DNA of 64,000 bases, taken from NCBI GenBank assembly GCA_001770015.1, contig MEQB01000064.1, positions 62,001 through 126,000 of the forward strand, in the 5' to 3' direction. Under the pieces are notes generated by a model. That model ran no database searches. It was given only the letters and a program-made list of their open reading frames with translations, and had not been told where the DNA came from. This document shows positions 1 to 64,000 of the stretch, piece after piece; position 1 is the first letter of the stretch, and the number at the start of each line of letters is the position of its first letter. This DNA comes from Bdellovibrionales bacterium RIFOXYC1_FULL_37_79 (GTDB taxonomy: Bacteria; Bdellovibrionota; Bacteriovoracia; Bacteriovoracales; Bacteriovoracaceae). A program made the position numbers and the translations under genes.

Positions 1-1
1 T

Positions 2-1663
2 ATACTCGAGGGAGTGCTGGGGGCAGATTTGATCGGTTTTCATGATTATAGTTATCTTAGGTATTTCGTCAGTTCCGTTAGAGGTGTGCTGGGGATTTAT
101 CCTACCAAAATGCAAATCGAGTTTAACCAGCATCAAACCAAACTGGGGGTTTTTCCTGCCAGTATTAATTATCAGATTTTTAGAGAAATTTCCAAATCAC
201 AAGAGACAGCGCTGCTGATGGATAAATGGAAGCAATCCAGTTTTGAGATTGAAAAAGTTATTTTGGGTGTGGATCGACTGGATTATACTAAGGGTATAGA
301 TTTAAAACTGAAAGCTTATGAGGTGTTTTTGGAAAAATACCCGCAGTGGCGGGGTCGTATTCAGCTCTTGCAACTGGCCACCCCCACCAGAACGGAAGTG
401 CCGGAATATATCAACTTAAAAAATGAAATTGATATGGCAGTTGGAAGAATAAATGGAAAATTCGGAACCGCCAACTATGTTCCTATTAAATATATGTTTA
501 ATTTTGTAACACCCAGTGAGCTGGCTGCCCTTTATGCCCATGCCGACGTTTTATTGGTAACCAGTAAAAGGGATGGGATGAACCTAGTGGCATTGGAATA
601 CATTGTTTCGCAAAACAATGATGATCCGGGAGTTGTCATTTTAAGCGAGTTCACCGGCGCAGTTTCCCATTTATCCGAGGCAATTTCTATCAATCCTTGG
701 AATATCTATGAAACTGCCGATGCCATCTTTCATGCCATTAATATCCCCTTGTCCGAGAAGGCGAGAAAAAATAATATAATGAAAAAATTCCTATTCAATT
801 ATACGGCGACGACATGGGCCCAAAGGTTTATGCAAGAGTTGGAGGCCTATAAAGTAGTAGATCAAAAAATGCGTCATATAAGTAGCGAGGAAAATATTCC
901 ATTAGAAATACAAACAGCTATTAAAAATCACCATAATAATCTTTTACTTTTACTTGATTATGATGGAACCCTTACTCCCATTAGATCAGAGCCATCCAAG
1001 GCACTCTTGACCTTAAGGGCCAGAAGATTAATTCATAAGTTTGCTATAACCCAGAAAGTGGATGTCTGTATTATCAGCGGGCGTGATCGTGATTTTCTAA
1101 AAAGGCAGTTTGAAAATTATAACGTGTATTTGGCGGCCGAGCATGGTGCCCAGTTTTATAACAAGAGTAAGGGCAAATGGATGACTCTGGTCACCGATCA
1201 TAAAAAAAAGTGGTATGCCAGTGCTTTAAAAATTATGCTTGATTTTGCCAATATGGTTCCGTCGAGCTATGTCGAGCGTAAAGATTATGCAATCTGCTGG
1301 CATTATAGAAACAGCCCTGTTGAGTTTGCCAGATACCAGGCCGTGAAGCTTAGAAACGAGCTGGAAGAATTAATGAGAAATTATCCGGTTAATGTGATTT
1401 CCGGAAAAAAAGTGGTGGAAATCAAGGATCATTCTGCCAATAAGGGAGTGTTTTTAAGATGGTTTCTCAATAGATATGATTTTTCTGACAAGGCGATTAT
1501 TGCAATTGGTGATGATGCCACCGATGAGTCACTCTTTAAGGAGTTGAACTCTAATAAAGGTATAACTATCAAGGTTGGAGCAGCAAACTCTGCGGCTACT
1601 TACCGGATGGATGAACACACTGATGTCCTTTGGTTCTTGGAAAAAATAGATCAGATGCTTTAG
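2..1663 (+). CDS. otsA-otsB: Trehalose-6-phosphate synthase/phosphatase fusion (5' truncated)
   Basis: Makes trehalose 6-phosphate from a nucleotide-glucose and glucose 6-phosphate, then removes the phosphate. The reading frame is open from base 2 and runs off the left edge; the GTG at 14 is internal, because the residues before it (ILEG) continue the family's conserved ILEGxLGADLIGFH segment. The first ~290 visible residues are the GT20 synthase, with GVDRLDYTKGI, KRDGMNLVALEY and EFTGA(V)SHL. A HAD-type phosphatase follows, with motif I LLDYDGTLTPI near residue 315 and the late motif GDDATDE near residue 515. Fusion of the two enzymes is known in both bacteria and eukaryotes. The stop is followed by a convergent acetyltransferase gene. 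The function is secure; the missing part is the synthase N-terminus. Confidence 0.93.
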   Translation: MLEGVLGADLIGFHDYSYLRYFVSSVRGVLGIYPTKMQIEFNQHQTKLGVFPASINYQIFREISKSQETALLMDKWKQSSFEIEKVILGVDRLDYTKGIDLKLKAYEVFLEKYPQWRGRIQLLQLATPTRTEVPEYINLKNEIDMAVGRINGKFGTANYVPIKYMFNFVTPSELAALYAHADVLLVTSKRDGMNLVALEYIVSQNNDDPGVVILSEFTGAVSHLSEAISINPWNIYETADAIFHAINIPLSEKARKNNIMKKFLFNYTATTWAQRFMQELEAYKVVDQKMRHISSEENIPLEIQTAIKNHHNNLLLLLDYDGTLTPIRSEPSKALLTLRARRLIHKFAITQKVDVCIISGRDRDFLKRQFENYNVYLAAEHGAQFYNKSKGKWMTLVTDHKKKWYASALKIMLDFANMVPSSYVERKDYAICWHYRNSPVEFARYQAVKLRNELEELMRNYPVNVISGKKVVEIKDHSANKGVFLRWFLNRYDFSDKAIIAIGDDATDESLFKELNSNKGITIKVGAANSAATYRMDEHTDVLWFLEKIDQML

Positions 1664-1682
1664 CTTGATAGAAATTAGAGTT

Positions 1683-2276
1683 CTATTCCCATGAGGGCGT
1701 GTTTAACCATCTGCGCATGTTAAAGCCACTGGGAGTGGATCTGTAAATTTGAAAATTGAATTTTTCATACAACGCAAGTGCTGTTTGGTTATGTTTAAAT
1801 ACAAACAGTCCTACAGCATTAATCTGATTTTCTTTTACAAGAAGGAGCAATTGCTCAATAGTTTGAGATCCGAATCCTTGGTTTTGATAATCTTCATTAA
1901 TCATGAAATCACAGATAAATGCTTCTTTAAAATTATTTTTATCTTTGAGCATGTACCATATCATACCAATTGTCGTATCCGAGGCAGTTAACACAACATC
2001 AAAAAAGTATTGATTTGGACTTGTCAGACCGATGGGTAAGACGTCTTGAAATTGTTCATGTGCTTTTACCTTAGCAGTATGTAAATCCTCATTGTTGGAT
2101 TGGGCTATTTCATTGGCATATCTTTCGATGGCCTTGCCTAAATAAGCATCGAAATGTATAGCGGTCATCTTCGTAAGGTGAATCATGGGAAAATAATACT
2201 TTCGGGTATTTTGATTTACAAGAACAAAAGTGACTGGCACGGCTTTCGCATGATGACTACCTGTATAGCAAAACAA
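1683..2276 (-). CDS. GNAT family N-acetyltransferase
   Basis: Acetyl-CoA-dependent acetyltransferase of unknown substrate. The acetyl-CoA binding segment EDYQNQGFGSQTIEQLL (Q/RxxGxG type) lies around residues 128-145. A typical late GNAT pattern, LFVFKHNQTALALYEKFNF, follows. The first ~30 residues do not look like the family, so translation may start at the ATG at 2186 or 2168; no site has a clear ribosome binding site. The gene is convergent with the trehalose gene and ends 19 bases from its stop. Family assignment is good; substrate unknown. Confidence 0.75.
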   Translation of the reverse strand: MFCYTGSHHAKAVPVTFVLVNQNTRKYYFPMIHLTKMTAIHFDAYLGKAIERYANEIAQSNNEDLHTAKVKAHEQFQDVLPIGLTSPNQYFFDVVLTASDTTIGMIWYMLKDKNNFKEAFICDFMINEDYQNQGFGSQTIEQLLLLVKENQINAVGLFVFKHNQTALALYEKFNFQIYRSTPSGFNMRRWLNTPSWE

Positions 2277-2304
2277 TGATTTTAAACTGGATAGAGCTGG
2301 GAAA

Positions 2305-2332
2305 TTGACCTGATCTTGGCCAGGTGTCTAAA
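2305..2332 (+). promoter_or_regulatory. Candidate promoter for the exported hydrolase-like gene
   Basis: TTGACC (2305-2310), a 16-base spacer and TCTAAA (2327-2332) resemble a sigma-70 promoter. The -10 is inside a small inverted repeat, GTCTAA-aag-TTAGAC (2326-2340), which could be an operator. Moderate to low confidence. Confidence 0.35.
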
Positions 2333-2379
2333 AGTTAGACATGAAAGCAAGCTTTATCTTATTTGTTTAGGAGTTTTAA

Positions 2380-4056
2380 ATGATTAGAATATTAATTATT
2401 ATTCAAGTTTATTGGTTGGCCTTTAATCTTTATGCCCAGGTGGGGGAACCAGATTTCCGCAATATATTTGCCAGTAATGTTGCTAAAAATTATCCTGCAG
2501 CAGATCTTCCCCGTTTAGTTTTAAAAATTCCCAAATTATTGCTTGAGCCTATTGAATCCACCGATAAGGAAAATTTTGTTGAAATTTTTGAATCACGACA
2601 TGGCCAGTATCGTGCGGACGATCTCTATCGATTGTCACAAAAGACCCCGTTTAGAAAAGTAAATGATGAATTAATAAAAAATTCTGTTAAAAATAAGAAA
2701 ATAATTTACTTTTTTATTCCTGGTATTGTTGGCGAGTTGCTTACAGATAAGGCGGTACTGACAGAACTTTTAAATAATAAAAAAACGTCTTTTCATAAAT
2801 CGACTCAGCAGTATTTGGAGCAATATAAAAAGTTAAATGGGAAGGCCTTGCAAGATCCGGTTTTTAAAATGCGATCAAACTCTATGAAGGATGAGGATCT
2901 TGATAAATTGTTAATAGCTTCGAGCATTGACGACCACGATCAAGTGCCCTTGGTCAAGCTGGTGTATCTGTTCCCGGAATTTCTATCCTTAGAAACCTTC
3001 ATTCCATGTGCAAAACGCGCTGAGATAGCTATCCGGCGGATTGAGAAATTTATTAATTTAATAGAGATGAGTGAAAAAACTCAATATGATTTTGTTATCA
3101 TTGGCTATTCTCAAGGTAGTGCGGTTGCCATGGAGATTGCATCTCAATTAAAAAAATATCAATCCCCCTTATTGGAAAAGCTAAAAGCGGTGGTGTCCTA
3201 TTGTGGAACAGTGTGGGGATCGGATCTGGCCGATGTGTTATTTTTAGATCATGAATCCACGTCCACACCTTTGATGGGAAGACAATTCAAGGCATTTAGA
3301 CAACTGATTAATAATTTGGAAACAGAAGTGAAAAACCCACTTGATTTTTTTAGAGGCTATTATAGAAATAAAAAAAATATTTTGGGTTTCATCCATGAAT
3401 ATTTATCAGACACCGAAGAAGGCATAAAAACCGCCAAGGCCAAGGCCAGTGTTGTTTATTTAATGAAGATGGTTATGCGCATGGCCTTGGTTGAATTCAA
3501 GGCGCTGGATTTTGGTCTTTTTCACTATGAGAATATGAAAAAGTTAAAAAAATTTGGAGAGGCGGTGATTGCAGGAGCAAGTGAATTAACTACTGAGTCA
3601 ATGGAAAATTGGCATCGGACTCATATCCTTCCTCATGAAAATATTCACTACTACAATTTGTCGGGAGTTTCTGGAGATATCAATGTTGACAAGGAATATT
3701 TGAAGGATTCTTTGGCCGGCATGGATTTGGAAAGTGTTGATTATGAGATGCTGTTAAACCAGTTTAATATAATTTATAACCAAACAGGGGTGGCCTTAAA
3801 TGATTCTCAGGTAACGATACAAAGAACCCGCTTTTGGCCTGAGCTTTCCGTTTTAGTTAATCCGTCTCAACCTATATATCAGACAACTTTTCTGGGAGCA
3901 CTGGGCACTCATCACTGGGGAGTCACCTTTGACTATTTCAATGCCAGCACTCCGAAAATGATTAACTCATTTAAGCGGCCTGAGCTTATCTTGTCTTTGG
4001 CCCAAGCGATTTCACTTGATTTAGATAAAATCGGTATAGAAATGATTTATAAGTAG
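2380..4056 (+). CDS. Exported alpha/beta-hydrolase-like protein
   Basis: Function unknown; probably a secreted or periplasmic serine hydrolase. The N-terminus (MIRILIIIQVYWLAFNLYAQ) looks like a signal peptide. Around residue 240 the segment FVIIGYSQGSAVAMEIA has the GxSxG nucleophile elbow of alpha/beta hydrolases, between a predicted strand and helix. A late GTHHWG near residue 513 could supply the catalytic histidine. The acid residue cannot be assigned by eye. Start: ATG with TAGGAG eight bases upstream. It precedes another exported protein on the same strand. Lipase or acyl-protein hydrolase is a guess. Confidence 0.55.
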   Translation: MIRILIIIQVYWLAFNLYAQVGEPDFRNIFASNVAKNYPAADLPRLVLKIPKLLLEPIESTDKENFVEIFESRHGQYRADDLYRLSQKTPFRKVNDELIKNSVKNKKIIYFFIPGIVGELLTDKAVLTELLNNKKTSFHKSTQQYLEQYKKLNGKALQDPVFKMRSNSMKDEDLDKLLIASSIDDHDQVPLVKLVYLFPEFLSLETFIPCAKRAEIAIRRIEKFINLIEMSEKTQYDFVIIGYSQGSAVAMEIASQLKKYQSPLLEKLKAVVSYCGTVWGSDLADVLFLDHESTSTPLMGRQFKAFRQLINNLETEVKNPLDFFRGYYRNKKNILGFIHEYLSDTEEGIKTAKAKASVVYLMKMVMRMALVEFKALDFGLFHYENMKKLKKFGEAVIAGASELTTESMENWHRTHILPHENIHYYNLSGVSGDINVDKEYLKDSLAGMDLESVDYEMLLNQFNIIYNQTGVALNDSQVTIQRTRFWPELSVLVNPSQPIYQTTFLGALGTHHWGVTFDYFNASTPKMINSFKRPELILSLAQAISLDLDKIGIEMIYK

Positions 4057-4131
4057 AACTTTTCAAGGTGCGGGCAACGAGCGCTTAAAAATGGTTTTCG
4101 ATGGTGGTTTGTTTCAAGGGAGTCAGAGAAA

Positions 4132-5829
4132 ATGAAAAAAGTGATAATGATTATCGTCTTTATCCTAGGACTTATCTTAGTAAGTTGTGGACCTAAGACC
4201 AATAAAAAGAAGATGTCCAATCATGCAGATCTCCAGCAAGTTAGGGAAAGTTACGCTTGCCAGGGCGATATATTGGCAAGCATGGACGTTGGAATACAGC
4301 TCATAGATACCGATGATCGTTATGATGACAACAATGCACACATTAATAAAATAATAAAAAATGGGAAGAGATTGCAAGAAGACAATTATGTCATTGAAAC
4401 CGATGATAAAAATACTATAAAAGGCTTGATCCTAAAATCTTCTAAGTTAAAAGATAGTGATAAAGTTCAAATAGAATATGAGTTAGCTTATGAGGATAAT
4501 AAATTAACTTTGTCCATCAATGCGGGACTATATAGCAAGGAAGTTCCTGTATATGAAATAACCCAGATTTTTAATGTGGATGGAGGTTGCAATTTATCTT
4601 TCAAAGAGCAGCAGGTTAATATATTTGACAGTACCGGCAGCAGACCTAAAGTTATTTTTTATAATTATCTTCAAAGAACTAAAGAATTAGAAACAAATGA
4701 GAAAGAAATTGCAAGGATACCACAATATTTGGACTTGGATTATTTTGAAGCTTTAAAGCTAATGACGAGTCAAAATCACCAAACTTATGCGATGTTTTAC
4801 AGCTTTGATTCTCCGCTTGATACAATGACTATAAGTAAAACCCAGCAAGAAAACCAGACTTTGCATGATCAAATGGTCGGCAGCAAGGGGGCTTTTGTTA
4901 TAGATGTTTTGAAATTTGACCTTGGTGATAATGTTTTTTTTGAAGCAATTTTAAAACAATCAACTCTCTCTAAATACAAGGTGGTAATCGCTAATTTCAC
5001 TAATAAACTGATTTACAACTTGTATGTCACTCCTAGCATATGGCGAAATTCGAAGATTGTCGTTTTTTCTAAGGAAAAAAAGCCGGAAGTGGTGGGTTTT
5101 AAAAAAAGTGATTTCGAGTCTAGCGTCCAGTTTAAAGTGACTTCCGAGCAGATGATTGACCCAGCTAATGCTGACCAATATTTTAGTAATGTTTTGTCAG
5201 CAAAAAAGACTAATGAGGGAAAGCAGGAATTAATTCTTCAAACGAGGGATGCCTTGGATTTATCTAATATCGCCCGTATGACTGATTTAATATTGAAGGA
5301 AGACCGCCGTTATTTAAAGGAAACCAGGTATTATAAATTAAATGATCCAGACGTGTTGAAAATAGTTGCGGAAATAAAAAATGAGTCACCTCGAGACAGA
5401 CTGGAGGCAATGGGGATGGTTTTGAAAAAAGTGAATGAACTTATGGTTTATGATCATGAAATGATAGATAATTCAGAAAACCGTGCCTTAAACACAAATG
5501 ATATCATCAAGCGAAAATCTGGGGTATGTCATCATTTTGCCAATTTGGCAACTACCATTGCCCGCGCTTTATCAATTCCAACTAAAACGGTCTATGGCTT
5601 CGCCATTGATGAATCTTCCATTGGTTGGCATGCTTGGGTTGAAGCTAAATTAAGTAATGAGCGCTGGACCCCTATGGAGCCGCAAAGTGAACTGATTGGC
5701 AGACTAGACGGAACTATTTATATTTCCTTGGGTGATTATCGTCTGTATGAGGAAAATACAAGCTCTGATTTAAGTGAAAACATCAATAATAAACTTTTTT
5801 ATCAGACATTAAAAGTTGAAAAAATATAA
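4132..5829 (+). CDS. Lipoprotein with C-terminal transglutaminase-like domain
   Basis: Probable lipid-anchored envelope protein. The N-terminus has a short lysine-led signal sequence ending in the lipobox LVSC (Cys at residue 19). Residues ~60-400 match no family I recognise. The last ~130 residues have the transglutaminase-like core: Cys in SGVCHHFANLATTIARAL, then His in GWHAWVEA. The usual third residue, an Asp in WxPVDP, is replaced by Glu in WTPMEP. Such domains act as cysteine peptidases or amide-bond enzymes, or are inactive. It follows the hydrolase-like gene by 75 bases and may share its transcript. Confidence 0.7.
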   Translation: MKKVIMIIVFILGLILVSCGPKTNKKKMSNHADLQQVRESYACQGDILASMDVGIQLIDTDDRYDDNNAHINKIIKNGKRLQEDNYVIETDDKNTIKGLILKSSKLKDSDKVQIEYELAYEDNKLTLSINAGLYSKEVPVYEITQIFNVDGGCNLSFKEQQVNIFDSTGSRPKVIFYNYLQRTKELETNEKEIARIPQYLDLDYFEALKLMTSQNHQTYAMFYSFDSPLDTMTISKTQQENQTLHDQMVGSKGAFVIDVLKFDLGDNVFFEAILKQSTLSKYKVVIANFTNKLIYNLYVTPSIWRNSKIVVFSKEKKPEVVGFKKSDFESSVQFKVTSEQMIDPANADQYFSNVLSAKKTNEGKQELILQTRDALDLSNIARMTDLILKEDRRYLKETRYYKLNDPDVLKIVAEIKNESPRDRLEAMGMVLKKVNELMVYDHEMIDNSENRALNTNDIIKRKSGVCHHFANLATTIARALSIPTKTVYGFAIDESSIGWHAWVEAKLSNERWTPMEPQSELIGRLDGTIYISLGDYRLYEENTSSDLSENINNKLFYQTLKVEKI

Positions 5830-5863
5830 AACGATTTTTATATCAATGTGAGGAGGAGCCAAT

Positions 5864-5947
5864 ATGTTTGTTGTAAGAAAGATTGATATCACTGGAACCA
5901 ACAAAAAAGGTTACCTCTTATGCTTTTTTTTCGGGAAGTGTATTTAA
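5864..5947 (+). CDS. Possible 27-residue peptide with a strong ribosome binding site
   Basis: A near-perfect ribosome binding site (AGGAGGAG, 5851-5858) is followed five bases later by ATG and a 27-codon frame starting MFVVRKIDITG and ending in TAA at 5947. Nothing about the peptide is recognised. It could be a real small protein, a leader peptide for the HAD gene 29 bases or more downstream, or the 5' stump of a degraded gene. The coding evidence is the start site alone. Confidence 0.25.
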   Translation: MFVVRKIDITGTNKKGYLLCFFFGKCI

Positions 5948-5976
5948 GAACTCTACTAAATGAGTAGACGATTTGA

Positions 5977-6675
5977 ATGAATTTAGGGTACTGCATGGAA
6001 ATGATGATGAATACGACAATTATCTGGGATTTTAACGGAACCTTGCTAGATGATACCCTGTTTTGTGTAGATTCCATGAATAAAGTTTTAAATAAAAGGG
6101 GACTTCCCTCGATCACGCTGCAAAAGTATCGAGAAATTTTTGGCTTCCCAGTTAAAGGGTACTATGAAAAGGCAGGATTTGATTTAAATCTTTTTTCTTT
6201 TCACGAATTGTCGGGTGAATTTATTAAACTTTATTACGAAGGCGTTTATACTAAAACCAAGCTTCATGAAAGTGCTCGCGAGGTACTATCTTATTTTCAT
6301 GCCCAAGGCATCAAGCAAGTTATTCTGTCGGCGATGGAACATGAGGGGCTGGTGGCCTTAACCAAATTTTTTAATATTTATGATTATTTTGAAAGTGTGT
6401 GGGGAATTGATGATCATCATGCCAGTGGAAAAATTCAAATTGCAAAAAATCATATGGATGAGATAAAGTCGCAAAATCTTTTTTATATTGGTGATACTGA
6501 TCACGATGAGGAGGTAGCCAGATTCCTGCACGCTCGCTTGATTTTTCATTGTAACGGCAGCCAATCCATAGACAGGTTAGCTGTTTTTAATGATGCAATT
6601 TTAGCAGATAACCTTAAGCAGGTGCAAGATATTATTGGCAAAGTAAGTAATGGGCCAGTTCCTCAAAAGAATTAA
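5977..6675 (+). CDS. HAD superfamily phosphatase, phosphoglycolate phosphatase-like
   Basis: Soluble HAD hydrolase. Motif I is WDFNGTLLDDT (nucleophile Asp in DFNGT, the common DxDGT with Asn), motif II is VILSA near residue 112, and motif IV is FYIGDTDHDEEVA near residue 169. The size fits the Gph/PpaX group, but the substrate cannot be read. Methionines at residues 8 to 11 are alternative starts; the true start is unclear. The 3' end overlaps the end of the opposite-strand HAD gene by 44 bases. Confidence 0.75.
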   Translation: MNLGYCMEMMMNTTIIWDFNGTLLDDTLFCVDSMNKVLNKRGLPSITLQKYREIFGFPVKGYYEKAGFDLNLFSFHELSGEFIKLYYEGVYTKTKLHESAREVLSYFHAQGIKQVILSAMEHEGLVALTKFFNIYDYFESVWGIDDHHASGKIQIAKNHMDEIKSQNLFYIGDTDHDEEVARFLHARLIFHCNGSQSIDRLAVFNDAILADNLKQVQDIIGKVSNGPVPQKN

Positions 6676-7258
6676 AGGCCATTTCTGATTCAATTTTTTG
6701 ATGACCGTATCTGGCATGAATAAAATCAATGCCCGCTTCGCTTGAGGCGTTTTTATCAATCATGGTGTCGCCAATATAGACCGGGTTTTGCAAGTTATTT
6801 CTTTTGATTATATCCTTAATATTATCAGCCTTGGATCTTTTTAATCGTCCATGACAGTCCCAATCAGCAAATAAATTTTTGAAATTACTTTTTTCAAAAA
6901 AAACATTCATATACCATTCCTGGCAATTGCTGACGAGATAGAGCTTATACTTATTGGCAAGCCTGGGCATAAGCTCTTTGACTTTGTTATAAAAAACTCC
7001 CCCCTCGCTTTTCACCGCTTCGGTTTCGTGATGGTTTAAATTTTTAAGCAGGGAAGGGAGTGGTTCGTTGATATGAGCAAGTAGTTTCTTTACACATTCT
7101 TCAAATATGCAACCGGCTACCGATTCGATATCCTCTTTTTTTACGGTGGCGTGGTAGCCCTTTTTCGTTAGGTAAACATTCCATCCATTGGAACTGGCCT
7201 TTGAAGCATTCCAAAGTGTGCCATCAATATCAAATATTATGGAGTCGTATTTTTGCAT
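6632..7258 (-). CDS. HAD superfamily hydrolase
   Basis: Second HAD phosphatase, facing the first. Motif I is FDIDGTLWNA close to the N-terminus, motif II is YLVSNCQ, and motif IV is VYIGDTMIDKNAS near residue 175 from the chosen start. I place the start at the ATG at 7258, which puts MQKYDSIIFDIDGT at the N-terminus as usual; an upstream ATG at 7306 would overlap the preceding gene. It lies 19 bases downstream of the small exported protein gene and may be cotranscribed with it. Substrate unknown. Confidence 0.75.
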   Translation of the reverse strand: MQKYDSIIFDIDGTLWNASKASSNGWNVYLTKKGYHATVKKEDIESVAGCIFEECVKKLLAHINEPLPSLLKNLNHHETEAVKSEGGVFYNKVKELMPRLANKYKLYLVSNCQEWYMNVFFEKSNFKNLFADWDCHGRLKRSKADNIKDIIKRNNLQNPVYIGDTMIDKNASSEAGIDFIHARYGHQKIESEMAFNSFEELAHYLLCQ

Positions 7259-7277
7259 AAATTTACTAATCTTGAGA

Positions 7278-7622
7278 TTAGTAAAAAGTACAAATCCCGT
7301 GTCCAAGCTCAGTGGCGAGCCTTATTCGTTCTTCCAAGTTTGTTGTATGGACTTGATAGTAGCATATGTTTCCATCACAGAGTTCTTCTGGGGCCCTGGT
7401 GGAAGACCAAAACCATTTGTCGAGGTCTTGCAAATCTCCAACCACAATGACTTTTACCAGTAGTTCCTTGTTGGGAATACTCCACTCATCACCGTCTTCC
7501 AGACAATATTCCAAGGTTTGGGCATAGGTCATTTCAGATGATTTTTCTTTTAATTTGAATTCGCTGGAAAAGGTATTCAATGATACAAAAATGCAAATAA
7601 TAAATAGAATATTCAGTTTCAT
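7278..7622 (-). CDS. Small exported protein with DUF1566 (Lcl)-like segment
   Basis: About 114 residues. The N-terminus (MKLNILFIICIFVSLNTFSS) is a signal peptide. The rest resembles the DUF1566/Lcl domain: a Cys-containing helix (TLEYCLEDGDEWSIPNKELL, matching the usual WRLPTxxEL) followed by WFWSSTR. The domain appears in exported and adhesin-like proteins of unknown role. The start at 7622 is preceded by AAGGGAG, which is better than the upstream ATG at 7676. It is short for the domain, so it may be a minimal version. Confidence 0.6.
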   Translation of the reverse strand: MKLNILFIICIFVSLNTFSSEFKLKEKSSEMTYAQTLEYCLEDGDEWSIPNKELLVKVIVVGDLQDLDKWFWSSTRAPEELCDGNICYYQVHTTNLEERIRLATELGHGICTFY

Positions 7623-7694
7623 AAAAACTCCCTTGTTTTTTATAATTTTTTCACAGATTGATCCGTTCGACAACAAACTCTTGATAAAATTATG

Positions 7695-8306
7695 TTAAGT
7701 AATGAGTATTTTTAATATGGCATCAACTTGCAAAAAGGTGTCTCTTGGTTGTTTGGAATTATCGATTACGAAATCGGCCAGTTTTCTTTTTTCCTCTATG
7801 GACATTTGGGCGTTAAGAAGAAGAGAGGCATCTTGCGCAGAGATACTATCCCGCTTGATGAGTCTTTGTCGTTGAATGTCTGGATTAATATAGACACAAA
7901 TAGTTATATCCACCAGTTTATCAAGCTTTTTTTCAAACAGGAGGGGGACATCATAAAAAATACGATCAGTTTTTGAAAAAGCCTTGAAAAATTCAATTTG
8001 TAATTTGGGGTAGAGATGATTTTCAATTTGATTTTGCACCGCTAGGTTGCTAAAAAAAAGTTTTCTCAATTGTCTGAAGTCAATTTGACCATTATGTATG
8101 ACCTGAGGGTAACTGGCTTCGATAAAATCCAGCGTTTCAGTTTGTTTATAGATTTTTTTGATGAGTTCATCAGCACAGATGACCAGATGCCCTTTTTCTT
8201 TCAGGTAATTGGAGACCGTCGTTTTGCCAGTGGCAACTCCTCCGGTTAAGCCAATTACCGGGACATCCAGTTGGTAGATTCTGTTTTCCTTGCTGAGTTT
8301 ATTCAT
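7695..8306 (-). CDS. coaE: Dephospho-CoA kinase
   Basis: Last step of coenzyme A synthesis: phosphorylates the 3'-hydroxyl of dephospho-CoA with ATP. The P-loop IGLTGGVATGKTTVSNYL is at residues 17-34, followed by the family's ADxL segment (ICADELIKKIY), DVPLLFE near residue 122 and a late RLIKRD. At 203 residues it is of normal length. It overlaps the 3' end of mazG by eight bases, so the two are translationally linked on the - strand. Confidence 0.93.
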   Translation of the reverse strand: MNKLSKENRIYQLDVPVIGLTGGVATGKTTVSNYLKEKGHLVICADELIKKIYKQTETLDFIEASYPQVIHNGQIDFRQLRKLFFSNLAVQNQIENHLYPKLQIEFFKAFSKTDRIFYDVPLLFEKKLDKLVDITICVYINPDIQRQRLIKRDSISAQDASLLLNAQMSIEEKRKLADFVIDNSKQPRDTFLQVDAILKILIT

Positions 8307-9117
8307 TTTGAGTTAAATCCTTTTCTATTTCCTTCACTTTGTTCCAATAGATGTCCATTTCCTTTTGGCTTAGATCAGTCAGTTCAATACCATCTTTTTT
8401 TATTATGGCTTCCATCTGGTGAAAACGCCGGATGAATTTCCGGTTGGCAGCTCTGAGCGCATCTTCAGGATGAATTTTAAGATGCCGGGCCAGTTGGGCA
8501 ACCGAAAATAAAAAATCCCCCATTTCTTCCTCAACTTTGTCCTTATTAGGATTTGGGGCATCTAACTCGGCTTGTAATTCCATCCATTCGGATTCAACCA
8601 CTTCTTTGACCTGTTGCCAGTTGTCCCAATCAAATTTGATCATATGGGTTTTTTCACCAATCCGGTTGGCGGCAAAAAGTGCCGGGAAGGATAAAAAACT
8701 TTTGTCAATAAAAGTTTTTTCACTCTCCGGTTTATCTTTCTTTTCATTTTTTTTAATAATATCCCAATTGGTTTTAACCTGGTCGGGAGAGAGTGTCTTG
8801 TCTTCAACGTGGAAAACGTGGGGATGGCGCCGGATTAATTTTTCCGATAAATTACAGGCCACCTCTTCAATACTAAAGCTGCCTCTTTGTCTTGCAATAA
8901 CGCTGTGGAGGATGACTTGCAAGAGCACATCCCCAAGTTCGTCTTTCATTTTAAATTCATCGTCCGATTCCACGGCGTCCAAATATTCATAGGATTCCTC
9001 AATAAGATATTTTAAAAGACTACGATGATCTTGTTTCAGGTCCCACGGACAGCCCTCTTGGGGGTCTCTTAATTTTTCAATGACCCCGATTAGTTTTTCC
9101 AGTTCACGATATTTCAC
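8299..9117 (-). CDS. mazG: Nucleoside triphosphate pyrophosphohydrolase MazG
   Basis: Hydrolyses NTPs to NMP and PPi, cleaning the pool of abnormal nucleotides. Two MazG domains are present: the first with CPWDLKQDHRSLLKYLIEESYE and DELGDVLLQVILHS (metal-binding EExxE and ExxD), the second with the related KVEEEMGDFLFSVAQLAR. The 272-residue length is normal. It is divergent from ybeY across a 54-base gap that must hold both promoters. Confidence 0.93.
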   Translation of the reverse strand: MKYRELEKLIGVIEKLRDPQEGCPWDLKQDHRSLLKYLIEESYEYLDAVESDDEFKMKDELGDVLLQVILHSVIARQRGSFSIEEVACNLSEKLIRRHPHVFHVEDKTLSPDQVKTNWDIIKKNEKKDKPESEKTFIDKSFLSFPALFAANRIGEKTHMIKFDWDNWQQVKEVVESEWMELQAELDAPNPNKDKVEEEMGDFLFSVAQLARHLKIHPEDALRAANRKFIRRFHQMEAIIKKDGIELTDLSQKEMDIYWNKVKEIEKDLTQNE

Positions 9118-9171
9118 ATTTTCTCCGGTTTTAATTGTCTAACTCAAAGATGTTTTATAAAACTATAGGCT

Positions 9172-9687
9172 ATGAAACCACAAGTAATAAAAGGTTGCTA
9201 CTTTACAATTTATCTTCATGATACCTCTAAACTTATCCAATCGTATCATAAAAACTATTTGGTACTATTACAAAAACAGCTGTTGGTCATGGATCAATGG
9301 ATTAAAAAAAAGATCAACTCTCCGGACATGACCATGGATATTTCGATAACGCTTTGCGGGGAGAGGAAAATAAGGTCATTAAATACAAAATATCGCCAAA
9401 AAAAACAAATTACAGACGTACTTTCATTTCCGCTTGAAGAAAATCCCATGACTTTATTAAAAAAGAAAGCACTGCCATTTCCGATCTTATGCCTGGGCGA
9501 TATATTCATCTGTAAAGAAGTGGCGAGAAAACAGGCCAAGGCATTCAAACTTTCCGTGGCAGAGGAAATGATTTATTTGGGTGTACATGGGCTGCTTCAT
9601 CTACTAGGATATGATCATGAAAAAAATGCCCATCAAGCCGCTGTGATGTTTAAAGAGGAAGAAGTGATAACGAATAAAATATTTTAA
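9172..9687 (+). CDS. ybeY: Endoribonuclease YbeY (rRNA maturation factor)
   Basis: Metal-dependent RNase acting in 16S rRNA 3'-end maturation and ribosome quality control. The UPF0054 zinc site is intact: HGLLHLLGYDHEK near residue 139. The upstream TDVLSFPL is also typical. At 171 residues it is slightly long; the first ~20 residues are less conserved and the start is not certain. A -10-like TATAGG lies just before the ATG. It lies directly upstream of prfB. Confidence 0.92.
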   Translation: MKPQVIKGCYFTIYLHDTSKLIQSYHKNYLVLLQKQLLVMDQWIKKKINSPDMTMDISITLCGERKIRSLNTKYRQKKQITDVLSFPLEENPMTLLKKKALPFPILCLGDIFICKEVARKQAKAFKLSVAEEMIYLGVHGLLHLLGYDHEKNAHQAAVMFKEEEVITNKIF

Positions 9688-9701
9688 TCAGGGTAAAAAT
9701 A

Positions 9702-10827
9702 ATGAATGAAGAAATAAAAATAAATTTGGCTGAAAGTAAACTTTTGATGCAAAAATATGAGAAGAAATTGATTGATCTTCGGAGGGCGCTTTGACATAGA
9801 TGGCAAGGAGCGGCGTTTAGGCGAAATTGCCCAGTTGGAAGCCTCAAGCGGCTTTTGGGATGATAATCAAACCGCATCTAAAATTCAAAAAGAAAAATCT
9901 CTTTTAAATGAAGTCATGGATACGTATGTGTCACTGAAAAATCAAAAGGAAGAGTATGACATTCTTTTAGAATATGCCGAAAGTGACGATGATGATCAAT
10001 CCGCCATGGAAGCTTTGGACGTAAATGAGAAATTTAAAAAATTTTTTGAAGAAGTGGAAACCAAAGCATTGCTATCGGAAGAAATGGATCCCAGTAATGC
10101 GATTGTATCAATTAATTCTGGGGCCGGGGGGACGGAGAGTTGTGACTGGGCCCAGATGCTTTTTAGGATGGTCACCAGATGGGCCGAGCGAAAAAAATAT
10201 AAATATCAGGTTTTGGATGTGCAAACCGGTGAATCCGCAGGTATTAAGTCAGCCACCTTTGTGGTGCAGGGTAATTTTGCTTTTGGTCTTTTAAAATCTG
10301 AAATTGGTATTCATCGACTGGTGCGCATTTCCCCCTTTGATTCGCAAAGCAGAAGACATACCTCTTTTGCATCGATTTTTGTTACTCCCGAAGTGGATGA
10401 TGATATCAAAATTGAAATTGAAGACAAGGATTTAAAAATTGATTCTTATCGGGCGGGAGGAGCAGGAGGCCAGCATGTTAACACCACTGATTCGGCGATT
10501 CGAATCACCCATATTCCCTCTGGAATCGTTGTGACCTGCCAAAATGAAAGAAGTCAGCATCAAAATAAGGAGCAGGCCCTTAAAGTGTTAAGATCCAAGT
10601 TATACGAAAAAGAAATGGAGAAGAAAAAAGCCGAGCTGGCCAAACAGGAAGCTGGTAAAAAGGAAATCGGCTGGGGATCCCAGATTCGATCATATGTGCT
10701 TCATCCATATAAGTTGGTGAAGGATCATCGGACTGATTGCGAAGTAGGATCGGCAGAGAGAGTTTTGGATGGGGATTTGGATCAGTTTATTGATGCTTAT
10801 TTAAGATGGCATGTGGGAAATCGATAG
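9702..10827 (+). CDS. prfB: Peptide chain release factor 2, with programmed +1 frameshift
   Basis: Terminates translation at UGA and UAA. The gene starts at ATG 9702 and reads 30 codons in one frame to CTT TGA (9789-9794). An internal Shine-Dalgarno-like GGAGGG sits just before the CTT. Reading continues in the +1 frame from GAC (9793), giving a protein of ~375 residues. This is the classic RF2 autoregulatory frameshift. Release-factor signatures follow: GTESCDWAQML and the peptidyl-hydrolase motif AGGAGGQHVN (GGQ). The stop at 10825-10827 overlaps the next gene's probable GTG start by one base. Confidence 0.95.
9783..9795 (+). promoter_or_regulatory. RF2 programmed frameshift site
   Basis: AGGGCGCTTTGAC: Shine-Dalgarno-like AGGG, two bases, slippery CTT and an in-frame TGA followed by C, the weakest UGA context. 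When RF2 is scarce the ribosome slips +1 on CTT T and reads on. Confidence 0.93.
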
Positions 10828-12017
10828 TGATTGCCTCACTTAAACTTTTATGTCATTTAGTTTTTGTGGATAAATCCTCGGTGCGTTTTGTAGTGGGGAT
10901 TGTGATAGGCCTGGCTTTTTCTATGACTACGATCCTGGGAACCATTGGCATCATGGACGCTTTTGTGTTTACTTTGAGGAGTGCTCTCAAGGATTCAAGC
11001 GGTGATATAATGGTTCAGTCCCGATACGGCTTTTTTCATTTCGACCGCAACATTGAAAAAAAATTGGAAAATCCATCAATTACTCATTACTCCAAGGTAA
11101 TTAAATCTCAGGGCTTTGCGATTAATGAAGGCAACTCCAAGGGAGTTTTAATCTTTGGGATTGATATGAAACCCTTTAACCAAGTGACTGGGCAGAATAT
11201 TAAAATTTCCAAAGATGAGCTGGCGCTGGGATTTGAATTATCCAAACGCATGGAAGTGAAGGTTGGAGATTATATAGTCTTGGGCCTTGCCAGCGGTAAT
11301 AGCGAGATGAAGGATTTACCCCAGCTAAAAAGAATTAAGGTAGGCCAAATAGTCAAGCATGCTATTTTTCAAAAAGATTCCCGTATGCTTTATATTGATA
11401 ACGAGGTTTTATCGGACATGATGAAACTGGGTAGAGGTAAATATAACAGTATGGTGATCCGGGTTTCTAAAGGAGACGCTTCTGAAAAGATTGATGAAAT
11501 TGTGCAAACACTCAGAGGGGATCTGGGGTACGATTTTATGGTAAGGCCTTATTGGCAGGAGTTTGGCTCTTTCTTTAAAGCGATCAAGGCAGAAAAAATT
11601 ATGATTGGATTGATTTTGCAGTTGATTGTGGTTATCTCGGTTATTAATGTGCTCGCTTTTATTATTTTTTTAAATGAAAAAAGATCCAGAGAAATTTTTC
11701 TCTTTAAGGCGCTGGGGATGGGGCAGCGAAAATTTGCCTCAGTTTGGCTTTGTATGGTGACAATGCTTTGGGGTGCTTCATGTTTGGTTTCCTTGGGGAT
11801 GGTTTTTTTATTAAAGCATTTTTTAAATAATTTTACTTATTTTGAACAATTAAGTGCGATTTATAATCTGGGAAGTTTATCCTTGCTTTTGAGTTTTAGT
11901 GATTACAGCTTGGTTTTTATCTCAGCATTAATCTGGATTTTATTAATTGCCTGGTGGGGATTATTTAGAATGAAAAGGAAATCGTTACTTGAGGGACTAA
12001 GAAAAGAGTTTGCATAA
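10806..12017 (+). CDS. lolC: Lipoprotein-releasing ABC transporter permease (LolC/LolE type)
   Basis: Inner-membrane subunit of the complex that extracts outer-membrane lipoproteins. About 400 residues with the MacB/FtsX layout: one N-terminal membrane helix, a large periplasmic domain (~50-255), then three helices near residues 265, 310 and 370. The motif VISVINVLAFIIFLNEKRSREIFLFKALG is typical of LolC/E. The start may be GTG 10827, overlapping the prfB stop, rather than ATG 10806. It is followed by its ATPase. Only one permease gene is present, as in LolF-type systems, so LolC versus LolF is open. Confidence 0.82.
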   Translation: MACGKSIVIASLKLLCHLVFVDKSSVRFVVGIVIGLAFSMTTILGTIGIMDAFVFTLRSALKDSSGDIMVQSRYGFFHFDRNIEKKLENPSITHYSKVIKSQGFAINEGNSKGVLIFGIDMKPFNQVTGQNIKISKDELALGFELSKRMEVKVGDYIVLGLASGNSEMKDLPQLKRIKVGQIVKHAIFQKDSRMLYIDNEVLSDMMKLGRGKYNSMVIRVSKGDASEKIDEIVQTLRGDLGYDFMVRPYWQEFGSFFKAIKAEKIMIGLILQLIVVISVINVLAFIIFLNEKRSREIFLFKALGMGQRKFASVWLCMVTMLWGASCLVSLGMVFLLKHFLNNFTYFEQLSAIYNLGSLSLLLSFSDYSLVFISALIWILLIAWWGLFRMKRKSLLEGLRKEFA

Positions 12018-12034
12018 ATTCAAGGAGTTTTTCG

Positions 12035-12712
12035 GTGAATAATAAAACTTGGCTGGTGGAAGCAAGAAATGTAAAAAAATCCTTTGGGAAAGTGGAAGCG
12101 CTTGGTGGAATTACATTAAATCTGGAAGCCAATAATCAGTATGCGGTCAAAGGGACGTCAGGGTCAGGCAAATCAACTCTCCTTTATCTTTTAGGCGGAT
12201 TGGATCGCCCGAGTGGAGGTGAGATTTTTATCAGCGGAAAAAACCTGAGCTTACAAACTGATGATGAATTGGCCAAGTTTAGAAACCAGTTTGTGGGTTT
12301 TGTTTTTCAATTTCATTTTTTACTCCAGTCGATGACTTGTATGAATAACATACTTTTGCCAGGGCGGATTAGGGGGGGGAGTATAGTAGAAATTCAAAAA
12401 GACACCCACAATCTGGCCCAGATACTGGGTGTTACTCATTGCTTGGAAAAATATCCTTATCAGCTTTCTGGCGGTGAACAGCAGCGAATTAACATTATCA
12501 GGGCATTGTCACTTAGGCCTAAACTTTTGCTTTGTGACGAACCCACTGGTAATTTGGATTCCAAGAATACTGAGCTGGTAACTTCACTTTTAAAAGAATT
12601 GGCGAGTGATTATCAATCAACATTAATTGTTGTTACGCATGACAATGATGTCTCTTCTAAGTTTAAAAATCAGATAGTTCTTAAGGATGGAAAACTTTTT
12701 GAGGTACTTTAA
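12035..12712 (+). CDS. lolD: Lipoprotein-releasing ABC transporter ATPase
   Basis: ATPase that powers lipoprotein extraction from the inner membrane. It has Walker A GTSGSGKSTLLYLLGGLDRPSGG, a Q-loop, the signature LSGGEQQRINIIRAL, Walker B LLLCDEPTGNLD and the switch His in VVTHD. The GTG start sits 17 bases after the permease stop with AAGGAG upstream. At 225 residues it matches LolD. Confidence 0.9.
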   Translation: MNNKTWLVEARNVKKSFGKVEALGGITLNLEANNQYAVKGTSGSGKSTLLYLLGGLDRPSGGEIFISGKNLSLQTDDELAKFRNQFVGFVFQFHFLLQSMTCMNNILLPGRIRGGSIVEIQKDTHNLAQILGVTHCLEKYPYQLSGGEQQRINIIRALSLRPKLLLCDEPTGNLDSKNTELVTSLLKELASDYQSTLIVVTHDNDVSSKFKNQIVLKDGKLFEVL

Positions 12713-12863
12713 AAATTTATTTTTCGTATTATCATCATTTTCTCTTTGTAAGATGAGGAGATTATTGATATTTTTTATTCTTGAGATAATTGCTTGGATA
12801 AAAGATAACGCTTTGCGGGCAACATGTCTTTTAAACTGCTTCAAAATGGGGAAGATCAGGTCT

Positions 12864-15182
12864 ATGCCAATATCTATAGCTGTAAGCAAAAAATTGTTTT
12901 TGAATTTATATATTATGGTGATGATTGGCGGATTGATGATGGGTGCGGCCATTGCTTCCACGACCGATTTAGGTCCTACTAAAAATATTTTTAAAATCCA
13001 GTCGATCACTATCCAAGGGTTAAAAAAGGTCGAAAAAGAAGCTGTTTTAGAAAAAATTTCTTCCAAGGAAGGGATGGTTTTGGACAATTATCTTTTAAGA
13101 AAAGATATTAAAAAAATATATGATATGAAATATTTCGATCATGTGGAGGCCCAATCTCAAGAAAACGGGATTTTGGTGTTTGTGGTTAAAGAGAAACCGA
13201 TTATTACAGATATAATTGTAGAAGGTAACGACGAAGTCAGTGAAGATGATTTGAAAGAGCAGATTAAAACCAAAAAGTTTTCCATCCTGGACGTCAATAC
13301 GGTCAAAAATGATATAAAATCCTTGCAAAAATTTTACGAGGAAAAAGGATTTCATCTGGCTGCCGTTGATTATAAGATCCAGGAGGTCACCAAGGAAAAT
13401 ATCAAACTGGTTTTTGTGGTTAAGGAATTTGACCAGGTAAAAGTGAAGAAGGTACTTTTTCTTGGCAATACGGCATTTAATGACGATGAGTTAAAAGGGA
13501 TTATGGAGACCAAGGAAGAGTCAGTTTTTTCCTTCATGTCGGGGGCAGGAAATTTTAAAGAATTTAATTTTCAAACGGATGTCGAGAGAATCAAATATTT
13601 TTATAAAACCAAAGGCTATTTGCAAATTAACGTGGCCACCCCGCATACGACTATTTCAGAAGATAAGAGATGGGTGTTTATCACGATCAAGCTGACCGAG
13701 GGGCCACAATTTAGTGTTAATGATATCTCCTTCCAAGGGGAGGTTTTGTTTTCAGAAGAGGAAATCAGGGAGAAGATTAAGCTTAAATCTAATGATATTT
13801 ATTCGGAGGAAACCCTGCGCTTGGATATTCAAACCTTAACTGAGATGTATCAGGATGAGGGATATGCTTTTGCGAACGTTTTAAGAACGCTCCAGATTGT
13901 TCCAGGTGAAAACAAAGTGGATGTCGAGTTTTCGTTTGAAAAAGGTAAAATTGCCTACTTTGGAAACATTATTGTCAAAGGCAACGATAAGACCAGGGAC
14001 AAGGTCATCAGGCGAGAAATTCTAGTCCGGGAAGGTCGAAAATTTTCGGGGTCACTGCTTAGAAAATCCAAAGAGAACGTTGAACGGTTGGGCTTTTTTG
14101 AACCCAAGAGTATTATTTTTAATACTATTACTCAAAAGGATAAAGACGATGTCCTAGACCTCGAAGTCAGTGTGAAAGAGAGAAATACCGGGCAAATTTC
14201 CCTGGGCGCTGGTTATTCCACGGGTACAGGAGGATTTTTGCAAGCATCGATTGCTCAAACCAACCTGTTTGGACGGGGGCAAAATATATCATTTTCCATG
14301 TCACTGGCGGAAAATAATAATACCTTTAATGTAGGTTTTACCGAGCCCTATTTATTCGATTCAAAATGGAGTGCCGGAGGAGATATTTTTAGAATAAAAA
14401 ATACTCAAAGTGACTCATATGATTACAAGAGAATTGGTTTTGATTTACGGGTTGGTTATCCCATTTTTGAATATACCCGGCTCTTTTTTACCTATAAATT
14501 TGAAGATACCACTCTAAGTGATGTTAAAGATCCAACCATTGATGCTAACACCGAAAATGGAGTGGCTTCTTCTGTAAAAACTTCCCTGGTATTTGATAAA
14601 AGGAACAATCGTTTTGAACCGACCGATGGTTTTTATCTAGGTGTTTCCTCGGAATTTGCGGGAGTGGGTGGGGATAAAAAATGGCTTCGCAATGATTTTG
14701 ACGGACGCTACTACAATAATATTTATAATGATTTTGTCTTTAGAAATCAGGTCTATCTGGCCAAAATGGAAGAAATAAATAGTCAGGAAATTCCACGTAC
14801 TGAAAAATATACTCTTGGAGGACCACGAAATTTACGCGGTTATCCCTATGAAGCCATTGGTCCTAAACGAACCATAATTGATGATAAGGGAAGACCAAGA
14901 ACTTTTAATACCGGCGGTCTTTTTTCTATAACCTCCACCTTTGAAGTTGAGCATCCACTGGTCCAAGAAGCAGGGCTAAAATGGGTGGTTTTTTACGATA
15001 TCGGTAATATTTATAATAGATATATTGGGGAAGGTGGCTTTTATTCCTTCAAGCAGGATTATGGTTTTGGTATAAGGTGGTTTTCTCCTATAGGGGTACT
15101 ACGTTTTGAATATGGCATACCGATCAACCCTGATAAGGATACCGGTGGCCAATTTAATTTTGATATTGGACAATTATTTTAA
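12864..15182 (+). CDS. bamA: Outer membrane protein assembly factor BamA
   Basis: Core of the complex that inserts beta-barrel proteins into the outer membrane. About 772 residues: signal peptide, five POTRA repeats (roughly 35-380), then a C-terminal barrel. The conserved YTLGGPRNLRGYPYEAIGP contains the lid-loop (L/V)RGY motif, and the C-terminal FDIGQLF ends in an aromatic residue. I chose ATG 12864, which has ATCAGG six bases upstream and a proper signal peptide. An ATG at 12687 would add 59 odd residues and overlap lolD. It is the third gene of the envelope block and is followed by skp. Confidence 0.93.
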   Translation: MPISIAVSKKLFLNLYIMVMIGGLMMGAAIASTTDLGPTKNIFKIQSITIQGLKKVEKEAVLEKISSKEGMVLDNYLLRKDIKKIYDMKYFDHVEAQSQENGILVFVVKEKPIITDIIVEGNDEVSEDDLKEQIKTKKFSILDVNTVKNDIKSLQKFYEEKGFHLAAVDYKIQEVTKENIKLVFVVKEFDQVKVKKVLFLGNTAFNDDELKGIMETKEESVFSFMSGAGNFKEFNFQTDVERIKYFYKTKGYLQINVATPHTTISEDKRWVFITIKLTEGPQFSVNDISFQGEVLFSEEEIREKIKLKSNDIYSEETLRLDIQTLTEMYQDEGYAFANVLRTLQIVPGENKVDVEFSFEKGKIAYFGNIIVKGNDKTRDKVIRREILVREGRKFSGSLLRKSKENVERLGFFEPKSIIFNTITQKDKDDVLDLEVSVKERNTGQISLGAGYSTGTGGFLQASIAQTNLFGRGQNISFSMSLAENNNTFNVGFTEPYLFDSKWSAGGDIFRIKNTQSDSYDYKRIGFDLRVGYPIFEYTRLFFTYKFEDTTLSDVKDPTIDANTENGVASSVKTSLVFDKRNNRFEPTDGFYLGVSSEFAGVGGDKKWLRNDFDGRYYNNIYNDFVFRNQVYLAKMEEINSQEIPRTEKYTLGGPRNLRGYPYEAIGPKRTIIDDKGRPRTFNTGGLFSITSTFEVEHPLVQEAGLKWVVFYDIGNIYNRYIGEGGFYSFKQDYGFGIRWFSPIGVLRFEYGIPINPDKDTGGQFNFDIGQLF

Positions 15183-15210
15183 TGAACTTTAATAAATCAG
15201 GAGTGTTTTT

Positions 15211-15717
15211 ATGAAAAAATTAGTGTGTTTGATTCTGTTTTGTGCGTTTTCTCTTCCAAGCTTTGCGGCGGTTATCATTGGTAAAATTGATATTCAGCAG
15301 ATTATGGCAACGGTTAATCAGGGTAAAAAGGCCAACGACAAGTTACAAGCACAATTTAAAAAATGGGAAGATGAACTTAAGAAGGAAGAAGGTGAACTTA
15401 AAAAGGAAAAAGATAACTTTGATAAGCAAAAACTGTTAAAAGACCAAAAATGGATTCAAACCAAACAAGAGGAATTACAGCAAAAATTTGTTGCAATTCA
15501 GCAGAAAACTCAAAATTATCAGATGCAAATTCAAAAAATGGAAATGGATGAAAAGAAGCCCATCTTAGAAAAAATTCGAGCAATTGTTTCTGAAATTTCT
15601 GAAAAAGAAAAGGTTGATTTGACGGTAGAGGTTTCCGCTTCACCTATCCTTTATGCCAAAGATGTAATGGATCTGACCACCAAGGTTATCGAATATTATA
15701 ATAGTAAGCATAAATAA
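15211..15717 (+). CDS. skp: Periplasmic chaperone Skp/OmpH
   Basis: Holds unfolded outer-membrane proteins in the periplasm. The signal peptide ends in SFAA. A highly charged, Lys/Glu/Gln-rich coiled-coil region (residues ~40-125) follows, as in the tentacle helices of Skp. At 168 residues it is of normal size. It lies between bamA and lpxD as in many proteobacteria and is followed by an intrinsic terminator. Confidence 0.88.
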   Translation: MKKLVCLILFCAFSLPSFAAVIIGKIDIQQIMATVNQGKKANDKLQAQFKKWEDELKKEEGELKKEKDNFDKQKLLKDQKWIQTKQEELQQKFVAIQQKTQNYQMQIQKMEMDEKKPILEKIRAIVSEISEKEKVDLTVEVSASPILYAKDVMDLTTKVIEYYNSKHK

Positions 15718-15761
15718 TTTTAAAAAGCAGCGTAGTCGAAAATTTTAATTTTAAATATTTT

Positions 15762-15806
15762 GCAGTTGGGACGAATGTGATATGAATTCCCAGCTGCATT
15801 TTTTTA
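15762..15806 (+). terminator. Intrinsic terminator after skp
   Basis: GCAGTTGGG (15762-15770) pairs with CCCAGCTGC (15789-15797) with one G-U pair, followed by ATTTTTTTAG. The 18-base loop contains an extended -10-like TGATATGAA. Confidence 0.7.
15778..15786 (+). promoter_or_regulatory. Possible extended -10 promoter for lpxD inside the terminator loop
   Basis: TGA-TATGAA matches an extended -10 (TGn-TATAAT like), with TTGCAG (15760-15765) as a weak -35 at 15 bases. A start site near 15793 would give an lpxD transcript carrying only the right arm of the hairpin, so it would escape termination. Suggestive only. Confidence 0.3.
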
Positions 15807-15836
15807 GTCCTGAAATCGGTTTGCCAGGAGCAATGT

Positions 15837-16871
15837 TTGGAATTTGAGAAATTAAAATCCTGTGATCCTTCCATCAAAATATTCAAGGAAAATTCTTTTA
15901 ATGGATTGGTTGAAGGGATTACCACGATTGAGCAACTTAAAAGTCATCATCTTATTTTCGTCAAAGATAAAAAGTACTATAGCAAGCTACTTGATCATTT
16001 AAAAATCAATCCAGCTGATCAGCTGGTGTTATTTATCGGCCAGTCGATGGTGGAGCAGATAAACCAAAGCGAATTTGAAAATTACCTTAATCGCTTTTCC
16101 TTGATTGTGACAGTGGCAGATTTAAGTCTTTCCATTTGTTTATTATCCAAGGTTTTTTATGATGAATTTACGAAAGCCTATGATAATTTGAATGATGGCA
16201 GACTGGAGTCTCAAATAGATCCAAGTGTTTTGATGGCACCTCATGTTTTCATTGGGAAAAATGTTAAAATTGGGAAAAACGTCATGATCCATAGTGGGTG
16301 CAATATTCTTTCTGGCAGCTCAATTGGAGATGATACAATTTTGTATCCCAACGTTACTATCTATTCCAATGTGTTTATTGGAAGCAATTGTCGAATTCAT
16401 GCCAGCTCGGTGATTGGGGCGGATGGTTTTGGTTATTATTATAAACAGGGAATCCATCATAAAATCTGGCATTATGGTGGAGTGGTGATTGGAAATAATG
16501 TGGAAGTTGGTGCATGCTCAACCATTGATGCCGGTACTTTTGTCCCCACGACCATTGGGGATGGCTCCAAAATTGATAATTTGGTGCAGATTGCGCATAA
16601 TTGTACGGTAAAAAATGGAGTTATTTTTTGCGGACAATCGGCGCTATCGGGGAGTTGCCAAGTGGGAAATTTTGTGGTGTTTGCGGGGAAATCCGGCATG
16701 GGACCGGATACCAGCCTGGGGGATGGTTCCCAGGTAGGTGGTGGAGCTTTGGTCAGCAAGGATTGGCCGGCGGGGGCCAAATTGGCGGGACATCCTGCTC
16801 GAGAGGTTGGTGATTGGTTAAGAAGTAATGCCTTTATTCAAAACGGAATAAAAAAAAATAATAAGAGGTAG
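15837..16871 (+). CDS. lpxD: UDP-3-O-acyl-glucosamine N-acyltransferase
   Basis: Third step of lipid A synthesis: adds the N-linked acyl chain to the UDP-sugar. An N-terminal uridine-binding domain (~1-105) is followed by a left-handed beta-helix of hexapeptide repeats (IGKNVKIGKNVMIHSG...). The catalytic His is in VQIAHNCTV near residue 249. The start is TTG 15837, with CCAGGAG eight bases upstream; no ATG is available in frame there. fabZ follows after two bases. Confidence 0.93.
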   Translation: MEFEKLKSCDPSIKIFKENSFNGLVEGITTIEQLKSHHLIFVKDKKYYSKLLDHLKINPADQLVLFIGQSMVEQINQSEFENYLNRFSLIVTVADLSLSICLLSKVFYDEFTKAYDNLNDGRLESQIDPSVLMAPHVFIGKNVKIGKNVMIHSGCNILSGSSIGDDTILYPNVTIYSNVFIGSNCRIHASSVIGADGFGYYYKQGIHHKIWHYGGVVIGNNVEVGACSTIDAGTFVPTTIGDGSKIDNLVQIAHNCTVKNGVIFCGQSALSGSCQVGNFVVFAGKSGMGPDTSLGDGSQVGGGALVSKDWPAGAKLAGHPAREVGDWLRSNAFIQNGIKKNNKR

Positions 16872-16873
16872 AA

Positions 16874-17374
16874 ATGTTTATTAATAAAGAGCAAATAATG
16901 CAATTTTTACCCCATCGAGATCCTTTTTTATTTCTCGATTCCATTGATTCTGTCAGTAAGGAGGGGGTAGAGTTACATCCTGGTGATGTGGCTGACAACA
17001 AAGAAACTGTAGGCGTGGAAATTCAGGCTTCCTTTTATGTTAGAGAGGATTTGGAAATTTTGAAAGGGCATTTTCCGGGAAATCCCATTTTGCCTGGAGT
17101 GGTGCAAGTGGAGATGATGGCCCAAGCTTCCTGTTTTGTTATCCCCGTAAGACTTTTAAAACCTTTTGAAATAGATTTGAAAGTGGCCTTTATGGGAATT
17201 CAAAGCACCAAATTCAGAAAACCCATTACTCCGGGAATGAAATTAAAAATACATTGTATTTGTCGGAAATGTCGAGGAGAGTTTAATAAACCCATCATGA
17301 GCTATGATTGTAAGATTTGGCATGAAGACAAAGTGATGAGCGAAGCAACTATATATGCAACGGTAAATTATTAA
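16874..17374 (+). CDS. fabZ: 3-hydroxyacyl-ACP dehydratase FabZ
   Basis: Dehydrates 3-hydroxyacyl-ACP in fatty acid elongation, competing with LpxA/LpxD for the same pool. The hot-dog fold signature is complete: FLPHRDPFLFLDSI, then GHFPGNPILPGVVQVEMMAQAS with the catalytic His and Glu. At 166 residues it is slightly longer than typical because of a 15-residue insertion after residue 30. It lies between lpxD and lpxA as is common. Confidence 0.93.
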   Translation: MFINKEQIMQFLPHRDPFLFLDSIDSVSKEGVELHPGDVADNKETVGVEIQASFYVREDLEILKGHFPGNPILPGVVQVEMMAQASCFVIPVRLLKPFEIDLKVAFMGIQSTKFRKPITPGMKLKIHCICRKCRGEFNKPIMSYDCKIWHEDKVMSEATIYATVNY

Positions 17375-17384
17375 GGAGATAATT

Positions 17385-18182
17385 ATGTCAGTATCAATTC
17401 ACCCTACAGCCCTGGTCGCCAAAGAAGCCTCCCTGGGGGAAAATGTTTTTGTCGGCCCATTTTGTATTGTAGGCCCCCAGGTAAGACTGGGCAATGATTG
17501 CAGATTGCTTTCGCATGTGATTATTGAAGGGAATACAACGATCGGGAGTAATAATACGTTTTACCAGTTTTGTTCCATCGGATCTTCTCCGCAAGATAAC
17601 TCATACAAGGGCGAGGATACCAGGGTGATTATTGGAGATAATAATACATTTAGAGAATATGTGACGGTTCATCGCGCGACCACCAAGGAAGAATATAAAA
17701 CTGTCATAGGAAGCAACGGACTTTTCATGGCCTATTCACATATCGCTCATGATTGTCGTATTGGTGACAAGGTGACTTTGGTTAATTCATGTAATCTCGC
17801 TGGGCATGTACATATAGGGGATAGGGTGATCATTGGTGGTAGTACCTGTATTTCGCAATTTGTGACCCTCGGCCGAGGAGCTTATATCGGCGGAGCTTCC
17901 GCTATCGATAAGGATATTCCACCCTTTTGTACGGCCCTAGGGAATAGGATTAAGTTAAAGGGAATCAATATTATAGGAATGCGAAGGCAAAATTACGAAA
18001 GAAATATTATCAGTGAAGTCGTGGAATTTTACAGGTATATGGAATCGTCAGCGTATTCACCGAAGTCGTTTACTGATAACAAGGAAATGATGAGTGTTTA
18101 TCAAGATAATCCAATTGTTGGAGAAATGGCGGAGTTTATATCTAAATCCGAAGTCGGTATTGCTCCTTTTATGAACTCGTAA
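17385..18182 (+). CDS. lpxA: UDP-N-acetylglucosamine (or diamino analogue) O-acyltransferase
   Basis: First committed step of lipid A synthesis. It has a left-handed beta-helix of hexapeptide repeats from residue 4 (IHPTALVAKEASLGENVFVGPF), the catalytic His in YSHIAHDCRIG near residue 125, and a C-terminal helical part with GINIIGMRRQNY. Length 265 is normal. RBS: AAGGAG. The Gfo/Idh/MocA gene just downstream raises the possibility that the substrate is UDP-GlcNAc3N, giving an amide instead of an ester. Confidence 0.93.
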   Translation: MSVSIHPTALVAKEASLGENVFVGPFCIVGPQVRLGNDCRLLSHVIIEGNTTIGSNNTFYQFCSIGSSPQDNSYKGEDTRVIIGDNNTFREYVTVHRATTKEEYKTVIGSNGLFMAYSHIAHDCRIGDKVTLVNSCNLAGHVHIGDRVIIGGSTCISQFVTLGRGAYIGGASAIDKDIPPFCTALGNRIKLKGINIIGMRRQNYERNIISEVVEFYRYMESSAYSPKSFTDNKEMMSVYQDNPIVGEMAEFISKSEVGIAPFMNS

Positions 18183-18202
18183 TTATTTATTCGAGGGAAG
18201 AT

Positions 18203-19156
18203 ATGCAAAAGATTCGAGTTGCGGTGATTGGTTATGGACATCTGGGACGTTTTCACGCTCAAAAGGTGGATGCGTTGGAGGCATCTGAATTGGTGGCGAT
18301 TGTGGATGCTAATATAGACCGGGCAAAGCTGGCACAAGAAGCGCATCCTCATGCCAAAGTGGTTAATAATCTCAAGGATATTATTAATGAGATAGATGCT
18401 GCGATTATTGTCACTCCTACTTCCACTCACTTTGAAATTGCCAAGTATTTGGTGGAACAAAAAAAACATGTGTTTTGTGAGAAACCAATTACCGAGAAAG
18501 AAGTGCAGGCCTTGGAGTTGGTGGCCTTGGTGGAAAAACAGGCGATGGTCTTTCAAGCAGGTCATAGTGAGCGATTTCATGAAATTTTTGAAAGAGTCGA
18601 TGATTTCAAGGATTATTTTTCGGTACCGTCCATCATTCGCCTGGAGCGCATTGCGGCTTTTAAAGGCAGGGCCACCGACGTCGATGTGGTCCAGGATTTG
18701 ATGATTCATGATCTCGATTTGATCAGTTTTTTATTCAGGGAGACCCCGGTAGCTATTGAAGCAAAAGGATTTAAAATCAGAACTAGCAAATGGGATCATG
18801 TTACCGCAATTTTGGATTTTGCCTCTGGTAAAAAGGCCTTTGTTACGGTGGGGAGAAACTTTGTAAAAGAAGTAAGGAGTCTGGAAGTAACCAGTGCAAG
18901 GGGTACTTTTTTTGTGGATCTTATGAAAAATGAAGTATTGGTGGCTTCGAAGGAGGCCAACCAGGTGGATGAATATGTAAAGGTTTTTAGTTATAATAAA
19001 CGAGATCATTTATTGATCGAACAGGATTACTTTTATAAATCAATCGCCAACCGCACGCCACCAATCGTAAGCGCCAAAGATGGGCAAAAAGCTATCAGGC
19101 TCTTGGATTTTGTGATTAAATCGCTGGAGTCTGGCCATAAAGAGAACGTCCGTTAA
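18203..19156 (+). CDS. Gfo/Idh/MocA oxidoreductase, GnnA-like candidate
   Basis: NAD(P)-dependent sugar-nucleotide oxidoreductase. The Rossmann motif VIGYGHLGRFHAQKV is at the N-terminus, EKPITEKE near residue 93 is the family's catalytic-lysine segment, and QDLMIHDLDLI near residue 165 carries the conserved D/H pair. It lies between lpxA and lpxB in the same operon. In Acidithiobacillus ferrooxidans, GnnA of this family sits in the same place and oxidises the 3-position of UDP-GlcNAc before amination by GnnB. No aminotransferase gene is in this window, so the GnnA role is an inference from position and family. Confidence 0.8.
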   Translation: MQKIRVAVIGYGHLGRFHAQKVDALEASELVAIVDANIDRAKLAQEAHPHAKVVNNLKDIINEIDAAIIVTPTSTHFEIAKYLVEQKKHVFCEKPITEKEVQALELVALVEKQAMVFQAGHSERFHEIFERVDDFKDYFSVPSIIRLERIAAFKGRATDVDVVQDLMIHDLDLISFLFRETPVAIEAKGFKIRTSKWDHVTAILDFASGKKAFVTVGRNFVKEVRSLEVTSARGTFFVDLMKNEVLVASKEANQVDEYVKVFSYNKRDHLLIEQDYFYKSIANRTPPIVSAKDGQKAIRLLDFVIKSLESGHKENVR

Positions 19157-19163
19157 TTTATTT

Positions 19164-20315
19164 ATGGAGAATCATAAATATCCATGCCTGCTTATTGCGG
19201 GTGAAAAATCAGGCGAAGACCATGCCCTGAGTTTTATTCCTGGATTAAAGGAAAAGCTTCCTAATTTAAATTTTTTTGGAGTAGGGGGGGATGCGCTTAA
19301 AACCCTAGGGATGGAGTTATTATATCATTTAAAAGATTTTTCCAGTTTTGGTGTCAGTGAGGTTTTGTTTCAAATTCCTTTTTATGTCAAGGCCTATTAT
19401 AAAATTATTCGTGAGGTTAGAAAAAGAAAGTGTCAGGTTGCCATCTTGATTGATTTTCAAACTTTTAATTTAAAACTGGCCACCCAATTAAAAAAAGAGG
19501 GCGTCACAGTACTGTACTATGTGGCTCCTCAAGCCTGGGTGTGGAAATCATATCGCACTAAAATTTTGGAAAAAACGGTGCATACCCTGTTTACTATCAT
19601 ACCTTTTGAAAAAAAATGGTTTGAGGAGAGAGGGGTTAGTAGAGTCAAATCAGTCCCTCATCCGCTTTTGATTAATTATAAAGACCAACTGGATGGATTT
19701 AAATCAACCGCTCTTGCTGCTTTAAAAGATTTTTCCAAGGAGATAAAGATCTTATTACTGCCCGGGAGCAGGAAATTTGAAGTAAGATACATGCTGCCGA
19801 TCTATATTGAGGCGATAAGAGAGCTTAGAAAAATTAGAAATATCAAGTCTTCAATCGCTATATCGCCAAGCGTTCCCTCAAGTTATTATGACAGTTATCT
19901 CGGAGATATTGACAAAATTTATACTAATGAGAATTTACCCGAAGCATTAATGGATGCAGACTTTTCGTTTGCTACCAGCGGGACAGTAACTCTGACCTGC
20001 GCTTTGTTTGAAGTTCCATCGATCGTTTGTTATAAAGGATCTTTTATTAACGAATTGATTTATAATTATTTTATTCGATATGAAGGGTTTGTTTCACTGG
20101 CTAATATTGTTCATAATGCTCTGGTGTACCCTGAGCTTTTACAAAAACAGTGCAACTCTCCTAACATTTTAGCGGCGTTGTTTGGTTGGATTAATAATGT
20201 AAGCGAGTATAATAATGTAAAAGCACGTTTGGGTAAAACCGCAGATTTGCTAAGTGGAGAGCTGCGGGACGTGTCTTTGTATATGGAAGCTATTATTAAA
20301 AATGTTTATGAATAA
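19164..20315 (+). CDS. lpxB: Lipid A disaccharide synthase
   Basis: GT19 glycosyltransferase that joins UDP-diacyl-sugar to lipid X to form the tetraacyl disaccharide. It has the N-terminal AGEKSGEDHA, FFGVGGDALKTLGME, the central PQAWVWKSYR and LLLPGSRKFEVRYMLP, and near the end ATSGTVTLTCALFEVPSIVCYK. At 383 residues it is of normal length. It overlaps the start of lpxK by eight bases. Confidence 0.93.
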   Translation: MENHKYPCLLIAGEKSGEDHALSFIPGLKEKLPNLNFFGVGGDALKTLGMELLYHLKDFSSFGVSEVLFQIPFYVKAYYKIIREVRKRKCQVAILIDFQTFNLKLATQLKKEGVTVLYYVAPQAWVWKSYRTKILEKTVHTLFTIIPFEKKWFEERGVSRVKSVPHPLLINYKDQLDGFKSTALAALKDFSKEIKILLLPGSRKFEVRYMLPIYIEAIRELRKIRNIKSSIAISPSVPSSYYDSYLGDIDKIYTNENLPEALMDADFSFATSGTVTLTCALFEVPSIVCYKGSFINELIYNYFIRYEGFVSLANIVHNALVYPELLQKQCNSPNILAALFGWINNVSEYNNVKARLGKTADLLSGELRDVSLYMEAIIKNVYE

Positions 20316-21375
20316 AATGAAAATATTTTTTAAACTGTTTCTGATTATTCTGATTCCATTGTCTTTTTTGTGGTCGTGGGTTTATCGTCTTCGCCGCTTT
20401 TTATATAATAATGAAATTCTTAAAAAAGCCAGCTTTATGGTTCCCATCATATCAGTTGGGAATATTACTTTTGGTGGAACTGGCAAGACCCCGTTTGTGA
20501 TTTGGCTTTGTGAATACCTCCATCAGTTGGACAAAAAGGTGATGATATTGATGCGTGGTTATAAGGGGGAATTTGAACACGGTAGTGCTCTTTTAAAAGG
20601 AAATCGAAAACTTGGTCATAATCCTGATTTATACGGTGATGAAGCGTTGATGTTGGTGAGAAGACTCAAAGATACCAGTATCATTGTCGGCAAAAAACGC
20701 AGCCAGAATTTGGAATATTATTTTTCCAAAGAAAGTCCCGATGTGGTGGTGCTTGATGATGGTCATCAGCATATCAATCTTGATCGCAGCCTGAATATCG
20801 TGCTTTTTGATGCGTTAATGCCAGTGGAAAAATATAAAGTTGCGCCCTGGGGTTACCTTAGAGAAGGGCTTTACGCACTTCAAGATGCTGATCTGGTTAT
20901 CATCAATAGAAGTGATTTGGTTTCAAGCACGGAACTTAATGAACTGAAAAAAATGATCAAACCACATCTTCGAGCGGATATTCCCGTGGGTGAGATGGGA
21001 TATAAAGTGGATGGTCTTTTTGACATCAATTTTAAACCAACTATTTCATTACATGATATGAAGGATAAAAAGGTGGTTTGTGTGGCCGGGATTGCATCAC
21101 CAGCGTCTTTTTTTATCATGGTGGAGCAACTTGGGTGTCAAATCGTGGATAAAATTGTCTATCCAGACCATTTTGCCTACGCGATGGAAGATGTAGACTA
21201 TATTGTTGAGCGGGCCTTTAAGTTAGATGCATTGGTGATTACCACCGAGAAGGATATTATAAAACTTAAAAGATTGGATAAGACGGAACATTTTCATTAT
21301 CTGGGAGTGGCGGTCTATTTTTTAAGGGGAGAAAATCATATTCTGGATGCTATAAAAAGGGTTTGCAAAAACTAA
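20308..21375 (+). CDS. lpxK: Tetraacyldisaccharide 4'-kinase
   Basis: Phosphorylates the 4' position of the lipid A disaccharide at the inner membrane. An N-terminal membrane helix (~6-24) is followed by the P-loop SVGNITFGGTGKTPFVIWL, RGYKG, DVVVLDDGHQH and LREG. I place the start at ATG 20308 (overlapping lpxB) or 20317; the longer frame from 20254 lies inside lpxB and looks unnatural. Presence of LpxK implies a phosphorylated intermediate. Confidence 0.92.
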   Translation: MNKMKIFFKLFLIILIPLSFLWSWVYRLRRFLYNNEILKKASFMVPIISVGNITFGGTGKTPFVIWLCEYLHQLDKKVMILMRGYKGEFEHGSALLKGNRKLGHNPDLYGDEALMLVRRLKDTSIIVGKKRSQNLEYYFSKESPDVVVLDDGHQHINLDRSLNIVLFDALMPVEKYKVAPWGYLREGLYALQDADLVIINRSDLVSSTELNELKKMIKPHLRADIPVGEMGYKVDGLFDINFKPTISLHDMKDKKVVCVAGIASPASFFIMVEQLGCQIVDKIVYPDHFAYAMEDVDYIVERAFKLDALVITTEKDIIKLKRLDKTEHFHYLGVAVYFLRGENHILDAIKRVCKN

Positions 21376-21384
21376 GGAGCAAGG

Positions 21385-22497
21385 GTGTTTAGAAATTTTT
21401 TTATTGTTTTCATTGAAATATTCTGGCTGACTGGTTGTGCATCCAATTTGTCCACTTCCAAAGAGGAAGATTTGGTGACGAAATTTGATCTGGGTAACGA
21501 ACAGATGGCGAAGTTCAAGACCGTCCAAAATATGGGATCTGAGCCTGAGCAAAATGCACCGGTAGAAGCCAATGAAAAGATTAATCCAGATAAAAATAAA
21601 GTGAGTGAAGTGCAAGATCAGAAAGCCACCGGTCAAAATGTTGAAATGCAGGCCAGTGATCAACCAGAGTCTGATGAGGAAGTGATTGAGGAAACCCCGG
21701 AGAAAATTGATATGCCCGCAGGATACCCTGAGGCATATGTTGCGTACGATGCTAGATTCAAGGAAATGTGGAGTTTGTTTAAACCGGTTTTTTTTGTTGG
21801 GGAAGAGTTTACCATGAGTATCAAATATCTGGGCTTAAATGCCGGTACTGCCTACATTACCACCATGGAACCAGTGCTTATGGGGGATAAAAAAGTCTGG
21901 CATATCAAAGCCAAGTTAAAATCAGCAGATTATTATAAATATATTTATCAACTGGATGATACCATTGAATCGTATATCTCAACGGAAAGTTTTTTGCCCC
22001 TTAAATATCAGTTGATTCAAAGAGAGTCGGCCCAAGAAATTGATGATCTTCAGCTTTTTGATGCGGAAAAATTAAAAACTTTTTTCTGGTATCGGAGGCT
22101 CAAAAGGGGGATTTTAAACAAGCAAGAGCAGTCCAACCATATGCCCAAATATATCCAGGATTCCTTTTCGGCGTTGTACTTTGCCCGGGGGTTGCCTTTG
22201 GTAAAAGGAGTAGTTTATGAATATCCGGTGGTTACCCGGGCGAAAATCTGGATTATCAAATTGGAAGTGGTGGCGAGAGAGGAATTAACATTTAAAAAAT
22301 CAAAAATTATGGCCTTAAAACTTAAGGCGGAAACGAGATTTCCAGGAATCTTAAAGAAAAAAGGTGATATTAATTTTTGGATTTCTGATGATGAGAAGAG
22401 GCTTTTTTTGAAATTTAATGCGAAGGTGAAAATTGGATCAATCAGCGGAGATTTGCTAGATTATAGGGGTCCAGGAGAAAAAGGTTTGAAACACTAG
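21385..22497 (+). CDS. DUF3108 domain lipoprotein
   Basis: Envelope protein of unknown function. The N-terminal signal ends in the lipobox WLTGC (Cys 18). Residues ~20-110 are a low-complexity linker rich in Glu, Gln, Asn and Asp. Residues ~125-370 match DUF3108: FFVGEEFTMSIKYLGLNAGTAYI, YQLDDTIESYIS, and a late FWISDDEKRLFLKFNAKVKIG. The start is GTG 21385 with AAGGAG upstream. It closes the lipid A operon, nine bases after lpxK, which suggests an outer-membrane role. Confidence 0.75.
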   Translation: MFRNFFIVFIEIFWLTGCASNLSTSKEEDLVTKFDLGNEQMAKFKTVQNMGSEPEQNAPVEANEKINPDKNKVSEVQDQKATGQNVEMQASDQPESDEEVIEETPEKIDMPAGYPEAYVAYDARFKEMWSLFKPVFFVGEEFTMSIKYLGLNAGTAYITTMEPVLMGDKKVWHIKAKLKSADYYKYIYQLDDTIESYISTESFLPLKYQLIQRESAQEIDDLQLFDAEKLKTFFWYRRLKRGILNKQEQSNHMPKYIQDSFSALYFARGLPLVKGVVYEYPVVTRAKIWIIKLEVVAREELTFKKSKIMALKLKAETRFPGILKKKGDINFWISDDEKRLFLKFNAKVKIGSISGDLLDYRGPGEKGLKH

Positions 22498-22560
22498 GGA
22501 ATATCTTATACCATTTTTTGGTGTAGCCGAAATGGTCTTGAAATAAGAGAGGGAGCATGT

Positions 22561-24195
22561 ATGAAAATTGATCATAGGGATATGATGGTCTTGGGTGATG
22601 AGGCCGTAAGCTATGGCGCAATTGATTCTGGACTTAAAGCAGCTTATGCTTACCCAGGTACTCCTTCTACGGAGATTGTAGAGGGGATTCAGGCTATTTT
22701 TAAGGGTAACGAACAGGGACGGATTGCTAGTTGGGTGGCAAACGAAAAAGTATCCTATGAAATGGCTTTGGGTAATAGTTATGTAGGCTTTAGATCATTG
22801 GTTACCATGAAACATGTTGGACTTAATGTGGCGATGGATCCTTTTATGAATTCAGCTTTAACGGGAATCCAGGGTGGACTAGTCTTGGTAGTGGCCGATG
22901 ATCCTGGAATGCATTCAAGCCAAAATGAACAGGATTCAAGATATTTGGTGGATTTTGCCCACCTGCCTTGTTTGGAACCATCCACTACTCAAGAAGCATA
23001 TGATTATACCTGCCATGCATTTGAATTATCAGAAGCCCTGGGGGTTCCCGTAGTGGTTCGCTTGGTGACCCGGTTGGCTCATTCCAGAGGAATGATAAAA
23101 CGAAAAGAAGAAATGACACCCGTGGAAAGTCTTGGTGTTCCTAAAGCTGAATGTAAAAATGATTGGGTGTTGGTCCCTTCAATTGCGAGAAAGCGTTATC
23201 GTAAGCTTCGTGAAAAACTTAAAAAGATGCTGACTGTTTCCAATGCCTATAATAAAACTTCGCTGTCAGGACATAAGCGAGGAGTGGTTTTAAGTGGAAT
23301 GGGGCGAGCCTATTTTAATCAATTGTGCCGAGAAAATCCCAATTTGAAAGAATATAATATGCTCAACGTATGCGCCTATCCTCTTTCGCTTACCAATTTG
23401 CGAAAATTTATTCAAAGCAGTGAGGAGATTTTTGTTTTTGAGGAAAATTATCCTTACCTGGAAGACAAAGTTAGGGATATGGGGCAAGGGAAAATTGTTT
23501 ACGGAAGAAGAGATAACTCGATTCCGATGGATGGCGAATTAACTCCGCTGCTCATTAAAAATTGCCTTGGTATTGAACTGGGAGAGTCGAAAAAAATTCC
23601 CGAGTTTGAGGTTCCAGCTAGGCCACCTAAACTATGTTCAGGTTGTGGTCATGTTGATACGTTTAAGGCCTTGAAAGAGGCTTTGGCCAACCTTGGAATA
23701 AAAGATCCGCGAATTTTTGGAGATATTGGCTGTTACACTCTGGGAGTGATGCCTCCGTTTGATATGATCAGCACTTGTGTGGAAATGGGGGCTTCGGTAG
23801 GTATGGCACTGGGAGCTGCTCAAGCAGGTTATGAGCCGGCAGTGGGTGTAATAGGCGACTCAACTTTTGTTCATTCAGGACTGCCTACTTTTGTATCATT
23901 TGCCAAGAGTAACGTGAATGTTAATCTGGTGATCATGGATAACCGGATAACTGGAATGACCGGACAACAACCGACCATAGTTACCGACGTATTTGAGAAG
24001 ATGGCCGAAAGTTTTGGGCTTTCTCCAGATCAAATTCATATTTTAATTCCGCTGCCCAAACACCACGAAGAAAATGTTAAATATCTAGAAAAGGTCTTAT
24101 CACAAAAGCGACCGGATTTGATTATTTTCAGAAGAGAATGCATACAAGCTTTGCGTAAAGGTCTTTATAAGGAAATTGATAAACAAAAAGAATAG
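22561..24195 (+). CDS. iorA: Indolepyruvate:ferredoxin oxidoreductase alpha subunit, lacking the ferredoxin domain
   Basis: Oxidatively decarboxylates aryl 2-oxoacids (from Trp, Phe, Tyr) to aryl-acetyl-CoA using thiamine diphosphate. The N-terminal pyrimidine-binding domain has YPGTPSTEIVEGI. The TPP domain has RPPKLCSGCGHVDTFKAL, DIGCYTLG and GDSTFVHSG. Family members usually end with two CxxCxxC [4Fe-4S] motifs, but this protein stops at residue 544 without them. The electron route is therefore different or uses an unlinked partner. It is followed by iorB and an ADP-forming acyl-CoA synthetase. Confidence 0.87.
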   Translation: MKIDHRDMMVLGDEAVSYGAIDSGLKAAYAYPGTPSTEIVEGIQAIFKGNEQGRIASWVANEKVSYEMALGNSYVGFRSLVTMKHVGLNVAMDPFMNSALTGIQGGLVLVVADDPGMHSSQNEQDSRYLVDFAHLPCLEPSTTQEAYDYTCHAFELSEALGVPVVVRLVTRLAHSRGMIKRKEEMTPVESLGVPKAECKNDWVLVPSIARKRYRKLREKLKKMLTVSNAYNKTSLSGHKRGVVLSGMGRAYFNQLCRENPNLKEYNMLNVCAYPLSLTNLRKFIQSSEEIFVFEENYPYLEDKVRDMGQGKIVYGRRDNSIPMDGELTPLLIKNCLGIELGESKKIPEFEVPARPPKLCSGCGHVDTFKALKEALANLGIKDPRIFGDIGCYTLGVMPPFDMISTCVEMGASVGMALGAAQAGYEPAVGVIGDSTFVHSGLPTFVSFAKSNVNVNLVIMDNRITGMTGQQPTIVTDVFEKMAESFGLSPDQIHILIPLPKHHEENVKYLEKVLSQKRPDLIIFRRECIQALRKGLYKEIDKQKE

Positions 24196-24213
24196 TCCTT
24201 AAGGAGCGATCCC

Positions 24214-24804
24214 ATGGTAGATTTTAATAAACCCAAAAGTGTAATCATTGCAGGTGTTGGCGGGCAAGGTGCCATTACGGTGGCCCAGTTGGTACTTTCT
24301 GCAGCCTGGAAGTCGGGGTATTACGTTTTACAATCTGAAGTACATGGCATGAGTCAGCGTGGTGGAGAAGTGAATGCCCAAATTATTTTTGATAAGGTTC
24401 CGGTCACCAGCCCGGTGGTCACTCAAGGAGAAGCGGATCTTCTCATTGGCATTGAGCCTTTAGAGACTCTCAGATATCTTTCCCAGATGTCCAAGGACGC
24501 TAACATTATTGCCTCGTCTGAGCCGGTTATTAACATGGATAATTATCCCAAGATTGAAATTATTCTTGAAAAAATTAAGTCGGTGGAAGGAGCAGTGTTG
24601 ATTGATACACTTAAAGCTGCCAAGGAATTAAATAATAAACATGCTGGAAATATTTGCATATTAGGCGCTGCCAGCAAGTTTCTGCCGATTGATAATGAGG
24701 TTTGGGAAGCGGTTATTCGTGAGCGATTTGAATCCAAAGGTGAGGAAGTCGTGATGAGTAATATTAAAGCGTTTCAATATGGGAAAAAATTTACGGAGGC
24801 TTAA
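24214..24804 (+). CDS. iorB: Indolepyruvate:ferredoxin oxidoreductase beta subunit
   Basis: Gamma-type subunit that partners IorA. It has the N-terminal IAGVGGQGAITVAQLVLSAAW (nucleotide-like glycine loop of the family), then SEVHGMSQRGGEVNAQI, and the 196-residue length is usual. AAGGAG lies upstream of ATG 24214. It sits 18 bases after iorA and three bases before the synthetase gene, in one operon. Confidence 0.9.
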   Translation: MVDFNKPKSVIIAGVGGQGAITVAQLVLSAAWKSGYYVLQSEVHGMSQRGGEVNAQIIFDKVPVTSPVVTQGEADLLIGIEPLETLRYLSQMSKDANIIASSEPVINMDNYPKIEIILEKIKSVEGAVLIDTLKAAKELNNKHAGNICILGAASKFLPIDNEVWEAVIRERFESKGEEVVMSNIKAFQYGKKFTEA

Positions 24805-24807
24805 AGC

Positions 24808-26973
24808 TTGTCTAAAAATGCCATCTTTATCAAAGAGCATGAGGTTTATTCTTATTTTAAAGAGGCAGGGATTAATGTTCCACGGCATCTGCTGGTGCAT
24901 GATCATCTTGAAGACACCAAAGGTGAATTTTTTAAAAATCAAGAAGAAGTGGTCATAAAAGGGATTGCCAGCGATCTTTGGCATAAATCAGACGAAGGTG
25001 CTTTGTTTTTTGAAAAATTTGATCAGTCAATTGTGAATAATATTATAAAAAGGGCCGGGGAAAATTTAAGAAAAAAATATCCGGATATTTCATTTCTCGT
25101 GTGTGAGAAAATTAAGATGGCGCAAGCAAAGGGCATGCCCACGGAAGCTTTTTTAAGTTTTAAAAAAGATAATTTGCTAGGCATGATCATTAATTTTGGC
25201 ATAGGTGGGCTTTATGCAGAGCTATGGTCTGAAAATATAACTGATAAAATCAAACAATGGTCATTAAACTTGACCAACCCATTAGAAGCTTTTGAAGATT
25301 TCAAAAAACATTTAATTGGTAAAATCTGGCTGGGAAATATCAGACAGGGAAAGGCATTGACCAACGAAAAAATCATGCAAGATTTTTTTAAAGCGGTTTG
25401 GGACATTGGTTACAGATTAGAAAAAGAGGGCGTGGATTTGCTGGAAGTCAATCCAGTGGTGCTAGACGAATTGGGTGATCCGGTAATTCTAGATGGGGTA
25501 GGCCAAAAAATGTTTAACCAGTCGTTGCCTTGTTTCAGAGCACATGATGCAAATAAATTATTAAATCCGCAAAAAATTGCTATTGCCGGTGTGTCTGAAA
25601 AGGCCAATTCATTTGGTAGAAAAATTTTAGAAAATTTGCTGACTTCAAAAATAAGTAGCGAAAATTTAAAAATTATCAAACCCGCTACCGAAGAGTTTCT
25701 TGGAGTAAAATGTTTTTCTGACATAACCACTTTAAAAAAAGATCCGGTGGATGTACTGATTTTGGCCCTACCTGCTGCTAAAACGGTGGATACTTTAACG
25801 GCGTTAATTGAACAAGGCGCTGGTGCTGATTTTGTTTATATTGTAGCGGGGGGGATCGGGGATGGTGCTGACAAGGAAAAATACGCAGACAAAATTAAAA
25901 ATACTCTTGAAGTCAAGCGCAAAACAGGTGCCTGGACTCCAGGGATTATTGGGCCTAATAGTTTGGGTATCATTCTAGGTCCACTCCAGGTTAATACTTT
26001 GTTTATATCACCTCAAAGATTACCAATTACTTTTCATGAAAAGGGTAATACCGCTTTGGTTAGTCAAAGCGGGGCATTTTTAATCACCAGGTTATCAAGT
26101 GAACCTAATTTGCCGGTGAAATATGGGTTTGCCATTGGCAGTCAGCTGGATATTAAAGCCTCGCAAATGTTGGCGTTAATCAGTAAAGATGATGATATCA
26201 AAATATTTGGATTTTATTTTGAAGGTTTTGAAGCATCGGATGCCCTGGCATTTTCCCGGGTGGCCAAAAGATTGATTGAACAGGGAAAACATGTCGTTTT
26301 ATACAAAGGTGGACGAAGCCTAAGCGGAATGAAAGCAGCCTCAGGGCATACTGGGGCGATGGCGTCAGACTACGAATTATTACATAAAACATTTTCCCGT
26401 TGCGGAATTATTTGGGCGGATACCTTGGGAGAGTTTTCTGGTTTTTTAAGTTTGCTTGGTGCTTATCCCGATTTAAAAAAGGCCCAGTCTGTAATTACCA
26501 TCACCAATGCCGGGTTTGAGGCAGTGGTCTGTGCAGACTATTTAGGTGAAGTGGTAAACAAGCATGCTAATAAAGTTTTAACCAGTATAAGTAATGCCCA
26601 AGGGTTTGAAAAGTTATTGGCAGACAGCGGTTTATCTGGCCTGGTGTCCATATCCAATCCGCTTGATCTTACACCTATGGCAGGTGAAGAAGTCTTTTTG
26701 AGGTCAGTTGAATTATTGTCTTTGGAAAAAGATGTGATCATACTTTCAATTGTTCCTTTTACCGAAAAGCTGAACGCTCTTGATTGCTCATCGACTAGCG
26801 AATTTGTTTCCTTACTGGCAAGGATTCGATTCGCTAGCGGAAAAAAATTAATCGTGGTGGTGGATGCCGGTGAATTATATGAAGGTTACCGGCAAGCTTT
26901 TGAAAAACAAAAGTTTCCAGTATTTTGTTCCATCGAAAAACCTATGATAATATTGAAAAAACTTTTTGTTTAG
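24808..26973 (+). CDS. ADP-forming acyl-CoA synthetase, permuted domain order
   Basis: Converts acyl-CoA, ADP and phosphate to the free acid, ATP and CoA; beside IorAB the likely substrate is an aryl-acetyl-CoA. The order is ATP-grasp (1-235; KGIASDLWHKSDEGAL, LLEVNPVVLDELGDPVILD), CoA-binding Rossmann domain (~250-375; IAIAGVSEKANSFG), then the succinyl-CoA-ligase-like domain with the phosphohistidine loop AASGHTGAMASDYE near residue 515. Most fused bacterial members run alpha then beta. Start TTG 24808 with GGAGG upstream. Confidence 0.85.
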   Translation: MSKNAIFIKEHEVYSYFKEAGINVPRHLLVHDHLEDTKGEFFKNQEEVVIKGIASDLWHKSDEGALFFEKFDQSIVNNIIKRAGENLRKKYPDISFLVCEKIKMAQAKGMPTEAFLSFKKDNLLGMIINFGIGGLYAELWSENITDKIKQWSLNLTNPLEAFEDFKKHLIGKIWLGNIRQGKALTNEKIMQDFFKAVWDIGYRLEKEGVDLLEVNPVVLDELGDPVILDGVGQKMFNQSLPCFRAHDANKLLNPQKIAIAGVSEKANSFGRKILENLLTSKISSENLKIIKPATEEFLGVKCFSDITTLKKDPVDVLILALPAAKTVDTLTALIEQGAGADFVYIVAGGIGDGADKEKYADKIKNTLEVKRKTGAWTPGIIGPNSLGIILGPLQVNTLFISPQRLPITFHEKGNTALVSQSGAFLITRLSSEPNLPVKYGFAIGSQLDIKASQMLALISKDDDIKIFGFYFEGFEASDALAFSRVAKRLIEQGKHVVLYKGGRSLSGMKAASGHTGAMASDYELLHKTFSRCGIIWADTLGEFSGFLSLLGAYPDLKKAQSVITITNAGFEAVVCADYLGEVVNKHANKVLTSISNAQGFEKLLADSGLSGLVSISNPLDLTPMAGEEVFLRSVELLSLEKDVIILSIVPFTEKLNALDCSSTSEFVSLLARIRFASGKKLIVVVDAGELYEGYRQAFEKQKFPVFCSIEKPMIILKKLFV

Positions 26974-26982
26974 GAGGAAGAC

Positions 26983-27666
26983 TTGGATTCAAAAAAGCAG
27001 ACCATCCGAGATGATTATCAAATTATTAGTATTTTGGAAGCTGCTAAAAGTTCAAGATCGAATCTGTGGCTTTGGCAGCTTGATAAAAAAAATGAGCGGA
27101 TCGTGCATTTTGGTCGGATCAGATCTTTGGATCAATTTAAAAAAATTGGTATTATTGTTCCAGTATTTCCAGTGGAGAACGATGAATTTCATTTTAATTT
27201 TTCCCTGGAACAGGAGATTTACCTCTATTTTAAGGAAAAGAATGTGGTGGGAAAATTTGCTCCCAGACAAAGAGCCGCTGAAGGAGGGTTTTCATTTCAT
27301 TTTCCCCCAACCCTCAATCAACTTATTGGGGATGAAATAACTCTTTTTGAACAAGAGCATGAGGAAAAATTTATTCATTTAAGAGCATCTCCTAGAAAAA
27401 AGGCTCAAGGTTTAAATATGGCCACCATAACTAATCTTTCCCGGGGAGAGTTCAAAGTTGATACCTATTTTTTATATGATTTGTCACAAGGCGGGATGGC
27501 CTTTTGGTGTGTGGACCCGGGGATGTTTGTTAAAGGAGATGAAATTTCAATTTCTAAAATGAACGATAAGGTTTTGGATAATGAGATTCTCGGAGAGGTG
27601 GTGGCGGTCAGAACCGTGAAAGAAGAAGGCAATCGTCTTAAAATCAGCGTTAAGTTTAAAACTTAA
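26983..27666 (+). CDS. PilZ domain protein
   Basis: Probable cyclic-di-GMP effector. The C-terminal ~110 residues are PilZ: RASPR (RxxxR) near residue 129 and YDLSQGGMAF (D/NxSxxG) near residue 166. The N-terminal ~120 residues form an unrecognised domain, perhaps a degenerate YcgR-N-like fold. Start TTG 26983, preceded by AGGAGG. It follows the acyl-CoA synthetase by nine bases, perhaps by read-through only. Partner unknown. Confidence 0.75.
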   Translation: MDSKKQTIRDDYQIISILEAAKSSRSNLWLWQLDKKNERIVHFGRIRSLDQFKKIGIIVPVFPVENDEFHFNFSLEQEIYLYFKEKNVVGKFAPRQRAAEGGFSFHFPPTLNQLIGDEITLFEQEHEEKFIHLRASPRKKAQGLNMATITNLSRGEFKVDTYFLYDLSQGGMAFWCVDPGMFVKGDEISISKMNDKVLDNEILGEVVAVRTVKEEGNRLKISVKFKT

Positions 27667-28574
27667 AATTTGTCAGATAAAAGTTTTTCCTTAGTGAGTT
27701 CATCCAGCGTGGAAATTCCCAGGGATTTGCATATTTGGATAATAGATTCATATTTATTTAAGGTGTAAAAATGAATACCGGGCACATTATTATCGAGTAA
27801 GCCGCTGGCTTGCTCAGCGGCCCAGTGAATGCCGACATCAAAGACTTGAGAGTCATTACTGGTTCGAATAACTGATTTTAATAATTTGGCTGGAAATCTT
27901 ACCCCTTGGGCAAGATCGGCCATGCGTTTTAAGTTGCTTAAGGAGGTTATGGGCATTACCCCGGGGATGATGGGAATATTAATTCCTGCCAGTTGGCAGC
28001 GGTCTATGTAGTCAAAATAATCTTTGTTATCAAAGAATAACTGGGTACAAATATAGTCCACTCCGGCATCTACTTTTTCTTTCAAATAATCAATTTCCAA
28101 AAGCCGGTTCGTACATTCCGGATGACCTTCGGGAAAACCTGCCACTCCAATACCCATTTGCGGATGAATTTTTTTGATAAAACGTACGAGGTCAACCGCG
28201 TGCTTAAAGTCATTTTTGGATAAATCAATACTTTCATTTTTAGGGATGTCTCCCCTTAATACCATAATATTTTGGATACCGTTATCTTGATAATTGGTGA
28301 TGATTTTTTCCATGTCCTTCCGGGTTGAGCCCACGCAGGTTAGGTGAGGGACAATAGTTAGCTTGGTTTCCTTATGAAGTTTGATCACCAGGTCGTTGGT
28401 TAATTCTCGGGTGGTGCCACCTGCGCCATATGTGACACTTACATAAGTCGGTTTGAGTGGTACAAGCTTTTTTATGGTTTCAAACAGGTTATCAGAAGCT
28501 TTTTGGGAGCGGGGTGGAAAAAACTCAAAACTAGTGGTCAATTTTTTTTTAAAAAAATAGTCTTTAATTTGCAT
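27663..28574 (-). CDS. metF: Methylenetetrahydrofolate reductase
   Basis: Reduces 5,10-methylene-THF to 5-methyl-THF for methionine synthesis. FAD-dependent TIM barrel: SFEFFPPRS at the N-terminus, VSVTYGAGGTTRE, VPHLTC, the VLRGDIP segment, and YICTQLFFDN near residue 180. At 303 residues it is of normal length. It converges on the PilZ gene, overlapping by four bases. Confidence 0.95.
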   Translation of the reverse strand: MQIKDYFFKKKLTTSFEFFPPRSQKASDNLFETIKKLVPLKPTYVSVTYGAGGTTRELTNDLVIKLHKETKLTIVPHLTCVGSTRKDMEKIITNYQDNGIQNIMVLRGDIPKNESIDLSKNDFKHAVDLVRFIKKIHPQMGIGVAGFPEGHPECTNRLLEIDYLKEKVDAGVDYICTQLFFDNKDYFDYIDRCQLAGINIPIIPGVMPITSLSNLKRMADLAQGVRFPAKLLKSVIRTSNDSQVFDVGIHWAAEQASGLLDNNVPGIHFYTLNKYESIIQICKSLGISTLDELTKEKLLSDKF

Positions 28575-28725
28575 TGTAAGAAATTAACATATCTGAGGTA
28601 TAAGTCAATTGGACGTGCACACTTTTGTGTCAGCGCTAATAAATTAATTTAGGTGTTGATTTTTCATAAGACTTTTAGTTAGATATACCCAATTAAACAA
28701 TTCAAACTTATAAAGGTTGGGATTT

Positions 28726-29013
28726 ATGGTAAAGAAGACTACATCGAAAAATACGGAAGTTAAAAAAAGTGCCACCACTACTAAAGCACCAGCGGTGAAC
28801 ACATCTGCCACAAGGGCAAAAGAACAAGCATCTACTATTTCCGTCAAAGCGCCTACAAAAACTATCACTCACAGCGAAAAACAAAGAATGATTGCCGAGG
28901 CTGCGTATCTTAGAGCGCAAAGCCGAAATTTTGTGGGTGGAAGTGAAACGGAAGATTGGCTGGCCGCTGAAGCTGAAATAAATAAAAAGATTATTAATTA
29001 TAAAGTGGTTTAA
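28726..29013 (+). CDS. Small DUF2934 protein with Lys/Thr/Ala-rich tail
   Basis: About 95 residues. The first ~50 are rich in Lys, Thr, Ala and Ser, like histone-H1-type tails. The last ~40 match DUF2934 (IAEAAYLRAQSRNF...TEDWLAAEAEI). Role unknown; DUF2934 proteins are widespread small proteins of proteobacteria. Start ATG 28726 with AAGG upstream. A promoter may be TTGATT (28654) and TTAGAT 17 bases on. It ends four bases into the opposite PilZ gene. Confidence 0.65.
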   Translation: MVKKTTSKNTEVKKSATTTKAPAVNTSATRAKEQASTISVKAPTKTITHSEKQRMIAEAAYLRAQSRNFVGGSETEDWLAAEAEINKKIINYKVV

Positions 29014-29828
29014 CCGTTTCTTTTTTTAATCATATTTATATATCGGTTGACGAACTTTTGAATTTCCATTCTGACTTCGTTGGAGAGGCTCAGGAATTGA
29101 ACGCCAACGCCTTTAATGTTGCCATCGTTTAGGGACATGATCTTTGCCTGGGCTTCGATTTGCATGTCAATTGTATCTGGTCGAATAATGACCGTAATCT
29201 CATCGCCAGTTTTAAAAGGGCCGGTTTGGGTTTGGACAAAACATCCACTAATCGAAAGAGTGGTGCACTGGCCGATGTAAGATTTATCATTATGAATGAC
29301 TGCGGCAGTAGATGAGTAAGGGGTTCGGGGATTCTTTCTGATAATTCCCGGGGTTAGTTGAATGTCCTTGATTAAGTCTTGTCTGACGATGGTGTTAATC
29401 TCTTTGCCTTCCTCCATCGTATTATAAAAGTTGAGAGATTTTTCTTCAGGAGCAGGAATAAGAAAATCCTTGAATTCGGGAATATTATTAATAATCATCC
29501 AGCTGGTTTCTCCCCAAGAAGTGACATAATCATAGGCCAGTAACTTTTTATTTTTTAACATCGCTGAAATTTTTTCTTTTCGGAAGGGGCCTTCGATGAC
29601 GTTATTTCTACAAACCAGATAATCCTCATGGGGTCTGAAAGCAGGTGGAGCGGGAGGAAGAAAGTTTTTAAAATCCTCAATTTCACCAATTTGGAAAATA
29701 CACCTAAATTGCAAATCGTATAAGTATTCCTGGACGGTGACCACATTTTGTCTCAGCAAAGAAGCAATTTCCTCAGTGGAAAAGGGACCTTGGAACTTTT
29801 CGCTGTGATAGATAAAATATGAGTTCAT
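29010..29828 (-). CDS. GYF_2-GYF_2-PilZ protein
   Basis: Two tandem GYF_2/DUF4339-like segments: residues ~3-55 (YFIYHSEKFQGPFSTEEIASLL) and ~65-120 (YLVCRNNVIEGPFRKEKISAML), each with the xGPF signature. A C-terminal PilZ domain follows, with RKNPRTPY as RxxxR. In the second PilZ motif, TLSISGCF, Thr replaces the usual Asp/Asn, so c-di-GMP binding may be weak. Start chosen at ATG 29828, which puts the first GYF segment at the N-terminus. Probably a c-di-GMP or protein-interaction adaptor. Confidence 0.7.
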   Translation of the reverse strand: MNSYFIYHSEKFQGPFSTEEIASLLRQNVVTVQEYLYDLQFRCIFQIGEIEDFKNFLPPAPPAFRPHEDYLVCRNNVIEGPFRKEKISAMLKNKKLLAYDYVTSWGETSWMIINNIPEFKDFLIPAPEEKSLNFYNTMEEGKEINTIVRQDLIKDIQLTPGIIRKNPRTPYSSTAAVIHNDKSYIGQCTTLSISGCFVQTQTGPFKTGDEITVIIRPDTIDMQIEAQAKIMSLNDGNIKGVGVQFLSLSNEVRMEIQKFVNRYINMIKKRNG

Positions 29829-29970
29829 ATTGTGCCACTTTAAGAGGTTAATCATATTATATTGTTAAATTGTTTTTGCAGCAAGCTGTCAGATAATAAA
29901 CCAATCTGGTCGGGAATTATTAATAATGTCAGATATTATGTTTTGCTGGTATAATTAGCAGGGGTTTGTC

Positions 29971-30672
29971 ATGGCCATATTTTTGAAAATTACTGGTGGA
30001 AAACCAGATTCCATTGAGATAAAAATTAAACCTGTTTTGATGGGAAGAGCGCAGGGCTGTGATGTGGTTTTAACCAGTGAATTTGCCAGTGGACAACATT
30101 GCATTTTTTTTTTAAACCAAGGGCAGGTAACGGTAAAAGATCTTAAATCAACCAATGGCACGATGTTAAATGGTGAACTGGTAACCAATACTAAGGTTTT
30201 TTTAGGAGATATTATATCCATTGGACGAATAGAGATTACCCTAGACGTTCAACAAATGAGTGTGGATGAAATAAAAATGCATACCAAACAAATGGGGGTA
30301 GGACCGACGGCCATTATGGAGATCACCGATGCCACCAAAGTCCCACTGGTTAAAGCGAAAAATCAGGAGGTATGCAGCGAAACGGTGACCAACTATGAAA
30401 ATCTGGATGAAGTATCAAATGACCAGGAAAAAGAAAGTCGTATTAAGAAATCCTCTGTAGTGGTGAACAATGTTGATTTTTTAAAAGAAAATAATGAAGT
30501 ATTCGGGCGGATTCATAAAAGCGGAAAAAGTTCAGGATTGGAACTGACCAAGGGGCTGGATGCTAAAAAAAGAGAACTTAGAAAAAACCGCCTGAAAAAA
30601 TTGCAAGAAACTATTAGTGTAGCTGGGGTGAAAAAGTTGTTTAGTTTTATTAACGAGAAAATAAAAAAATAA
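29971..30672 (+). CDS. FHA domain protein
   Basis: The N-terminal ~95 residues are a forkhead-associated domain that binds phosphothreonine peptides: MGRAQGCDVVL, SGQHC (usual SxxH) and DLKSTNGTMLNG. The rest is a linker with a Lys/Arg-rich C-terminus (KKRELRKNRLKKLQE) and no recognised domain. RBS AGGGG. First gene of a four-gene run ending with mltA. Confidence 0.75.
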   Translation: MAIFLKITGGKPDSIEIKIKPVLMGRAQGCDVVLTSEFASGQHCIFFLNQGQVTVKDLKSTNGTMLNGELVTNTKVFLGDIISIGRIEITLDVQQMSVDEIKMHTKQMGVGPTAIMEITDATKVPLVKAKNQEVCSETVTNYENLDEVSNDQEKESRIKKSSVVVNNVDFLKENNEVFGRIHKSGKSSGLELTKGLDAKKRELRKNRLKKLQETISVAGVKKLFSFINEKIKK

Positions 30673-30691
30673 ACTCATGCGGGATTTGTGA

Positions 30692-31870
30692 ATGAAACAG
30701 GAAATACTTTCTATTTTGTCGGATGTTATTGCGATACCTTCGGTGGCTTTGCAATCGAATTTAAAATTAGTGGAGTATATTGAAAATTATCTACTCAAAC
30801 TGGGTGGAGACATCCATCTGATTCATAACTATAAAAATGACAAGGCCAGTCTGGTGTGTTTCTTGGGGCCACGAGATGTTGAAGGCGGATTGATTTTATC
30901 TGGACACATGGATACAGTCCCTCCGGATGTCTCCAAGTGGAATACCGATCCTTTCGGACTGGTGGAGGGGGTATCTCCGGAAGGAGAAGTTGGATATTTT
31001 GGACTGGGTGTGTGTGATATGAAAACATTTTTGGCCCAGACATTATTTTGCGTGAGAGAACTGGATCAGAAAAAATTAAAAAGACCATTGGTTTTAATGT
31101 TTACTTATGATGAGGAAGTCGGCTGTATGGGAGTGCGTTCGGCACTGAGTTTTATCAAAAGCCTGTCAAGAACTATCCCCTCATCGGCTATGATTGGGGA
31201 ACCGACGGGGTTAAAGGTTTTTACCGCCCATAAGGGGCATACTCAATTAACTATTTCGGTCAGGGGAAAGGCCGGGCATTCCTCCCGGGTGGATGAAGGT
31301 GTCAATGCCATTGAGTGGGCTTGCCGAGTGATATCGGTGATTAATGATTACGGTATTGAGCTTAGGGAAAAAGTGAAATTTCAAGATTTATTTAAAGATT
31401 ACCCTTTCAGGACGTTGAATGTTGCCCAGATTCAGGGGGGAAGTGCGGTGAATATTATTCCAGAAGATTGCGAAATAAAGGTGGGTTACCGGACTCTGCC
31501 TGGCGATAATCCTGATACAATTTACCAAGAGCTTAAACATCGAGTGGAAGAGGAAGTCCTCTCCTGCCTACATCAAAAACATCCCGCCGCAGATATTTTA
31601 TTCAAGCTCGAAAACGAAGTAATGGCCATGCATACTCCAGAAGGTTCGGAAATTGAAAAAAACCTACGTGAAGTGGTAAATGACTACGACATTCATGCAG
31701 CTCCTTATACGACAGAAGGAGGAATTATCAGTCATTTTGGAGTTGATTGTATCATTTGCGGCAGCGGCTCTATTAAAAATGCTCACCAATCCAACGAATT
31801 TATGTCCAAAGAGGATATTTTTAAAGGAATTGACGTTATTAAAGCAATTATTGAAAGAATGTGTTTCTGA
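30692..31870 (+). CDS. argE: M20 family peptidase, acetylornithine deacetylase-like
   Basis: Dizinc amidohydrolase. Metal ligands are visible: SGHMDTVPPD near residue 72, GVCDMK near residue 105, and YDEEVGCMG near residue 138. The dimer segment GHTQLTISVRGKAGHSSRVDEGVNAIE is typical of ArgE/DapE. A late GGIISHFG leads to the last ligand region. The best match by eye is acetylornithine deacetylase; succinyl-diaminopimelate desuccinylase or a peptide deacylase remain possible, as no other arginine genes are near. Confidence 0.78.
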   Translation: MKQEILSILSDVIAIPSVALQSNLKLVEYIENYLLKLGGDIHLIHNYKNDKASLVCFLGPRDVEGGLILSGHMDTVPPDVSKWNTDPFGLVEGVSPEGEVGYFGLGVCDMKTFLAQTLFCVRELDQKKLKRPLVLMFTYDEEVGCMGVRSALSFIKSLSRTIPSSAMIGEPTGLKVFTAHKGHTQLTISVRGKAGHSSRVDEGVNAIEWACRVISVINDYGIELREKVKFQDLFKDYPFRTLNVAQIQGGSAVNIIPEDCEIKVGYRTLPGDNPDTIYQELKHRVEEEVLSCLHQKHPAADILFKLENEVMAMHTPEGSEIEKNLREVVNDYDIHAAPYTTEGGIISHFGVDCIICGSGSIKNAHQSNEFMSKEDIFKGIDVIKAIIERMCF

Positions 31871-31871
31871 T

Positions 31872-32630
31872 ATGCAAACAACAAATCAAATCATACTGAA
31901 AAATAAAAAGATCCGGTTTGCAGATTACCTGGTTCAATGTGAAAATGCGCAAATGGATGCCCTTGAGCATTTGGATAATATTGGCTCCAATTGGCAAGTT
32001 AATCGTGAACTTAGGATAAGAGTGGGTAACGATTCTAAGTTTCAGGATTATGTGGGAGATTTGATTAACTTTACCATTGGTGCTCCAGACGTTTCGCAAT
32101 TTCTAAAACTTAAAAATTCATTTAACGGACTGGATATGTTTTCCGAAAATATTGATCCCACTTGTTATCATATGGAGGTGCATCCTTTGACCAGCGGAAA
32201 ACAGAGTAACAAAATACAGGAAAAAATTCTTGAGAATCAAAAAAAATGCACAAAAGTTTTTGAAAAAATAAATGAGTATGTAAAAGGCCAGGCGGCTTGT
32301 GCGCAAATCACCATGGTGGCGACTCGCCTTCATCCTCTAAATAACATGGCACTGGTGTGTGGCCTGATTCCCAAGGAGGAAAAGGATTTTGTCCACTTGT
32401 TGAATATTTATAATTTGTGTGAAGAAATTTTAAATTCTTATTTGGCACCCCAATTTCATGTAATATTAAGTTATTTCCAACCACGTATCTTTCAAGCGGG
32501 GGAAGTACAAGAATTATATAAAATGATTAAGCATTCAAAAGTAGATTTTGAAATTACATTTGATATAAATAAATTATCCTATCAATATTTTACTAATTTA
32601 AACTGTTATAAGACGGTAATCAGATTATGA
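31872..32630 (+). CDS. Uncharacterised protein between M20 peptidase and MltA genes
   Basis: Not recognised. About 252 residues from ATG 31872, one base after the peptidase stop, and its stop overlaps the mltA start (ATGA). An open frame extends further 5' but inside the peptidase gene. The protein is mixed alpha/beta by eye, with no signal peptide or membrane segment; a segment with HPL and HPLNN repeats, and two Cys near the middle. Tight coupling suggests it works with the peptidase or MltA. Confidence 0.6.
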   Translation: MQTTNQIILKNKKIRFADYLVQCENAQMDALEHLDNIGSNWQVNRELRIRVGNDSKFQDYVGDLINFTIGAPDVSQFLKLKNSFNGLDMFSENIDPTCYHMEVHPLTSGKQSNKIQEKILENQKKCTKVFEKINEYVKGQAACAQITMVATRLHPLNNMALVCGLIPKEEKDFVHLLNIYNLCEEILNSYLAPQFHVILSYFQPRIFQAGEVQELYKMIKHSKVDFEITFDINKLSYQYFTNLNCYKTVIRL

Positions 32631-33805
32631 AACTATTAATACTGGTGTGTTTGATTTTTTATTCATGTTCCAGGGCGATGATTAAATCACCATCTGAGGC
32701 CATGCGTATGATCGAAAAAGACCAGCTTGATATTGTAGATGATTTGGATTTTACAACTCTGAAAGAAGGAATAAAAAAAAGTATTGAGTATTGGAAAAAA
32801 AATTCTGCTACCCAAGTGGTATTTGGTCCTAGCGTCTTTACGGCGAGGGAATATGCTGCCAAATTGGCCATCTTATATAGTGCTAAAGATCTAGATGAGT
32901 TCAAGCTTTTAATTAAGGAGCATTTTTATTTTTATGAGGTTTATGGCCGGGACAGATTTGGTGAAATTTTGCTGACGTCGTACTATGAACCGGTTATCTT
33001 AGGGTCTTTTGTACCAACTGATAAATACTCCCAGCCTATTTATAAATTACCCGATGATTTAGTAGAAGTCAGTTTGACCGAATTTAGAAAAATCAGCACT
33101 CCAGGAGTGGGAGGTAGCCGGGGAAAGCTGACTGGAAGAATCGAAAGCCGGGCGGGTTGTCCTAATAGGGTGGTTCCCTATTATTCAAGAATGGAGATTG
33201 ATAAAGAAAAGAAATTAAATGGTAAAATGTTAGAGATGTTTTGGGTTGATCCTTTGGATGCGTTTTTTTTGCAAATACAGGGATCAGGCACCGTTTTAGT
33301 GGATGAAAAAGAGTTTCGGATTGGATATGCCGGCCAAAATGGACGAGAGTATGTATCAATTGGCAAGCATATGACAGAGATCATTCCTCCAGATGAAATG
33401 AGCTTGCAGAAAATTGAAGCACACCTTAGAACTTTGCCCAAGGAAGTCATGGAGAAGTTTTTATTTATTAATCCCAGCTATGTTTTTTTTAAACCACTGA
33501 GAAATGGGCCGCTTACCACCTCTGGGGCAGAGGTTTATCCTGGGCGCACCATTGCCGTGGATAGTGCTCTTTTTCCTCTTGGTTCGCTAGCGTTTTTGAA
33601 ATTTAAAAAAATGGTGGCTTCTTCGGAAAAAGTGGAGATTTCACAAGAGGAAGAAGCGTCTCGTTTTGTTTTTGCCCACGATACCGGAGGGGCCATCAAA
33701 GGGCCTGGAAGAGCTGATTTGTTTTGGGGAAGGGGTGATGAGGCTAAATTATTTGCAGGACATTTAAGGCATCTTGCTAATCTTTATTTTTTAGTACCCA
33801 GATAA
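32627..33805 (+). CDS. mltA: Membrane-bound lytic murein transglycosylase A
   Basis: Cleaves peptidoglycan glycan strands to 1,6-anhydro products. The lipobox FYSC anchors it (Cys 14). MltA features: SYYEPVILGS, FFLQIQGSGTVLV followed by RIGYAGQNGREYVSIG, NPSYVFFK, and the C-terminal 3D barrel VFAHDTGGAIKGPGRADLFWG with the catalytic Asp. At 392 residues it is normal. In this lineage such enzymes may also act on self or prey wall; that is inference. Confidence 0.93.
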   Translation: MKLLILVCLIFYSCSRAMIKSPSEAMRMIEKDQLDIVDDLDFTTLKEGIKKSIEYWKKNSATQVVFGPSVFTAREYAAKLAILYSAKDLDEFKLLIKEHFYFYEVYGRDRFGEILLTSYYEPVILGSFVPTDKYSQPIYKLPDDLVEVSLTEFRKISTPGVGGSRGKLTGRIESRAGCPNRVVPYYSRMEIDKEKKLNGKMLEMFWVDPLDAFFLQIQGSGTVLVDEKEFRIGYAGQNGREYVSIGKHMTEIIPPDEMSLQKIEAHLRTLPKEVMEKFLFINPSYVFFKPLRNGPLTTSGAEVYPGRTIAVDSALFPLGSLAFLKFKKMVASSEKVEISQEEEASRFVFAHDTGGAIKGPGRADLFWGRGDEAKLFAGHLRHLANLYFLVPR

Positions 33806-33821
33806 TAATGGGAATAAGTAC

Positions 33822-33850
33822 TTGACTTACGCATTACTTACGCATAATAT
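33822..33850 (+). promoter_or_regulatory. uvrA promoter with an 11-base-period tandem repeat
   Basis: TTGACT (33822-33827), 17 bases, TAATAT (33845-33850). The spacer holds ACTTACGCAT twice (33825-33834 and 33836-33845), exactly 11 bases apart, so both copies lie on the same face of the helix. This could be an operator. Confidence 0.6.
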
Positions 33851-33895
33851 TTTTATGTTTAAAAAATAAGAATCATATTAACTTTAGGTGACGTT

Positions 33896-36730
33896 ATTAA
33901 AACAGAACTTGATTATATTTTAATTAAAGGTGCCAGAGAGCATAATTTGAAAAATATTACGATCAAACTTCCGAAAAAGAAATTGATTGTGATCACCGGC
34001 GTGTCTGGGTCAGGAAAATCTTCGCTGGCGTTTGATACAATATTTGCGGAAGGACAAAGAAGATATGTAGAATCACTTTCCTCTTATGCCAGACAATTCA
34101 TAGGACAAATGGAAAGGCCTAAGTACGACACTATTCATGGATTGTCTCCAACTATTTCCATTGAACAAAAATCCGCCAGTAAAAATCCAAGGTCAACGGT
34201 GGGTACCATTACCGAAATTTATGATTATTTAAGAGTTCTGTTTGCACGAATTGGGGATCAATTTTGTGATAATTGCGCCAAGCCAGTGGGGAGAGGAAGT
34301 GCGCAAGAGATGGTTGAGCAAATATTGAAAATTCCACCCGGTCAAAAAATTATTATTTTAGCTCCTATAATTGAAAATCGAAAAGGGGAGCATCGGGAAA
34401 AATTAGAGGTTTTAAAAAAGGAAGGATTTGGCCGGATTAGAATAGATGGTGTTATTTTAAACTTGGAGGATGTTCAGAGTTTATCTAAAAATAAAAAGCA
34501 CAATATTGAGGTAGTAATTGATCGATTGATTATCAATGCAGGAATGAAAAAGCGGTTAACCGATTCGATTGAACTTGCTCTTAAGCATGGCCATGGCGAT
34601 TTGATTATTCACGTTGAAGATCGGGAAGATTTACGAATGAGCGAATCGAGTACCTGTTGTGGAAAGGCATATCCTGAGTTACATCCCAACTTGTTTTCAT
34701 TTAATTCACCGCTTGGAATGTGTCCCGATTGTAATGGAATCGGCTCTCTTCTTTTAATGGACCCAGATAAAATAATTCCTGATAAAAATCTTTCGATACG
34801 TCAAGGAGCAGTGGTTCCATGGAAAAATTATTTTTTAGATTTTGAGGATAAAAAAAATAGTTGGGGGGTTTCTAGAATTCGGGCCATGCAAAAACAATGG
34901 GGAATGAATATAGATATTCCTTGGAAGGATTTACCTAAAAAAATTCAAAGCATGATTTTGTTTGGTCAAGGTGGTCAACAATTAAAAGTTAACTGGCAAT
35001 CGGAAAATTTTAAAGGAGAGGTAAATGCTAATCATGAGGGATTGGTACATACTATGATGAGAAGGTATAAACAAACCACTTCGGAATCGGCTAAAAAATA
35101 TTATGCCAAATTTTTATCTGATAAACCTTGTAATACTTGCCATGGAAAAAGATTAAGGTCGGAGGCTTTGAGTGTTAAAATTGAAGGCAAATCAATCAAC
35201 GATGTAACCAATATGTCCATTGGGGAGGCATTCACTTTTATAAAAAATTTAAACCTCACCGGCAATAAAAAAATTATTGCTAGCGAATTATTCAAGGAAA
35301 TTAATGGTAGGTTGTTATTCCTGGTTAACGTCGGCCTTGATTACCTATCCTTAAATCGCTCCGGGCCTACTTTGTCGGGCGGAGAATCACAGAGGATAAG
35401 ACTGGCTTCCCAAATAGGTTCAGAGCTTACCGGGGTTTTATACATTTTGGATGAACCATCCATCGGGTTACATCAAAAAGACAACGCTAAACTGATCAAG
35501 ACCCTTAAACATCTGAGAGATATTGGGAATACATTGATGGTGGTTGAACATGACCAAGAAACCATGGAATCCTCTGATTGGATTGTGGATATTGGGCCTG
35601 GCGCTGGACATTTAGGGGGACAGGTGGTGGCGCAGGGAACGCCTGCTAGTATTAAAAAAAATAAGCACTCACTGACCGGAAGGTATTTGTCAGGGAAAAA
35701 AAACATTGAGGTCCCTCCAGTTACTAGATCACTTAAGTCAAAATATTTAGAAATTATAGGGGCCACCCAGAATAATTTACAAAATATTGACGTGCAAATT
35801 CCGCTTGGTATTTTTGTGACCATTACGGGTGTTTCAGGTGCGGGCAAATCATCTTTAATTAATCAAATACTTTTTCCAGCACTTTCCCAAAAGTTGAATA
35901 ATTCCCAAGTGGAAATTGGAAAGCATAAAACCATCAAAGGGCTGCAATATCTGGACAAGATTATTAACATTGACCAAAAACCCATTGGTCGAACGCCCAG
36001 AAGTAATCCAGCGACCTATACCAAAGTTTTTGATCATATCCGGGATTTATTTGCACTTATACCTGAATCAAAGGAGAGAGGGTATAACAAGGGGCGATTT
36101 TCTTTTAATGTAAAAGGTGGCCGGTGCGAGCATTGTGAGGGGGATGGTTTTATAAAAGTTGAAATGCATTTTTTGGCAGATGTTTATGTCCCTTGCGAAA
36201 AGTGTAATAGCAAAAGGTTTAATCAAGCCACCCTCGAGGTTTTATATAAAGGTCATTCCATTGCGGATGTCTTGGAGCTTTCTGTCTTGCAGGCCTTTGA
36301 ACTTTTTAATCATCATCTTCATATCAAAACCATATTAAAAACGCTTATTGATGTAGGCCTTGGTTATATAAAACTAGGCCAATCTGCGACGACGCTTTCG
36401 GGAGGAGAAGCTCAAAGAATTAAACTCGCCAGAGAGTTGGCCAAGAGGGCAACGGGGGATACTTTGTATCTTTTGGATGAACCAACCACCGGTCTTCATT
36501 TTCAAGATATCAAAATGCTTTTAAAAGTATTAAACCGCTTAGTGGATGCGGGTAATTCTGTGCTTGTGATTGAACACAACCTTGATGTAATTAAATCCGC
36601 CGACTGGGTAATAGACATGGGACCTGATGGTGGAAAAAAAGGTGGAAGAATTATAGCAGAGGGGACTCCGAGAGAGCTTACAAAATTTAAGGAGAGTTAC
36701 ACTGGGCAGTTTTTAAAAAAGGTGTTGTAG
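33896..36730 (+). CDS. uvrA: Excinuclease ABC subunit A
   Basis: Damage-recognition ATPase of nucleotide excision repair. Two ABC modules: Walker A TGVSGSGKSSLAFDT and TGVSGAGKSSLINQ; signatures LSGGESQRIRLASQIG and LSGGEAQRIKLARELA; the second zinc knuckle CEHCEG...CEKCNS is normal. The first zinc site has adjacent CC in place of CxxC. The conserved N-terminus DYILIKGAREHNLKNI is coded upstream of TTG 33947, but the frame back to its stop at 33860 holds no ATG, GTG or TTG. ATT 33896, four bases after AGGTGACG, is my best start. Confidence 0.92.
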   Translation: MKTELDYILIKGAREHNLKNITIKLPKKKLIVITGVSGSGKSSLAFDTIFAEGQRRYVESLSSYARQFIGQMERPKYDTIHGLSPTISIEQKSASKNPRSTVGTITEIYDYLRVLFARIGDQFCDNCAKPVGRGSAQEMVEQILKIPPGQKIIILAPIIENRKGEHREKLEVLKKEGFGRIRIDGVILNLEDVQSLSKNKKHNIEVVIDRLIINAGMKKRLTDSIELALKHGHGDLIIHVEDREDLRMSESSTCCGKAYPELHPNLFSFNSPLGMCPDCNGIGSLLLMDPDKIIPDKNLSIRQGAVVPWKNYFLDFEDKKNSWGVSRIRAMQKQWGMNIDIPWKDLPKKIQSMILFGQGGQQLKVNWQSENFKGEVNANHEGLVHTMMRRYKQTTSESAKKYYAKFLSDKPCNTCHGKRLRSEALSVKIEGKSINDVTNMSIGEAFTFIKNLNLTGNKKIIASELFKEINGRLLFLVNVGLDYLSLNRSGPTLSGGESQRIRLASQIGSELTGVLYILDEPSIGLHQKDNAKLIKTLKHLRDIGNTLMVVEHDQETMESSDWIVDIGPGAGHLGGQVVAQGTPASIKKNKHSLTGRYLSGKKNIEVPPVTRSLKSKYLEIIGATQNNLQNIDVQIPLGIFVTITGVSGAGKSSLINQILFPALSQKLNNSQVEIGKHKTIKGLQYLDKIINIDQKPIGRTPRSNPATYTKVFDHIRDLFALIPESKERGYNKGRFSFNVKGGRCEHCEGDGFIKVEMHFLADVYVPCEKCNSKRFNQATLEVLYKGHSIADVLELSVLQAFELFNHHLHIKTILKTLIDVGLGYIKLGQSATTLSGGEAQRIKLARELAKRATGDTLYLLDEPTTGLHFQDIKMLLKVLNRLVDAGNSVLVIEHNLDVIKSADWVIDMGPDGGKKGGRIIAEGTPRELTKFKESYTGQFLKKVL

Positions 36731-36762
36731 TGCCTCCCTAAGAGGTACGGCTTAACTTTTGG

Positions 36763-36799
36763 TTGACAATACTCCATATTTACGTGTATAATATGGAGT
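36763..36799 (+). promoter_or_regulatory. Promoter with overlapping palindromic operator
   Basis: TTGACA (36763-36768), 18 bases, TATAAT (36787-36792). A perfect inverted repeat, ACTCCATATT (36771-36780) and AATATGGAGT (36790-36799), spans the spacer and -10 box. The predicted transcription start coincides with the ATG at 36801, giving a leaderless mRNA. The palindrome is well placed for repression. Confidence 0.75.
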
Positions 36800-36800
36800 A

Positions 36801-37970
36801 ATGTATGCAAGAATAGCGAACCTGTTAAAGTCACATCACTTTTTTTTATTTGGAGCACGTGGTACTGGAAAAACCACTTATTTAGACAATCTTTTTTTAA
36901 ATCAAAAGAATTGTTTAAAAATTGATCTTTTGGATTGGGAGTTAGAAGAGAGATACGCCAAAGGTTCCAGTCTTTTAATCGAAGAAATTGAATCAAAGAA
37001 AGAAATAAAATATGTAATTATTGACGAAATTCAAAAAATCCCAAAGCTTCTTGATACCATCCATCAATATATTCAAAAAAATAAAAATAAAAAGATATTT
37101 ATCCTCACTGGTTCTAGCGCTAAAAAATTAAAACACGGTGGAGGAAATTTACTGGCAGGACGTGCCTTCGTCTATTATTTATTCCCTCTCACCTTCTTGG
37201 AGCTGGGAACTGATTTTCGCTTGGATACTTACTTGCAAATGGGAGGATTGCCCGAAGTTTATTCGTTTAATAATAATAAAATAATGCAATTAAAATTTCT
37301 TAAAACATATTCACATACCTACCTAAAGGAAGAAATTTGGGCCGAACATTTTATAAAAAACCTTGATCCTTTCAGAAAATTTTTAGAGCTGGCAGCCGCT
37401 GCCAACGGAGAAATTATCAACTATTCAAAAATGGCCAGGCAAATTGGCGTTGATACCAAGACTGTCCAATCATATTTTCAATTATTAGAAGAAACTTTGA
37501 TCGCATTTATTATAGAACCATTTTCGACTTCAATTCGTAAAAGATTAATAAAATCCTCTAAATTTTATTTTTTTGACTTAGGCGTAAAGCGGGCGCTTGA
37601 ACAAACTCTCTCGATTGAGTTATTGCCTCAAACCTTTGCTTATGGAAAGGCCTTTGAACATTTTATTATCACCCAGATTATTTATTTAATTCATTACCTA
37701 GAAAATGATTTTTCCCTCTATTATCTAAAAACCGAGGCCGGAGTTGAAATTGATCTCATCCTACAGAAACCCAGCAGGGAGCTCCTCTTGATTGAAATTA
37801 AATCCACCAAAGAAGTGATGAATGAGGACATTAAAAGTCTTTGTGAAATACATGCCGATTTACCAAAATCCAAGGCATATCTACTTTCTCTCGATAAAAT
37901 TTCTAGAAAAATTAAAACTGTTCATTGTTTACATTGGCAAGAAGGAATTAAAAAGATTTTAAATTGTTAG
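36801..37970 (+). CDS. ATP-binding protein, AAA_14 plus DUF4143
   Basis: Stand-alone P-loop ATPase of a patchily distributed family of unknown function. Walker A is FGARGTGKTTYLDN (residues 18-31), Walker B is YVIIDEIQKIP near residue 75, and sensor LTGSSAKKLK follows. The C-terminal half is DUF4143: a winged-helix-like segment (ARQIGVDTKTVQSYFQLLEE) and a PD-(D/E)xK-like tail (EAGVEIDLIL...LLIEIKSTK). It is the first gene of the accessory patch after uvrA. There is no usable ribosome binding site. Confidence 0.85.
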   Translation: MYARIANLLKSHHFFLFGARGTGKTTYLDNLFLNQKNCLKIDLLDWELEERYAKGSSLLIEEIESKKEIKYVIIDEIQKIPKLLDTIHQYIQKNKNKKIFILTGSSAKKLKHGGGNLLAGRAFVYYLFPLTFLELGTDFRLDTYLQMGGLPEVYSFNNNKIMQLKFLKTYSHTYLKEEIWAEHFIKNLDPFRKFLELAAAANGEIINYSKMARQIGVDTKTVQSYFQLLEETLIAFIIEPFSTSIRKRLIKSSKFYFFDLGVKRALEQTLSIELLPQTFAYGKAFEHFIITQIIYLIHYLENDFSLYYLKTEAGVEIDLILQKPSRELLLIEIKSTKEVMNEDIKSLCEIHADLPKSKAYLLSLDKISRKIKTVHCLHWQEGIKKILNC

Positions 37971-38151
37971 TCTTTCCTACAGAGTATCTCCGTTTATAAC
38001 ATTGCGCTGGAATTTTTGTTTTTTCTAATGTCAATTGAAATTGACTGAAAGTTTTTTAGTTCGGGTGTTATTTCACATAAAAGTTAGTTAAGATAAATCA
38101 AGAAATTAAGTATTCATTGAATTGGTCTTACCTCTTGGTGAAAATCTCGAA
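37971..38151. other. Convergent intergenic gap, nothing recognised
   Basis: AT-rich 181 bases between two convergent genes. I see no clear terminator hairpin, RNA gene or open frame. Confidence 0.5.
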
Positions 38152-39012
38152 CTAGCCTTTACTTTTCTTTTTAGTTTTTGACTTAAGCGCTTTCTTGGTT
38201 GAAGTTGGAAGATAACTTTCACTTGTTACAACTTTTTTTCCTGTGTTCTTTTCTAGTTCAATTTTTGCTTTTTTTGCAATACCACCACCGATCTTGGAAG
38301 CCACTTTGTTTTCTTCCATTCCTACTGCGTTGCTTGTTTCTGCAATTTGTCTTGTTGAAAGTTCCGCAAGTGCTGTAAAGATTAGCTCTGCCTCATTCAT
38401 GTGATCTCTAAGATTTTGAATCTTCAGTCCTTTTAACTTCTCGTGTTGTTTTATTGAAACATCGGCCCACTCTTCATGAATAAGATTAGTGAGAATGGCA
38501 TATTCTTCTTCTTTTTTTATATCATGATCTTTCCAATAATCCGTGAGCTTATTTCTGGTTTCTTGTCCCATCATACGCTGCTGTATCCACTTCTCACTTC
38601 GTCCATGTTTTTGCCAAAATTCTCTAGCTCGATCTACTGAACGAGCAGGATCAGCAATATCTTGCATACGTTCATATCCAACTTTAGCAAGCCATAATTT
38701 GATAGGCTCGGCCTTTGGACTTGGAACTGATTGAATTAAACGTAAAAGAGTCTCTGCATCTGCAACATCGGTAAGATATTTTTTTCCATCAGAAGCTTCT
38801 AATTTCAGTCGGTGACAACTTGTCACCGACTGACTTCCTTCCTTATTAAGACGTTCCTTTAGCTTATTCCAATATTTTCTTGCTGTTTGGTAATTGGATT
38901 GGTCTACAAGGACTTGGACAATATCTATAATTGAAAAATACCATTTTTCAGTTCGCTCATCATAGATTCTACGAATTTTATAATTTTCAAAAACGGCCAA
39001 TGAATTTTGCAT
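38152..39012 (-). CDS. Bro-N / DinD-like protein
   Basis: N-terminal Bro-N (antirepressor) fold, residues ~5-110: RRIYDERTEKWYFSIIDIVQVL, then TARKYWNKLKERL. The C-terminal part matches DinD-like proteins: YAILTNLIHEEW, KGLKIQNLRDHMNEAELIFTALAE, and a late ENTGKKVVTSESYLP. It ends in a Lys/Ser/Thr-rich tail. DinD of E. coli is SOS-induced and inhibits RecA. A -35/-10 pair TTGTCT...TTAAAT and AAGGAG lie upstream. Phage- or damage-related origin is likely. Confidence 0.72.
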   Translation of the reverse strand: MQNSLAVFENYKIRRIYDERTEKWYFSIIDIVQVLVDQSNYQTARKYWNKLKERLNKEGSQSVTSCHRLKLEASDGKKYLTDVADAETLLRLIQSVPSPKAEPIKLWLAKVGYERMQDIADPARSVDRAREFWQKHGRSEKWIQQRMMGQETRNKLTDYWKDHDIKKEEEYAILTNLIHEEWADVSIKQHEKLKGLKIQNLRDHMNEAELIFTALAELSTRQIAETSNAVGMEENKVASKIGGGIAKKAKIELEKNTGKKVVTSESYLPTSTKKALKSKTKKKSKG

Positions 39013-39124
39013 ATTTTAATCTCCTTAATCAAAGATTTAACTATTATTTCACAAAGTAGACAACTTGACTTGCATCTCGGTTAGGAGAAAATGAGATATT
39101 TCATTTTTGATATCTGTGGATTAG

Positions 39125-39226
39125 TTATATTTTCTTTTCTACAAATTTTTGAACGGTTCTTATAAAATCAATTGCACCGACATTTGAATCATCTTCATTG
39201 GACGTGACTAAATAGAAACCAACGAT
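39125..39226 (-). pseudogene. 3' remnant of an unknown gene
   Basis: A 33-codon frame on the - strand reads IVGFYLVTSNEDDSNVG...FVEKKI and ends in TAA at 39125. It has a natural protein-like composition but no ATG, GTG or TTG, and a stop closes it at 39227-39229. It looks like the tail of a gene whose 5' part was deleted. Family unknown. Confidence 0.4.
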
Positions 39227-39264
39227 TTACCATATTATTACTTTCAAAATTTTGTAATTTTAAA

Positions 39265-39513
39265 TTGTCTCTTCCCAGATATATCTTAGGTAATTTTACG
39301 AGAACCGAATCCGATGAAGTTAATGAAGATGGTTCTACTGACGGTGATGAAGATGATCTGATTGATCCAGAGGATCCAACACCCATTCCGGAGCCGACCA
39401 TTGATCTTACTCCAGATGAAGATTCAATTTGTGATAATATTTTATTTGATCCAAATGATCCTTCAACCTGGCCTGAAGATCTGACTTGGGAAGATTTAGA
39501 GCCTTGTATTTGA
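39265..39513 (+). CDS. Possible acidic protein fragment (5'-truncated remnant)
   Basis: Very acidic and proline-rich, 82 residues (EDGSTDGDEDDLIDPEDP...), ending in TTWEDLEPCI-like sequence. The only start is TTG 39265, without ribosome binding site, and the frame is open back to 39208 (stop at 39205). A strong terminator follows the stop by ~30 bases, which suggests it is the 3' end of a once larger transcribed gene, probably a surface protein. Not recognised. Confidence 0.35.
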   Translation: MSLPRYILGNFTRTESDEVNEDGSTDGDEDDLIDPEDPTPIPEPTIDLTPDEDSICDNILFDPNDPSTWPEDLTWEDLEPCI

Positions 39514-39545
39514 TACTTAATGAAATCTAAAAATAGGAATTAGGA

Positions 39546-39585
39546 AGATCCCTTTATATCAGGACGATATAAGGGGATCTTTATT
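39546..39585 (+). terminator. Intrinsic terminator after the acidic frame
   Basis: AGATCCCTTTATATC (39546-39560) pairs with GATATAAGGGGATCT (39566-39580) through 15 pairs with one G-U, a five-base loop, then TTATT. Confidence 0.7.
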
Positions 39586-39662
39586 AGACTTACAAAAATA
39601 AGTCAGTTCTTCTTAGAATTAAAAAAATATTTTTCATGATTTTAATCCTTTAATTTCCCAAT

Positions 39663-40874
39663 TTATAAATATGCACTTTCGCCATGTAGAGCGGCATCTA
39701 GGCCTTCGGTTTCTTCATCTTCATCAACTCTTACTTTGGTGACCATGTTAATAAGTTGTAACATGACATATGTAAAAATAAATGCATAGAGGGATGCGCC
39801 GAGGACAGCAATCGATTGCTTTAAAAAGAAATGGAAATTTCCATAAATCAGGCCATCAGTGGCTGCCGGATTGATAGCGCTTGAACCAAATACGCCTAGT
39901 AATATAACACCTAGGACGCCACCAACACCATGAACGCCCCAAACATCGAGGGCATCATCCCATTTCTTTTTATTTTTATACATAACGGCTAGATAACAAG
40001 CGATTCCTGCGCAGATTCCAACGATGGCTGCCGATTGAATCGAAATAAAACCAGCTGCCGGAGTAATGGTTGCAAGACCGGCAACCGAACCGGTTAATAG
40101 GCCTACAAATTTCGGTTTCTTCTCTCGTATCCAGTCGATAATCAGCCAGGTGCAACCGGCAAAGGATGCAGCGATATCGGTGTTTAAAAAGGCCAGTCCG
40201 GTGATGGCATCTACTTGAAGCTCGGAACCGGCATTAAAACCATACCATCCAAACCATAAAAGACCTGTGCCAAGGGCCACTAGGGGAATGCTATGGGGAC
40301 CATGCTCGGTGACTTTTCTTTGACCAATAAAAAATACGGAAGCCAGGGCGGCCATGCCTGCTGTCGCGTGGACTACGATTCCACCTGCAAAATCCAAGAC
40401 TCCCCATTGTTGAAGTAATCCTCCACCCCAAACCATATGGACGAATGGAAAGTAAACAAAGAGTAACCACAGGTTTAAAAAAATCATGTAAGCACCAAAA
40501 CGAATCCGGTTGGTGAATGCGCCAGTAATTAATGCCGGAGTGATGATAGCAAACATCATTTGGTAGGCAATAAAAACAAATAATGGGATCTGGTTATTGC
40601 CGGTGAAGGCATCATTTAAACTTATACCTGTTAAAAAAGCATGGTCAAGGTTTCCAATTATTCCGCCGATATCGCCACTAAAACAAAGCGAGTATCCCAC
40701 ACAAAACCACATAACCGTGGTCGTACACATGGATACAAAACTTTGAATCATAATTGCCAAAACATTTTTTCTGCCCACTAATCCGCCATAAAAAAAAGCC
40801 AGACCTGGGGTCATTAACATAACTAGGCTGGTTGCCAGTAGCATGAAACCAGTATTTCCGGGTTGGAATGTCAT
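39663..40874 (-). CDS. amtB: Ammonium channel Amt
   Basis: Inner-membrane NH3/NH4+ channel with 11 membrane helices. Conserved pore elements: the first pore His in VVHATAGMAALASVFF, the second in DVWGVHGVGGVLG, and the N-terminal FMLLATSLVMLMTPGLAFFYGGLV. RBS AAGGAG. At 403 residues it is normal, with a short cytosolic tail. No glnK follows, which is unusual because amtB is commonly paired with it. A two-component pair lies just upstream on the same strand. Confidence 0.94.
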   Translation of the reverse strand: MTFQPGNTGFMLLATSLVMLMTPGLAFFYGGLVGRKNVLAIMIQSFVSMCTTTVMWFCVGYSLCFSGDIGGIIGNLDHAFLTGISLNDAFTGNNQIPLFVFIAYQMMFAIITPALITGAFTNRIRFGAYMIFLNLWLLFVYFPFVHMVWGGGLLQQWGVLDFAGGIVVHATAGMAALASVFFIGQRKVTEHGPHSIPLVALGTGLLWFGWYGFNAGSELQVDAITGLAFLNTDIAASFAGCTWLIIDWIREKKPKFVGLLTGSVAGLATITPAAGFISIQSAAIVGICAGIACYLAVMYKNKKKWDDALDVWGVHGVGGVLGVILLGVFGSSAINPAATDGLIYGNFHFFLKQSIAVLGASLYAFIFTYVMLQLINMVTKVRVDEDEETEGLDAALHGESAYL

Positions 40875-40990
40875 AATGTCTCCTTGTAAATTAATAAAAA
40901 AATATCATTTTGAATGATATTAAAACTTTTCAGGTGCATTTCATCAATCAGGATTTTCCTGGGAATGGATAGGAAATTCCTTACTGGTTT

Positions 40991-41650
40991 TTATAAGGGG
41001 CTTATACCTTCTTTGATTGCAAAGCGGATCAGCTGGGCAACAGAAGTGATTTTTAATTTTTCCATGATTTGTAAACGATGAGATTCTACAGTTTTAGGGC
41101 TGACATTTAACTGGTGGGCGATTTCTTTGGTGGAGAGTCCATCTGCGATTAATTTTAAGATCTCGCTTTCTCTGGGAGTTAAGCTGGACGCATTGGTTTC
41201 GCACTTTTGAGAAGGATTTTGTAAGTTTAAATATTCTTGGATGACCAGATCATTAATGGTTGAGCTTAAAAAGATTCTATTATCAAGTACGGTTTTAATG
41301 GCAAGTATTAGTTCTTCAAAGGCACATTCTTTAAGAATGTAGCCATCGGCGCAGACCTTCAGTGCAGATAAAACAAAATGTTTTTCCTTATGCATGGATA
41401 AGATTAAAATTTTGGTATTAGGGTAGTCTTTTTTTATCATTTGGGTTGCTAAAAGTCCGTCCATTGGTCCCATTGAGATATCTATGATGGCAAGATCAAT
41501 ACAATTATTTTCAAAAAGTTTAAGTAATTCATTTCCGTTTTGGGCCTCACCAACGATCGTCAGGGTTTTTGATTTTTTCTCAATCAGCGAGCGAAGTCCA
41601 TCTCGGACAATTTTATGATCATCGGCAATGGCAATATTTATTTTCCTCAT
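40991..41650 (-). CDS. NarL/FixJ-type response regulator
   Basis: Receiver domain (~1-120): DDHKIVRDGL, phosphoacceptor Asp in LAIIDISMGPMDG, LSMHKE, and the conserved Lys in GYILKE. The C-terminal LuxR helix-turn-helix LTPRESEILKLIADGLSTKEIAHQLNVSPKTVESH... is intact. The start overlaps the kinase stop (ATGA). Likely targets are unknown, but amtB lies directly downstream. Confidence 0.9.
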   Translation of the reverse strand: MRKINIAIADDHKIVRDGLRSLIEKKSKTLTIVGEAQNGNELLKLFENNCIDLAIIDISMGPMDGLLATQMIKKDYPNTKILILSMHKEKHFVLSALKVCADGYILKECAFEELILAIKTVLDNRIFLSSTINDLVIQEYLNLQNPSQKCETNASSLTPRESEILKLIADGLSTKEIAHQLNVSPKTVESHRLQIMEKLKITSVAQLIRFAIKEGISPL

Positions 41651-42288
41651 CGTGGGTGCTCGCTTGGATCAAGAGGAATTTCTATACTGATCAAGGTTCC
41701 TTTTGGTTGTGGTTTGATTAAAAAATGACCATTTAGACAGTTAATTCTTTCCATAACACTCATAAGGCCAAAACCAAAATTTTGATTTGGTTTTATGCCA
41801 ATGCCATTGTCTTCTATTTTTATTATTAATGCCCTGTCGTTAAACATAAAACGGATAGAAGCCATGGAAGCTTTCGAATGTTTTACGATATTGATGAGTA
41901 GCTCACTAATGGAGCGGTAAAGATAAATGCGTTGGTTTTCTCCCAGGTCTGGGATTTTATCATGATCAAAGTTAATCTTTAGGCTGTGGCGTAGTTGTAA
42001 ATTTTCGATAAGGTTTTCGATTGCCACGCCAAGACCAAATTTATGCAAGGTCATGGGACTCAATTCGGTGACCATGTCACGGGAGTATTTTATGCATTTT
42101 TCGGTTAAAGATAGTGCATAATTTATTTCTCCATCCAGTCCGCAAAAGACAGCATTCCCTTGTATTTTTTTTAAAGTAAGTCTGATCATGGCCAATGCTT
42201 GACCCAAATGATCATGGAGGTTTTCGGCCAGTTCCTTTTTATTTTTTTCTTCAATTATAAAGAGATCATTCACTTTGAGATCTTTCAC
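41647..42288 (-). CDS. Soluble NarX-type histidine kinase, no sensor domain
   Basis: Only the transmitter is present (213 residues): HisKA_3 with ELAENLHDHLGQALAMIRLTL (phospho-acceptor His) and a HATPase with N-box ELLINIVKHSKAS and G-boxes DNGIGI and GFGLMSVMERI. No membrane helix or input domain. Sensing must come from a partner or from a short N-terminus. Start GTG 42288 with AAGGAT. Coupled to the response regulator. Confidence 0.87.
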   Translation of the reverse strand: MKDLKVNDLFIIEEKNKKELAENLHDHLGQALAMIRLTLKKIQGNAVFCGLDGEINYALSLTEKCIKYSRDMVTELSPMTLHKFGLGVAIENLIENLQLRHSLKINFDHDKIPDLGENQRIYLYRSISELLINIVKHSKASMASIRFMFNDRALIIKIEDNGIGIKPNQNFGFGLMSVMERINCLNGHFLIKPQPKGTLISIEIPLDPSEHPR

Positions 42289-42562
42289 AATTAATCCTTG
42301 TCGAGGATGCGGTTAAAGTGGGTAGTTCTTATCACTAGATCAGCACTTTCGGCAAAAGGAATATGATGCAAGTTTGTCCTCTCCTAAATCACCATTATGT
42401 ATTGGATAACTGGGACTTAAGTACAAAGAAAGGCAAATTGAAACGTTTGAAGGTCGTCATAATTTTAGTAAAAACAGTATGTTATTAAAATATATTCCAA
42501 AAAAATACTGGTATGGCTTACAATAGAGTGGGAGCTTTTTTGTTTTCTAAAGTGAGTAAATC
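42289..42562. other. Divergent intergenic region (kinase / repeat lipoprotein)
   Basis: A 274-base AT-rich gap that must hold promoters for both genes. TACAAT (42519-42524) is a possible -10 for the lipoprotein. No RNA gene or hairpin recognised. Confidence 0.4.
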
Positions 42563-44995
42563 ATGATGAAGGTTAAAATTATTTACTGGGGCTTGTTTAT
42601 TTTTACTTTTTTATTTTTAACCGGTTGTTTTGAAAGCGGAGTGAAGGCCAAAAATTCCAAATCCAGCTCTCAACTTACCAGCACCGATGATACCAATCAT
42701 GTTGATAATACTGACACATCGACGGGTACATGTACCGTTGGGCAAAGTGAGCAAGTTGATTGCACCAATGAAAAATATGGGGCAGCCAAGGCAACCATGT
42801 TAAAAAACTGTGTTGATACCAGTAATGGGCCTATGCTTATATCGGGATCGTGTTTGATTGATTCGTGTGTTTCTGGAAGCGTGTTAATTAATAATTATTG
42901 CGTGGTTAACACGTGTGCTGGTGGTAGCGCTCAATCGTGCGCAATTCAAAACGGATCAGGAATTCAAAGTCGAACTTGTGCAAGCGGCGTGTGGTCCGAT
43001 TGGGGAGCTTGTACGGTTCAAAGTTGCAATACAGGCTATGTGCCATCAGCTAATACCTGCGTTTTGTCAGGTTGCACAGGGGCAACAAATCAGGCGTGTT
43101 CAGTGGCAAATGGAATTGGCAGTCAAAGTAGGACGTGTAACAATGGAGCTTGGTCAGCCTGGGGAGCTTGTGTGGCTCAAAGTTGTAATACAGGTTATCG
43201 GTTGGAAAATAATACTTGTCTGACCAATGTGTGTACGGGAAGTACCTCGCAAGCTTGCGGGGTAACAAATGGAGTTGGAATTCAAAATAGGACTTGCACT
43301 AATGGGGTGTGGTCGGCGTTTGGTAGCTGTACGGTTACAAGTTGTAATCAAGGTTATCATTTGGAAAATAATAAGTGTCTTACCAACGTATGTACAGGAA
43401 GTACCTCGCAAGCTTGCGGGATAACAAATGGAGTTGGAATTCAAAATAGAACTTGCACTAACGGAGTTTGGTCGGCGTTTGGTGGCTGCCTGGTTAGTAG
43501 TTGTAATTCCGGTTATGTAAAGTCAGGAAACACATGTACTCCAACGGTGTGTTCCGGACTTTCCACTCAGTCATGCACGGTGACCAATGGGATCGGGGGG
43601 CAGGCGAGAACGTGTAATTTGGGAGTGTGGTCAGCCTGGGGAGCTTGTACGGTTCAAAGTTGTAATCAAGGTTATCGTTTGGAAAATAATGCGTGTGTGT
43701 TACCGACTTGTGCTGGGGAAAATACTCAGGTGTGTGGAGTGCAAAACGGGATGGGGCATCAGATACGAACATGCAATAATGGAACTTGGTCAGCCTGGGG
43801 AGCTTGTATTGCCCAAACTTGTAACCAGGGCTACCAGCTGGTGGGGGGACTTTGTAGCGCCATGGTTTGCATCGGCGATGCCACCAGGGCCTGTAGTGAA
43901 AACCACGGCAGTGGAATGCAAACCAGAGAGTGCAGTTTGGGTGTGTGGAGTAATTGGGGAACATGTGCCATCAGCTCATGTGATGCCGGATATAGATTTG
44001 AAAATAATGTTTGTATTTTGAATGTTTGTGAAGGTGATAGTGCCAGAACATGTACCGTCAGTAACGGAACTGGGGTGCAAAGTAGAACGTGCACTAATGG
44101 TGTGTGGTCGGCATATAGCTCTTGCAAGGCTTCCTTTTGTAATAGTGGATATGTGGTGCAAAATGGTATTTGTGTGGCGGTTGAGTGTGTGGGCAATAGT
44201 GCTTTTGCCTGTTATGTTGAAAATGGGATAGGTGTTCAAACTAGGTATTGTAATCTTGGGCAGTGGAGTGATTACGGTGATTGTACAGCGACTAGTTGTA
44301 ATAATGGTTTTAGTTTGGTAGCTAATTCCTGCAGGCCAACTACATGTGGAGGAATTTCATCGCGTTCTTGTAGTGCCACTAATGGAATTGGAATTCAAAG
44401 TAGAACTTGTAATAATGGTGTGTGGTCCGCATATGGAGTTTGTAAAGCGGTTAAGTGTAATAGTAATGCCGAACTTATCAATGGTAGTTGTGTAATTAAG
44501 ACCTGTCTGGAAAGTAATACCCAAAGTTGCTCGGATTCAACAGGATCTGGTATTCAAGTGAGGAGTTGCACGAATGGAATCTGGGGACCTTACGGGGAAT
44601 GTTTAAAAGAGAAATGTGTTGCAGGCTATGAGGTTAAAAATCAGCAATGTGTTCCTGTTACTTGTCAAAATCTATCAACTCAAATGTGTTCGGTAGAAAA
44701 TGGAACTGGAATGCAAAAACATTTTTGTCAAAACGGAGTCTGGTCCAGTTGGGGACCGTGCGTATTAAAAGAGTGTGCAGGAGTTAATAATACAGATTAT
44801 TTAATGGACGTAACCAACAATAGATGCATTTGTTCGGTTTATGCGACTCAAAGTTGTACAGGTGTTCATGGTAGCGGGATTAGAACGCGTTCCTGTCAAA
44901 ATAATGTATGGAGCGCTTATTCAGTTTGCCAGCTGTACTACTGTGAATCTGGTTATACGCTGAATGCGGCCAATAACACTTGTGATCCCAATTAA
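42563..44995 (+). CDS. Lipoprotein with 13 six-cysteine repeats
   Basis: Probable surface-exposed lipoprotein, 810 residues. The signal ends in the lipobox LTGC (Cys 20), then a Ser/Thr/Asp linker to about residue 50 and a degenerate Cys-rich leader. Thirteen repeats of ~53 residues follow to the C-terminus. Consensus: CxG...Q.C...NGxGxQxRTC.NGxWSxWGxC...SCNxGY....N.C, six Cys each. The RTC...WSxWGxC part recalls thrombospondin type 1 segments, but the order differs. Role unknown; adhesion is a guess. A shared terminator follows. Confidence 0.82.
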   Translation: MMKVKIIYWGLFIFTFLFLTGCFESGVKAKNSKSSSQLTSTDDTNHVDNTDTSTGTCTVGQSEQVDCTNEKYGAAKATMLKNCVDTSNGPMLISGSCLIDSCVSGSVLINNYCVVNTCAGGSAQSCAIQNGSGIQSRTCASGVWSDWGACTVQSCNTGYVPSANTCVLSGCTGATNQACSVANGIGSQSRTCNNGAWSAWGACVAQSCNTGYRLENNTCLTNVCTGSTSQACGVTNGVGIQNRTCTNGVWSAFGSCTVTSCNQGYHLENNKCLTNVCTGSTSQACGITNGVGIQNRTCTNGVWSAFGGCLVSSCNSGYVKSGNTCTPTVCSGLSTQSCTVTNGIGGQARTCNLGVWSAWGACTVQSCNQGYRLENNACVLPTCAGENTQVCGVQNGMGHQIRTCNNGTWSAWGACIAQTCNQGYQLVGGLCSAMVCIGDATRACSENHGSGMQTRECSLGVWSNWGTCAISSCDAGYRFENNVCILNVCEGDSARTCTVSNGTGVQSRTCTNGVWSAYSSCKASFCNSGYVVQNGICVAVECVGNSAFACYVENGIGVQTRYCNLGQWSDYGDCTATSCNNGFSLVANSCRPTTCGGISSRSCSATNGIGIQSRTCNNGVWSAYGVCKAVKCNSNAELINGSCVIKTCLESNTQSCSDSTGSGIQVRSCTNGIWGPYGECLKEKCVAGYEVKNQQCVPVTCQNLSTQMCSVENGTGMQKHFCQNGVWSSWGPCVLKECAGVNNTDYLMDVTNNRCICSVYATQSCTGVHGSGIRTRSCQNNVWSAYSVCQLYYCESGYTLNAANNTCDPN
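42914..44992 (+). repeat. Tandem coding repeat, 13 copies of about 159 bases
   Basis: Copies start about every 159 bases (for example 42914, 43232, 43391), each encoding one six-Cys module. Copies 3 and 4 are nearly identical at the DNA level over ~100 bases, showing recent duplication; the last three are the most diverged. Confidence 0.85.
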
Positions 44996-45007
44996 TGTTA
45001 AAAAAAA

Positions 45008-45036
45008 GGCCACTGGTTTAACAGTGGCCATCTTTT
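45008..45036. terminator. Bidirectional terminator between repeat lipoprotein and hppA
   Basis: GGCCACTG (45008-45015), loop GTTTAA, CAGTGGCC (45022-45029), with seven A on the left and TCTTTTTT on the right, so it works in both directions for the convergent genes. Confidence 0.88.
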
Positions 45037-45053
45037 TTATATTAACTTAAAAA

Positions 45054-47396
45054 CTAAAAAAGATAATCAAGTAGTTTTTGTAGCCATCCACCGTAAGCAA
45101 CAACAACGCCAGAGAAAACAACTGAAACCATACTCATAACTTTTAAAAGGATATTGAGTGAAGGTCCTGAAGTATCTTTGAAGGGATCACCTACGGTATC
45201 ACCAGTTACGCATGATTTGTGGGTAGGACTGCCCTTGCCCCCGAAATTTCCTTTTTCAACAAATTTCTTAGCATTGTCCCATGCTCCACCTGAGTTATTG
45301 AGCATGATTGCCAGTGCAAAACCAGTGGTCAAACTTCCAATTAATAGACCAAAAACACCGGTGACACCAATTAAAAGTCCGGTGGCCACGGGTACCAGAA
45401 TGGCCAAAAAGGAAGGTATAATCATTTCTTTTTGAGCACCTTTAGTGGAGATCGCAACGCATCTGGCGTAGTCTGGTTTTCCTGACCCATCCATGATGCC
45501 TGGGATTTCCTTAAATTGTTTTCTAACTTCAGCAACCATTGCTTGCGCTGCTCTTCCAACTGCTTTCATCGTTAAAGCGCAGAATAAAAAGGCAACCATT
45601 GATCCTATAAACATTCCGACCAGTACATAAGGATTCATGATGGTTAATTCATAGGCTTCTACAAAACTGCTGATTTGGGCGCTTGATACATCAATTGCTC
45701 CAGTGGCGGCGGCTTGCATTTTATTGGCCGCAAATTTAATTCCACCAATCTCGAAAATTCCACCAGCTTCAGTGGCATATTTTCCAATCCAAATTCGAAC
45801 TTCCTCAATATAAGCAACTAGAAGTGCCAGTGCGGTTAAGGCTGCTGAACCAATGGCAAAACCTTTACCGGTGGCTGCAGTGGTATTGCCAAGCATATCG
45901 AGTGCATCGGTTCGAACTCTGACTTCTGGACCGAGGTGAGCCATTTCAGCGTTTCCTCCGGCGTTGTCGGCGATTGGGCCGTAAGCATCGGTAGCTAAAG
46001 TTACCCCCAAAGTTGCCAGCATACCAACTGCCGCAAAACCGATTCCGTAAAGTCCCATTGAAAAATTGGTGAGACCACCAGCGAAGGCGTAAGAGAGAAC
46101 GATGGCAGCAGAAATGGTCAGTACCGGAATGGCAGTGGACTTCATCCCTACGGCAATCCCTTCAATGATAGTAGTTGCGTGTCCCATTTGGGCTGCAGTT
46201 GCGATACCTTTGGTGGGTGCATATTCATCTGAAGTATCATGTTCAGTTGATTGACCAATGATAATACCAGCAAGCAGACCGGTCATAACGGAAAGAGCAA
46301 TTTTCCAATCAAGACCGAGTATTGGTAGAACAATAAACGCTGCAATGGCGATTAAGAGGGATGGAACCCAAACGCTGATACCAAGAGCGGTAAGCAGATT
46401 CTTTTGAGTGGCTTCTTCTTTGGTTCTCACCAAGAAAATTCCGATGACTGATAAGACGGAACCTATACCAGCGATAACCATGGGAGCGATGACATAAGAT
46501 AAAAGTTTGTCTCCTGAAACTGCCAGTGAAGCTCCGATAGCTGCTGTTGCTAAAATACATCCACAATAGGATTCGTAGAGATCAGCACCCATACCTGCAA
46601 CGTCACCAACATTGTCACCGACGTTATCAGCAATGGTGGCCGGGTTTCTTGGATCGTCTTCTGGAATATTAGCTTCAACTTTTCCAACCAGGTCAGCACC
46701 CACGTCAGCGGCTTTGGTATAAATACCACCACCGACTCTCGCAAAAAGAGCTTGAGTTGAAGCACCCATACCAAAAGTTAGCATCGTGGTGGTTACGGCA
46801 ACCATTTTACCTTTTATAAATATTTCGTCGGCAAGCCAAGCTGGATCAAAAGTGGCACCGGCAGAAACCAGACCAATATGTTCAGCGAGACTGACTGAGA
46901 GACCAAAAATATTATGGTCGTATAACATATTTAATCCCCAGTACCATAAGGTGATATCAAGTAAGCCGAAACCCACTACCACTAGTCCCATGACTGCGCC
47001 AGCGCGGAAAGCAACTTTTAAACCTTGGTTTAGAGATTGTTTGGCCCCCCAAGCAGTTCTTGAACTGGCCTCTGTTGCAGTTTTCATACCTATGAAACCA
47101 CATAAACCTGAGAAGAAACCGCCGGTTAAAAAGGCGACGGGAACGAAGGGATTTTGAATACCCATGAAAGCTAGAATAGTTAACAGAAGAACGAGTACGA
47201 TAAATACAAGTCCCACTACGCTATACTGCTTTCTTAAATAAGCATAAGCGCCCTCTTGAACATACCCGGCAATTTCTTTCATTCGATCTGTTCCTCTGTC
47301 AAAACTCATGACAGATTTAAAGAAATACAGAGCAAAAATTAATGCTAAAACTGATGCGATTGGAGCGATCCAAAAATAACATGGTATCGAGCTCAT
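45054..47396 (-). CDS. hppA: Membrane pyrophosphatase, K+-dependent type
   Basis: Couples PPi hydrolysis to H+ or Na+ export. About 780 residues with ~16 membrane helices. The signature [47 protein letters not shown] region is complete, and so is the late [22 protein letters not shown]. The segment [10 protein letters not shown] has Ala and Gly where K+-independent pumps have Lys and Thr, so it belongs to the K+-dependent class, which includes both Na+ and H+ pumps. RBS AAGGAGG. Divergent from tpiA. Confidence 0.94.
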
Positions 47397-47588
47397 TAAC
47401 CCTCCTTAAAAAAAGTAAAAAATTATTAAAATGAATATAAATTTTCCACTTGATTATGATCGAAACAGTCAAGTTTGTATATCTATAAACTAATAAATTG
47501 ATGGAATCAAAATATTAGTTTTACGTTGCTTGTTTATTTTTGTTTTTATAGTATGAAGGAGGTTTTTGTTGATCAATAGGAGTGTTTT
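47397..47588. other. Divergent promoter region hppA / tpiA, with a mini-frame
   Basis: AT-rich, 192 bases. On the + side GAAGGAGG (47555-47562) is followed by TTG 47569 and an eight-codon frame ending in TGA (47590-47592), overlapping the tpiA ATG. A second ribosome binding site, AGGAG (47578-47582), serves tpiA itself. Promoters not certain. Confidence 0.35.
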
Positions 47589-48326
47589 ATGACGAGAGAA
47601 AAGTATATAGTTGGAAACTGGAAAATGAATCAAACCTTGGCCGAAATTGAGCATTTTTTTGTTGGTTTGAAGGGAAAGAAAAGAGGTGTGCGAACCTGGA
47701 TTGCTCCGCAGGCTATGCATCTTAAAACTGTTATGGACTATGCCAACATGCTGGATATAAGAGTCGGTGCACAAAACTGTGCCGATCACCAGTTTGGAGC
47801 ATACACCGGAGAGTTATCCCCATTTTCCCTTAAGGATTTGGGAGTTCATTTTACCCTGATAGGACACTCCGAAAGAAGACAGATTTATGGCGAATCGGAT
47901 GAATTATTGAATGCGAAAACTCAGCAGGCACTTCAAAGCGGTCTAAGGGTTATTTTTTGTGTCGGGGAAACTTTGGAAGAGCGAGAAGCTAATAAAACTA
48001 AAGAGGTTGTGGCCTATCAAATTTTAAATGGCCTAAAAAATATTTCTGAAAAATATAGAAGAAGAGTTAAAATTGCCTATGAACCAGTGTGGGCCATCGG
48101 TACAGGAAAGACTGCAACTAGTGAACAAGCACAAGAAGTGCATGCTTTCATTCGTCATGAAATGCTTTCTCAAGTGCAGCTTTCTTCGCAGGAAACCATT
48201 ATTTTGTATGGTGGAAGTGTCAAGCCATCGAACATCAAAGAACTTTTATCGCAAGAGGATATTGATGGTGCTTTAGTCGGGGGAGCCAGTCTGAAGGCAG
48301 AAGATTTTTTACAACTTTGTATTTGA
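47589..48326 (+). CDS. tpiA: Triosephosphate isomerase
   Basis: Interconverts dihydroxyacetone phosphate and glyceraldehyde 3-phosphate. It has the N-terminal VGNWKMNQTL (catalytic Lys), GHSERRQIYGE (catalytic His), the AYEPVWAIGTGKTAT loop (catalytic Glu and loop 6), and the phosphate-binding YGGSVKPSN. At 245 residues it is normal. Convergent with gap, sharing a terminator. Confidence 0.96.
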   Translation: MTREKYIVGNWKMNQTLAEIEHFFVGLKGKKRGVRTWIAPQAMHLKTVMDYANMLDIRVGAQNCADHQFGAYTGELSPFSLKDLGVHFTLIGHSERRQIYGESDELLNAKTQQALQSGLRVIFCVGETLEEREANKTKEVVAYQILNGLKNISEKYRRRVKIAYEPVWAIGTGKTATSEQAQEVHAFIRHEMLSQVQLSSQETIILYGGSVKPSNIKELLSQEDIDGALVGGASLKAEDFLQLCI

Positions 48327-48351
48327 TCGACACATAAATGGAAATAAAAAA

Positions 48352-48378
48352 GCCAAGAATGTTCTTGGCTTTTTTTAT
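48352..48378. terminator. Terminator between tpiA and gap
   Basis: AAGCCAAGAA (48352-48361), two-base loop, TTCTTGGCTT (48364-48373), then TTTTATT on the right and A-rich sequence on the left. Confidence 0.88.
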
Positions 48379-48394
48379 TGATCATTTTTTCTAG

Positions 48395-49405
48395 CTAGAG
48401 AGATTTTCCCATAAGTTCAAATAAATTGACACATTTTGCAGAATATGCGTATTCGTTATCATACCAAGAAACCAGTTTAACCATGTTATTTTCAATGACC
48501 ATGGTACTTTGTGCATCAAAAATTGAAGTGTGTGCATCACCTATGATGTCAGTTAGAACAATGGGATCTTCGGTGTAATAAAGGATACCTTTCATAGGAC
48601 CGTTGGCAGCTTCTTTAACTGCGGCATTTATTTCTTGAACGGTGGCATTTTTTTTCAAGATGACAACCAAGTCTACCAGGGAGCCCACCTGGGTAGGTAC
48701 TCTCATGGCACAACCATTAAGTTTTCCTTTGAGTGCAGGAATAACCAAACCAACTGCCTTAGCCGCACCAGTAGAGGTCGGAATAATATTGGTGGCAGCA
48801 CTGCGGGCCCTTCTCAAATCTTTATGTGGGGCATCTATAACCTGTTGGTCGTTTGTGTATGAGTGAATGGTTGTCATGAGACCTTTTTCAATTCCAAAAT
48901 TGTCGTGAATGACTTTGGCCAAAGGAGCAAGACAGTTGGTTGTGCACGAGGCGTTGGAAACTAATTTATCAGAAGCTTTTAAGGTATCTGAGTTAACACC
49001 ATAGACGATAGTGGCATCTACATCTTCCGCACTCTTGGAAGGAACTGAAAGGAGGACTTTTTTTGCTCCGCCTTGAATATGCTTGGTTATGCCCGCTCTA
49101 TCTCTAAAGATACCAGTTGATTCCAGCACTATATCAACACTTTTATTTCCCCAACCAATATTGGCAGGATCTTTTTCGGCCGTTATTTTAATCGTTTTTC
49201 CATTAACAGTTATGGAATCCTCAGAAGACGTCACTTCACCCTTGAATCGCCCCATGATTGAATCGTATTTTAAAAGGTGGGCCAATACATTTGGCTGTAC
49301 AAGGTCATTAATGGCCACCACTTCAATATTTTTGTGGTTTTGTAAAATTCTAAAGACAGTGCGGCCGATGCGGCCAAAGCCATTGATTCCAATTTTAATC
49401 GTCAT
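48395..49405 (-). CDS. gap: Glyceraldehyde-3-phosphate dehydrogenase
   Basis: Oxidative phosphorylation of glyceraldehyde 3-phosphate with NAD+. It has the Rossmann start IGINGFGRIGRTVFRIL, the active site SNASCTTNCLAPLAKV, and the late SWYDNEYAYSAKCVNL. At 336 residues it is a standard NAD-dependent class I enzyme. RBS GAGGAG. Divergent from the phosphofructokinase across a 251-base gap. Confidence 0.96.
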   Translation of the reverse strand: MTIKIGINGFGRIGRTVFRILQNHKNIEVVAINDLVQPNVLAHLLKYDSIMGRFKGEVTSSEDSITVNGKTIKITAEKDPANIGWGNKSVDIVLESTGIFRDRAGITKHIQGGAKKVLLSVPSKSAEDVDATIVYGVNSDTLKASDKLVSNASCTTNCLAPLAKVIHDNFGIEKGLMTTIHSYTNDQQVIDAPHKDLRRARSAATNIIPTSTGAAKAVGLVIPALKGKLNGCAMRVPTQVGSLVDLVVILKKNATVQEINAAVKEAANGPMKGILYYTEDPIVLTDIIGDAHTSIFDAQSTMVIENNMVKLVSWYDNEYAYSAKCVNLFELMGKSL

Positions 49406-49656
49406 AATTAACTCCTCGTTTAAAAAAGATATACCTAATATTGGTAACGCTTAAGTGAGACTATTTCAACTTAAAAAAGCGAAAGACAATCTGCAAAATA
49501 ACCTGACCAAATTTATCAAAATTAATTCTTGATCGTTTCTAAACTTAAAAAACAAATTTACCCACTACATCTTATGCTATAAGCGAGAGATAATATGATT
49601 AATTGAATTTTTTATAAAATGAAATTGTTTCCAACGAAGTTGTTAAGGAGATGGTT
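49406..49656. other. Divergent intergenic region gap / pfp
   Basis: AT-rich, 251 bases. It must contain both promoters; TTGAAA on the - strand (49466-49471) is a possible gap -35. No hairpin or RNA recognised. Confidence 0.35.
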
Positions 49657-50835
49657 ATGACAAAAGGGACGATTGGGATTTTGACCGGTGGGGGAGATGT
49701 TCCAGGTTTAAATCCGGCCATACGGGCTGCCACTATCAGAGCAGTCAAGGAAGGGTACAAGGTTATTGGGATTAAAAATGGATGGAAGGGACTTATTAAT
49801 ATTGATCGAGATAAACCTCTGAGTGAGCAAAAATATGTAATGCCTTTGGATATCAGCGCAGTTCAGGCAGTAGGCAGAAGAGGCGGGACATTTCTTCACA
49901 GTGCCAGAACGAATCCTCTTCATATTAAAAAAAATGATGTTCCATTTCGATTGCAGAGTGAATATCAATTGGATGACAACGATCTCACACCCGAAGTGGT
50001 TAAAAATCTGGATTATCTTGGGATTAATTATCTGATACCGATTGGTGGGGATGATACGCTCAGCTATGGTGCCCATTTGCATAAGCAGGGCTTTAAATGC
50101 GTGGCAATTCCTAAAACCATGGATAATGATGTTTCGGGAACGGAGTATTGTATTGGTTTTAGTACTTGTGTTACCCGAACGGTTCATTACACCAGACAAC
50201 TTAGAACCTGTGCCGGAAGTCATGAACGCTTTTTAGTGGTGGAAGTTTTTGGAAGATACGCTGGCTTTTCGTCCTTAATTCCTTGTCTGGCGGGGGCGGC
50301 TGACCGATGTGTTATTCCTGAGCATAAATTTGATATTGATAGACTGACCGAGCTGATGGTTTACGATAAAAGAAATAACCCTAGCGCCTATTCAGTGTTG
50401 TTTGTTTCGGAAGGAGCAATGTTTGAAGGTGGTGAGATGATTTTTGAAAATGATGAGAAGGATGGTTTTGGCCATAAGAAGCTTGGGGGCATTGGGGATT
50501 TGGTGGCACTCAAGTTAAAGGAACTTTCCCCTAAATATAATGGCGGAGAGAAAATTTCCTCTATTACCCAAAGATTGGGATATCTGGTCAGGTCTGGGGA
50601 TCCCGATGCGATTGATTCCATGGTTTCGATGGCATTTGCTAATTTAGCCATGAGCTATATTATGGAAGGAAAAAGTGGAATCATGGTTTGTTTAAGAAAG
50701 GGGCGTTATGAAAGTGTCCCATTGGATGTTGTCATTAGTTATAAAAAATTGGTAGATGTATCAAAATTTTATGACATCAATCGCTACCGTCCAAGATATG
50801 AAAACTTTGAAGATAAACCAATGTGGATCATTTGA
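49657..50835 (+). CDS. pfp: 6-phosphofructokinase with pyrophosphate-type active site
   Basis: Phosphorylates fructose 6-phosphate. ATP enzymes have GGDGS and PGTIDND; this protein has PIGGDDTLS and PKTMDND, the Asp and Lys at the two positions that mark PPi-dependent enzymes. PPi use is therefore likely, and the reaction would be reversible. It also has GILTGGGDVPGLN and VEVFGRYAG. Start ATG 49657 with AAGGAG; 392 residues. Neighbours are the membrane PPase and two glycolytic genes. Confidence 0.9.
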   Translation: MTKGTIGILTGGGDVPGLNPAIRAATIRAVKEGYKVIGIKNGWKGLINIDRDKPLSEQKYVMPLDISAVQAVGRRGGTFLHSARTNPLHIKKNDVPFRLQSEYQLDDNDLTPEVVKNLDYLGINYLIPIGGDDTLSYGAHLHKQGFKCVAIPKTMDNDVSGTEYCIGFSTCVTRTVHYTRQLRTCAGSHERFLVVEVFGRYAGFSSLIPCLAGAADRCVIPEHKFDIDRLTELMVYDKRNNPSAYSVLFVSEGAMFEGGEMIFENDEKDGFGHKKLGGIGDLVALKLKELSPKYNGGEKISSITQRLGYLVRSGDPDAIDSMVSMAFANLAMSYIMEGKSGIMVCLRKGRYESVPLDVVISYKKLVDVSKFYDINRYRPRYENFEDKPMWII

Positions 50836-50857
50836 AGTTTAATTAGGGAGGAGTAAG

Positions 50858-52075
50858 TTGATTAATCGAAAATGGGCAATTCCACTTATCGGGGTGAATG
50901 TTTTGGCTTTGTTGGATTCTCTTTATCTGACATGGCATCACTATCAGATGGAAATTGCCAGACCGATCACAAGTAGCTTTTGTACAATTAATTCTTTTAT
51001 TGATTGTGATTCGGTGGCGCTTAGTTCTTATGCCCGATTTTTAGGAATGCCGGCAGCCGGGCTTGGAGTTTTTGCTTATCTGTTTTTATTGGGTCTGTTT
51101 ATTCATTTATTTTATTTTAAGAAAACAGACGTCAGCAGGGATTTGAATCTTTCCTTTATCGTGCTTCTGGTGATGCTGCTATTTTCTCTTAGACAGTTTT
51201 TAGCTTCCCTTATCTTTGTCAAAGCGGTTTGCATCATGTGCATAGGATTATATGTCTGTATAATTCTGATGGCCATTTTTAACTATCAACTGCTCCTTAA
51301 GATAGATTACAAGGAAGGGCTGAAAAAATTAGTTGAGATTTTAAAGTTTGCGCATATTAGGGAGAGCCTGGTTTATCTTTTAATGGTGTTTTTTTGCATT
51401 ATTATTTCTACGGCGGTTTGTCTTTTATTTAAAACTCATTTTGAATCGGAGGTTTTGCCACCAGAGCAATCAGCTAATCAGGAAAAAGGGATTTTGGAGA
51501 TCTATAACGAATTGCCATCGCAAGCGATTGACTTTAAAAATCTACCATTTAAAGGGGCAGAGGATGCACCATTTGTTTTTTTGGAAGTTAGTGATTTTGA
51601 GTGTCCATTTTGTTCCTTAAGGGGAGCCATTTTACTGCGGTTAATGCGCCATTTTGAAGGGCTGGTGAAAATATATTTTTTAAATTTCCCGCTTGATGAT
51701 AAATGTAACCGCACGATCAAGGATAAATTTCATAACAATGCATGTCTGTCAGCAAAGTATGCTATTTGTGCAGACCAAGAAGGTAAATTTTGGCCATATC
51801 ATGATTATTTATTCAAGCATCAAAAACAAATTTCCAAGGAGTGGCTGCACAGTTCAATTAAACATTTCAATTTTAATCAGGAAAAATTCGCAGCATGTTT
51901 GAAGGATTATGCTTCTGATAAGTTAAATCAAGAGTTGGAGCGAGGTTATCAACTCAATATCACTTATACGCCGACTATTTTTCTAAATAATAAAAAAATT
52001 TCCGATCTGGTCCAAAGAGAGGAGGATATTATTGCCCTGTTAGAGAGCATCATGAAGGCTTCGTTGGAGAAATAA
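50858..52075 (+). CDS. VKOR-DsbA fusion, disulfide-forming membrane protein
   Basis: Makes protein disulfides in the periplasm. The N-terminal vitamin K epoxide reductase domain (~1-150) has four to five helices, the paired Cys in SFCTINSFIDCDSV and the active CIMC (VCIMCIGLY). A further helix near residue 175 leads to a DsbA-like thioredoxin domain (~225-400) with FECPFCSLRG (CPFC) and cis-Pro TYTPTIF. Start TTG 50858 after AGGGAGGAG. The fusion replaces a DsbA/DsbB pair. Confidence 0.9.
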   Translation: MINRKWAIPLIGVNVLALLDSLYLTWHHYQMEIARPITSSFCTINSFIDCDSVALSSYARFLGMPAAGLGVFAYLFLLGLFIHLFYFKKTDVSRDLNLSFIVLLVMLLFSLRQFLASLIFVKAVCIMCIGLYVCIILMAIFNYQLLLKIDYKEGLKKLVEILKFAHIRESLVYLLMVFFCIIISTAVCLLFKTHFESEVLPPEQSANQEKGILEIYNELPSQAIDFKNLPFKGAEDAPFVFLEVSDFECPFCSLRGAILLRLMRHFEGLVKIYFLNFPLDDKCNRTIKDKFHNNACLSAKYAICADQEGKFWPYHDYLFKHQKQISKEWLHSSIKHFNFNQEKFAACLKDYASDKLNQELERGYQLNITYTPTIFLNNKKISDLVQREEDIIALLESIMKASLEK

Positions 52076-52079
52076 TCCC

Positions 52080-52808
52080 TTGGAAGAAATTACATTCAGG
52101 CCTATAGGTATTGTTAGAAGTCCATTTCCAGATAAGTTCGGGGTCCCTCGAAGATCAGGCCTTATTAAAAACTTAAAGGCCATCATTGAACTTGCCCCGG
52201 AATTTTCGCAACCTGGAATAGAAAAAGGTTTGAGCGGGTTTTCCCATCTGTGGGTGATTTTTCAATTTCATAAATATGCTATAAAAAAAACCTGGTCACC
52301 GACTGTGAGACCTCCACGTCTTGGTGGAAACAAGAAGATGGGGGTTTTTGCCAGCAGATCGCCTCAGCGTCCTAACTTCATAGGGATGAGCGCGGTGAAA
52401 ATTGATGGAATTGTAAGAAAAAAGGATAGAGTATATATACATATCAGCGGAATTGATATGATAGATAAGACCCCCGTGCTGGATATCAAGCCCTACATTG
52501 CTGATTCGGACCGGCTCAACAATACCAAGCGAGGGTGGATTGCCAAACTTCCTCTTAAAAAACCTCTCCTAAAGGTTACATTTTCTTCCGGGGTGAGAGA
52601 ATTTATTAAAAAAAATGAAACCAATGCTTCGGAATTTATCAAGCTGGTCAGAGAAATTGTGGCCCAAGATCCCCGTCCTTCCTATCTTCGCAGCCACCCC
52701 AGGAAGGGGCAAAAAAGTGAATTCACTTTCTCCTTTGGCGGATATGATATTGGTTTTTTGGTAAAAGAACAAAGTATTGCCTGTATCAATCGTATTATAA
52801 GTCTTTAA
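52080..52808 (+). CDS. trmO: tRNA (t6A37) N6-methyltransferase TrmO (TsaA family)
   Basis: SAM-dependent methylation of t6A37 in tRNA-Thr. It has FRPIGIVRSPFPDKFGVPRRSGL, GLSGFSHLWVIFQFH, RPPRLGGNKKMGVFASRSPQRPN and DMIDKTPVLDIKPY; together these are the UPF0066 signature. 242 residues. Start TTG 52080, five bases after the VKOR stop; a ribosome binding site is weak (GGAG inside the end of the upstream gene). Confidence 0.9.
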   Translation: MEEITFRPIGIVRSPFPDKFGVPRRSGLIKNLKAIIELAPEFSQPGIEKGLSGFSHLWVIFQFHKYAIKKTWSPTVRPPRLGGNKKMGVFASRSPQRPNFIGMSAVKIDGIVRKKDRVYIHISGIDMIDKTPVLDIKPYIADSDRLNNTKRGWIAKLPLKKPLLKVTFSSGVREFIKKNETNASEFIKLVREIVAQDPRPSYLRSHPRKGQKSEFTFSFGGYDIGFLVKEQSIACINRIISL

Positions 52809-52917
52809 TATTAAATATTTATATCCTACTTGAATCTTCTGGGTAAAAAAAAAATCAGTGTTTTGTCTATGAATTAAATGTGCTATATGGATGTTTATAA
52901 AACAAATGGAGTGGATG

Positions 52918-53793
52918 ATGGCTTGGGAATATAGCGACAAAGTTAAAGATCTTTTTATGAAAGCGATTACTAACAAGGAACAGTCTCATTTTGGAACTAT
53001 TGAAAATCCTGATGGAACCGGCAGTTATGGATCAATTGCTTGTGGTGATGCGATGGTGTTTTATTTTAAAGTAAAAAAAGATTCTATGGATCCCAAAAAA
53101 GATGTGATCATTGAGGCCAAATATAAAACTTTCGGTTGCACTTCTGCGATTGCTTCGTCAGAAGCCTTATGTCTCATGATCGAGGCGCAAAAACTGACTC
53201 CGATAGAGGCCATGAAAATTACCAGTCAGGATATTGTGGATTTTTTGGGAGGAATGCCGACGCAAAAAATCCATTGTAGTGTTATGGGTACAGAAGTTTT
53301 GAAAGTGGCGGTTAGCGATTGGGCAAAAAAACGAGGGTTGCAATTATTGGGTTTTGAAAACAATGATCAACCCGATCATGATGACGGGAAAATGGTGTGC
53401 CATTGTTTTGGACTTTCGGATAATTTTATCAAAAGGAAGGTTCACGATTTGAAATTGCAAGACCCCGAAGATATTAAAAATACCATCAAAGCTGGTGGCG
53501 GATGCGGGATGTGTGTTAACAGTCCCGACGGATTAAATGCGATTATTCAAGAAGTATGGGGCAGACAAGTGAAAGTTTCGGATGATAAAAAATTGATGGA
53601 AACGAAAAAAATTCACGAAGCCCTGCTTAGAGAATTTGAAAACGGTGCCAAGACCGAGTTGAATTATGTTGAGTTGGTGGATATCAAAGATCATATGGTT
53701 TATTGTATTTTCGAAAATGATCAAGATAAAAGAAAAATGGAACAATATCTTCATGATCGGGTGGATAAAAAGGTGGTTGTGATAGATGTATAA
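52918..53793 (+). CDS. nifU: NifU-like Fe-S scaffold with degenerate C-terminal domain
   Basis: Scaffold for iron-sulfur cluster assembly. The N-terminal IscU-like domain has Cys in IACGD, FGCTSAIASSEALC and KIHCSVMG. The central BFD-like [2Fe-2S] domain has MVCHCFG and GGCGMCVN. The C-terminal ~70 residues follow the Nfu fold by position, but the CxxC of the family is absent. Start ATG 52918 (or 52915) with GGAGTGG upstream; the earlier ATG 52891 lacks one. The next gene is the desulfurase. Confidence 0.88.
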   Translation: MAWEYSDKVKDLFMKAITNKEQSHFGTIENPDGTGSYGSIACGDAMVFYFKVKKDSMDPKKDVIIEAKYKTFGCTSAIASSEALCLMIEAQKLTPIEAMKITSQDIVDFLGGMPTQKIHCSVMGTEVLKVAVSDWAKKRGLQLLGFENNDQPDHDDGKMVCHCFGLSDNFIKRKVHDLKLQDPEDIKNTIKAGGGCGMCVNSPDGLNAIIQEVWGRQVKVSDDKKLMETKKIHEALLREFENGAKTELNYVELVDIKDHMVYCIFENDQDKRKMEQYLHDRVDKKVVVIDV

Positions 53794-53803
53794 GGAAGAA
53801 AAG

Positions 53804-54994
53804 ATGGTTACCTACCTAGATAATAATGCTACCACTCCTGTTGATCCAGCCGTCGTTAAAAGCATGATCCCTTATTTTGAAAACTTTTTTTATAATCCCA
53901 GCAGTGCCTACAAGGAAGCTCGCATTTCCAAACAAGCAATCGATGAGGCAAGATCGGTGGTCAAAAAAATGTTAAATGCCAAGTTCGATACGGAAATTAT
54001 TTTTACTGGTTCGGCTACCGAAAGTAATAATTTTGCGATAAATGGCGTACTGGATGCAAATGTTGATAGAAAACACATCATCACCACCAAAGTTGAACAT
54101 CCAGCAGTTTTGGAAGTGTGTCATGATCTTGAAAAAAAAGGTTTTACCGTTACCTATCTAGATGTTGATACTGCTGGAAATTTGAGTATTAAGGATTTGA
54201 TTAAGGCCATAAGAAGTGACACAGCCCTGGTCTCGATAATGTATGCTAATAACGAAACAGGGGTCATCTTTCCCATCGATAAGCTGTCCCGTATCGTCAA
54301 ACTGACTGATCCTAAAATTATGTTTCATACTGATGCCACCCAGGCTGTGGGGAAACTCGATATTGATCTTGCCCAAAAGCTCACTTATGTGGATCTACTT
54401 AGTTTTTCCGGGCATAAAATTTATGCTCCCAAGGGGATTGGAGTTTTGTATGCTAAAAAAGGCACTGCAATTCGGCCTATCATGCTGGGGGGGCATCAAG
54501 AGAGAGGGATGAGGGCAGGTACGGAGAATGTCCCCTATATAGTCGGGTTTAAAAAAGCCTGTGAACTTCTTATAAAAGAATTAGATGAAGGTGCTTCTGG
54601 TATTTTGGAATTGAGAGACCAGTTTGAGAAATTTGTGGTGGATTATATTCCATATGTAAAAATAAATGGGGGAGCGGCACCTAGAATTGCGAATACCTCC
54701 AATATCAGTTTCTATGGGATTGAGGGGGAGAGTATCCTCTATGCTTTGAACGAAGAAGGAATTTGTATTTCCACTGGATCAGCTTGTTCCTCTGGCTCAC
54801 TGGCCCCTTCTCACGTCATGCAGGCTATGGGCGTGCCTTTTACCTATGCCCATGGGTCACTTAGAGTTTCGTTTGGCAGGTTTAATTCGAAAAAAGATTT
54901 AGAAAAAATTATCAATGTTTTACCGAAGGTGATTTCCAAGCTAAGAGAGATCTCACCTTACTGGGATTATCAAAAGGACATGCCAGTCGAATAG
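53804..54994 (+). CDS. nifS: Cysteine desulfurase
   Basis: PLP enzyme that delivers sulfur from cysteine to the NifU scaffold. It starts TYLDNNATTPVDP, has THRYR-type PLP region LLSFSGHKIYAPKGIGVLY (Lys Schiff base in GHK), the active-site Cys segment STGSACSSGS, and RVSFGRFN near the end. Start ATG 53804 with AAGGAAG; an earlier ATG 53786 overlaps nifU. At 397 residues it is the NifS/IscS group. Confidence 0.94.
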   Translation: MVTYLDNNATTPVDPAVVKSMIPYFENFFYNPSSAYKEARISKQAIDEARSVVKKMLNAKFDTEIIFTGSATESNNFAINGVLDANVDRKHIITTKVEHPAVLEVCHDLEKKGFTVTYLDVDTAGNLSIKDLIKAIRSDTALVSIMYANNETGVIFPIDKLSRIVKLTDPKIMFHTDATQAVGKLDIDLAQKLTYVDLLSFSGHKIYAPKGIGVLYAKKGTAIRPIMLGGHQERGMRAGTENVPYIVGFKKACELLIKELDEGASGILELRDQFEKFVVDYIPYVKINGGAAPRIANTSNISFYGIEGESILYALNEEGICISTGSACSSGSLAPSHVMQAMGVPFTYAHGSLRVSFGRFNSKKDLEKIINVLPKVISKLREISPYWDYQKDMPVE

Positions 54995-55005
54995 AGGTGG
55001 TTGTC

Positions 55006-55062
55006 ATGTCCCAAGACCATGATCTGGTCGAAGTTTTAAACAATAAAAAAATCAATGGTTGA
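55006..55062 (+). CDS. Possible 18-residue peptide between nifS and hupB
   Basis: ATG 55006 after GAGGTGG, reading MSQDHDLVEVLNNKKING and ending at TGA 55062, which overlaps the -35-like TTGACA. Too short to recognise; may be chance or the stump of a lost gene. Confidence 0.2.
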   Translation: MSQDHDLVEVLNNKKING

Positions 55063-55099
55063 CATATGTAAATTTTACGATTTAAAATTTGTATATGAT
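55059..55099 (+). promoter_or_regulatory. Candidate promoter for hupB
   Basis: TTGACA (55059-55064). The -10 is unclear: TTAAAA lies 17 bases on and TATGAT (55094-55099) is 29 bases on. Low confidence. Confidence 0.35.
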
Positions 55100-55120
55100 A
55101 TTAATTTTTAAGGAGACATT

Positions 55121-55399
55121 ATGAACAGAAAAGAACTCATCGAAAACATTTTGAACGAAAAAACTCTTAGTCACATGACTAAAAAAGATGCTGACACTTT
55201 TGTAACAGTTATGCTTGAAACCATCAAGAAAACCGTTAGAAAAGGCGACGATGTATCTTTGGTTGGTTTTGGTTCTTTTTGCAAAGTTAAAAGAAAAGCC
55301 AGAACTGGTGTAAATCCTTCTACTGGAGAGAAAATTAAGATTAAAGCAAAAACTCTTCCTAAATTCCGTCCAGGAAAAGCTTTTAAAGAAATGATGTAA
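55121..55399 (+). CDS. hupB: HU-family DNA-binding protein
   Basis: Small nucleoid protein that bends DNA. It has MNRKELIENIL, then DVSLVGFGSFCKVKRKARTG and NPSTGEKIKIKA (proline-containing arm), with a KPGKAFKE-like end (FRPGKAFKEMM). At 92 residues it is normal. RBS AAGGAG. Monocistronic by context, with a terminator after it. Confidence 0.95.
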   Translation: MNRKELIENILNEKTLSHMTKKDADTFVTVMLETIKKTVRKGDDVSLVGFGSFCKVKRKARTGVNPSTGEKIKIKAKTLPKFRPGKAFKEMM

Positions 55400-55429
55400 T
55401 TTTTAATTTTTTGATTGCTTAAAATGGGG

Positions 55430-55455
55430 GCCCATCTGAATAAGATGGGCTTTCT
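55430..55455 (+). terminator. Terminator after hupB
   Basis: GCCCATCT (55430-55437), five-base loop, AGATGGGC (55443-55450), then TTTCT. Confidence 0.7.
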
Positions 55456-55475
55456 AATATCATAGGGGAGATAAG

Positions 55476-56825
55476 TTGAATAATTATTATGATGTAGTTA
55501 TTGTGGGAGGCGGAATTGGTGGTCTTGGGGTACTACATTATTTAAAGAAAAAGAATTTTAAAGTCATTCTTTTGGAAAAAAGTGCAAGATGTGGAGGACT
55601 GGTTCAAAGTGCTACGGATCGCAATCACTTGCTGGAAATAGGGCCCAATGCATTTTTAAAAAGTTATAAAAATACTTACGATTTTATTTGTGAGGTGGGG
55701 CTTGCCGATCAAATTATCAGTAATCGGCCCGAAGCCTACCATCGATATATTTTTAGAAATGGAAAAATCCATCCACTGCCAGAAGATCCAATCAGTTTTT
55801 TTAAATCTGACCTGCTTTCTTTTGCCGCTAAATGCAGGTTATTTTTAGAACCTTTTGTCTTAAAAGGTCCATCTGAGGAGAGTATCAAGGATTTTGGTAA
55901 TCGTAGATTCGGAAAAGAGGTGACCGAGGTGATTTTAGATGCCATGGTTAAGGGTATCTGCACTGGGGATATTTCCCAGCTGGATATCAATTCCATGTTT
56001 CCCAAACTGAAAGATATTGAAAAAAATTATAGGAGTTTGCTTTTATTTTTACTTTTTTTTAAGAAAAGAAATGTGCAAAAAACCAATGATGGAAAAAAGA
56101 CCTTTTTCTTGTCTTTGAAAAAAGGTATGGGGGATTTGTCCCATCATGTTCATAATAAATATAGGGCAGAGATTCAAACGGAGTGTCTGGTTACCCAAAT
56201 CTCAAAAGAAGATGCCGGGTATCAGGTTTATACTGAAAAAGGCATTTTTTATGCAAAGGAAGTTGTTTTAGCAACCAGGGCGATGGAGGCTGCCAGCATC
56301 ATTAAAAATACCTATCCGGACTATGCAGATATCTTATACCGGATACCCTACGCCAACGTTGCTACGGTGACTATGAGCTGGAAAAAAGAAGAGGTATTGC
56401 ATCCACTGGATGGATTTGGATTTTTATCATCTTCAAAAGAAAAGCTGAATATTTTAGGGGCACTTTTCTCATCAAGCTTATTTCCAAATCGAACTCCAGA
56501 AGATGAAAAGATGATAAAGGTGTATCTGGGGGGACCTCAAAAAGAGGAGATGTTGAAGCTTTCCGATCAAGAAATCATTGAATTGGTTTTAAAGGATATA
56601 CAACCAATCCTGCAAGTGCATGGTAAGTATCAATATGTTAAGCTTAGGCGCATCGAAAATGCCATACCCCTTTTCAATATGGGACATAAACAAATCAAAG
56701 AGCAATTAAGCGAAATGGCCCTTAAGTATAAGGGAATATATTTAGTGGGCAACTATCTAGAGGGTATCAGTGTTGATGCTACGATAAAAGTGGCCCGCAC
56801 TGTATCCGAACAAATTAATAATTGA
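55476..56825 (+). CDS. hemY: Protoporphyrinogen oxidase (HemY type)
   Basis: FAD enzyme that oxidises protoporphyrinogen IX to protoporphyrin IX in heme synthesis. FAD motif VIVGGGIGGLGVLHYL at the N-terminus, then LLEKSARCGGLVQS, and a C-terminal GNYLEGISVDATI that closes the flavin site. 449 residues, HemY/PPO family. Start TTG 55476 after GGGGAG. Its 3' end overlaps a convergent gene by 11 bases. Confidence 0.88.
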   Translation: MNNYYDVVIVGGGIGGLGVLHYLKKKNFKVILLEKSARCGGLVQSATDRNHLLEIGPNAFLKSYKNTYDFICEVGLADQIISNRPEAYHRYIFRNGKIHPLPEDPISFFKSDLLSFAAKCRLFLEPFVLKGPSEESIKDFGNRRFGKEVTEVILDAMVKGICTGDISQLDINSMFPKLKDIEKNYRSLLLFLLFFKKRNVQKTNDGKKTFFLSLKKGMGDLSHHVHNKYRAEIQTECLVTQISKEDAGYQVYTEKGIFYAKEVVLATRAMEAASIIKNTYPDYADILYRIPYANVATVTMSWKKEEVLHPLDGFGFLSSSKEKLNILGALFSSSLFPNRTPEDEKMIKVYLGGPQKEEMLKLSDQEIIELVLKDIQPILQVHGKYQYVKLRRIENAIPLFNMGHKQIKEQLSEMALKYKGIYLVGNYLEGISVDATIKVARTVSEQINN

Positions 56826-57876
56826 TGAGGTTCAGACTGATAATCTGCCACCAAGGTTCCCATAGCTGTTTGATTTTTACGGAGCCTTTTTTGAATTTAA
56901 ATTTAAAAGTATTGCTCTTGTTTTTGTAGGCATAGGCAGAAAATTTGATACGGGCACGATAGTCCTTATTTCCAGTGAATAAGGTGGCATCTTTATCACA
57001 AAGATTGGACAAATTACCTTTTATATAAAAGTTTTCCACATGGACATCTTTGTTATTATCAAAACATTTATCCGGATTCACGGTGGTACAGGTGATCAGC
57101 TTTTCTATTTTAGTATTATTGGTCCAGTGAATGTTATGAAATACCGCACCTTTGGGACGCTTAAAGGATATTGAGATGCCTGGCAGAATATCAATCAAGT
57201 TGGGGAAGGCCATAAAATTACATTTTAATTTCTTTTTAAATTCATCAGATATATCAATTAAATCATCATAGACTCTAAGTAAAATTTGAGGAAAGGAATT
57301 ATCTTTTTTCTCGTTTAGCACTATAACTTGTAACTGGTCGTTGAAACTAAAAAAAGATGAAACCTGGATATGCTTATTAAGACCTAGGGCAACTTTGGCT
57401 CCCAGGGCATCCAAAAAGCTATGATCTTGAATATTATGGTGATGACCAAGTTCATGAATGATAATACCGATAGCGGTTTTAATATCAATGGATTCATAGA
57501 TACCTAGATTATTTTTGAAATAAAGGAGGTCAAGGTTGAAATAAATGGGACCGCCAACCGCACTTCCGGTCTTGGCTATTTTTATTTCGCCGTCGATGAT
57601 AAATGTGCCGGGATTACTACTTTCCGATATGAAAATGAGCGGTTTTTCCTGCGCAAATTCCTCTTCTAAGCTGCCTTTTATTTGAGAAAGAATTTCTTTT
57701 TCTCGTTCACTGATTTGACAGATGTCGCTGCTTAAACACAAGTCAATGTATTTACCAACGTTTAAAAAAGTATAGGTGAGTGTTCCTTCTGCTGCTCCAC
57801 CGCCGTTGTTGACTTCATCCCAAGAAAAAACATTTTGACTGATAATCATAAGAAAAATAATCACCATTCTTTTCAT
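56815..57876 (-). CDS. Exported metzincin-like zinc metalloprotease
   Basis: Signal peptide of ~18 residues ending in NVFSW. The mature N-terminus has WDEVNNGGGAAEGTL and then Cys-containing YIDLCLSSDIC. Around residue 150 the helix IGIIIHELGHHHNIQDH fits the metzincin pattern HExxHxxNxxD. C-terminal residues ~230-353 are an unrecognised beta-rich part with Cys pairs. Start ATG 57876 after TGGAG, one base after the TIGR02147 gene. Secreted protease is inferred. Confidence 0.72.
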   Translation of the reverse strand: MKRMVIIFLMIISQNVFSWDEVNNGGGAAEGTLTYTFLNVGKYIDLCLSSDICQISEREKEILSQIKGSLEEEFAQEKPLIFISESSNPGTFIIDGEIKIAKTGSAVGGPIYFNLDLLYFKNNLGIYESIDIKTAIGIIIHELGHHHNIQDHSFLDALGAKVALGLNKHIQVSSFFSFNDQLQVIVLNEKKDNSFPQILLRVYDDLIDISDEFKKKLKCNFMAFPNLIDILPGISISFKRPKGAVFHNIHWTNNTKIEKLITCTTVNPDKCFDNNKDVHVENFYIKGNLSNLCDKDATLFTGNKDYRARIKFSAYAYKNKSNTFKFKFKKGSVKIKQLWEPWWQIISLNLINY

Positions 57877-57877
57877 T

Positions 57878-58639
57878 TTATTTCTCCACATTAATTTTCG
57901 TTAAGGGGAATAACTGAAACGATAATGTGTATATTTCAGTGGGATTGCCGGTTTCTAAGAGTTCGGCAATCTTCCTCTTGGTTGACATTAGAACATTTTT
58001 TGCTTTTTCTAATTGATTTAAGTCAATGGCCATTGTAATTGTGCTGAATTCTCGTAATTTTATATCAATTTTCTCTAAAGCATCGTGTGCGAGATCCAAT
58101 GTTTCATGATGGTATTTTTTGATCGCCGAAGAAGGAATATCCCTGGTGGTAGAAAGAGGCAGGGATGTGCGTACCAATCGATGATCCTGGATCTCAATAA
58201 CTTTCATCCTCTGGAGCCTTTCCAGAGCACTTTGGGCATCACTTTCAACAATGCCGAGCCGATTGGCAATCCATTTAGGATCAGCTTTGTTATGTTTTAT
58301 TTTGGTGAGATTTAAAATGGCCATATAATGCCATTCAGAAATTAATCTAAAGGTATCCTCTGCCAATTGGATGGTTTCAATTTCTGCAGAAGTCGGTTTT
58401 TTAGAACCCTTCCCTTCAAAAAGAAGAGCACTCTCTTCTTTGGGAGAAAGTGCCAGCTTTTTAGCTATTTTTTGTAGATTTTTACGGGATAACTTTCGTT
58501 TACTTGCCAGTAGATCAGACAATGAAGTGCAGCCGATCCCTAAATCTCGGGAAAATGCCCGGAGAGAATACATTGGGTTTCGATAACGTCTTCGATCAAA
58601 TTCTTTGGATAATATTTCTTTGCAATAACTAGTTTCCAT
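57878..58639 (-). CDS. TIGR02147 family regulator
   Basis: About 253 residues. The N-terminal YRNPMYSLRAFSRDLGIGCTSLSDLL segment is a helix-turn-helix, typical of TIGR02147 (found mainly in Fibrobacter and Bdellovibrio-like genomes). A winged-helix part (IANRLGIVESDAQSALERLQ) and a DUF4423-like C-terminus follow. Probably a transcription regulator. Immediately upstream of, and likely cotranscribed with, the metzincin-like gene. Confidence 0.8.
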   Translation of the reverse strand: METSYCKEILSKEFDRRRYRNPMYSLRAFSRDLGIGCTSLSDLLASKRKLSRKNLQKIAKKLALSPKEESALLFEGKGSKKPTSAEIETIQLAEDTFRLISEWHYMAILNLTKIKHNKADPKWIANRLGIVESDAQSALERLQRMKVIEIQDHRLVRTSLPLSTTRDIPSSAIKKYHHETLDLAHDALEKIDIKLREFSTITMAIDLNQLEKAKNVLMSTKRKIAELLETGNPTEIYTLSFQLFPLTKINVEK

Positions 58640-58758
58640 CAGGTGGAGCTTGGCCAGTGGTTAAAGTCTGTTTAAAAAATATTGTCAAATTTTTAACCTA
58701 AACACAAGTAAAAAGATTTGTTGTCCCGTTTTCGGGTTTTAATTTTGTTTCTGTAAAA
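58640..58758. other. Intergenic gap upstream of the TIGR02147 gene
   Basis: 119 AT-rich bases holding the promoter of the TIGR02147 gene on the - strand and the end of the pilin operon. No clear hairpin. Confidence 0.35.
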
Positions 58759-59460
58759 CTACCGGGTGATTTGAACTTTGTCCCGAAGGGTATCTTCATA
58801 CAAATTGCCAAGATCAATCGTTAAAGCGATGGTCCGGTTTTTTCGGTCAATGAATTCGGCCATAAAACGCCTTTCGGAAAGATCAGTATTTTTTAAACCA
58901 GGATTATTGTATGCCTCTGGCATGTCGGTTTTCATATTTTTGTAATTACCAATGAAGTCACTTCCACCTTTGCAAAAACGCACGGCCTGCACTCCCAGAA
59001 AATTTTCAATGTGTGGGGGGGTTGAACTTTTGTTCGTTCTGATCAAACAGGGAACGGTTTTGGTGTCACCGGCTTTTTTACCAGATCGAGACGGAGCACT
59101 CTTGCCCCACACTCCGAAGGGGCAATTGCTGTTTTTATAAACGATGGTGAATTCTTCCAGTTTATTATCTCTAAAAACGCTTGTTTGGATTTCCAGTTCC
59201 TGGTTTTTTTTATATTTAATTTGGTTTGCCAGCGCAATATCTCTTTTAAGCTTTTTTACAGGAATCATCAGACTGGCGATGCTTTCATATTTATCGGAGG
59301 AGTCCTGGAGAAAGGAGTCCTTGCTTCGAGTAATCATTAGAAGTCCCACGATGACAATACCCGCCAGCGCCACGGTAACGACAATTTCTATCATGGTAGT
59401 TCCTGTAAAACTTTTTAAAATAAATTTGGTAGTTCTTTTCCCATTATCCATGTCGTCCAA
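58759..59460 (-). CDS. Type IV pilin-like minor pseudopilin
   Basis: The prepilin N-terminus is KSFTG/TTMIEIVVTVALAGIVIVG; Glu at +5 after Gly cleavage. The hydrophobic helix ends near residue 45. The globular C-terminus has CPFGVWG and a Cys-containing ending, unrecognised. Overlaps the upstream pseudopilin gene by 46 bases (ATG 59451 is an alternative start). Likely part of type II secretion or type IV pilus assembly. Confidence 0.7.
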   Translation of the reverse strand: MDDMDNGKRTTKFILKSFTGTTMIEIVVTVALAGIVIVGLLMITRSKDSFLQDSSDKYESIASLMIPVKKLKRDIALANQIKYKKNQELEIQTSVFRDNKLEEFTIVYKNSNCPFGVWGKSAPSRSGKKAGDTKTVPCLIRTNKSSTPPHIENFLGVQAVRFCKGGSDFIGNYKNMKTDMPEAYNNPGLKNTDLSERRFMAEFIDRKNRTIALTIDLGNLYEDTLRDKVQITR

Positions 59461-59975
59461 CTCACATTTTGCACTAAATGATTTGCAATATCTTCTTTTT
59501 TAAAATTAAAGGTTACGTTGGCAATTATCTCTTTGTGGCATCTTTTAAAATGATCAAGGGATTGGAAACAGGGGGCGTTTTTATTTGGCATACGAGTGGT
59601 TCGATTTTTGTCATAGACGTTCACCTGGTAGGAAACTTTGATAATCCTGGGGGTAAGCTTGACCCAGGATTTAAGCCATCCTGTTTTTGGATTTTTCGAG
59701 TTGGATGCATATTCAGTGCCTAGTAACAGAGAATTATCCATTATAAGATTGTACATCTTTTCAACTTTTAAAGAGGATATGGTGCTGGCAATGCTTTCAG
59801 CGGTCAGTTGGGCCTGCCATTTGGTTTCCAGTCTGACTATATTGTCATGATCCTGGTCATACATGCTGGTAAATGAGTAATAGGCGATCAGAGATATGGC
59901 TGCAGCAATAAAAACTTCCACAATGCTCAGGGCACCTTTGGGATTTAAAAATAAAATTTTTCTTATTTTAGACAT
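59415..59975 (-). CDS. Type IV pilin-like pseudopilin
   Basis: The N-terminus reads LNPKGALSIVEVFIAAAISLIAYYSF. Cleavage after Gly would place Glu at +6; cleavage after Ala gives Glu at +5, so Ala at -1 is likely. A globular part of ~130 residues with WQAQLTAES follows. The pair with the next gene suggests minor pseudopilins. Family function unknown in this organism. Confidence 0.68.
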   Translation of the reverse strand: MSKIRKILFLNPKGALSIVEVFIAAAISLIAYYSFTSMYDQDHDNIVRLETKWQAQLTAESIASTISSLKVEKMYNLIMDNSLLLGTEYASNSKNPKTGWLKSWVKLTPRIIKVSYQVNVYDKNRTTRMPNKNAPCFQSLDHFKRCHKEIIANVTFNFKKEDIANHLVQNVSWTTWIMGKELPNLF

Positions 59976-60022
59976 ACCAAGATTTTAACATAAAATTGGA
60001 ATTTTTAAAGAAGAGGCAATTT

Positions 60023-60331
60023 TTAGTGGAATTCCCGATGGAAGATACCAGTTTTAGAAAATTCGCTTTGACTGGTTACCCGGGTACGGTCAGGAATTTG
60101 ATTGATATCAGCGCATCGGGCACAAATCCACTGTACTCGAATGGTCGGGTTGTTATGTTGATACTTTTCCACATCAGGTAAAATATTGTTGCATACTTCA
60201 CAATAATTGCGGGTTTCTTGATGTTTGACTTTTTTGGTAACTTGTTTTTTTGCCAGTTTTGGTCTTTCATTTTCCTGACGACTTGCTTTAAAGCCAGCTT
60301 GTTGTAAGGCATCCTTAATGCTTTTACCCAT
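60023..60331 (-). CDS. Small zinc-ribbon protein
   Basis: About 102 residues. The N-terminal GKSIKDALQQAGFKAS is followed by a Lys/Glu-rich linker and a probable zinc site CEVC...CARC, spaced ~27 residues. RBS AAGGAG. Function unknown; perhaps a conserved nucleic-acid- or translation-associated protein. Confidence 0.65.
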   Translation of the reverse strand: MGKSIKDALQQAGFKASRQENERPKLAKKQVTKKVKHQETRNYCEVCNNILPDVEKYQHNNPTIRVQWICARCADINQIPDRTRVTSQSEFSKTGIFHREFH

Positions 60332-60445
60332 AAATTCAAACTCCTTAAAAAAAGCGAAACAGGTATAAATATTAATAATGGATTTTTCTGGATTATAAAA
60401 GAAATTTTTTGCACAATTAATGAATAAATGAAAAATAGGTGATGT

Positions 60446-60697
60446 GTGGCAAAAATAATGATTTATGAAAAGAAATGGTGTCCTTATTGTAGGAAGGCCA
60501 AGGAATTTTTAATCCAAAAAAAGATTGAATTTGAAGCCATTGATGTTGAGCAAAACAGGTCTGTATTTGAAGAATTGATGGATACTCATAATTGGGATAC
60601 AGTTCCAATGATTTTTATAGATAAAAAATTGATTGGTGGCTTTTCGGATTTGATGGCATTGGAAGCAAAAGGTTTGCTTAACAAGTTACTGTCTTAG
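60446..60697 (+). CDS. grxC: Glutaredoxin
   Basis: 83-residue thiol-disulfide oxidoreductase: KKWCPYCRKAKEFL (CPYC active site), DTVPMIFID (cis-Pro) and GGFSDLMALE (glutathione-binding GGxxD). The start is GTG 60446 with AGGTGATG upstream. Likely cotranscribed with the permease after eight bases. Confidence 0.93.
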   Translation: MAKIMIYEKKWCPYCRKAKEFLIQKKIEFEAIDVEQNRSVFEELMDTHNWDTVPMIFIDKKLIGGFSDLMALEAKGLLNKLLS

Positions 60698-60713
60698 GTA
60701 GGGGATGTTGATT

Positions 60714-62027
60714 ATGTTTGAGAAATATTTTGAGTTAAGGGAAAATGGTACGAATTTAAAAACTGAAATTTTGGCGGGGATAACTGTTTTTCTGGCCATG
60801 GGGTATATTGTTATCGTTAATCCGATCATATTAGGTCAAGCGGGACTACCTCAAAGTGGTGTGGCTACAGCTACTATTTTGATTACCGTTTTTTCCAGTA
60901 TTTTAATGGGTGTCTATGCCAAAAACCCGATAGCCGTGGCACCAGGTATGGGATTGAATGCCTATTTTACTTTTTCTGTGGTCAAGGGAATGAATGTTAC
61001 TCCTGAAGTTGCGCTGGGGACAGTGTTTTGGTCGGGAGTGTTTTTTGTCATACTATCTGCGTCCAATATCCGTTCAAAAATAGTGGAAGCGATTCCCAAG
61101 CAGCTTAGATATGCAGTGTCTTGTGGAATTGGTTTGTTCATTGCGGTGATTGGTTTTGTTAATGCTGGATTTGTGGTGGCTTCTCCTGCCACACTGATTA
61201 CTCAAGGCGCATTGAATGCGAAAACTATCACGTTTATGTTGGGTCTTTTTTTAACTTCATTTTTTTTGGTAAAAAAAATCCCAGGAGGAACTTTACTTGG
61301 AATTATTACGACCACGGTGCTGGCCATTCCGATTGGCAGGTTTTGGGGGAGCGAGGTGATTGTTTCGAGTTTTTCAAAGATTATATCCATGCCTGATTTT
61401 TCTCTTTTTTTAAAACTGGAATTGCTGGAAAGTTTGAAATTGGTTTATGTCCCGGTTATCTTTTCATTTTTATTTACAGATATGTTTGATAGCTTGTCCA
61501 CTTTTATGGGAGTGGCGGAAGCTGGCAACTTATTGGATAAGGAAGGCAATCCCAGAAACTTGAAAAAATCTCTGTTAGCTGATGCGATTTCCACACTGAT
61601 TTCAGGAATTTTGGGTTCAAGTTCAGGTACCAGCTATATTGAATCCGCCGCCGGAGTTAATGCCGGTGGAAGAACCGGATTGGTGGCAGTTGTGGCGGGC
61701 CTGTGTTTTGTGCCGTTATTGTTTTTTTCGCCACTACTTAGTCTGGTGCCCTCTTTGGCCACGGCTCCGGTGCTGGTATTAGTGGGAGTTTTTATGATGG
61801 TGCCCATTACTAAAATTAATTGGTACTCCCTGGATGATGCGGTTCCCGCATTTTTGGCAGCTATCTTGATTCCCATGACTTATTCCATAACCAACGGGAT
61901 TGTTTGGGGGATGTTATCGTTTTTGGTTTTAAAAGTTTTGAGTAAAAAATATCATGAAGTAAACCTTGGTTTGGTGGGAGTTTGTATTCTCTCGGTGATT
62001 GCGCTTTACCTGGGGCATTTTCATTAA
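60714..62027 (+). CDS. Purine permease, NCS2/AzgA family
   Basis: Proton-coupled uptake of hypoxanthine, guanine or adenine. About 437 residues with ~12-14 membrane helices. It has GITVFLAMGYIVIVNP, ANPIAVAPGMGLNAYFTF-like KNPIAVAPGMGLNAYF, DMFDSLSTFMGVAEAG, and SSSGTSYIESAAGVNAGGRTG. Start ATG 60714 with AGGGG; 60705 is an alternative. Fits scavenging of purines. Confidence 0.9.
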   Translation: MFEKYFELRENGTNLKTEILAGITVFLAMGYIVIVNPIILGQAGLPQSGVATATILITVFSSILMGVYAKNPIAVAPGMGLNAYFTFSVVKGMNVTPEVALGTVFWSGVFFVILSASNIRSKIVEAIPKQLRYAVSCGIGLFIAVIGFVNAGFVVASPATLITQGALNAKTITFMLGLFLTSFFLVKKIPGGTLLGIITTTVLAIPIGRFWGSEVIVSSFSKIISMPDFSLFLKLELLESLKLVYVPVIFSFLFTDMFDSLSTFMGVAEAGNLLDKEGNPRNLKKSLLADAISTLISGILGSSSGTSYIESAAGVNAGGRTGLVAVVAGLCFVPLLFFSPLLSLVPSLATAPVLVLVGVFMMVPITKINWYSLDDAVPAFLAAILIPMTYSITNGIVWGMLSFLVLKVLSKKYHEVNLGLVGVCILSVIALYLGHFH

Positions 62028-62047
62028 TTAAAGAGCCAGGTTATAGG

Positions 62048-63064
62048 TTAATTAAAAACCCCAGCACATTGAGTTTGACAAAAAGTACATAGACCTGATG
62101 AATTTAAATGCAGCTGTTTAATAAGATAATTTTCTCTTTCAATAATGATCTGGTGGCAGTTATGGCAGTAGGTGTGTTGTCCTGCAGGGTTTTGAATATT
62201 TCCGGTATAGACATATTGAAGACCATTTTTGAGGGCGATCTCCCGGGCTTTTTTTAGAGTAGTGGGAGGGGTCATTTGGTGGTTAAGCATTTTATGGGCC
62301 GGGTGAAAAGCCGAAAAGTGAAGGGGAACATGTGCCCCCAAATTATTAGCAATCCAGTCAGTCATCTTTTCCAATTCTTTGGTTGAATCATTTAGCCCGG
62401 GAATGATCAAGGTCGTAATTTCAGTCCAGACTTTGGTGTTTTTGACCACATATTTTAAGGTTTCCAGCACCGGCTCCAGATGGGCATTGCAATACTGCTT
62501 GTAAAAAGCCTCGCTAAAAGATTTTAAATCGATGTTGGCAGCATCTAGGAAGGAAAAGAAACCAGGTCTGGCCTCGTCAGAGATGTAGCCGTTGGAAACC
62601 GCTACGGTTTTGATATCTGCTATCTTGGCATGTCTGGAAACACTCTGGGCAAATTCAAAAAAAATGATTGGTTCGTTATAAGTGAAGGCAACTAATTTAG
62701 TATGGTAATTTTTGGCAAGCTGGATAATGTCAGTGGGATTAGTGACCGGCGTAGTTTTATAATGATCTGGTGGAGGATTGGAAAGGTGGTGATTTTGGCA
62801 GAAATGGCAATCGAGATTGCATCCAAAAGTGCCAAAAGATAAAATTGAACTACCCGGATAAAAATGATAAAGAGGTTTTTTTTCTATGGGGTCCATAGAG
62901 AGTCCGCACGGTCTTGCGTAGGTAAGTGGAGTAATTTGGCCATCGCTATTTTTTCTGGCCTGGCAATGCCCGAGTTGCTGATTTTTTAAAATACATTTTC
63001 GAGGACAGACGAGACATTGAATTTTATCTACATCAATTTTTTTGGAAAATTTTTGATCATTCAT
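62048..63064 (-). CDS. amrS: AmrS-type radical SAM enzyme (AmmeMemoRadiSam)
   Basis: Radical SAM protein of the AmmeMemoRadiSam set. The radical-SAM cluster sits at FGCNLDCHFCQNHHLS (CxxxCxxC). It is preceded by an N-terminal CLVCPRKC-GHCQARKN site and followed by FTYNEP. A C-terminal zinc-ribbon pattern CHNCH...CTFC is typical. Partner AmmeMemo genes are not in the window. Start ATG 63064 likely. Confidence 0.88.
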   Translation of the reverse strand: MNDQKFSKKIDVDKIQCLVCPRKCILKNQQLGHCQARKNSDGQITPLTYARPCGLSMDPIEKKPLYHFYPGSSILSFGTFGCNLDCHFCQNHHLSNPPPDHYKTTPVTNPTDIIQLAKNYHTKLVAFTYNEPIIFFEFAQSVSRHAKIADIKTVAVSNGYISDEARPGFFSFLDAANIDLKSFSEAFYKQYCNAHLEPVLETLKYVVKNTKVWTEITTLIIPGLNDSTKELEKMTDWIANNLGAHVPLHFSAFHPAHKMLNHQMTPPTTLKKAREIALKNGLQYVYTGNIQNPAGQHTYCHNCHQIIIERENYLIKQLHLNSSGLCTFCQTQCAGVFN

Positions 63065-63185
63065 AAGATTGTAATTAAATGTTTGAAAATAGTTTACCTC
63101 ATTATAACAGAAAAATTCCAACAAAGATCATGCATATCAACTGGTTATGCTTTTTTTTTGTATTAGTGGCTGGAGGTGGCAATTT

Positions 63186-63214
63186 TTGACAGTTTTAGAA
63201 AAAATTCAGACAAT
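63186..63214 (+). promoter_or_regulatory. Promoter for the M14 carboxypeptidase gene
   Basis: TTGACA (63186-63191), 17 bases, GACAAT (63209-63214), with AGAAAGG as ribosome binding site further down. Confidence 0.5.
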
Positions 63215-63250
63215 TTAAAAGTATATTTTTTCCAGAAAGGATAAATTACT

Positions 63251-64000
63251 ATGAAGGAATATAGAAAAATCTCATTGCTGTTCTTTTTAATTCTAATCTT
63301 TATATTCACCTCTGCCTCTTATGCTTCGAAAATTGTTGAGGAAGGTTATTTTGTTTTTGATGCAGATCGGATGCATTTAAACCTAATTAAATCCCAATCA
63401 GATTTAACTATCGACTTAATTAGTGCTTCAGGCTACGAGGTGTATGGGCCAAAAGGTACCCAAATCTGGTTGAATAATCTGGGTGTTTCTTTTATTTCAC
63501 TTAGTGAGATACAGGATAGGGCCGCTATCGATTATATGAGTCCTGAAGCTGTTAATGCTGAGTTGAGAAGGCTGGAGCAAACTTATCCTCATCTTGCCAA
63601 AGTAGTCAAAATTGGACAGTCGGTGGCCGGAAGAGATCTGCTTTTTATTAAAATTTCTGATCACCCAGAAGTTGATGAGGTTGAACCAGAGTTTAAATAC
63701 GTGGGTAATATGCATGGGGATGAGATCGCCAATCGGGAAGTTTTGTTAAAATTTGTTGAGTATATGCTTAGTGAATATGGCAAAAATGATGCTATTACGA
63801 GCTTGATTGATAATACAGAAATTTGGATCATGCCATCCATGAATCCTGATGGTGCCGCTTCAAGAAGAAGAGGTAATCAACGCTGGGTGGATTTAAATAG
63901 GGATTTTCCAGATTTTACATCCTCCGAAAATGCTAATGCGCCGGAAAATCGGGCCATTGAAACCAAGGCGATAATGGGTTTTCAAAGTGAACGCAACTTT
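63251..64000 (+). CDS. Zinc carboxypeptidase, M14 family (3' truncated)
   Basis: Secreted metallocarboxypeptidase, cut by the window end after 250 residues. The signal peptide is YRKISLLFFLILIFIFTSAS. After a ~70-residue beta-rich pro-like part, the M14 domain starts near residue 97 (YMSPEAVNAELRRLEQTYP), with the zinc ligands in NMHGDE (HxxE) and the substrate-binding MNPDG...NRDFPD segments. The remaining ligand His lies beyond the edge. Start ATG 63251. Confidence 0.9.
   Translation, partial: MKEYRKISLLFFLILIFIFTSASYASKIVEEGYFVFDADRMHLNLIKSQSDLTIDLISASGYEVYGPKGTQIWLNNLGVSFISLSEIQDRAAIDYMSPEAVNAELRRLEQTYPHLAKVVKIGQSVAGRDLLFIKISDHPEVDEVEPEFKYVGNMHGDEIANREVLLKFVEYMLSEYGKNDAITSLIDNTEIWIMPSMNPDGAASRRRGNQRWVDLNRDFPDFTSSENANAPENRAIETKAIMGFQSERNF

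Follow-up and report, generated by a model that had tools for sequence, protein, structure and literature searches.

Results

A lipid-anchored protein of repeated six-cysteine modules

In the window, by which we mean the whole stretch of 64,000 nucleotides that was analysed, an open reading frame of 810 codons runs from 42563 to 44995 on the forward strand and encodes a protein of 810 amino acids with the N-terminus MMKVKIIYWGLFIFTFLFLTGC and 85 cysteines. The hydrophobic signal followed by a lipobox cysteine that marks bacterial lipoproteins is found in LFIFTFLFLTGC, with Cys22 as the predicted site of lipidation. The protein ends with module 13 and a C-terminal domain is absent. Module boundaries were set by cutting the array at the first cysteine of the module, C1. 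The features of the locus are as follows.

42563..42628, forward strand: type II (lipoprotein) signal peptide with lipobox LTGC and putative lipid-modified Cys22, read from the sequence
42629..42730, forward strand: Ser/Thr/Asp/Asn-rich linker, amino acids 23-56, from the translation
42731..42913, forward strand: decayed module 0, amino acids 57-117, with cysteines at 57, 67, 83, 97, 102 and 113
42914..44662, forward strand: modules 1-11, 53 amino acids each, C-x7-C-x12-C-x10-C-x4-C-x10-C-x4
44663..44830, forward strand: module 12, 56 amino acids, with a six-residue insertion between C5 and C6 that shifts C6
44831..44992, forward strand: module 13, 54 amino acids, cut at C1, the end of the protein
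45008..45029, no strand assigned: stem resembling a terminator, with tails rich in T on each strand, shared with the convergent pyrophosphatase gene (two found against 2.1 expected by chance)
50858..52075, forward strand: VKOR-DsbA fusion, a general disulfide-forming enzyme, 5.9 kb downstream of the lipoprotein gene

From Cys118 the cysteines follow one another at intervals of 8, 13, 11, 5, 11 and 5 through the array, with one disturbance close to the C-terminus. The initial annotation had described an 810-residue lipoprotein with 13 six-cysteine modules of about 53 residues; the reading frame, the LTGC lipobox and the near-perfect spacing of the 13 modules (7-12-10-4-10-4) confirm this description, and the length is exact for modules 1-11 but not for modules 12 and 13. 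Likewise, the count of 13 holds for the intact modules but overlooked the decayed module 0, whose second half is weakly matched by the module profile (amino acids 92-115 in one search, E 2.99 in another).

The consensus of the module is CxGxxxQxCxVxNGxGxQxRTCxNGVWSAxGxCxxxSCNxGYxLxNNxC, and the six cysteines, G-x-G and the tryptophan are in register in all 13 modules. Pairs of modules are 32-75% identical as protein and differ by 22-56% as DNA, with dN/dS values of 0.13-0.48 in nine pairs and a saturated dS in the tenth. Despite this divergence of the DNA, the low dN/dS indicates that the module pattern is kept by selection, and register, spacing, pair identity and dN/dS together exclude a chance origin of the array. 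Judged from its translation, the protein is lipid-anchored and made almost wholly of 13 small disulfide-stapled modules and one decayed one.

Gene neighbourhood

A histidine kinase/response regulator pair is transcribed divergently from the lipoprotein gene, and an H+-pyrophosphatase gene convergently with it. A search of 39 related genomes at E <= 1e-25 did not recover a relative of the kinase of the two-component pair (40991-42288), and thus no conserved neighbourhood linking the pair to the lipoprotein gene could be demonstrated. Elsewhere in the window, at 36801-39012, there are an AAA_14/DUF4143 ATPase and, next after it but on the opposite strand, a Bro-N protein. The VKOR-DsbA fusion, which had been put forward as a supplier of disulfides to the array, is real but unspecific: VKOR is present in 33 of the 39 relatives, nearly all of which are without the 810-amino-acid lipoprotein, and there are three VKOR loci in the window's own genome (window 50858-52072, C67:22605 and C42:79383), most related genomes having one. 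A specific pairing with the lipoprotein was therefore rejected, as the enzyme can serve any exported protein.

Searches of catalogued families

The whole protein gave a single Pfam match, cEGF, which is below threshold (22.4 bits against a cut-off of 26.6), and no match to Sushi (PF00084) at E <= 10. In NCBIfam no family was obtained at E <= 10, and hence the repeat of myxobacterial TraA (TIGR04201) is not matched. When 49 modules were scanned singly, scattered weak matches were returned, including TSP_1 and TSP1_spondin, none above cut-off, and cEGF was weakly matched by 10 of them. For the thrombospondin type 1 (TSP1) profiles, module 2 scored 12.3 bits against 21.6 (TSP_1, PF00090) and 14.6 against 41 (TSP1_spondin, PF19028). 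A profile search of PDB sequences brought up TSP1 of F-spondin (E 0.003-0.007) and complement control proteins (E 0.004 and above), each match being confined to a short segment at WSxxxxC and CNxGY. The module, proposed earlier to be of no catalogued class, indeed reaches the threshold of no Pfam or NCBIfam family; the confident match to a catalogued repeat that was looked for in both was not obtained, and the profile searches place it as a member of a widespread but uncatalogued family.

Module types and relatives

Type A modules, of 53 amino acids, have both R20 and W27; type B modules (about 50 amino acids) keep the six cysteines and miss both R20 and W27, and type C modules (about 42 amino acids) have four cysteines. 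A profile search with the module, which the initial annotation had suggested, covered 369 genomes of the phylum from 182 genera; it was positive in 27 of these genomes and in 21 of the genera. Most of the relatives are lipoproteins with 1-10 recognisable modules each. Of the 29 other reading frames with modules, 20 have lipobox-like N-termini, and several of those that do not are without an N-terminus. In many relatives the lipobox has the form FQNC, which may point to Bdellovibrionota. A close full-length homologue of the window protein was not found among 59 related genomes.

The module-bearing relatives contain a variety of other domains: a thermolysin-type (M4) peptidase (L012), a BD-FAE esterase (L031), a right-handed beta-helix (L020), and TIG (L025), Ig_3 (L006) and RCC1 (L035) domains, with Ig-like and lethal-factor-like matches below cut-off in L010, L014 and L018. 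In the window's own genome, a lipoprotein (L002:1306-3861) has one type A module, then four near-identical divergent six-cysteine repeats (CNSGYKLSNNQC) and then a calcineurin-like phosphoesterase (Metallophos) domain. The same genome has, at L003:1345-2886, a Cys-rich repeat type (SQTQTRTCNNGVWGNWSGTYTFLNC and variants) in which TRTCNNGVWxxW is repeated, related but of a different kind, and which is joined to a domain without a Pfam name. This C-terminal domain is common to L003 and L013 (26% over 367 amino acids including the repeats, E 3e-27), despite the different type of their repeats, and going by the alignment this arrangement is the behaviour of interchangeable stalks. The domain contents suggest that related bacteria mostly employ the module as a spacer that carries enzymes or other domains, which agrees with the disulfide-stapled modular stalk proposed initially, since relatives carry the modules beside catalytic or binding domains.

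No relatives were found in IMG/VR, and a viral origin is not supported. A scan of genome contigs yielded only two distant loci, from one delta-proteobacterial bin, although its patterns are narrow and the distribution is not bounded by it. These loci, L039 and L040, have CGTQxRTCxNGxWGxWSxC repeats, which in L039 adjoin subtilase, fn3 and Lcl_C domains, and, lying outside the phylum, may be more loosely related to the module. Searches of the literature for repeats of this sort in Bdellovibrio or in predatory bacteria gave nothing on the module; the Bdellovibrio adhesins treated in the papers found, MAT fibres and MIDAS proteins (PMC10769870, PMC11003981), are of other types than the module array.

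Probable disulfide pairing deduced from cysteine loss

Raw scoring of the modules gave 76 with both C1 and C3 and 21 with both missing. Six modules scored as having C1 only (L006, L032) were re-read, their cysteine being assigned in our own reading to an unrecognised unit before them, as its C6, and in the one module with C3 only the upstream sequence is masked with N. With these corrections, 76 modules have both cysteines, 27 have neither and none is discordant. At the level of proteins, C1 and C3 are both missing in six (or five, counting the homologous L020 and L024 as one) and both present in about 21. In addition, stand-alone C1-C4 units without C5-C6 occur in L005 and L014, and stand-alone C5-C6 hairpins in L017 (amino acids 250, 400 and 551) and L032 (amino acid 153). 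Because C1 and C3 are lost jointly and because C1-C4 units and C5-C6 hairpins each exist without the other, the simplest and most likely pairing is C1-C3, C2-C4 and C5-C6, in which C2-C4 follows by elimination.

The 85 cysteines in 810 residues could also suggest a metal-binding or redox-buffer protein with reduced cysteines. However, the protein would be exported to an oxidising compartment, CxxC and CxC motifs are missing in modules 1-11, and relatives lose their cysteines in pairs; we consider such a function extremely improbable, and on the grounds of export and paired loss a metal-binding protein was rejected.

Predicted structure

AlphaFold2 (AF2) was run on adjacent modules, as the initial annotation had advised. 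Modules 2-4 were predicted with a pLDDT of 94.7 and a pTM of 0.51 (34 alignment rows) and a single module with a pLDDT of 93.0 and a pTM of 0.62 (49 alignment rows). Both models are all-beta, with a hairpin around C2, a short hairpin in the C3-C4 segment and three strands in the region of C5-C6. Given the low pTM of the three-module model, the module-to-module geometry, and hence the rod shape, is not settled by AF2. Foldseek searches of the PDB with one and three modules gave no match at E <= 0.001, including to solved EGF domains, and a search of viral models with one module gave nothing significant. Small Cys-rich domains, here of 53 residues, are hard for Foldseek, so that the missing match is weak evidence for a new fold.

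Comparison with known extracellular modules

The pairing deduced for the module would be the disulfide plan of EGF, which is 1-3, 2-4, 5-6 (PMC6096484). A likeness to EGF is C5-x2-G-Y/F before C6, with C5-x2-G-aromatic at the exact spacing in 11 of the 13 window modules, along with the weak cEGF signal. On the other hand, no EGF family is above cut-off and no fold match was obtained, C4 and C5 of the module are four residues apart, the C3-C4 loop is rich in tryptophan, and in the AF2 models the main hairpin is placed around C2, before C3.

The local NGxWSxWGxC stretch, the GxGxQxR motif and the weak F-spondin match recall TSP1, as had been remarked earlier, but in the module GxGxQxR stands before WxxW and not after it. 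The disulfides of TSP1 are 1-5, 2-6, 3-4 in group 1 and 1-4, 2-5, 3-6 in group 2 (PMC6096484); in a cyclic TSP1 numbering the C1-C3 bond of the module would be 4-6, present in neither plan. TSP1 membership was therefore rejected based on the implied pairing, the motif order and the sub-cut-off score: the common WSxWGxC stretch stands, whereas kinship as such is not supported, and by the motif comparison the resemblance is a local one.

Sushi/CCP modules have C1-C3 and C2-C4 bonds and a conserved tryptophan (PMC10518620), a plan that the module would share together with weak profile matches, but the module is shorter between C1 and C3, has an extra C5-C6 hairpin, and the window protein has no Sushi match above cut-off. 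TraA (PMC3325183), a protein of the cell surface, likewise has tandem repeats rich in cysteine, which were proposed to form a rigid stalk; however, a PA14 domain and a MYXO-CTERM sorting tag are present in TraA, whereas the window protein has a lipobox and no head, and matches no NCBIfam model.

Discussion

We think it rather likely that the gene product is a secreted, lipid-anchored and disulfide-stiffened rod on the cell envelope, the pure-stalk member of a family of spacers. The type II signal peptide would take the protein across the inner membrane and Cys22 would be lipidated, and a short flexible linker would lead to the 13 modules and the decayed one. Each module would fold independently into a small all-beta unit with three disulfides, most likely paired as above and made by periplasmic VKOR-DsbA enzymes, and the head-to-tail joining of the modules by about 4 residues would give a spacer that is stiff and resists proteases. 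Relatives have the same modules as a link between a lipid anchor and enzymes or other domains. The window protein carries no cargo on its array, which makes up the whole protein; a structural stalk or coat on the envelope is therefore its probable role, and any binding would be done by the modules themselves. The rod shape and the surface location are what we infer for the array.

The location could be different, in that the protein may face the periplasm as a spacer or load-bearing element inside the envelope. Only a lipobox was seen, with no sign in the sequence of transfer to the outer leaflet, but the extended array would probably be longer than the width of a typical periplasm, and the peptidase and esterase domains of relatives are more usual for work outside. 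A periplasmic role is thus quite improbable.

The absence of a cargo domain, unlike in most relatives, would also suit a binding role. The array itself may be an adhesin, whose repeated modules would bind multivalently to the glycans or proteins of other cells or of a matrix, the 13 copies raising avidity. By analogy, TSP1 and Sushi arrays in animals bind multivalently, and by profile the modules weakly resemble the binding modules found in F-spondin and in complement control proteins. Tryptophan, arginine and tyrosine residues are conserved, 28 modules having both R20 and W27, 3 having W27 without R20 and none having R20 without W27, although these counts are confounded by descent and the conserved arginine and tryptophan may be merely the core of the module. 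Relatives place the modules beside enzymes, no conserved ligand site is seen apart from structural residues, and the charge of the modules varies from -2 to +4. We regard the adhesin as possible but unlikely, and favour the structural stalk.

A more far-reaching proposal, which we hold to be doubtful, is that the modules are an unnamed bacterial extracellular domain family with disulfides paired as in EGF, a W-R core resembling that of TSP1 and Sushi and a fold as yet absent from the PDB, serving as a phylum-wide mix-and-match stalk, of which the window protein would be a pure-stalk adhesive rod for cell contact. The module is found in lipoproteins with many enzymes and binding domains in at least 21 genera of one phylum, and since no Pfam or NCBIfam entry matches it, the proteins that bear it are unlabelled as a class. 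The pattern of cysteine loss yields a disulfide map that can be tested, and with the confident AF2 models ligands can be sought on the basis of structure. As a contact stalk, if it is one, the array would be a new type of adhesive rod on bacterial surfaces.
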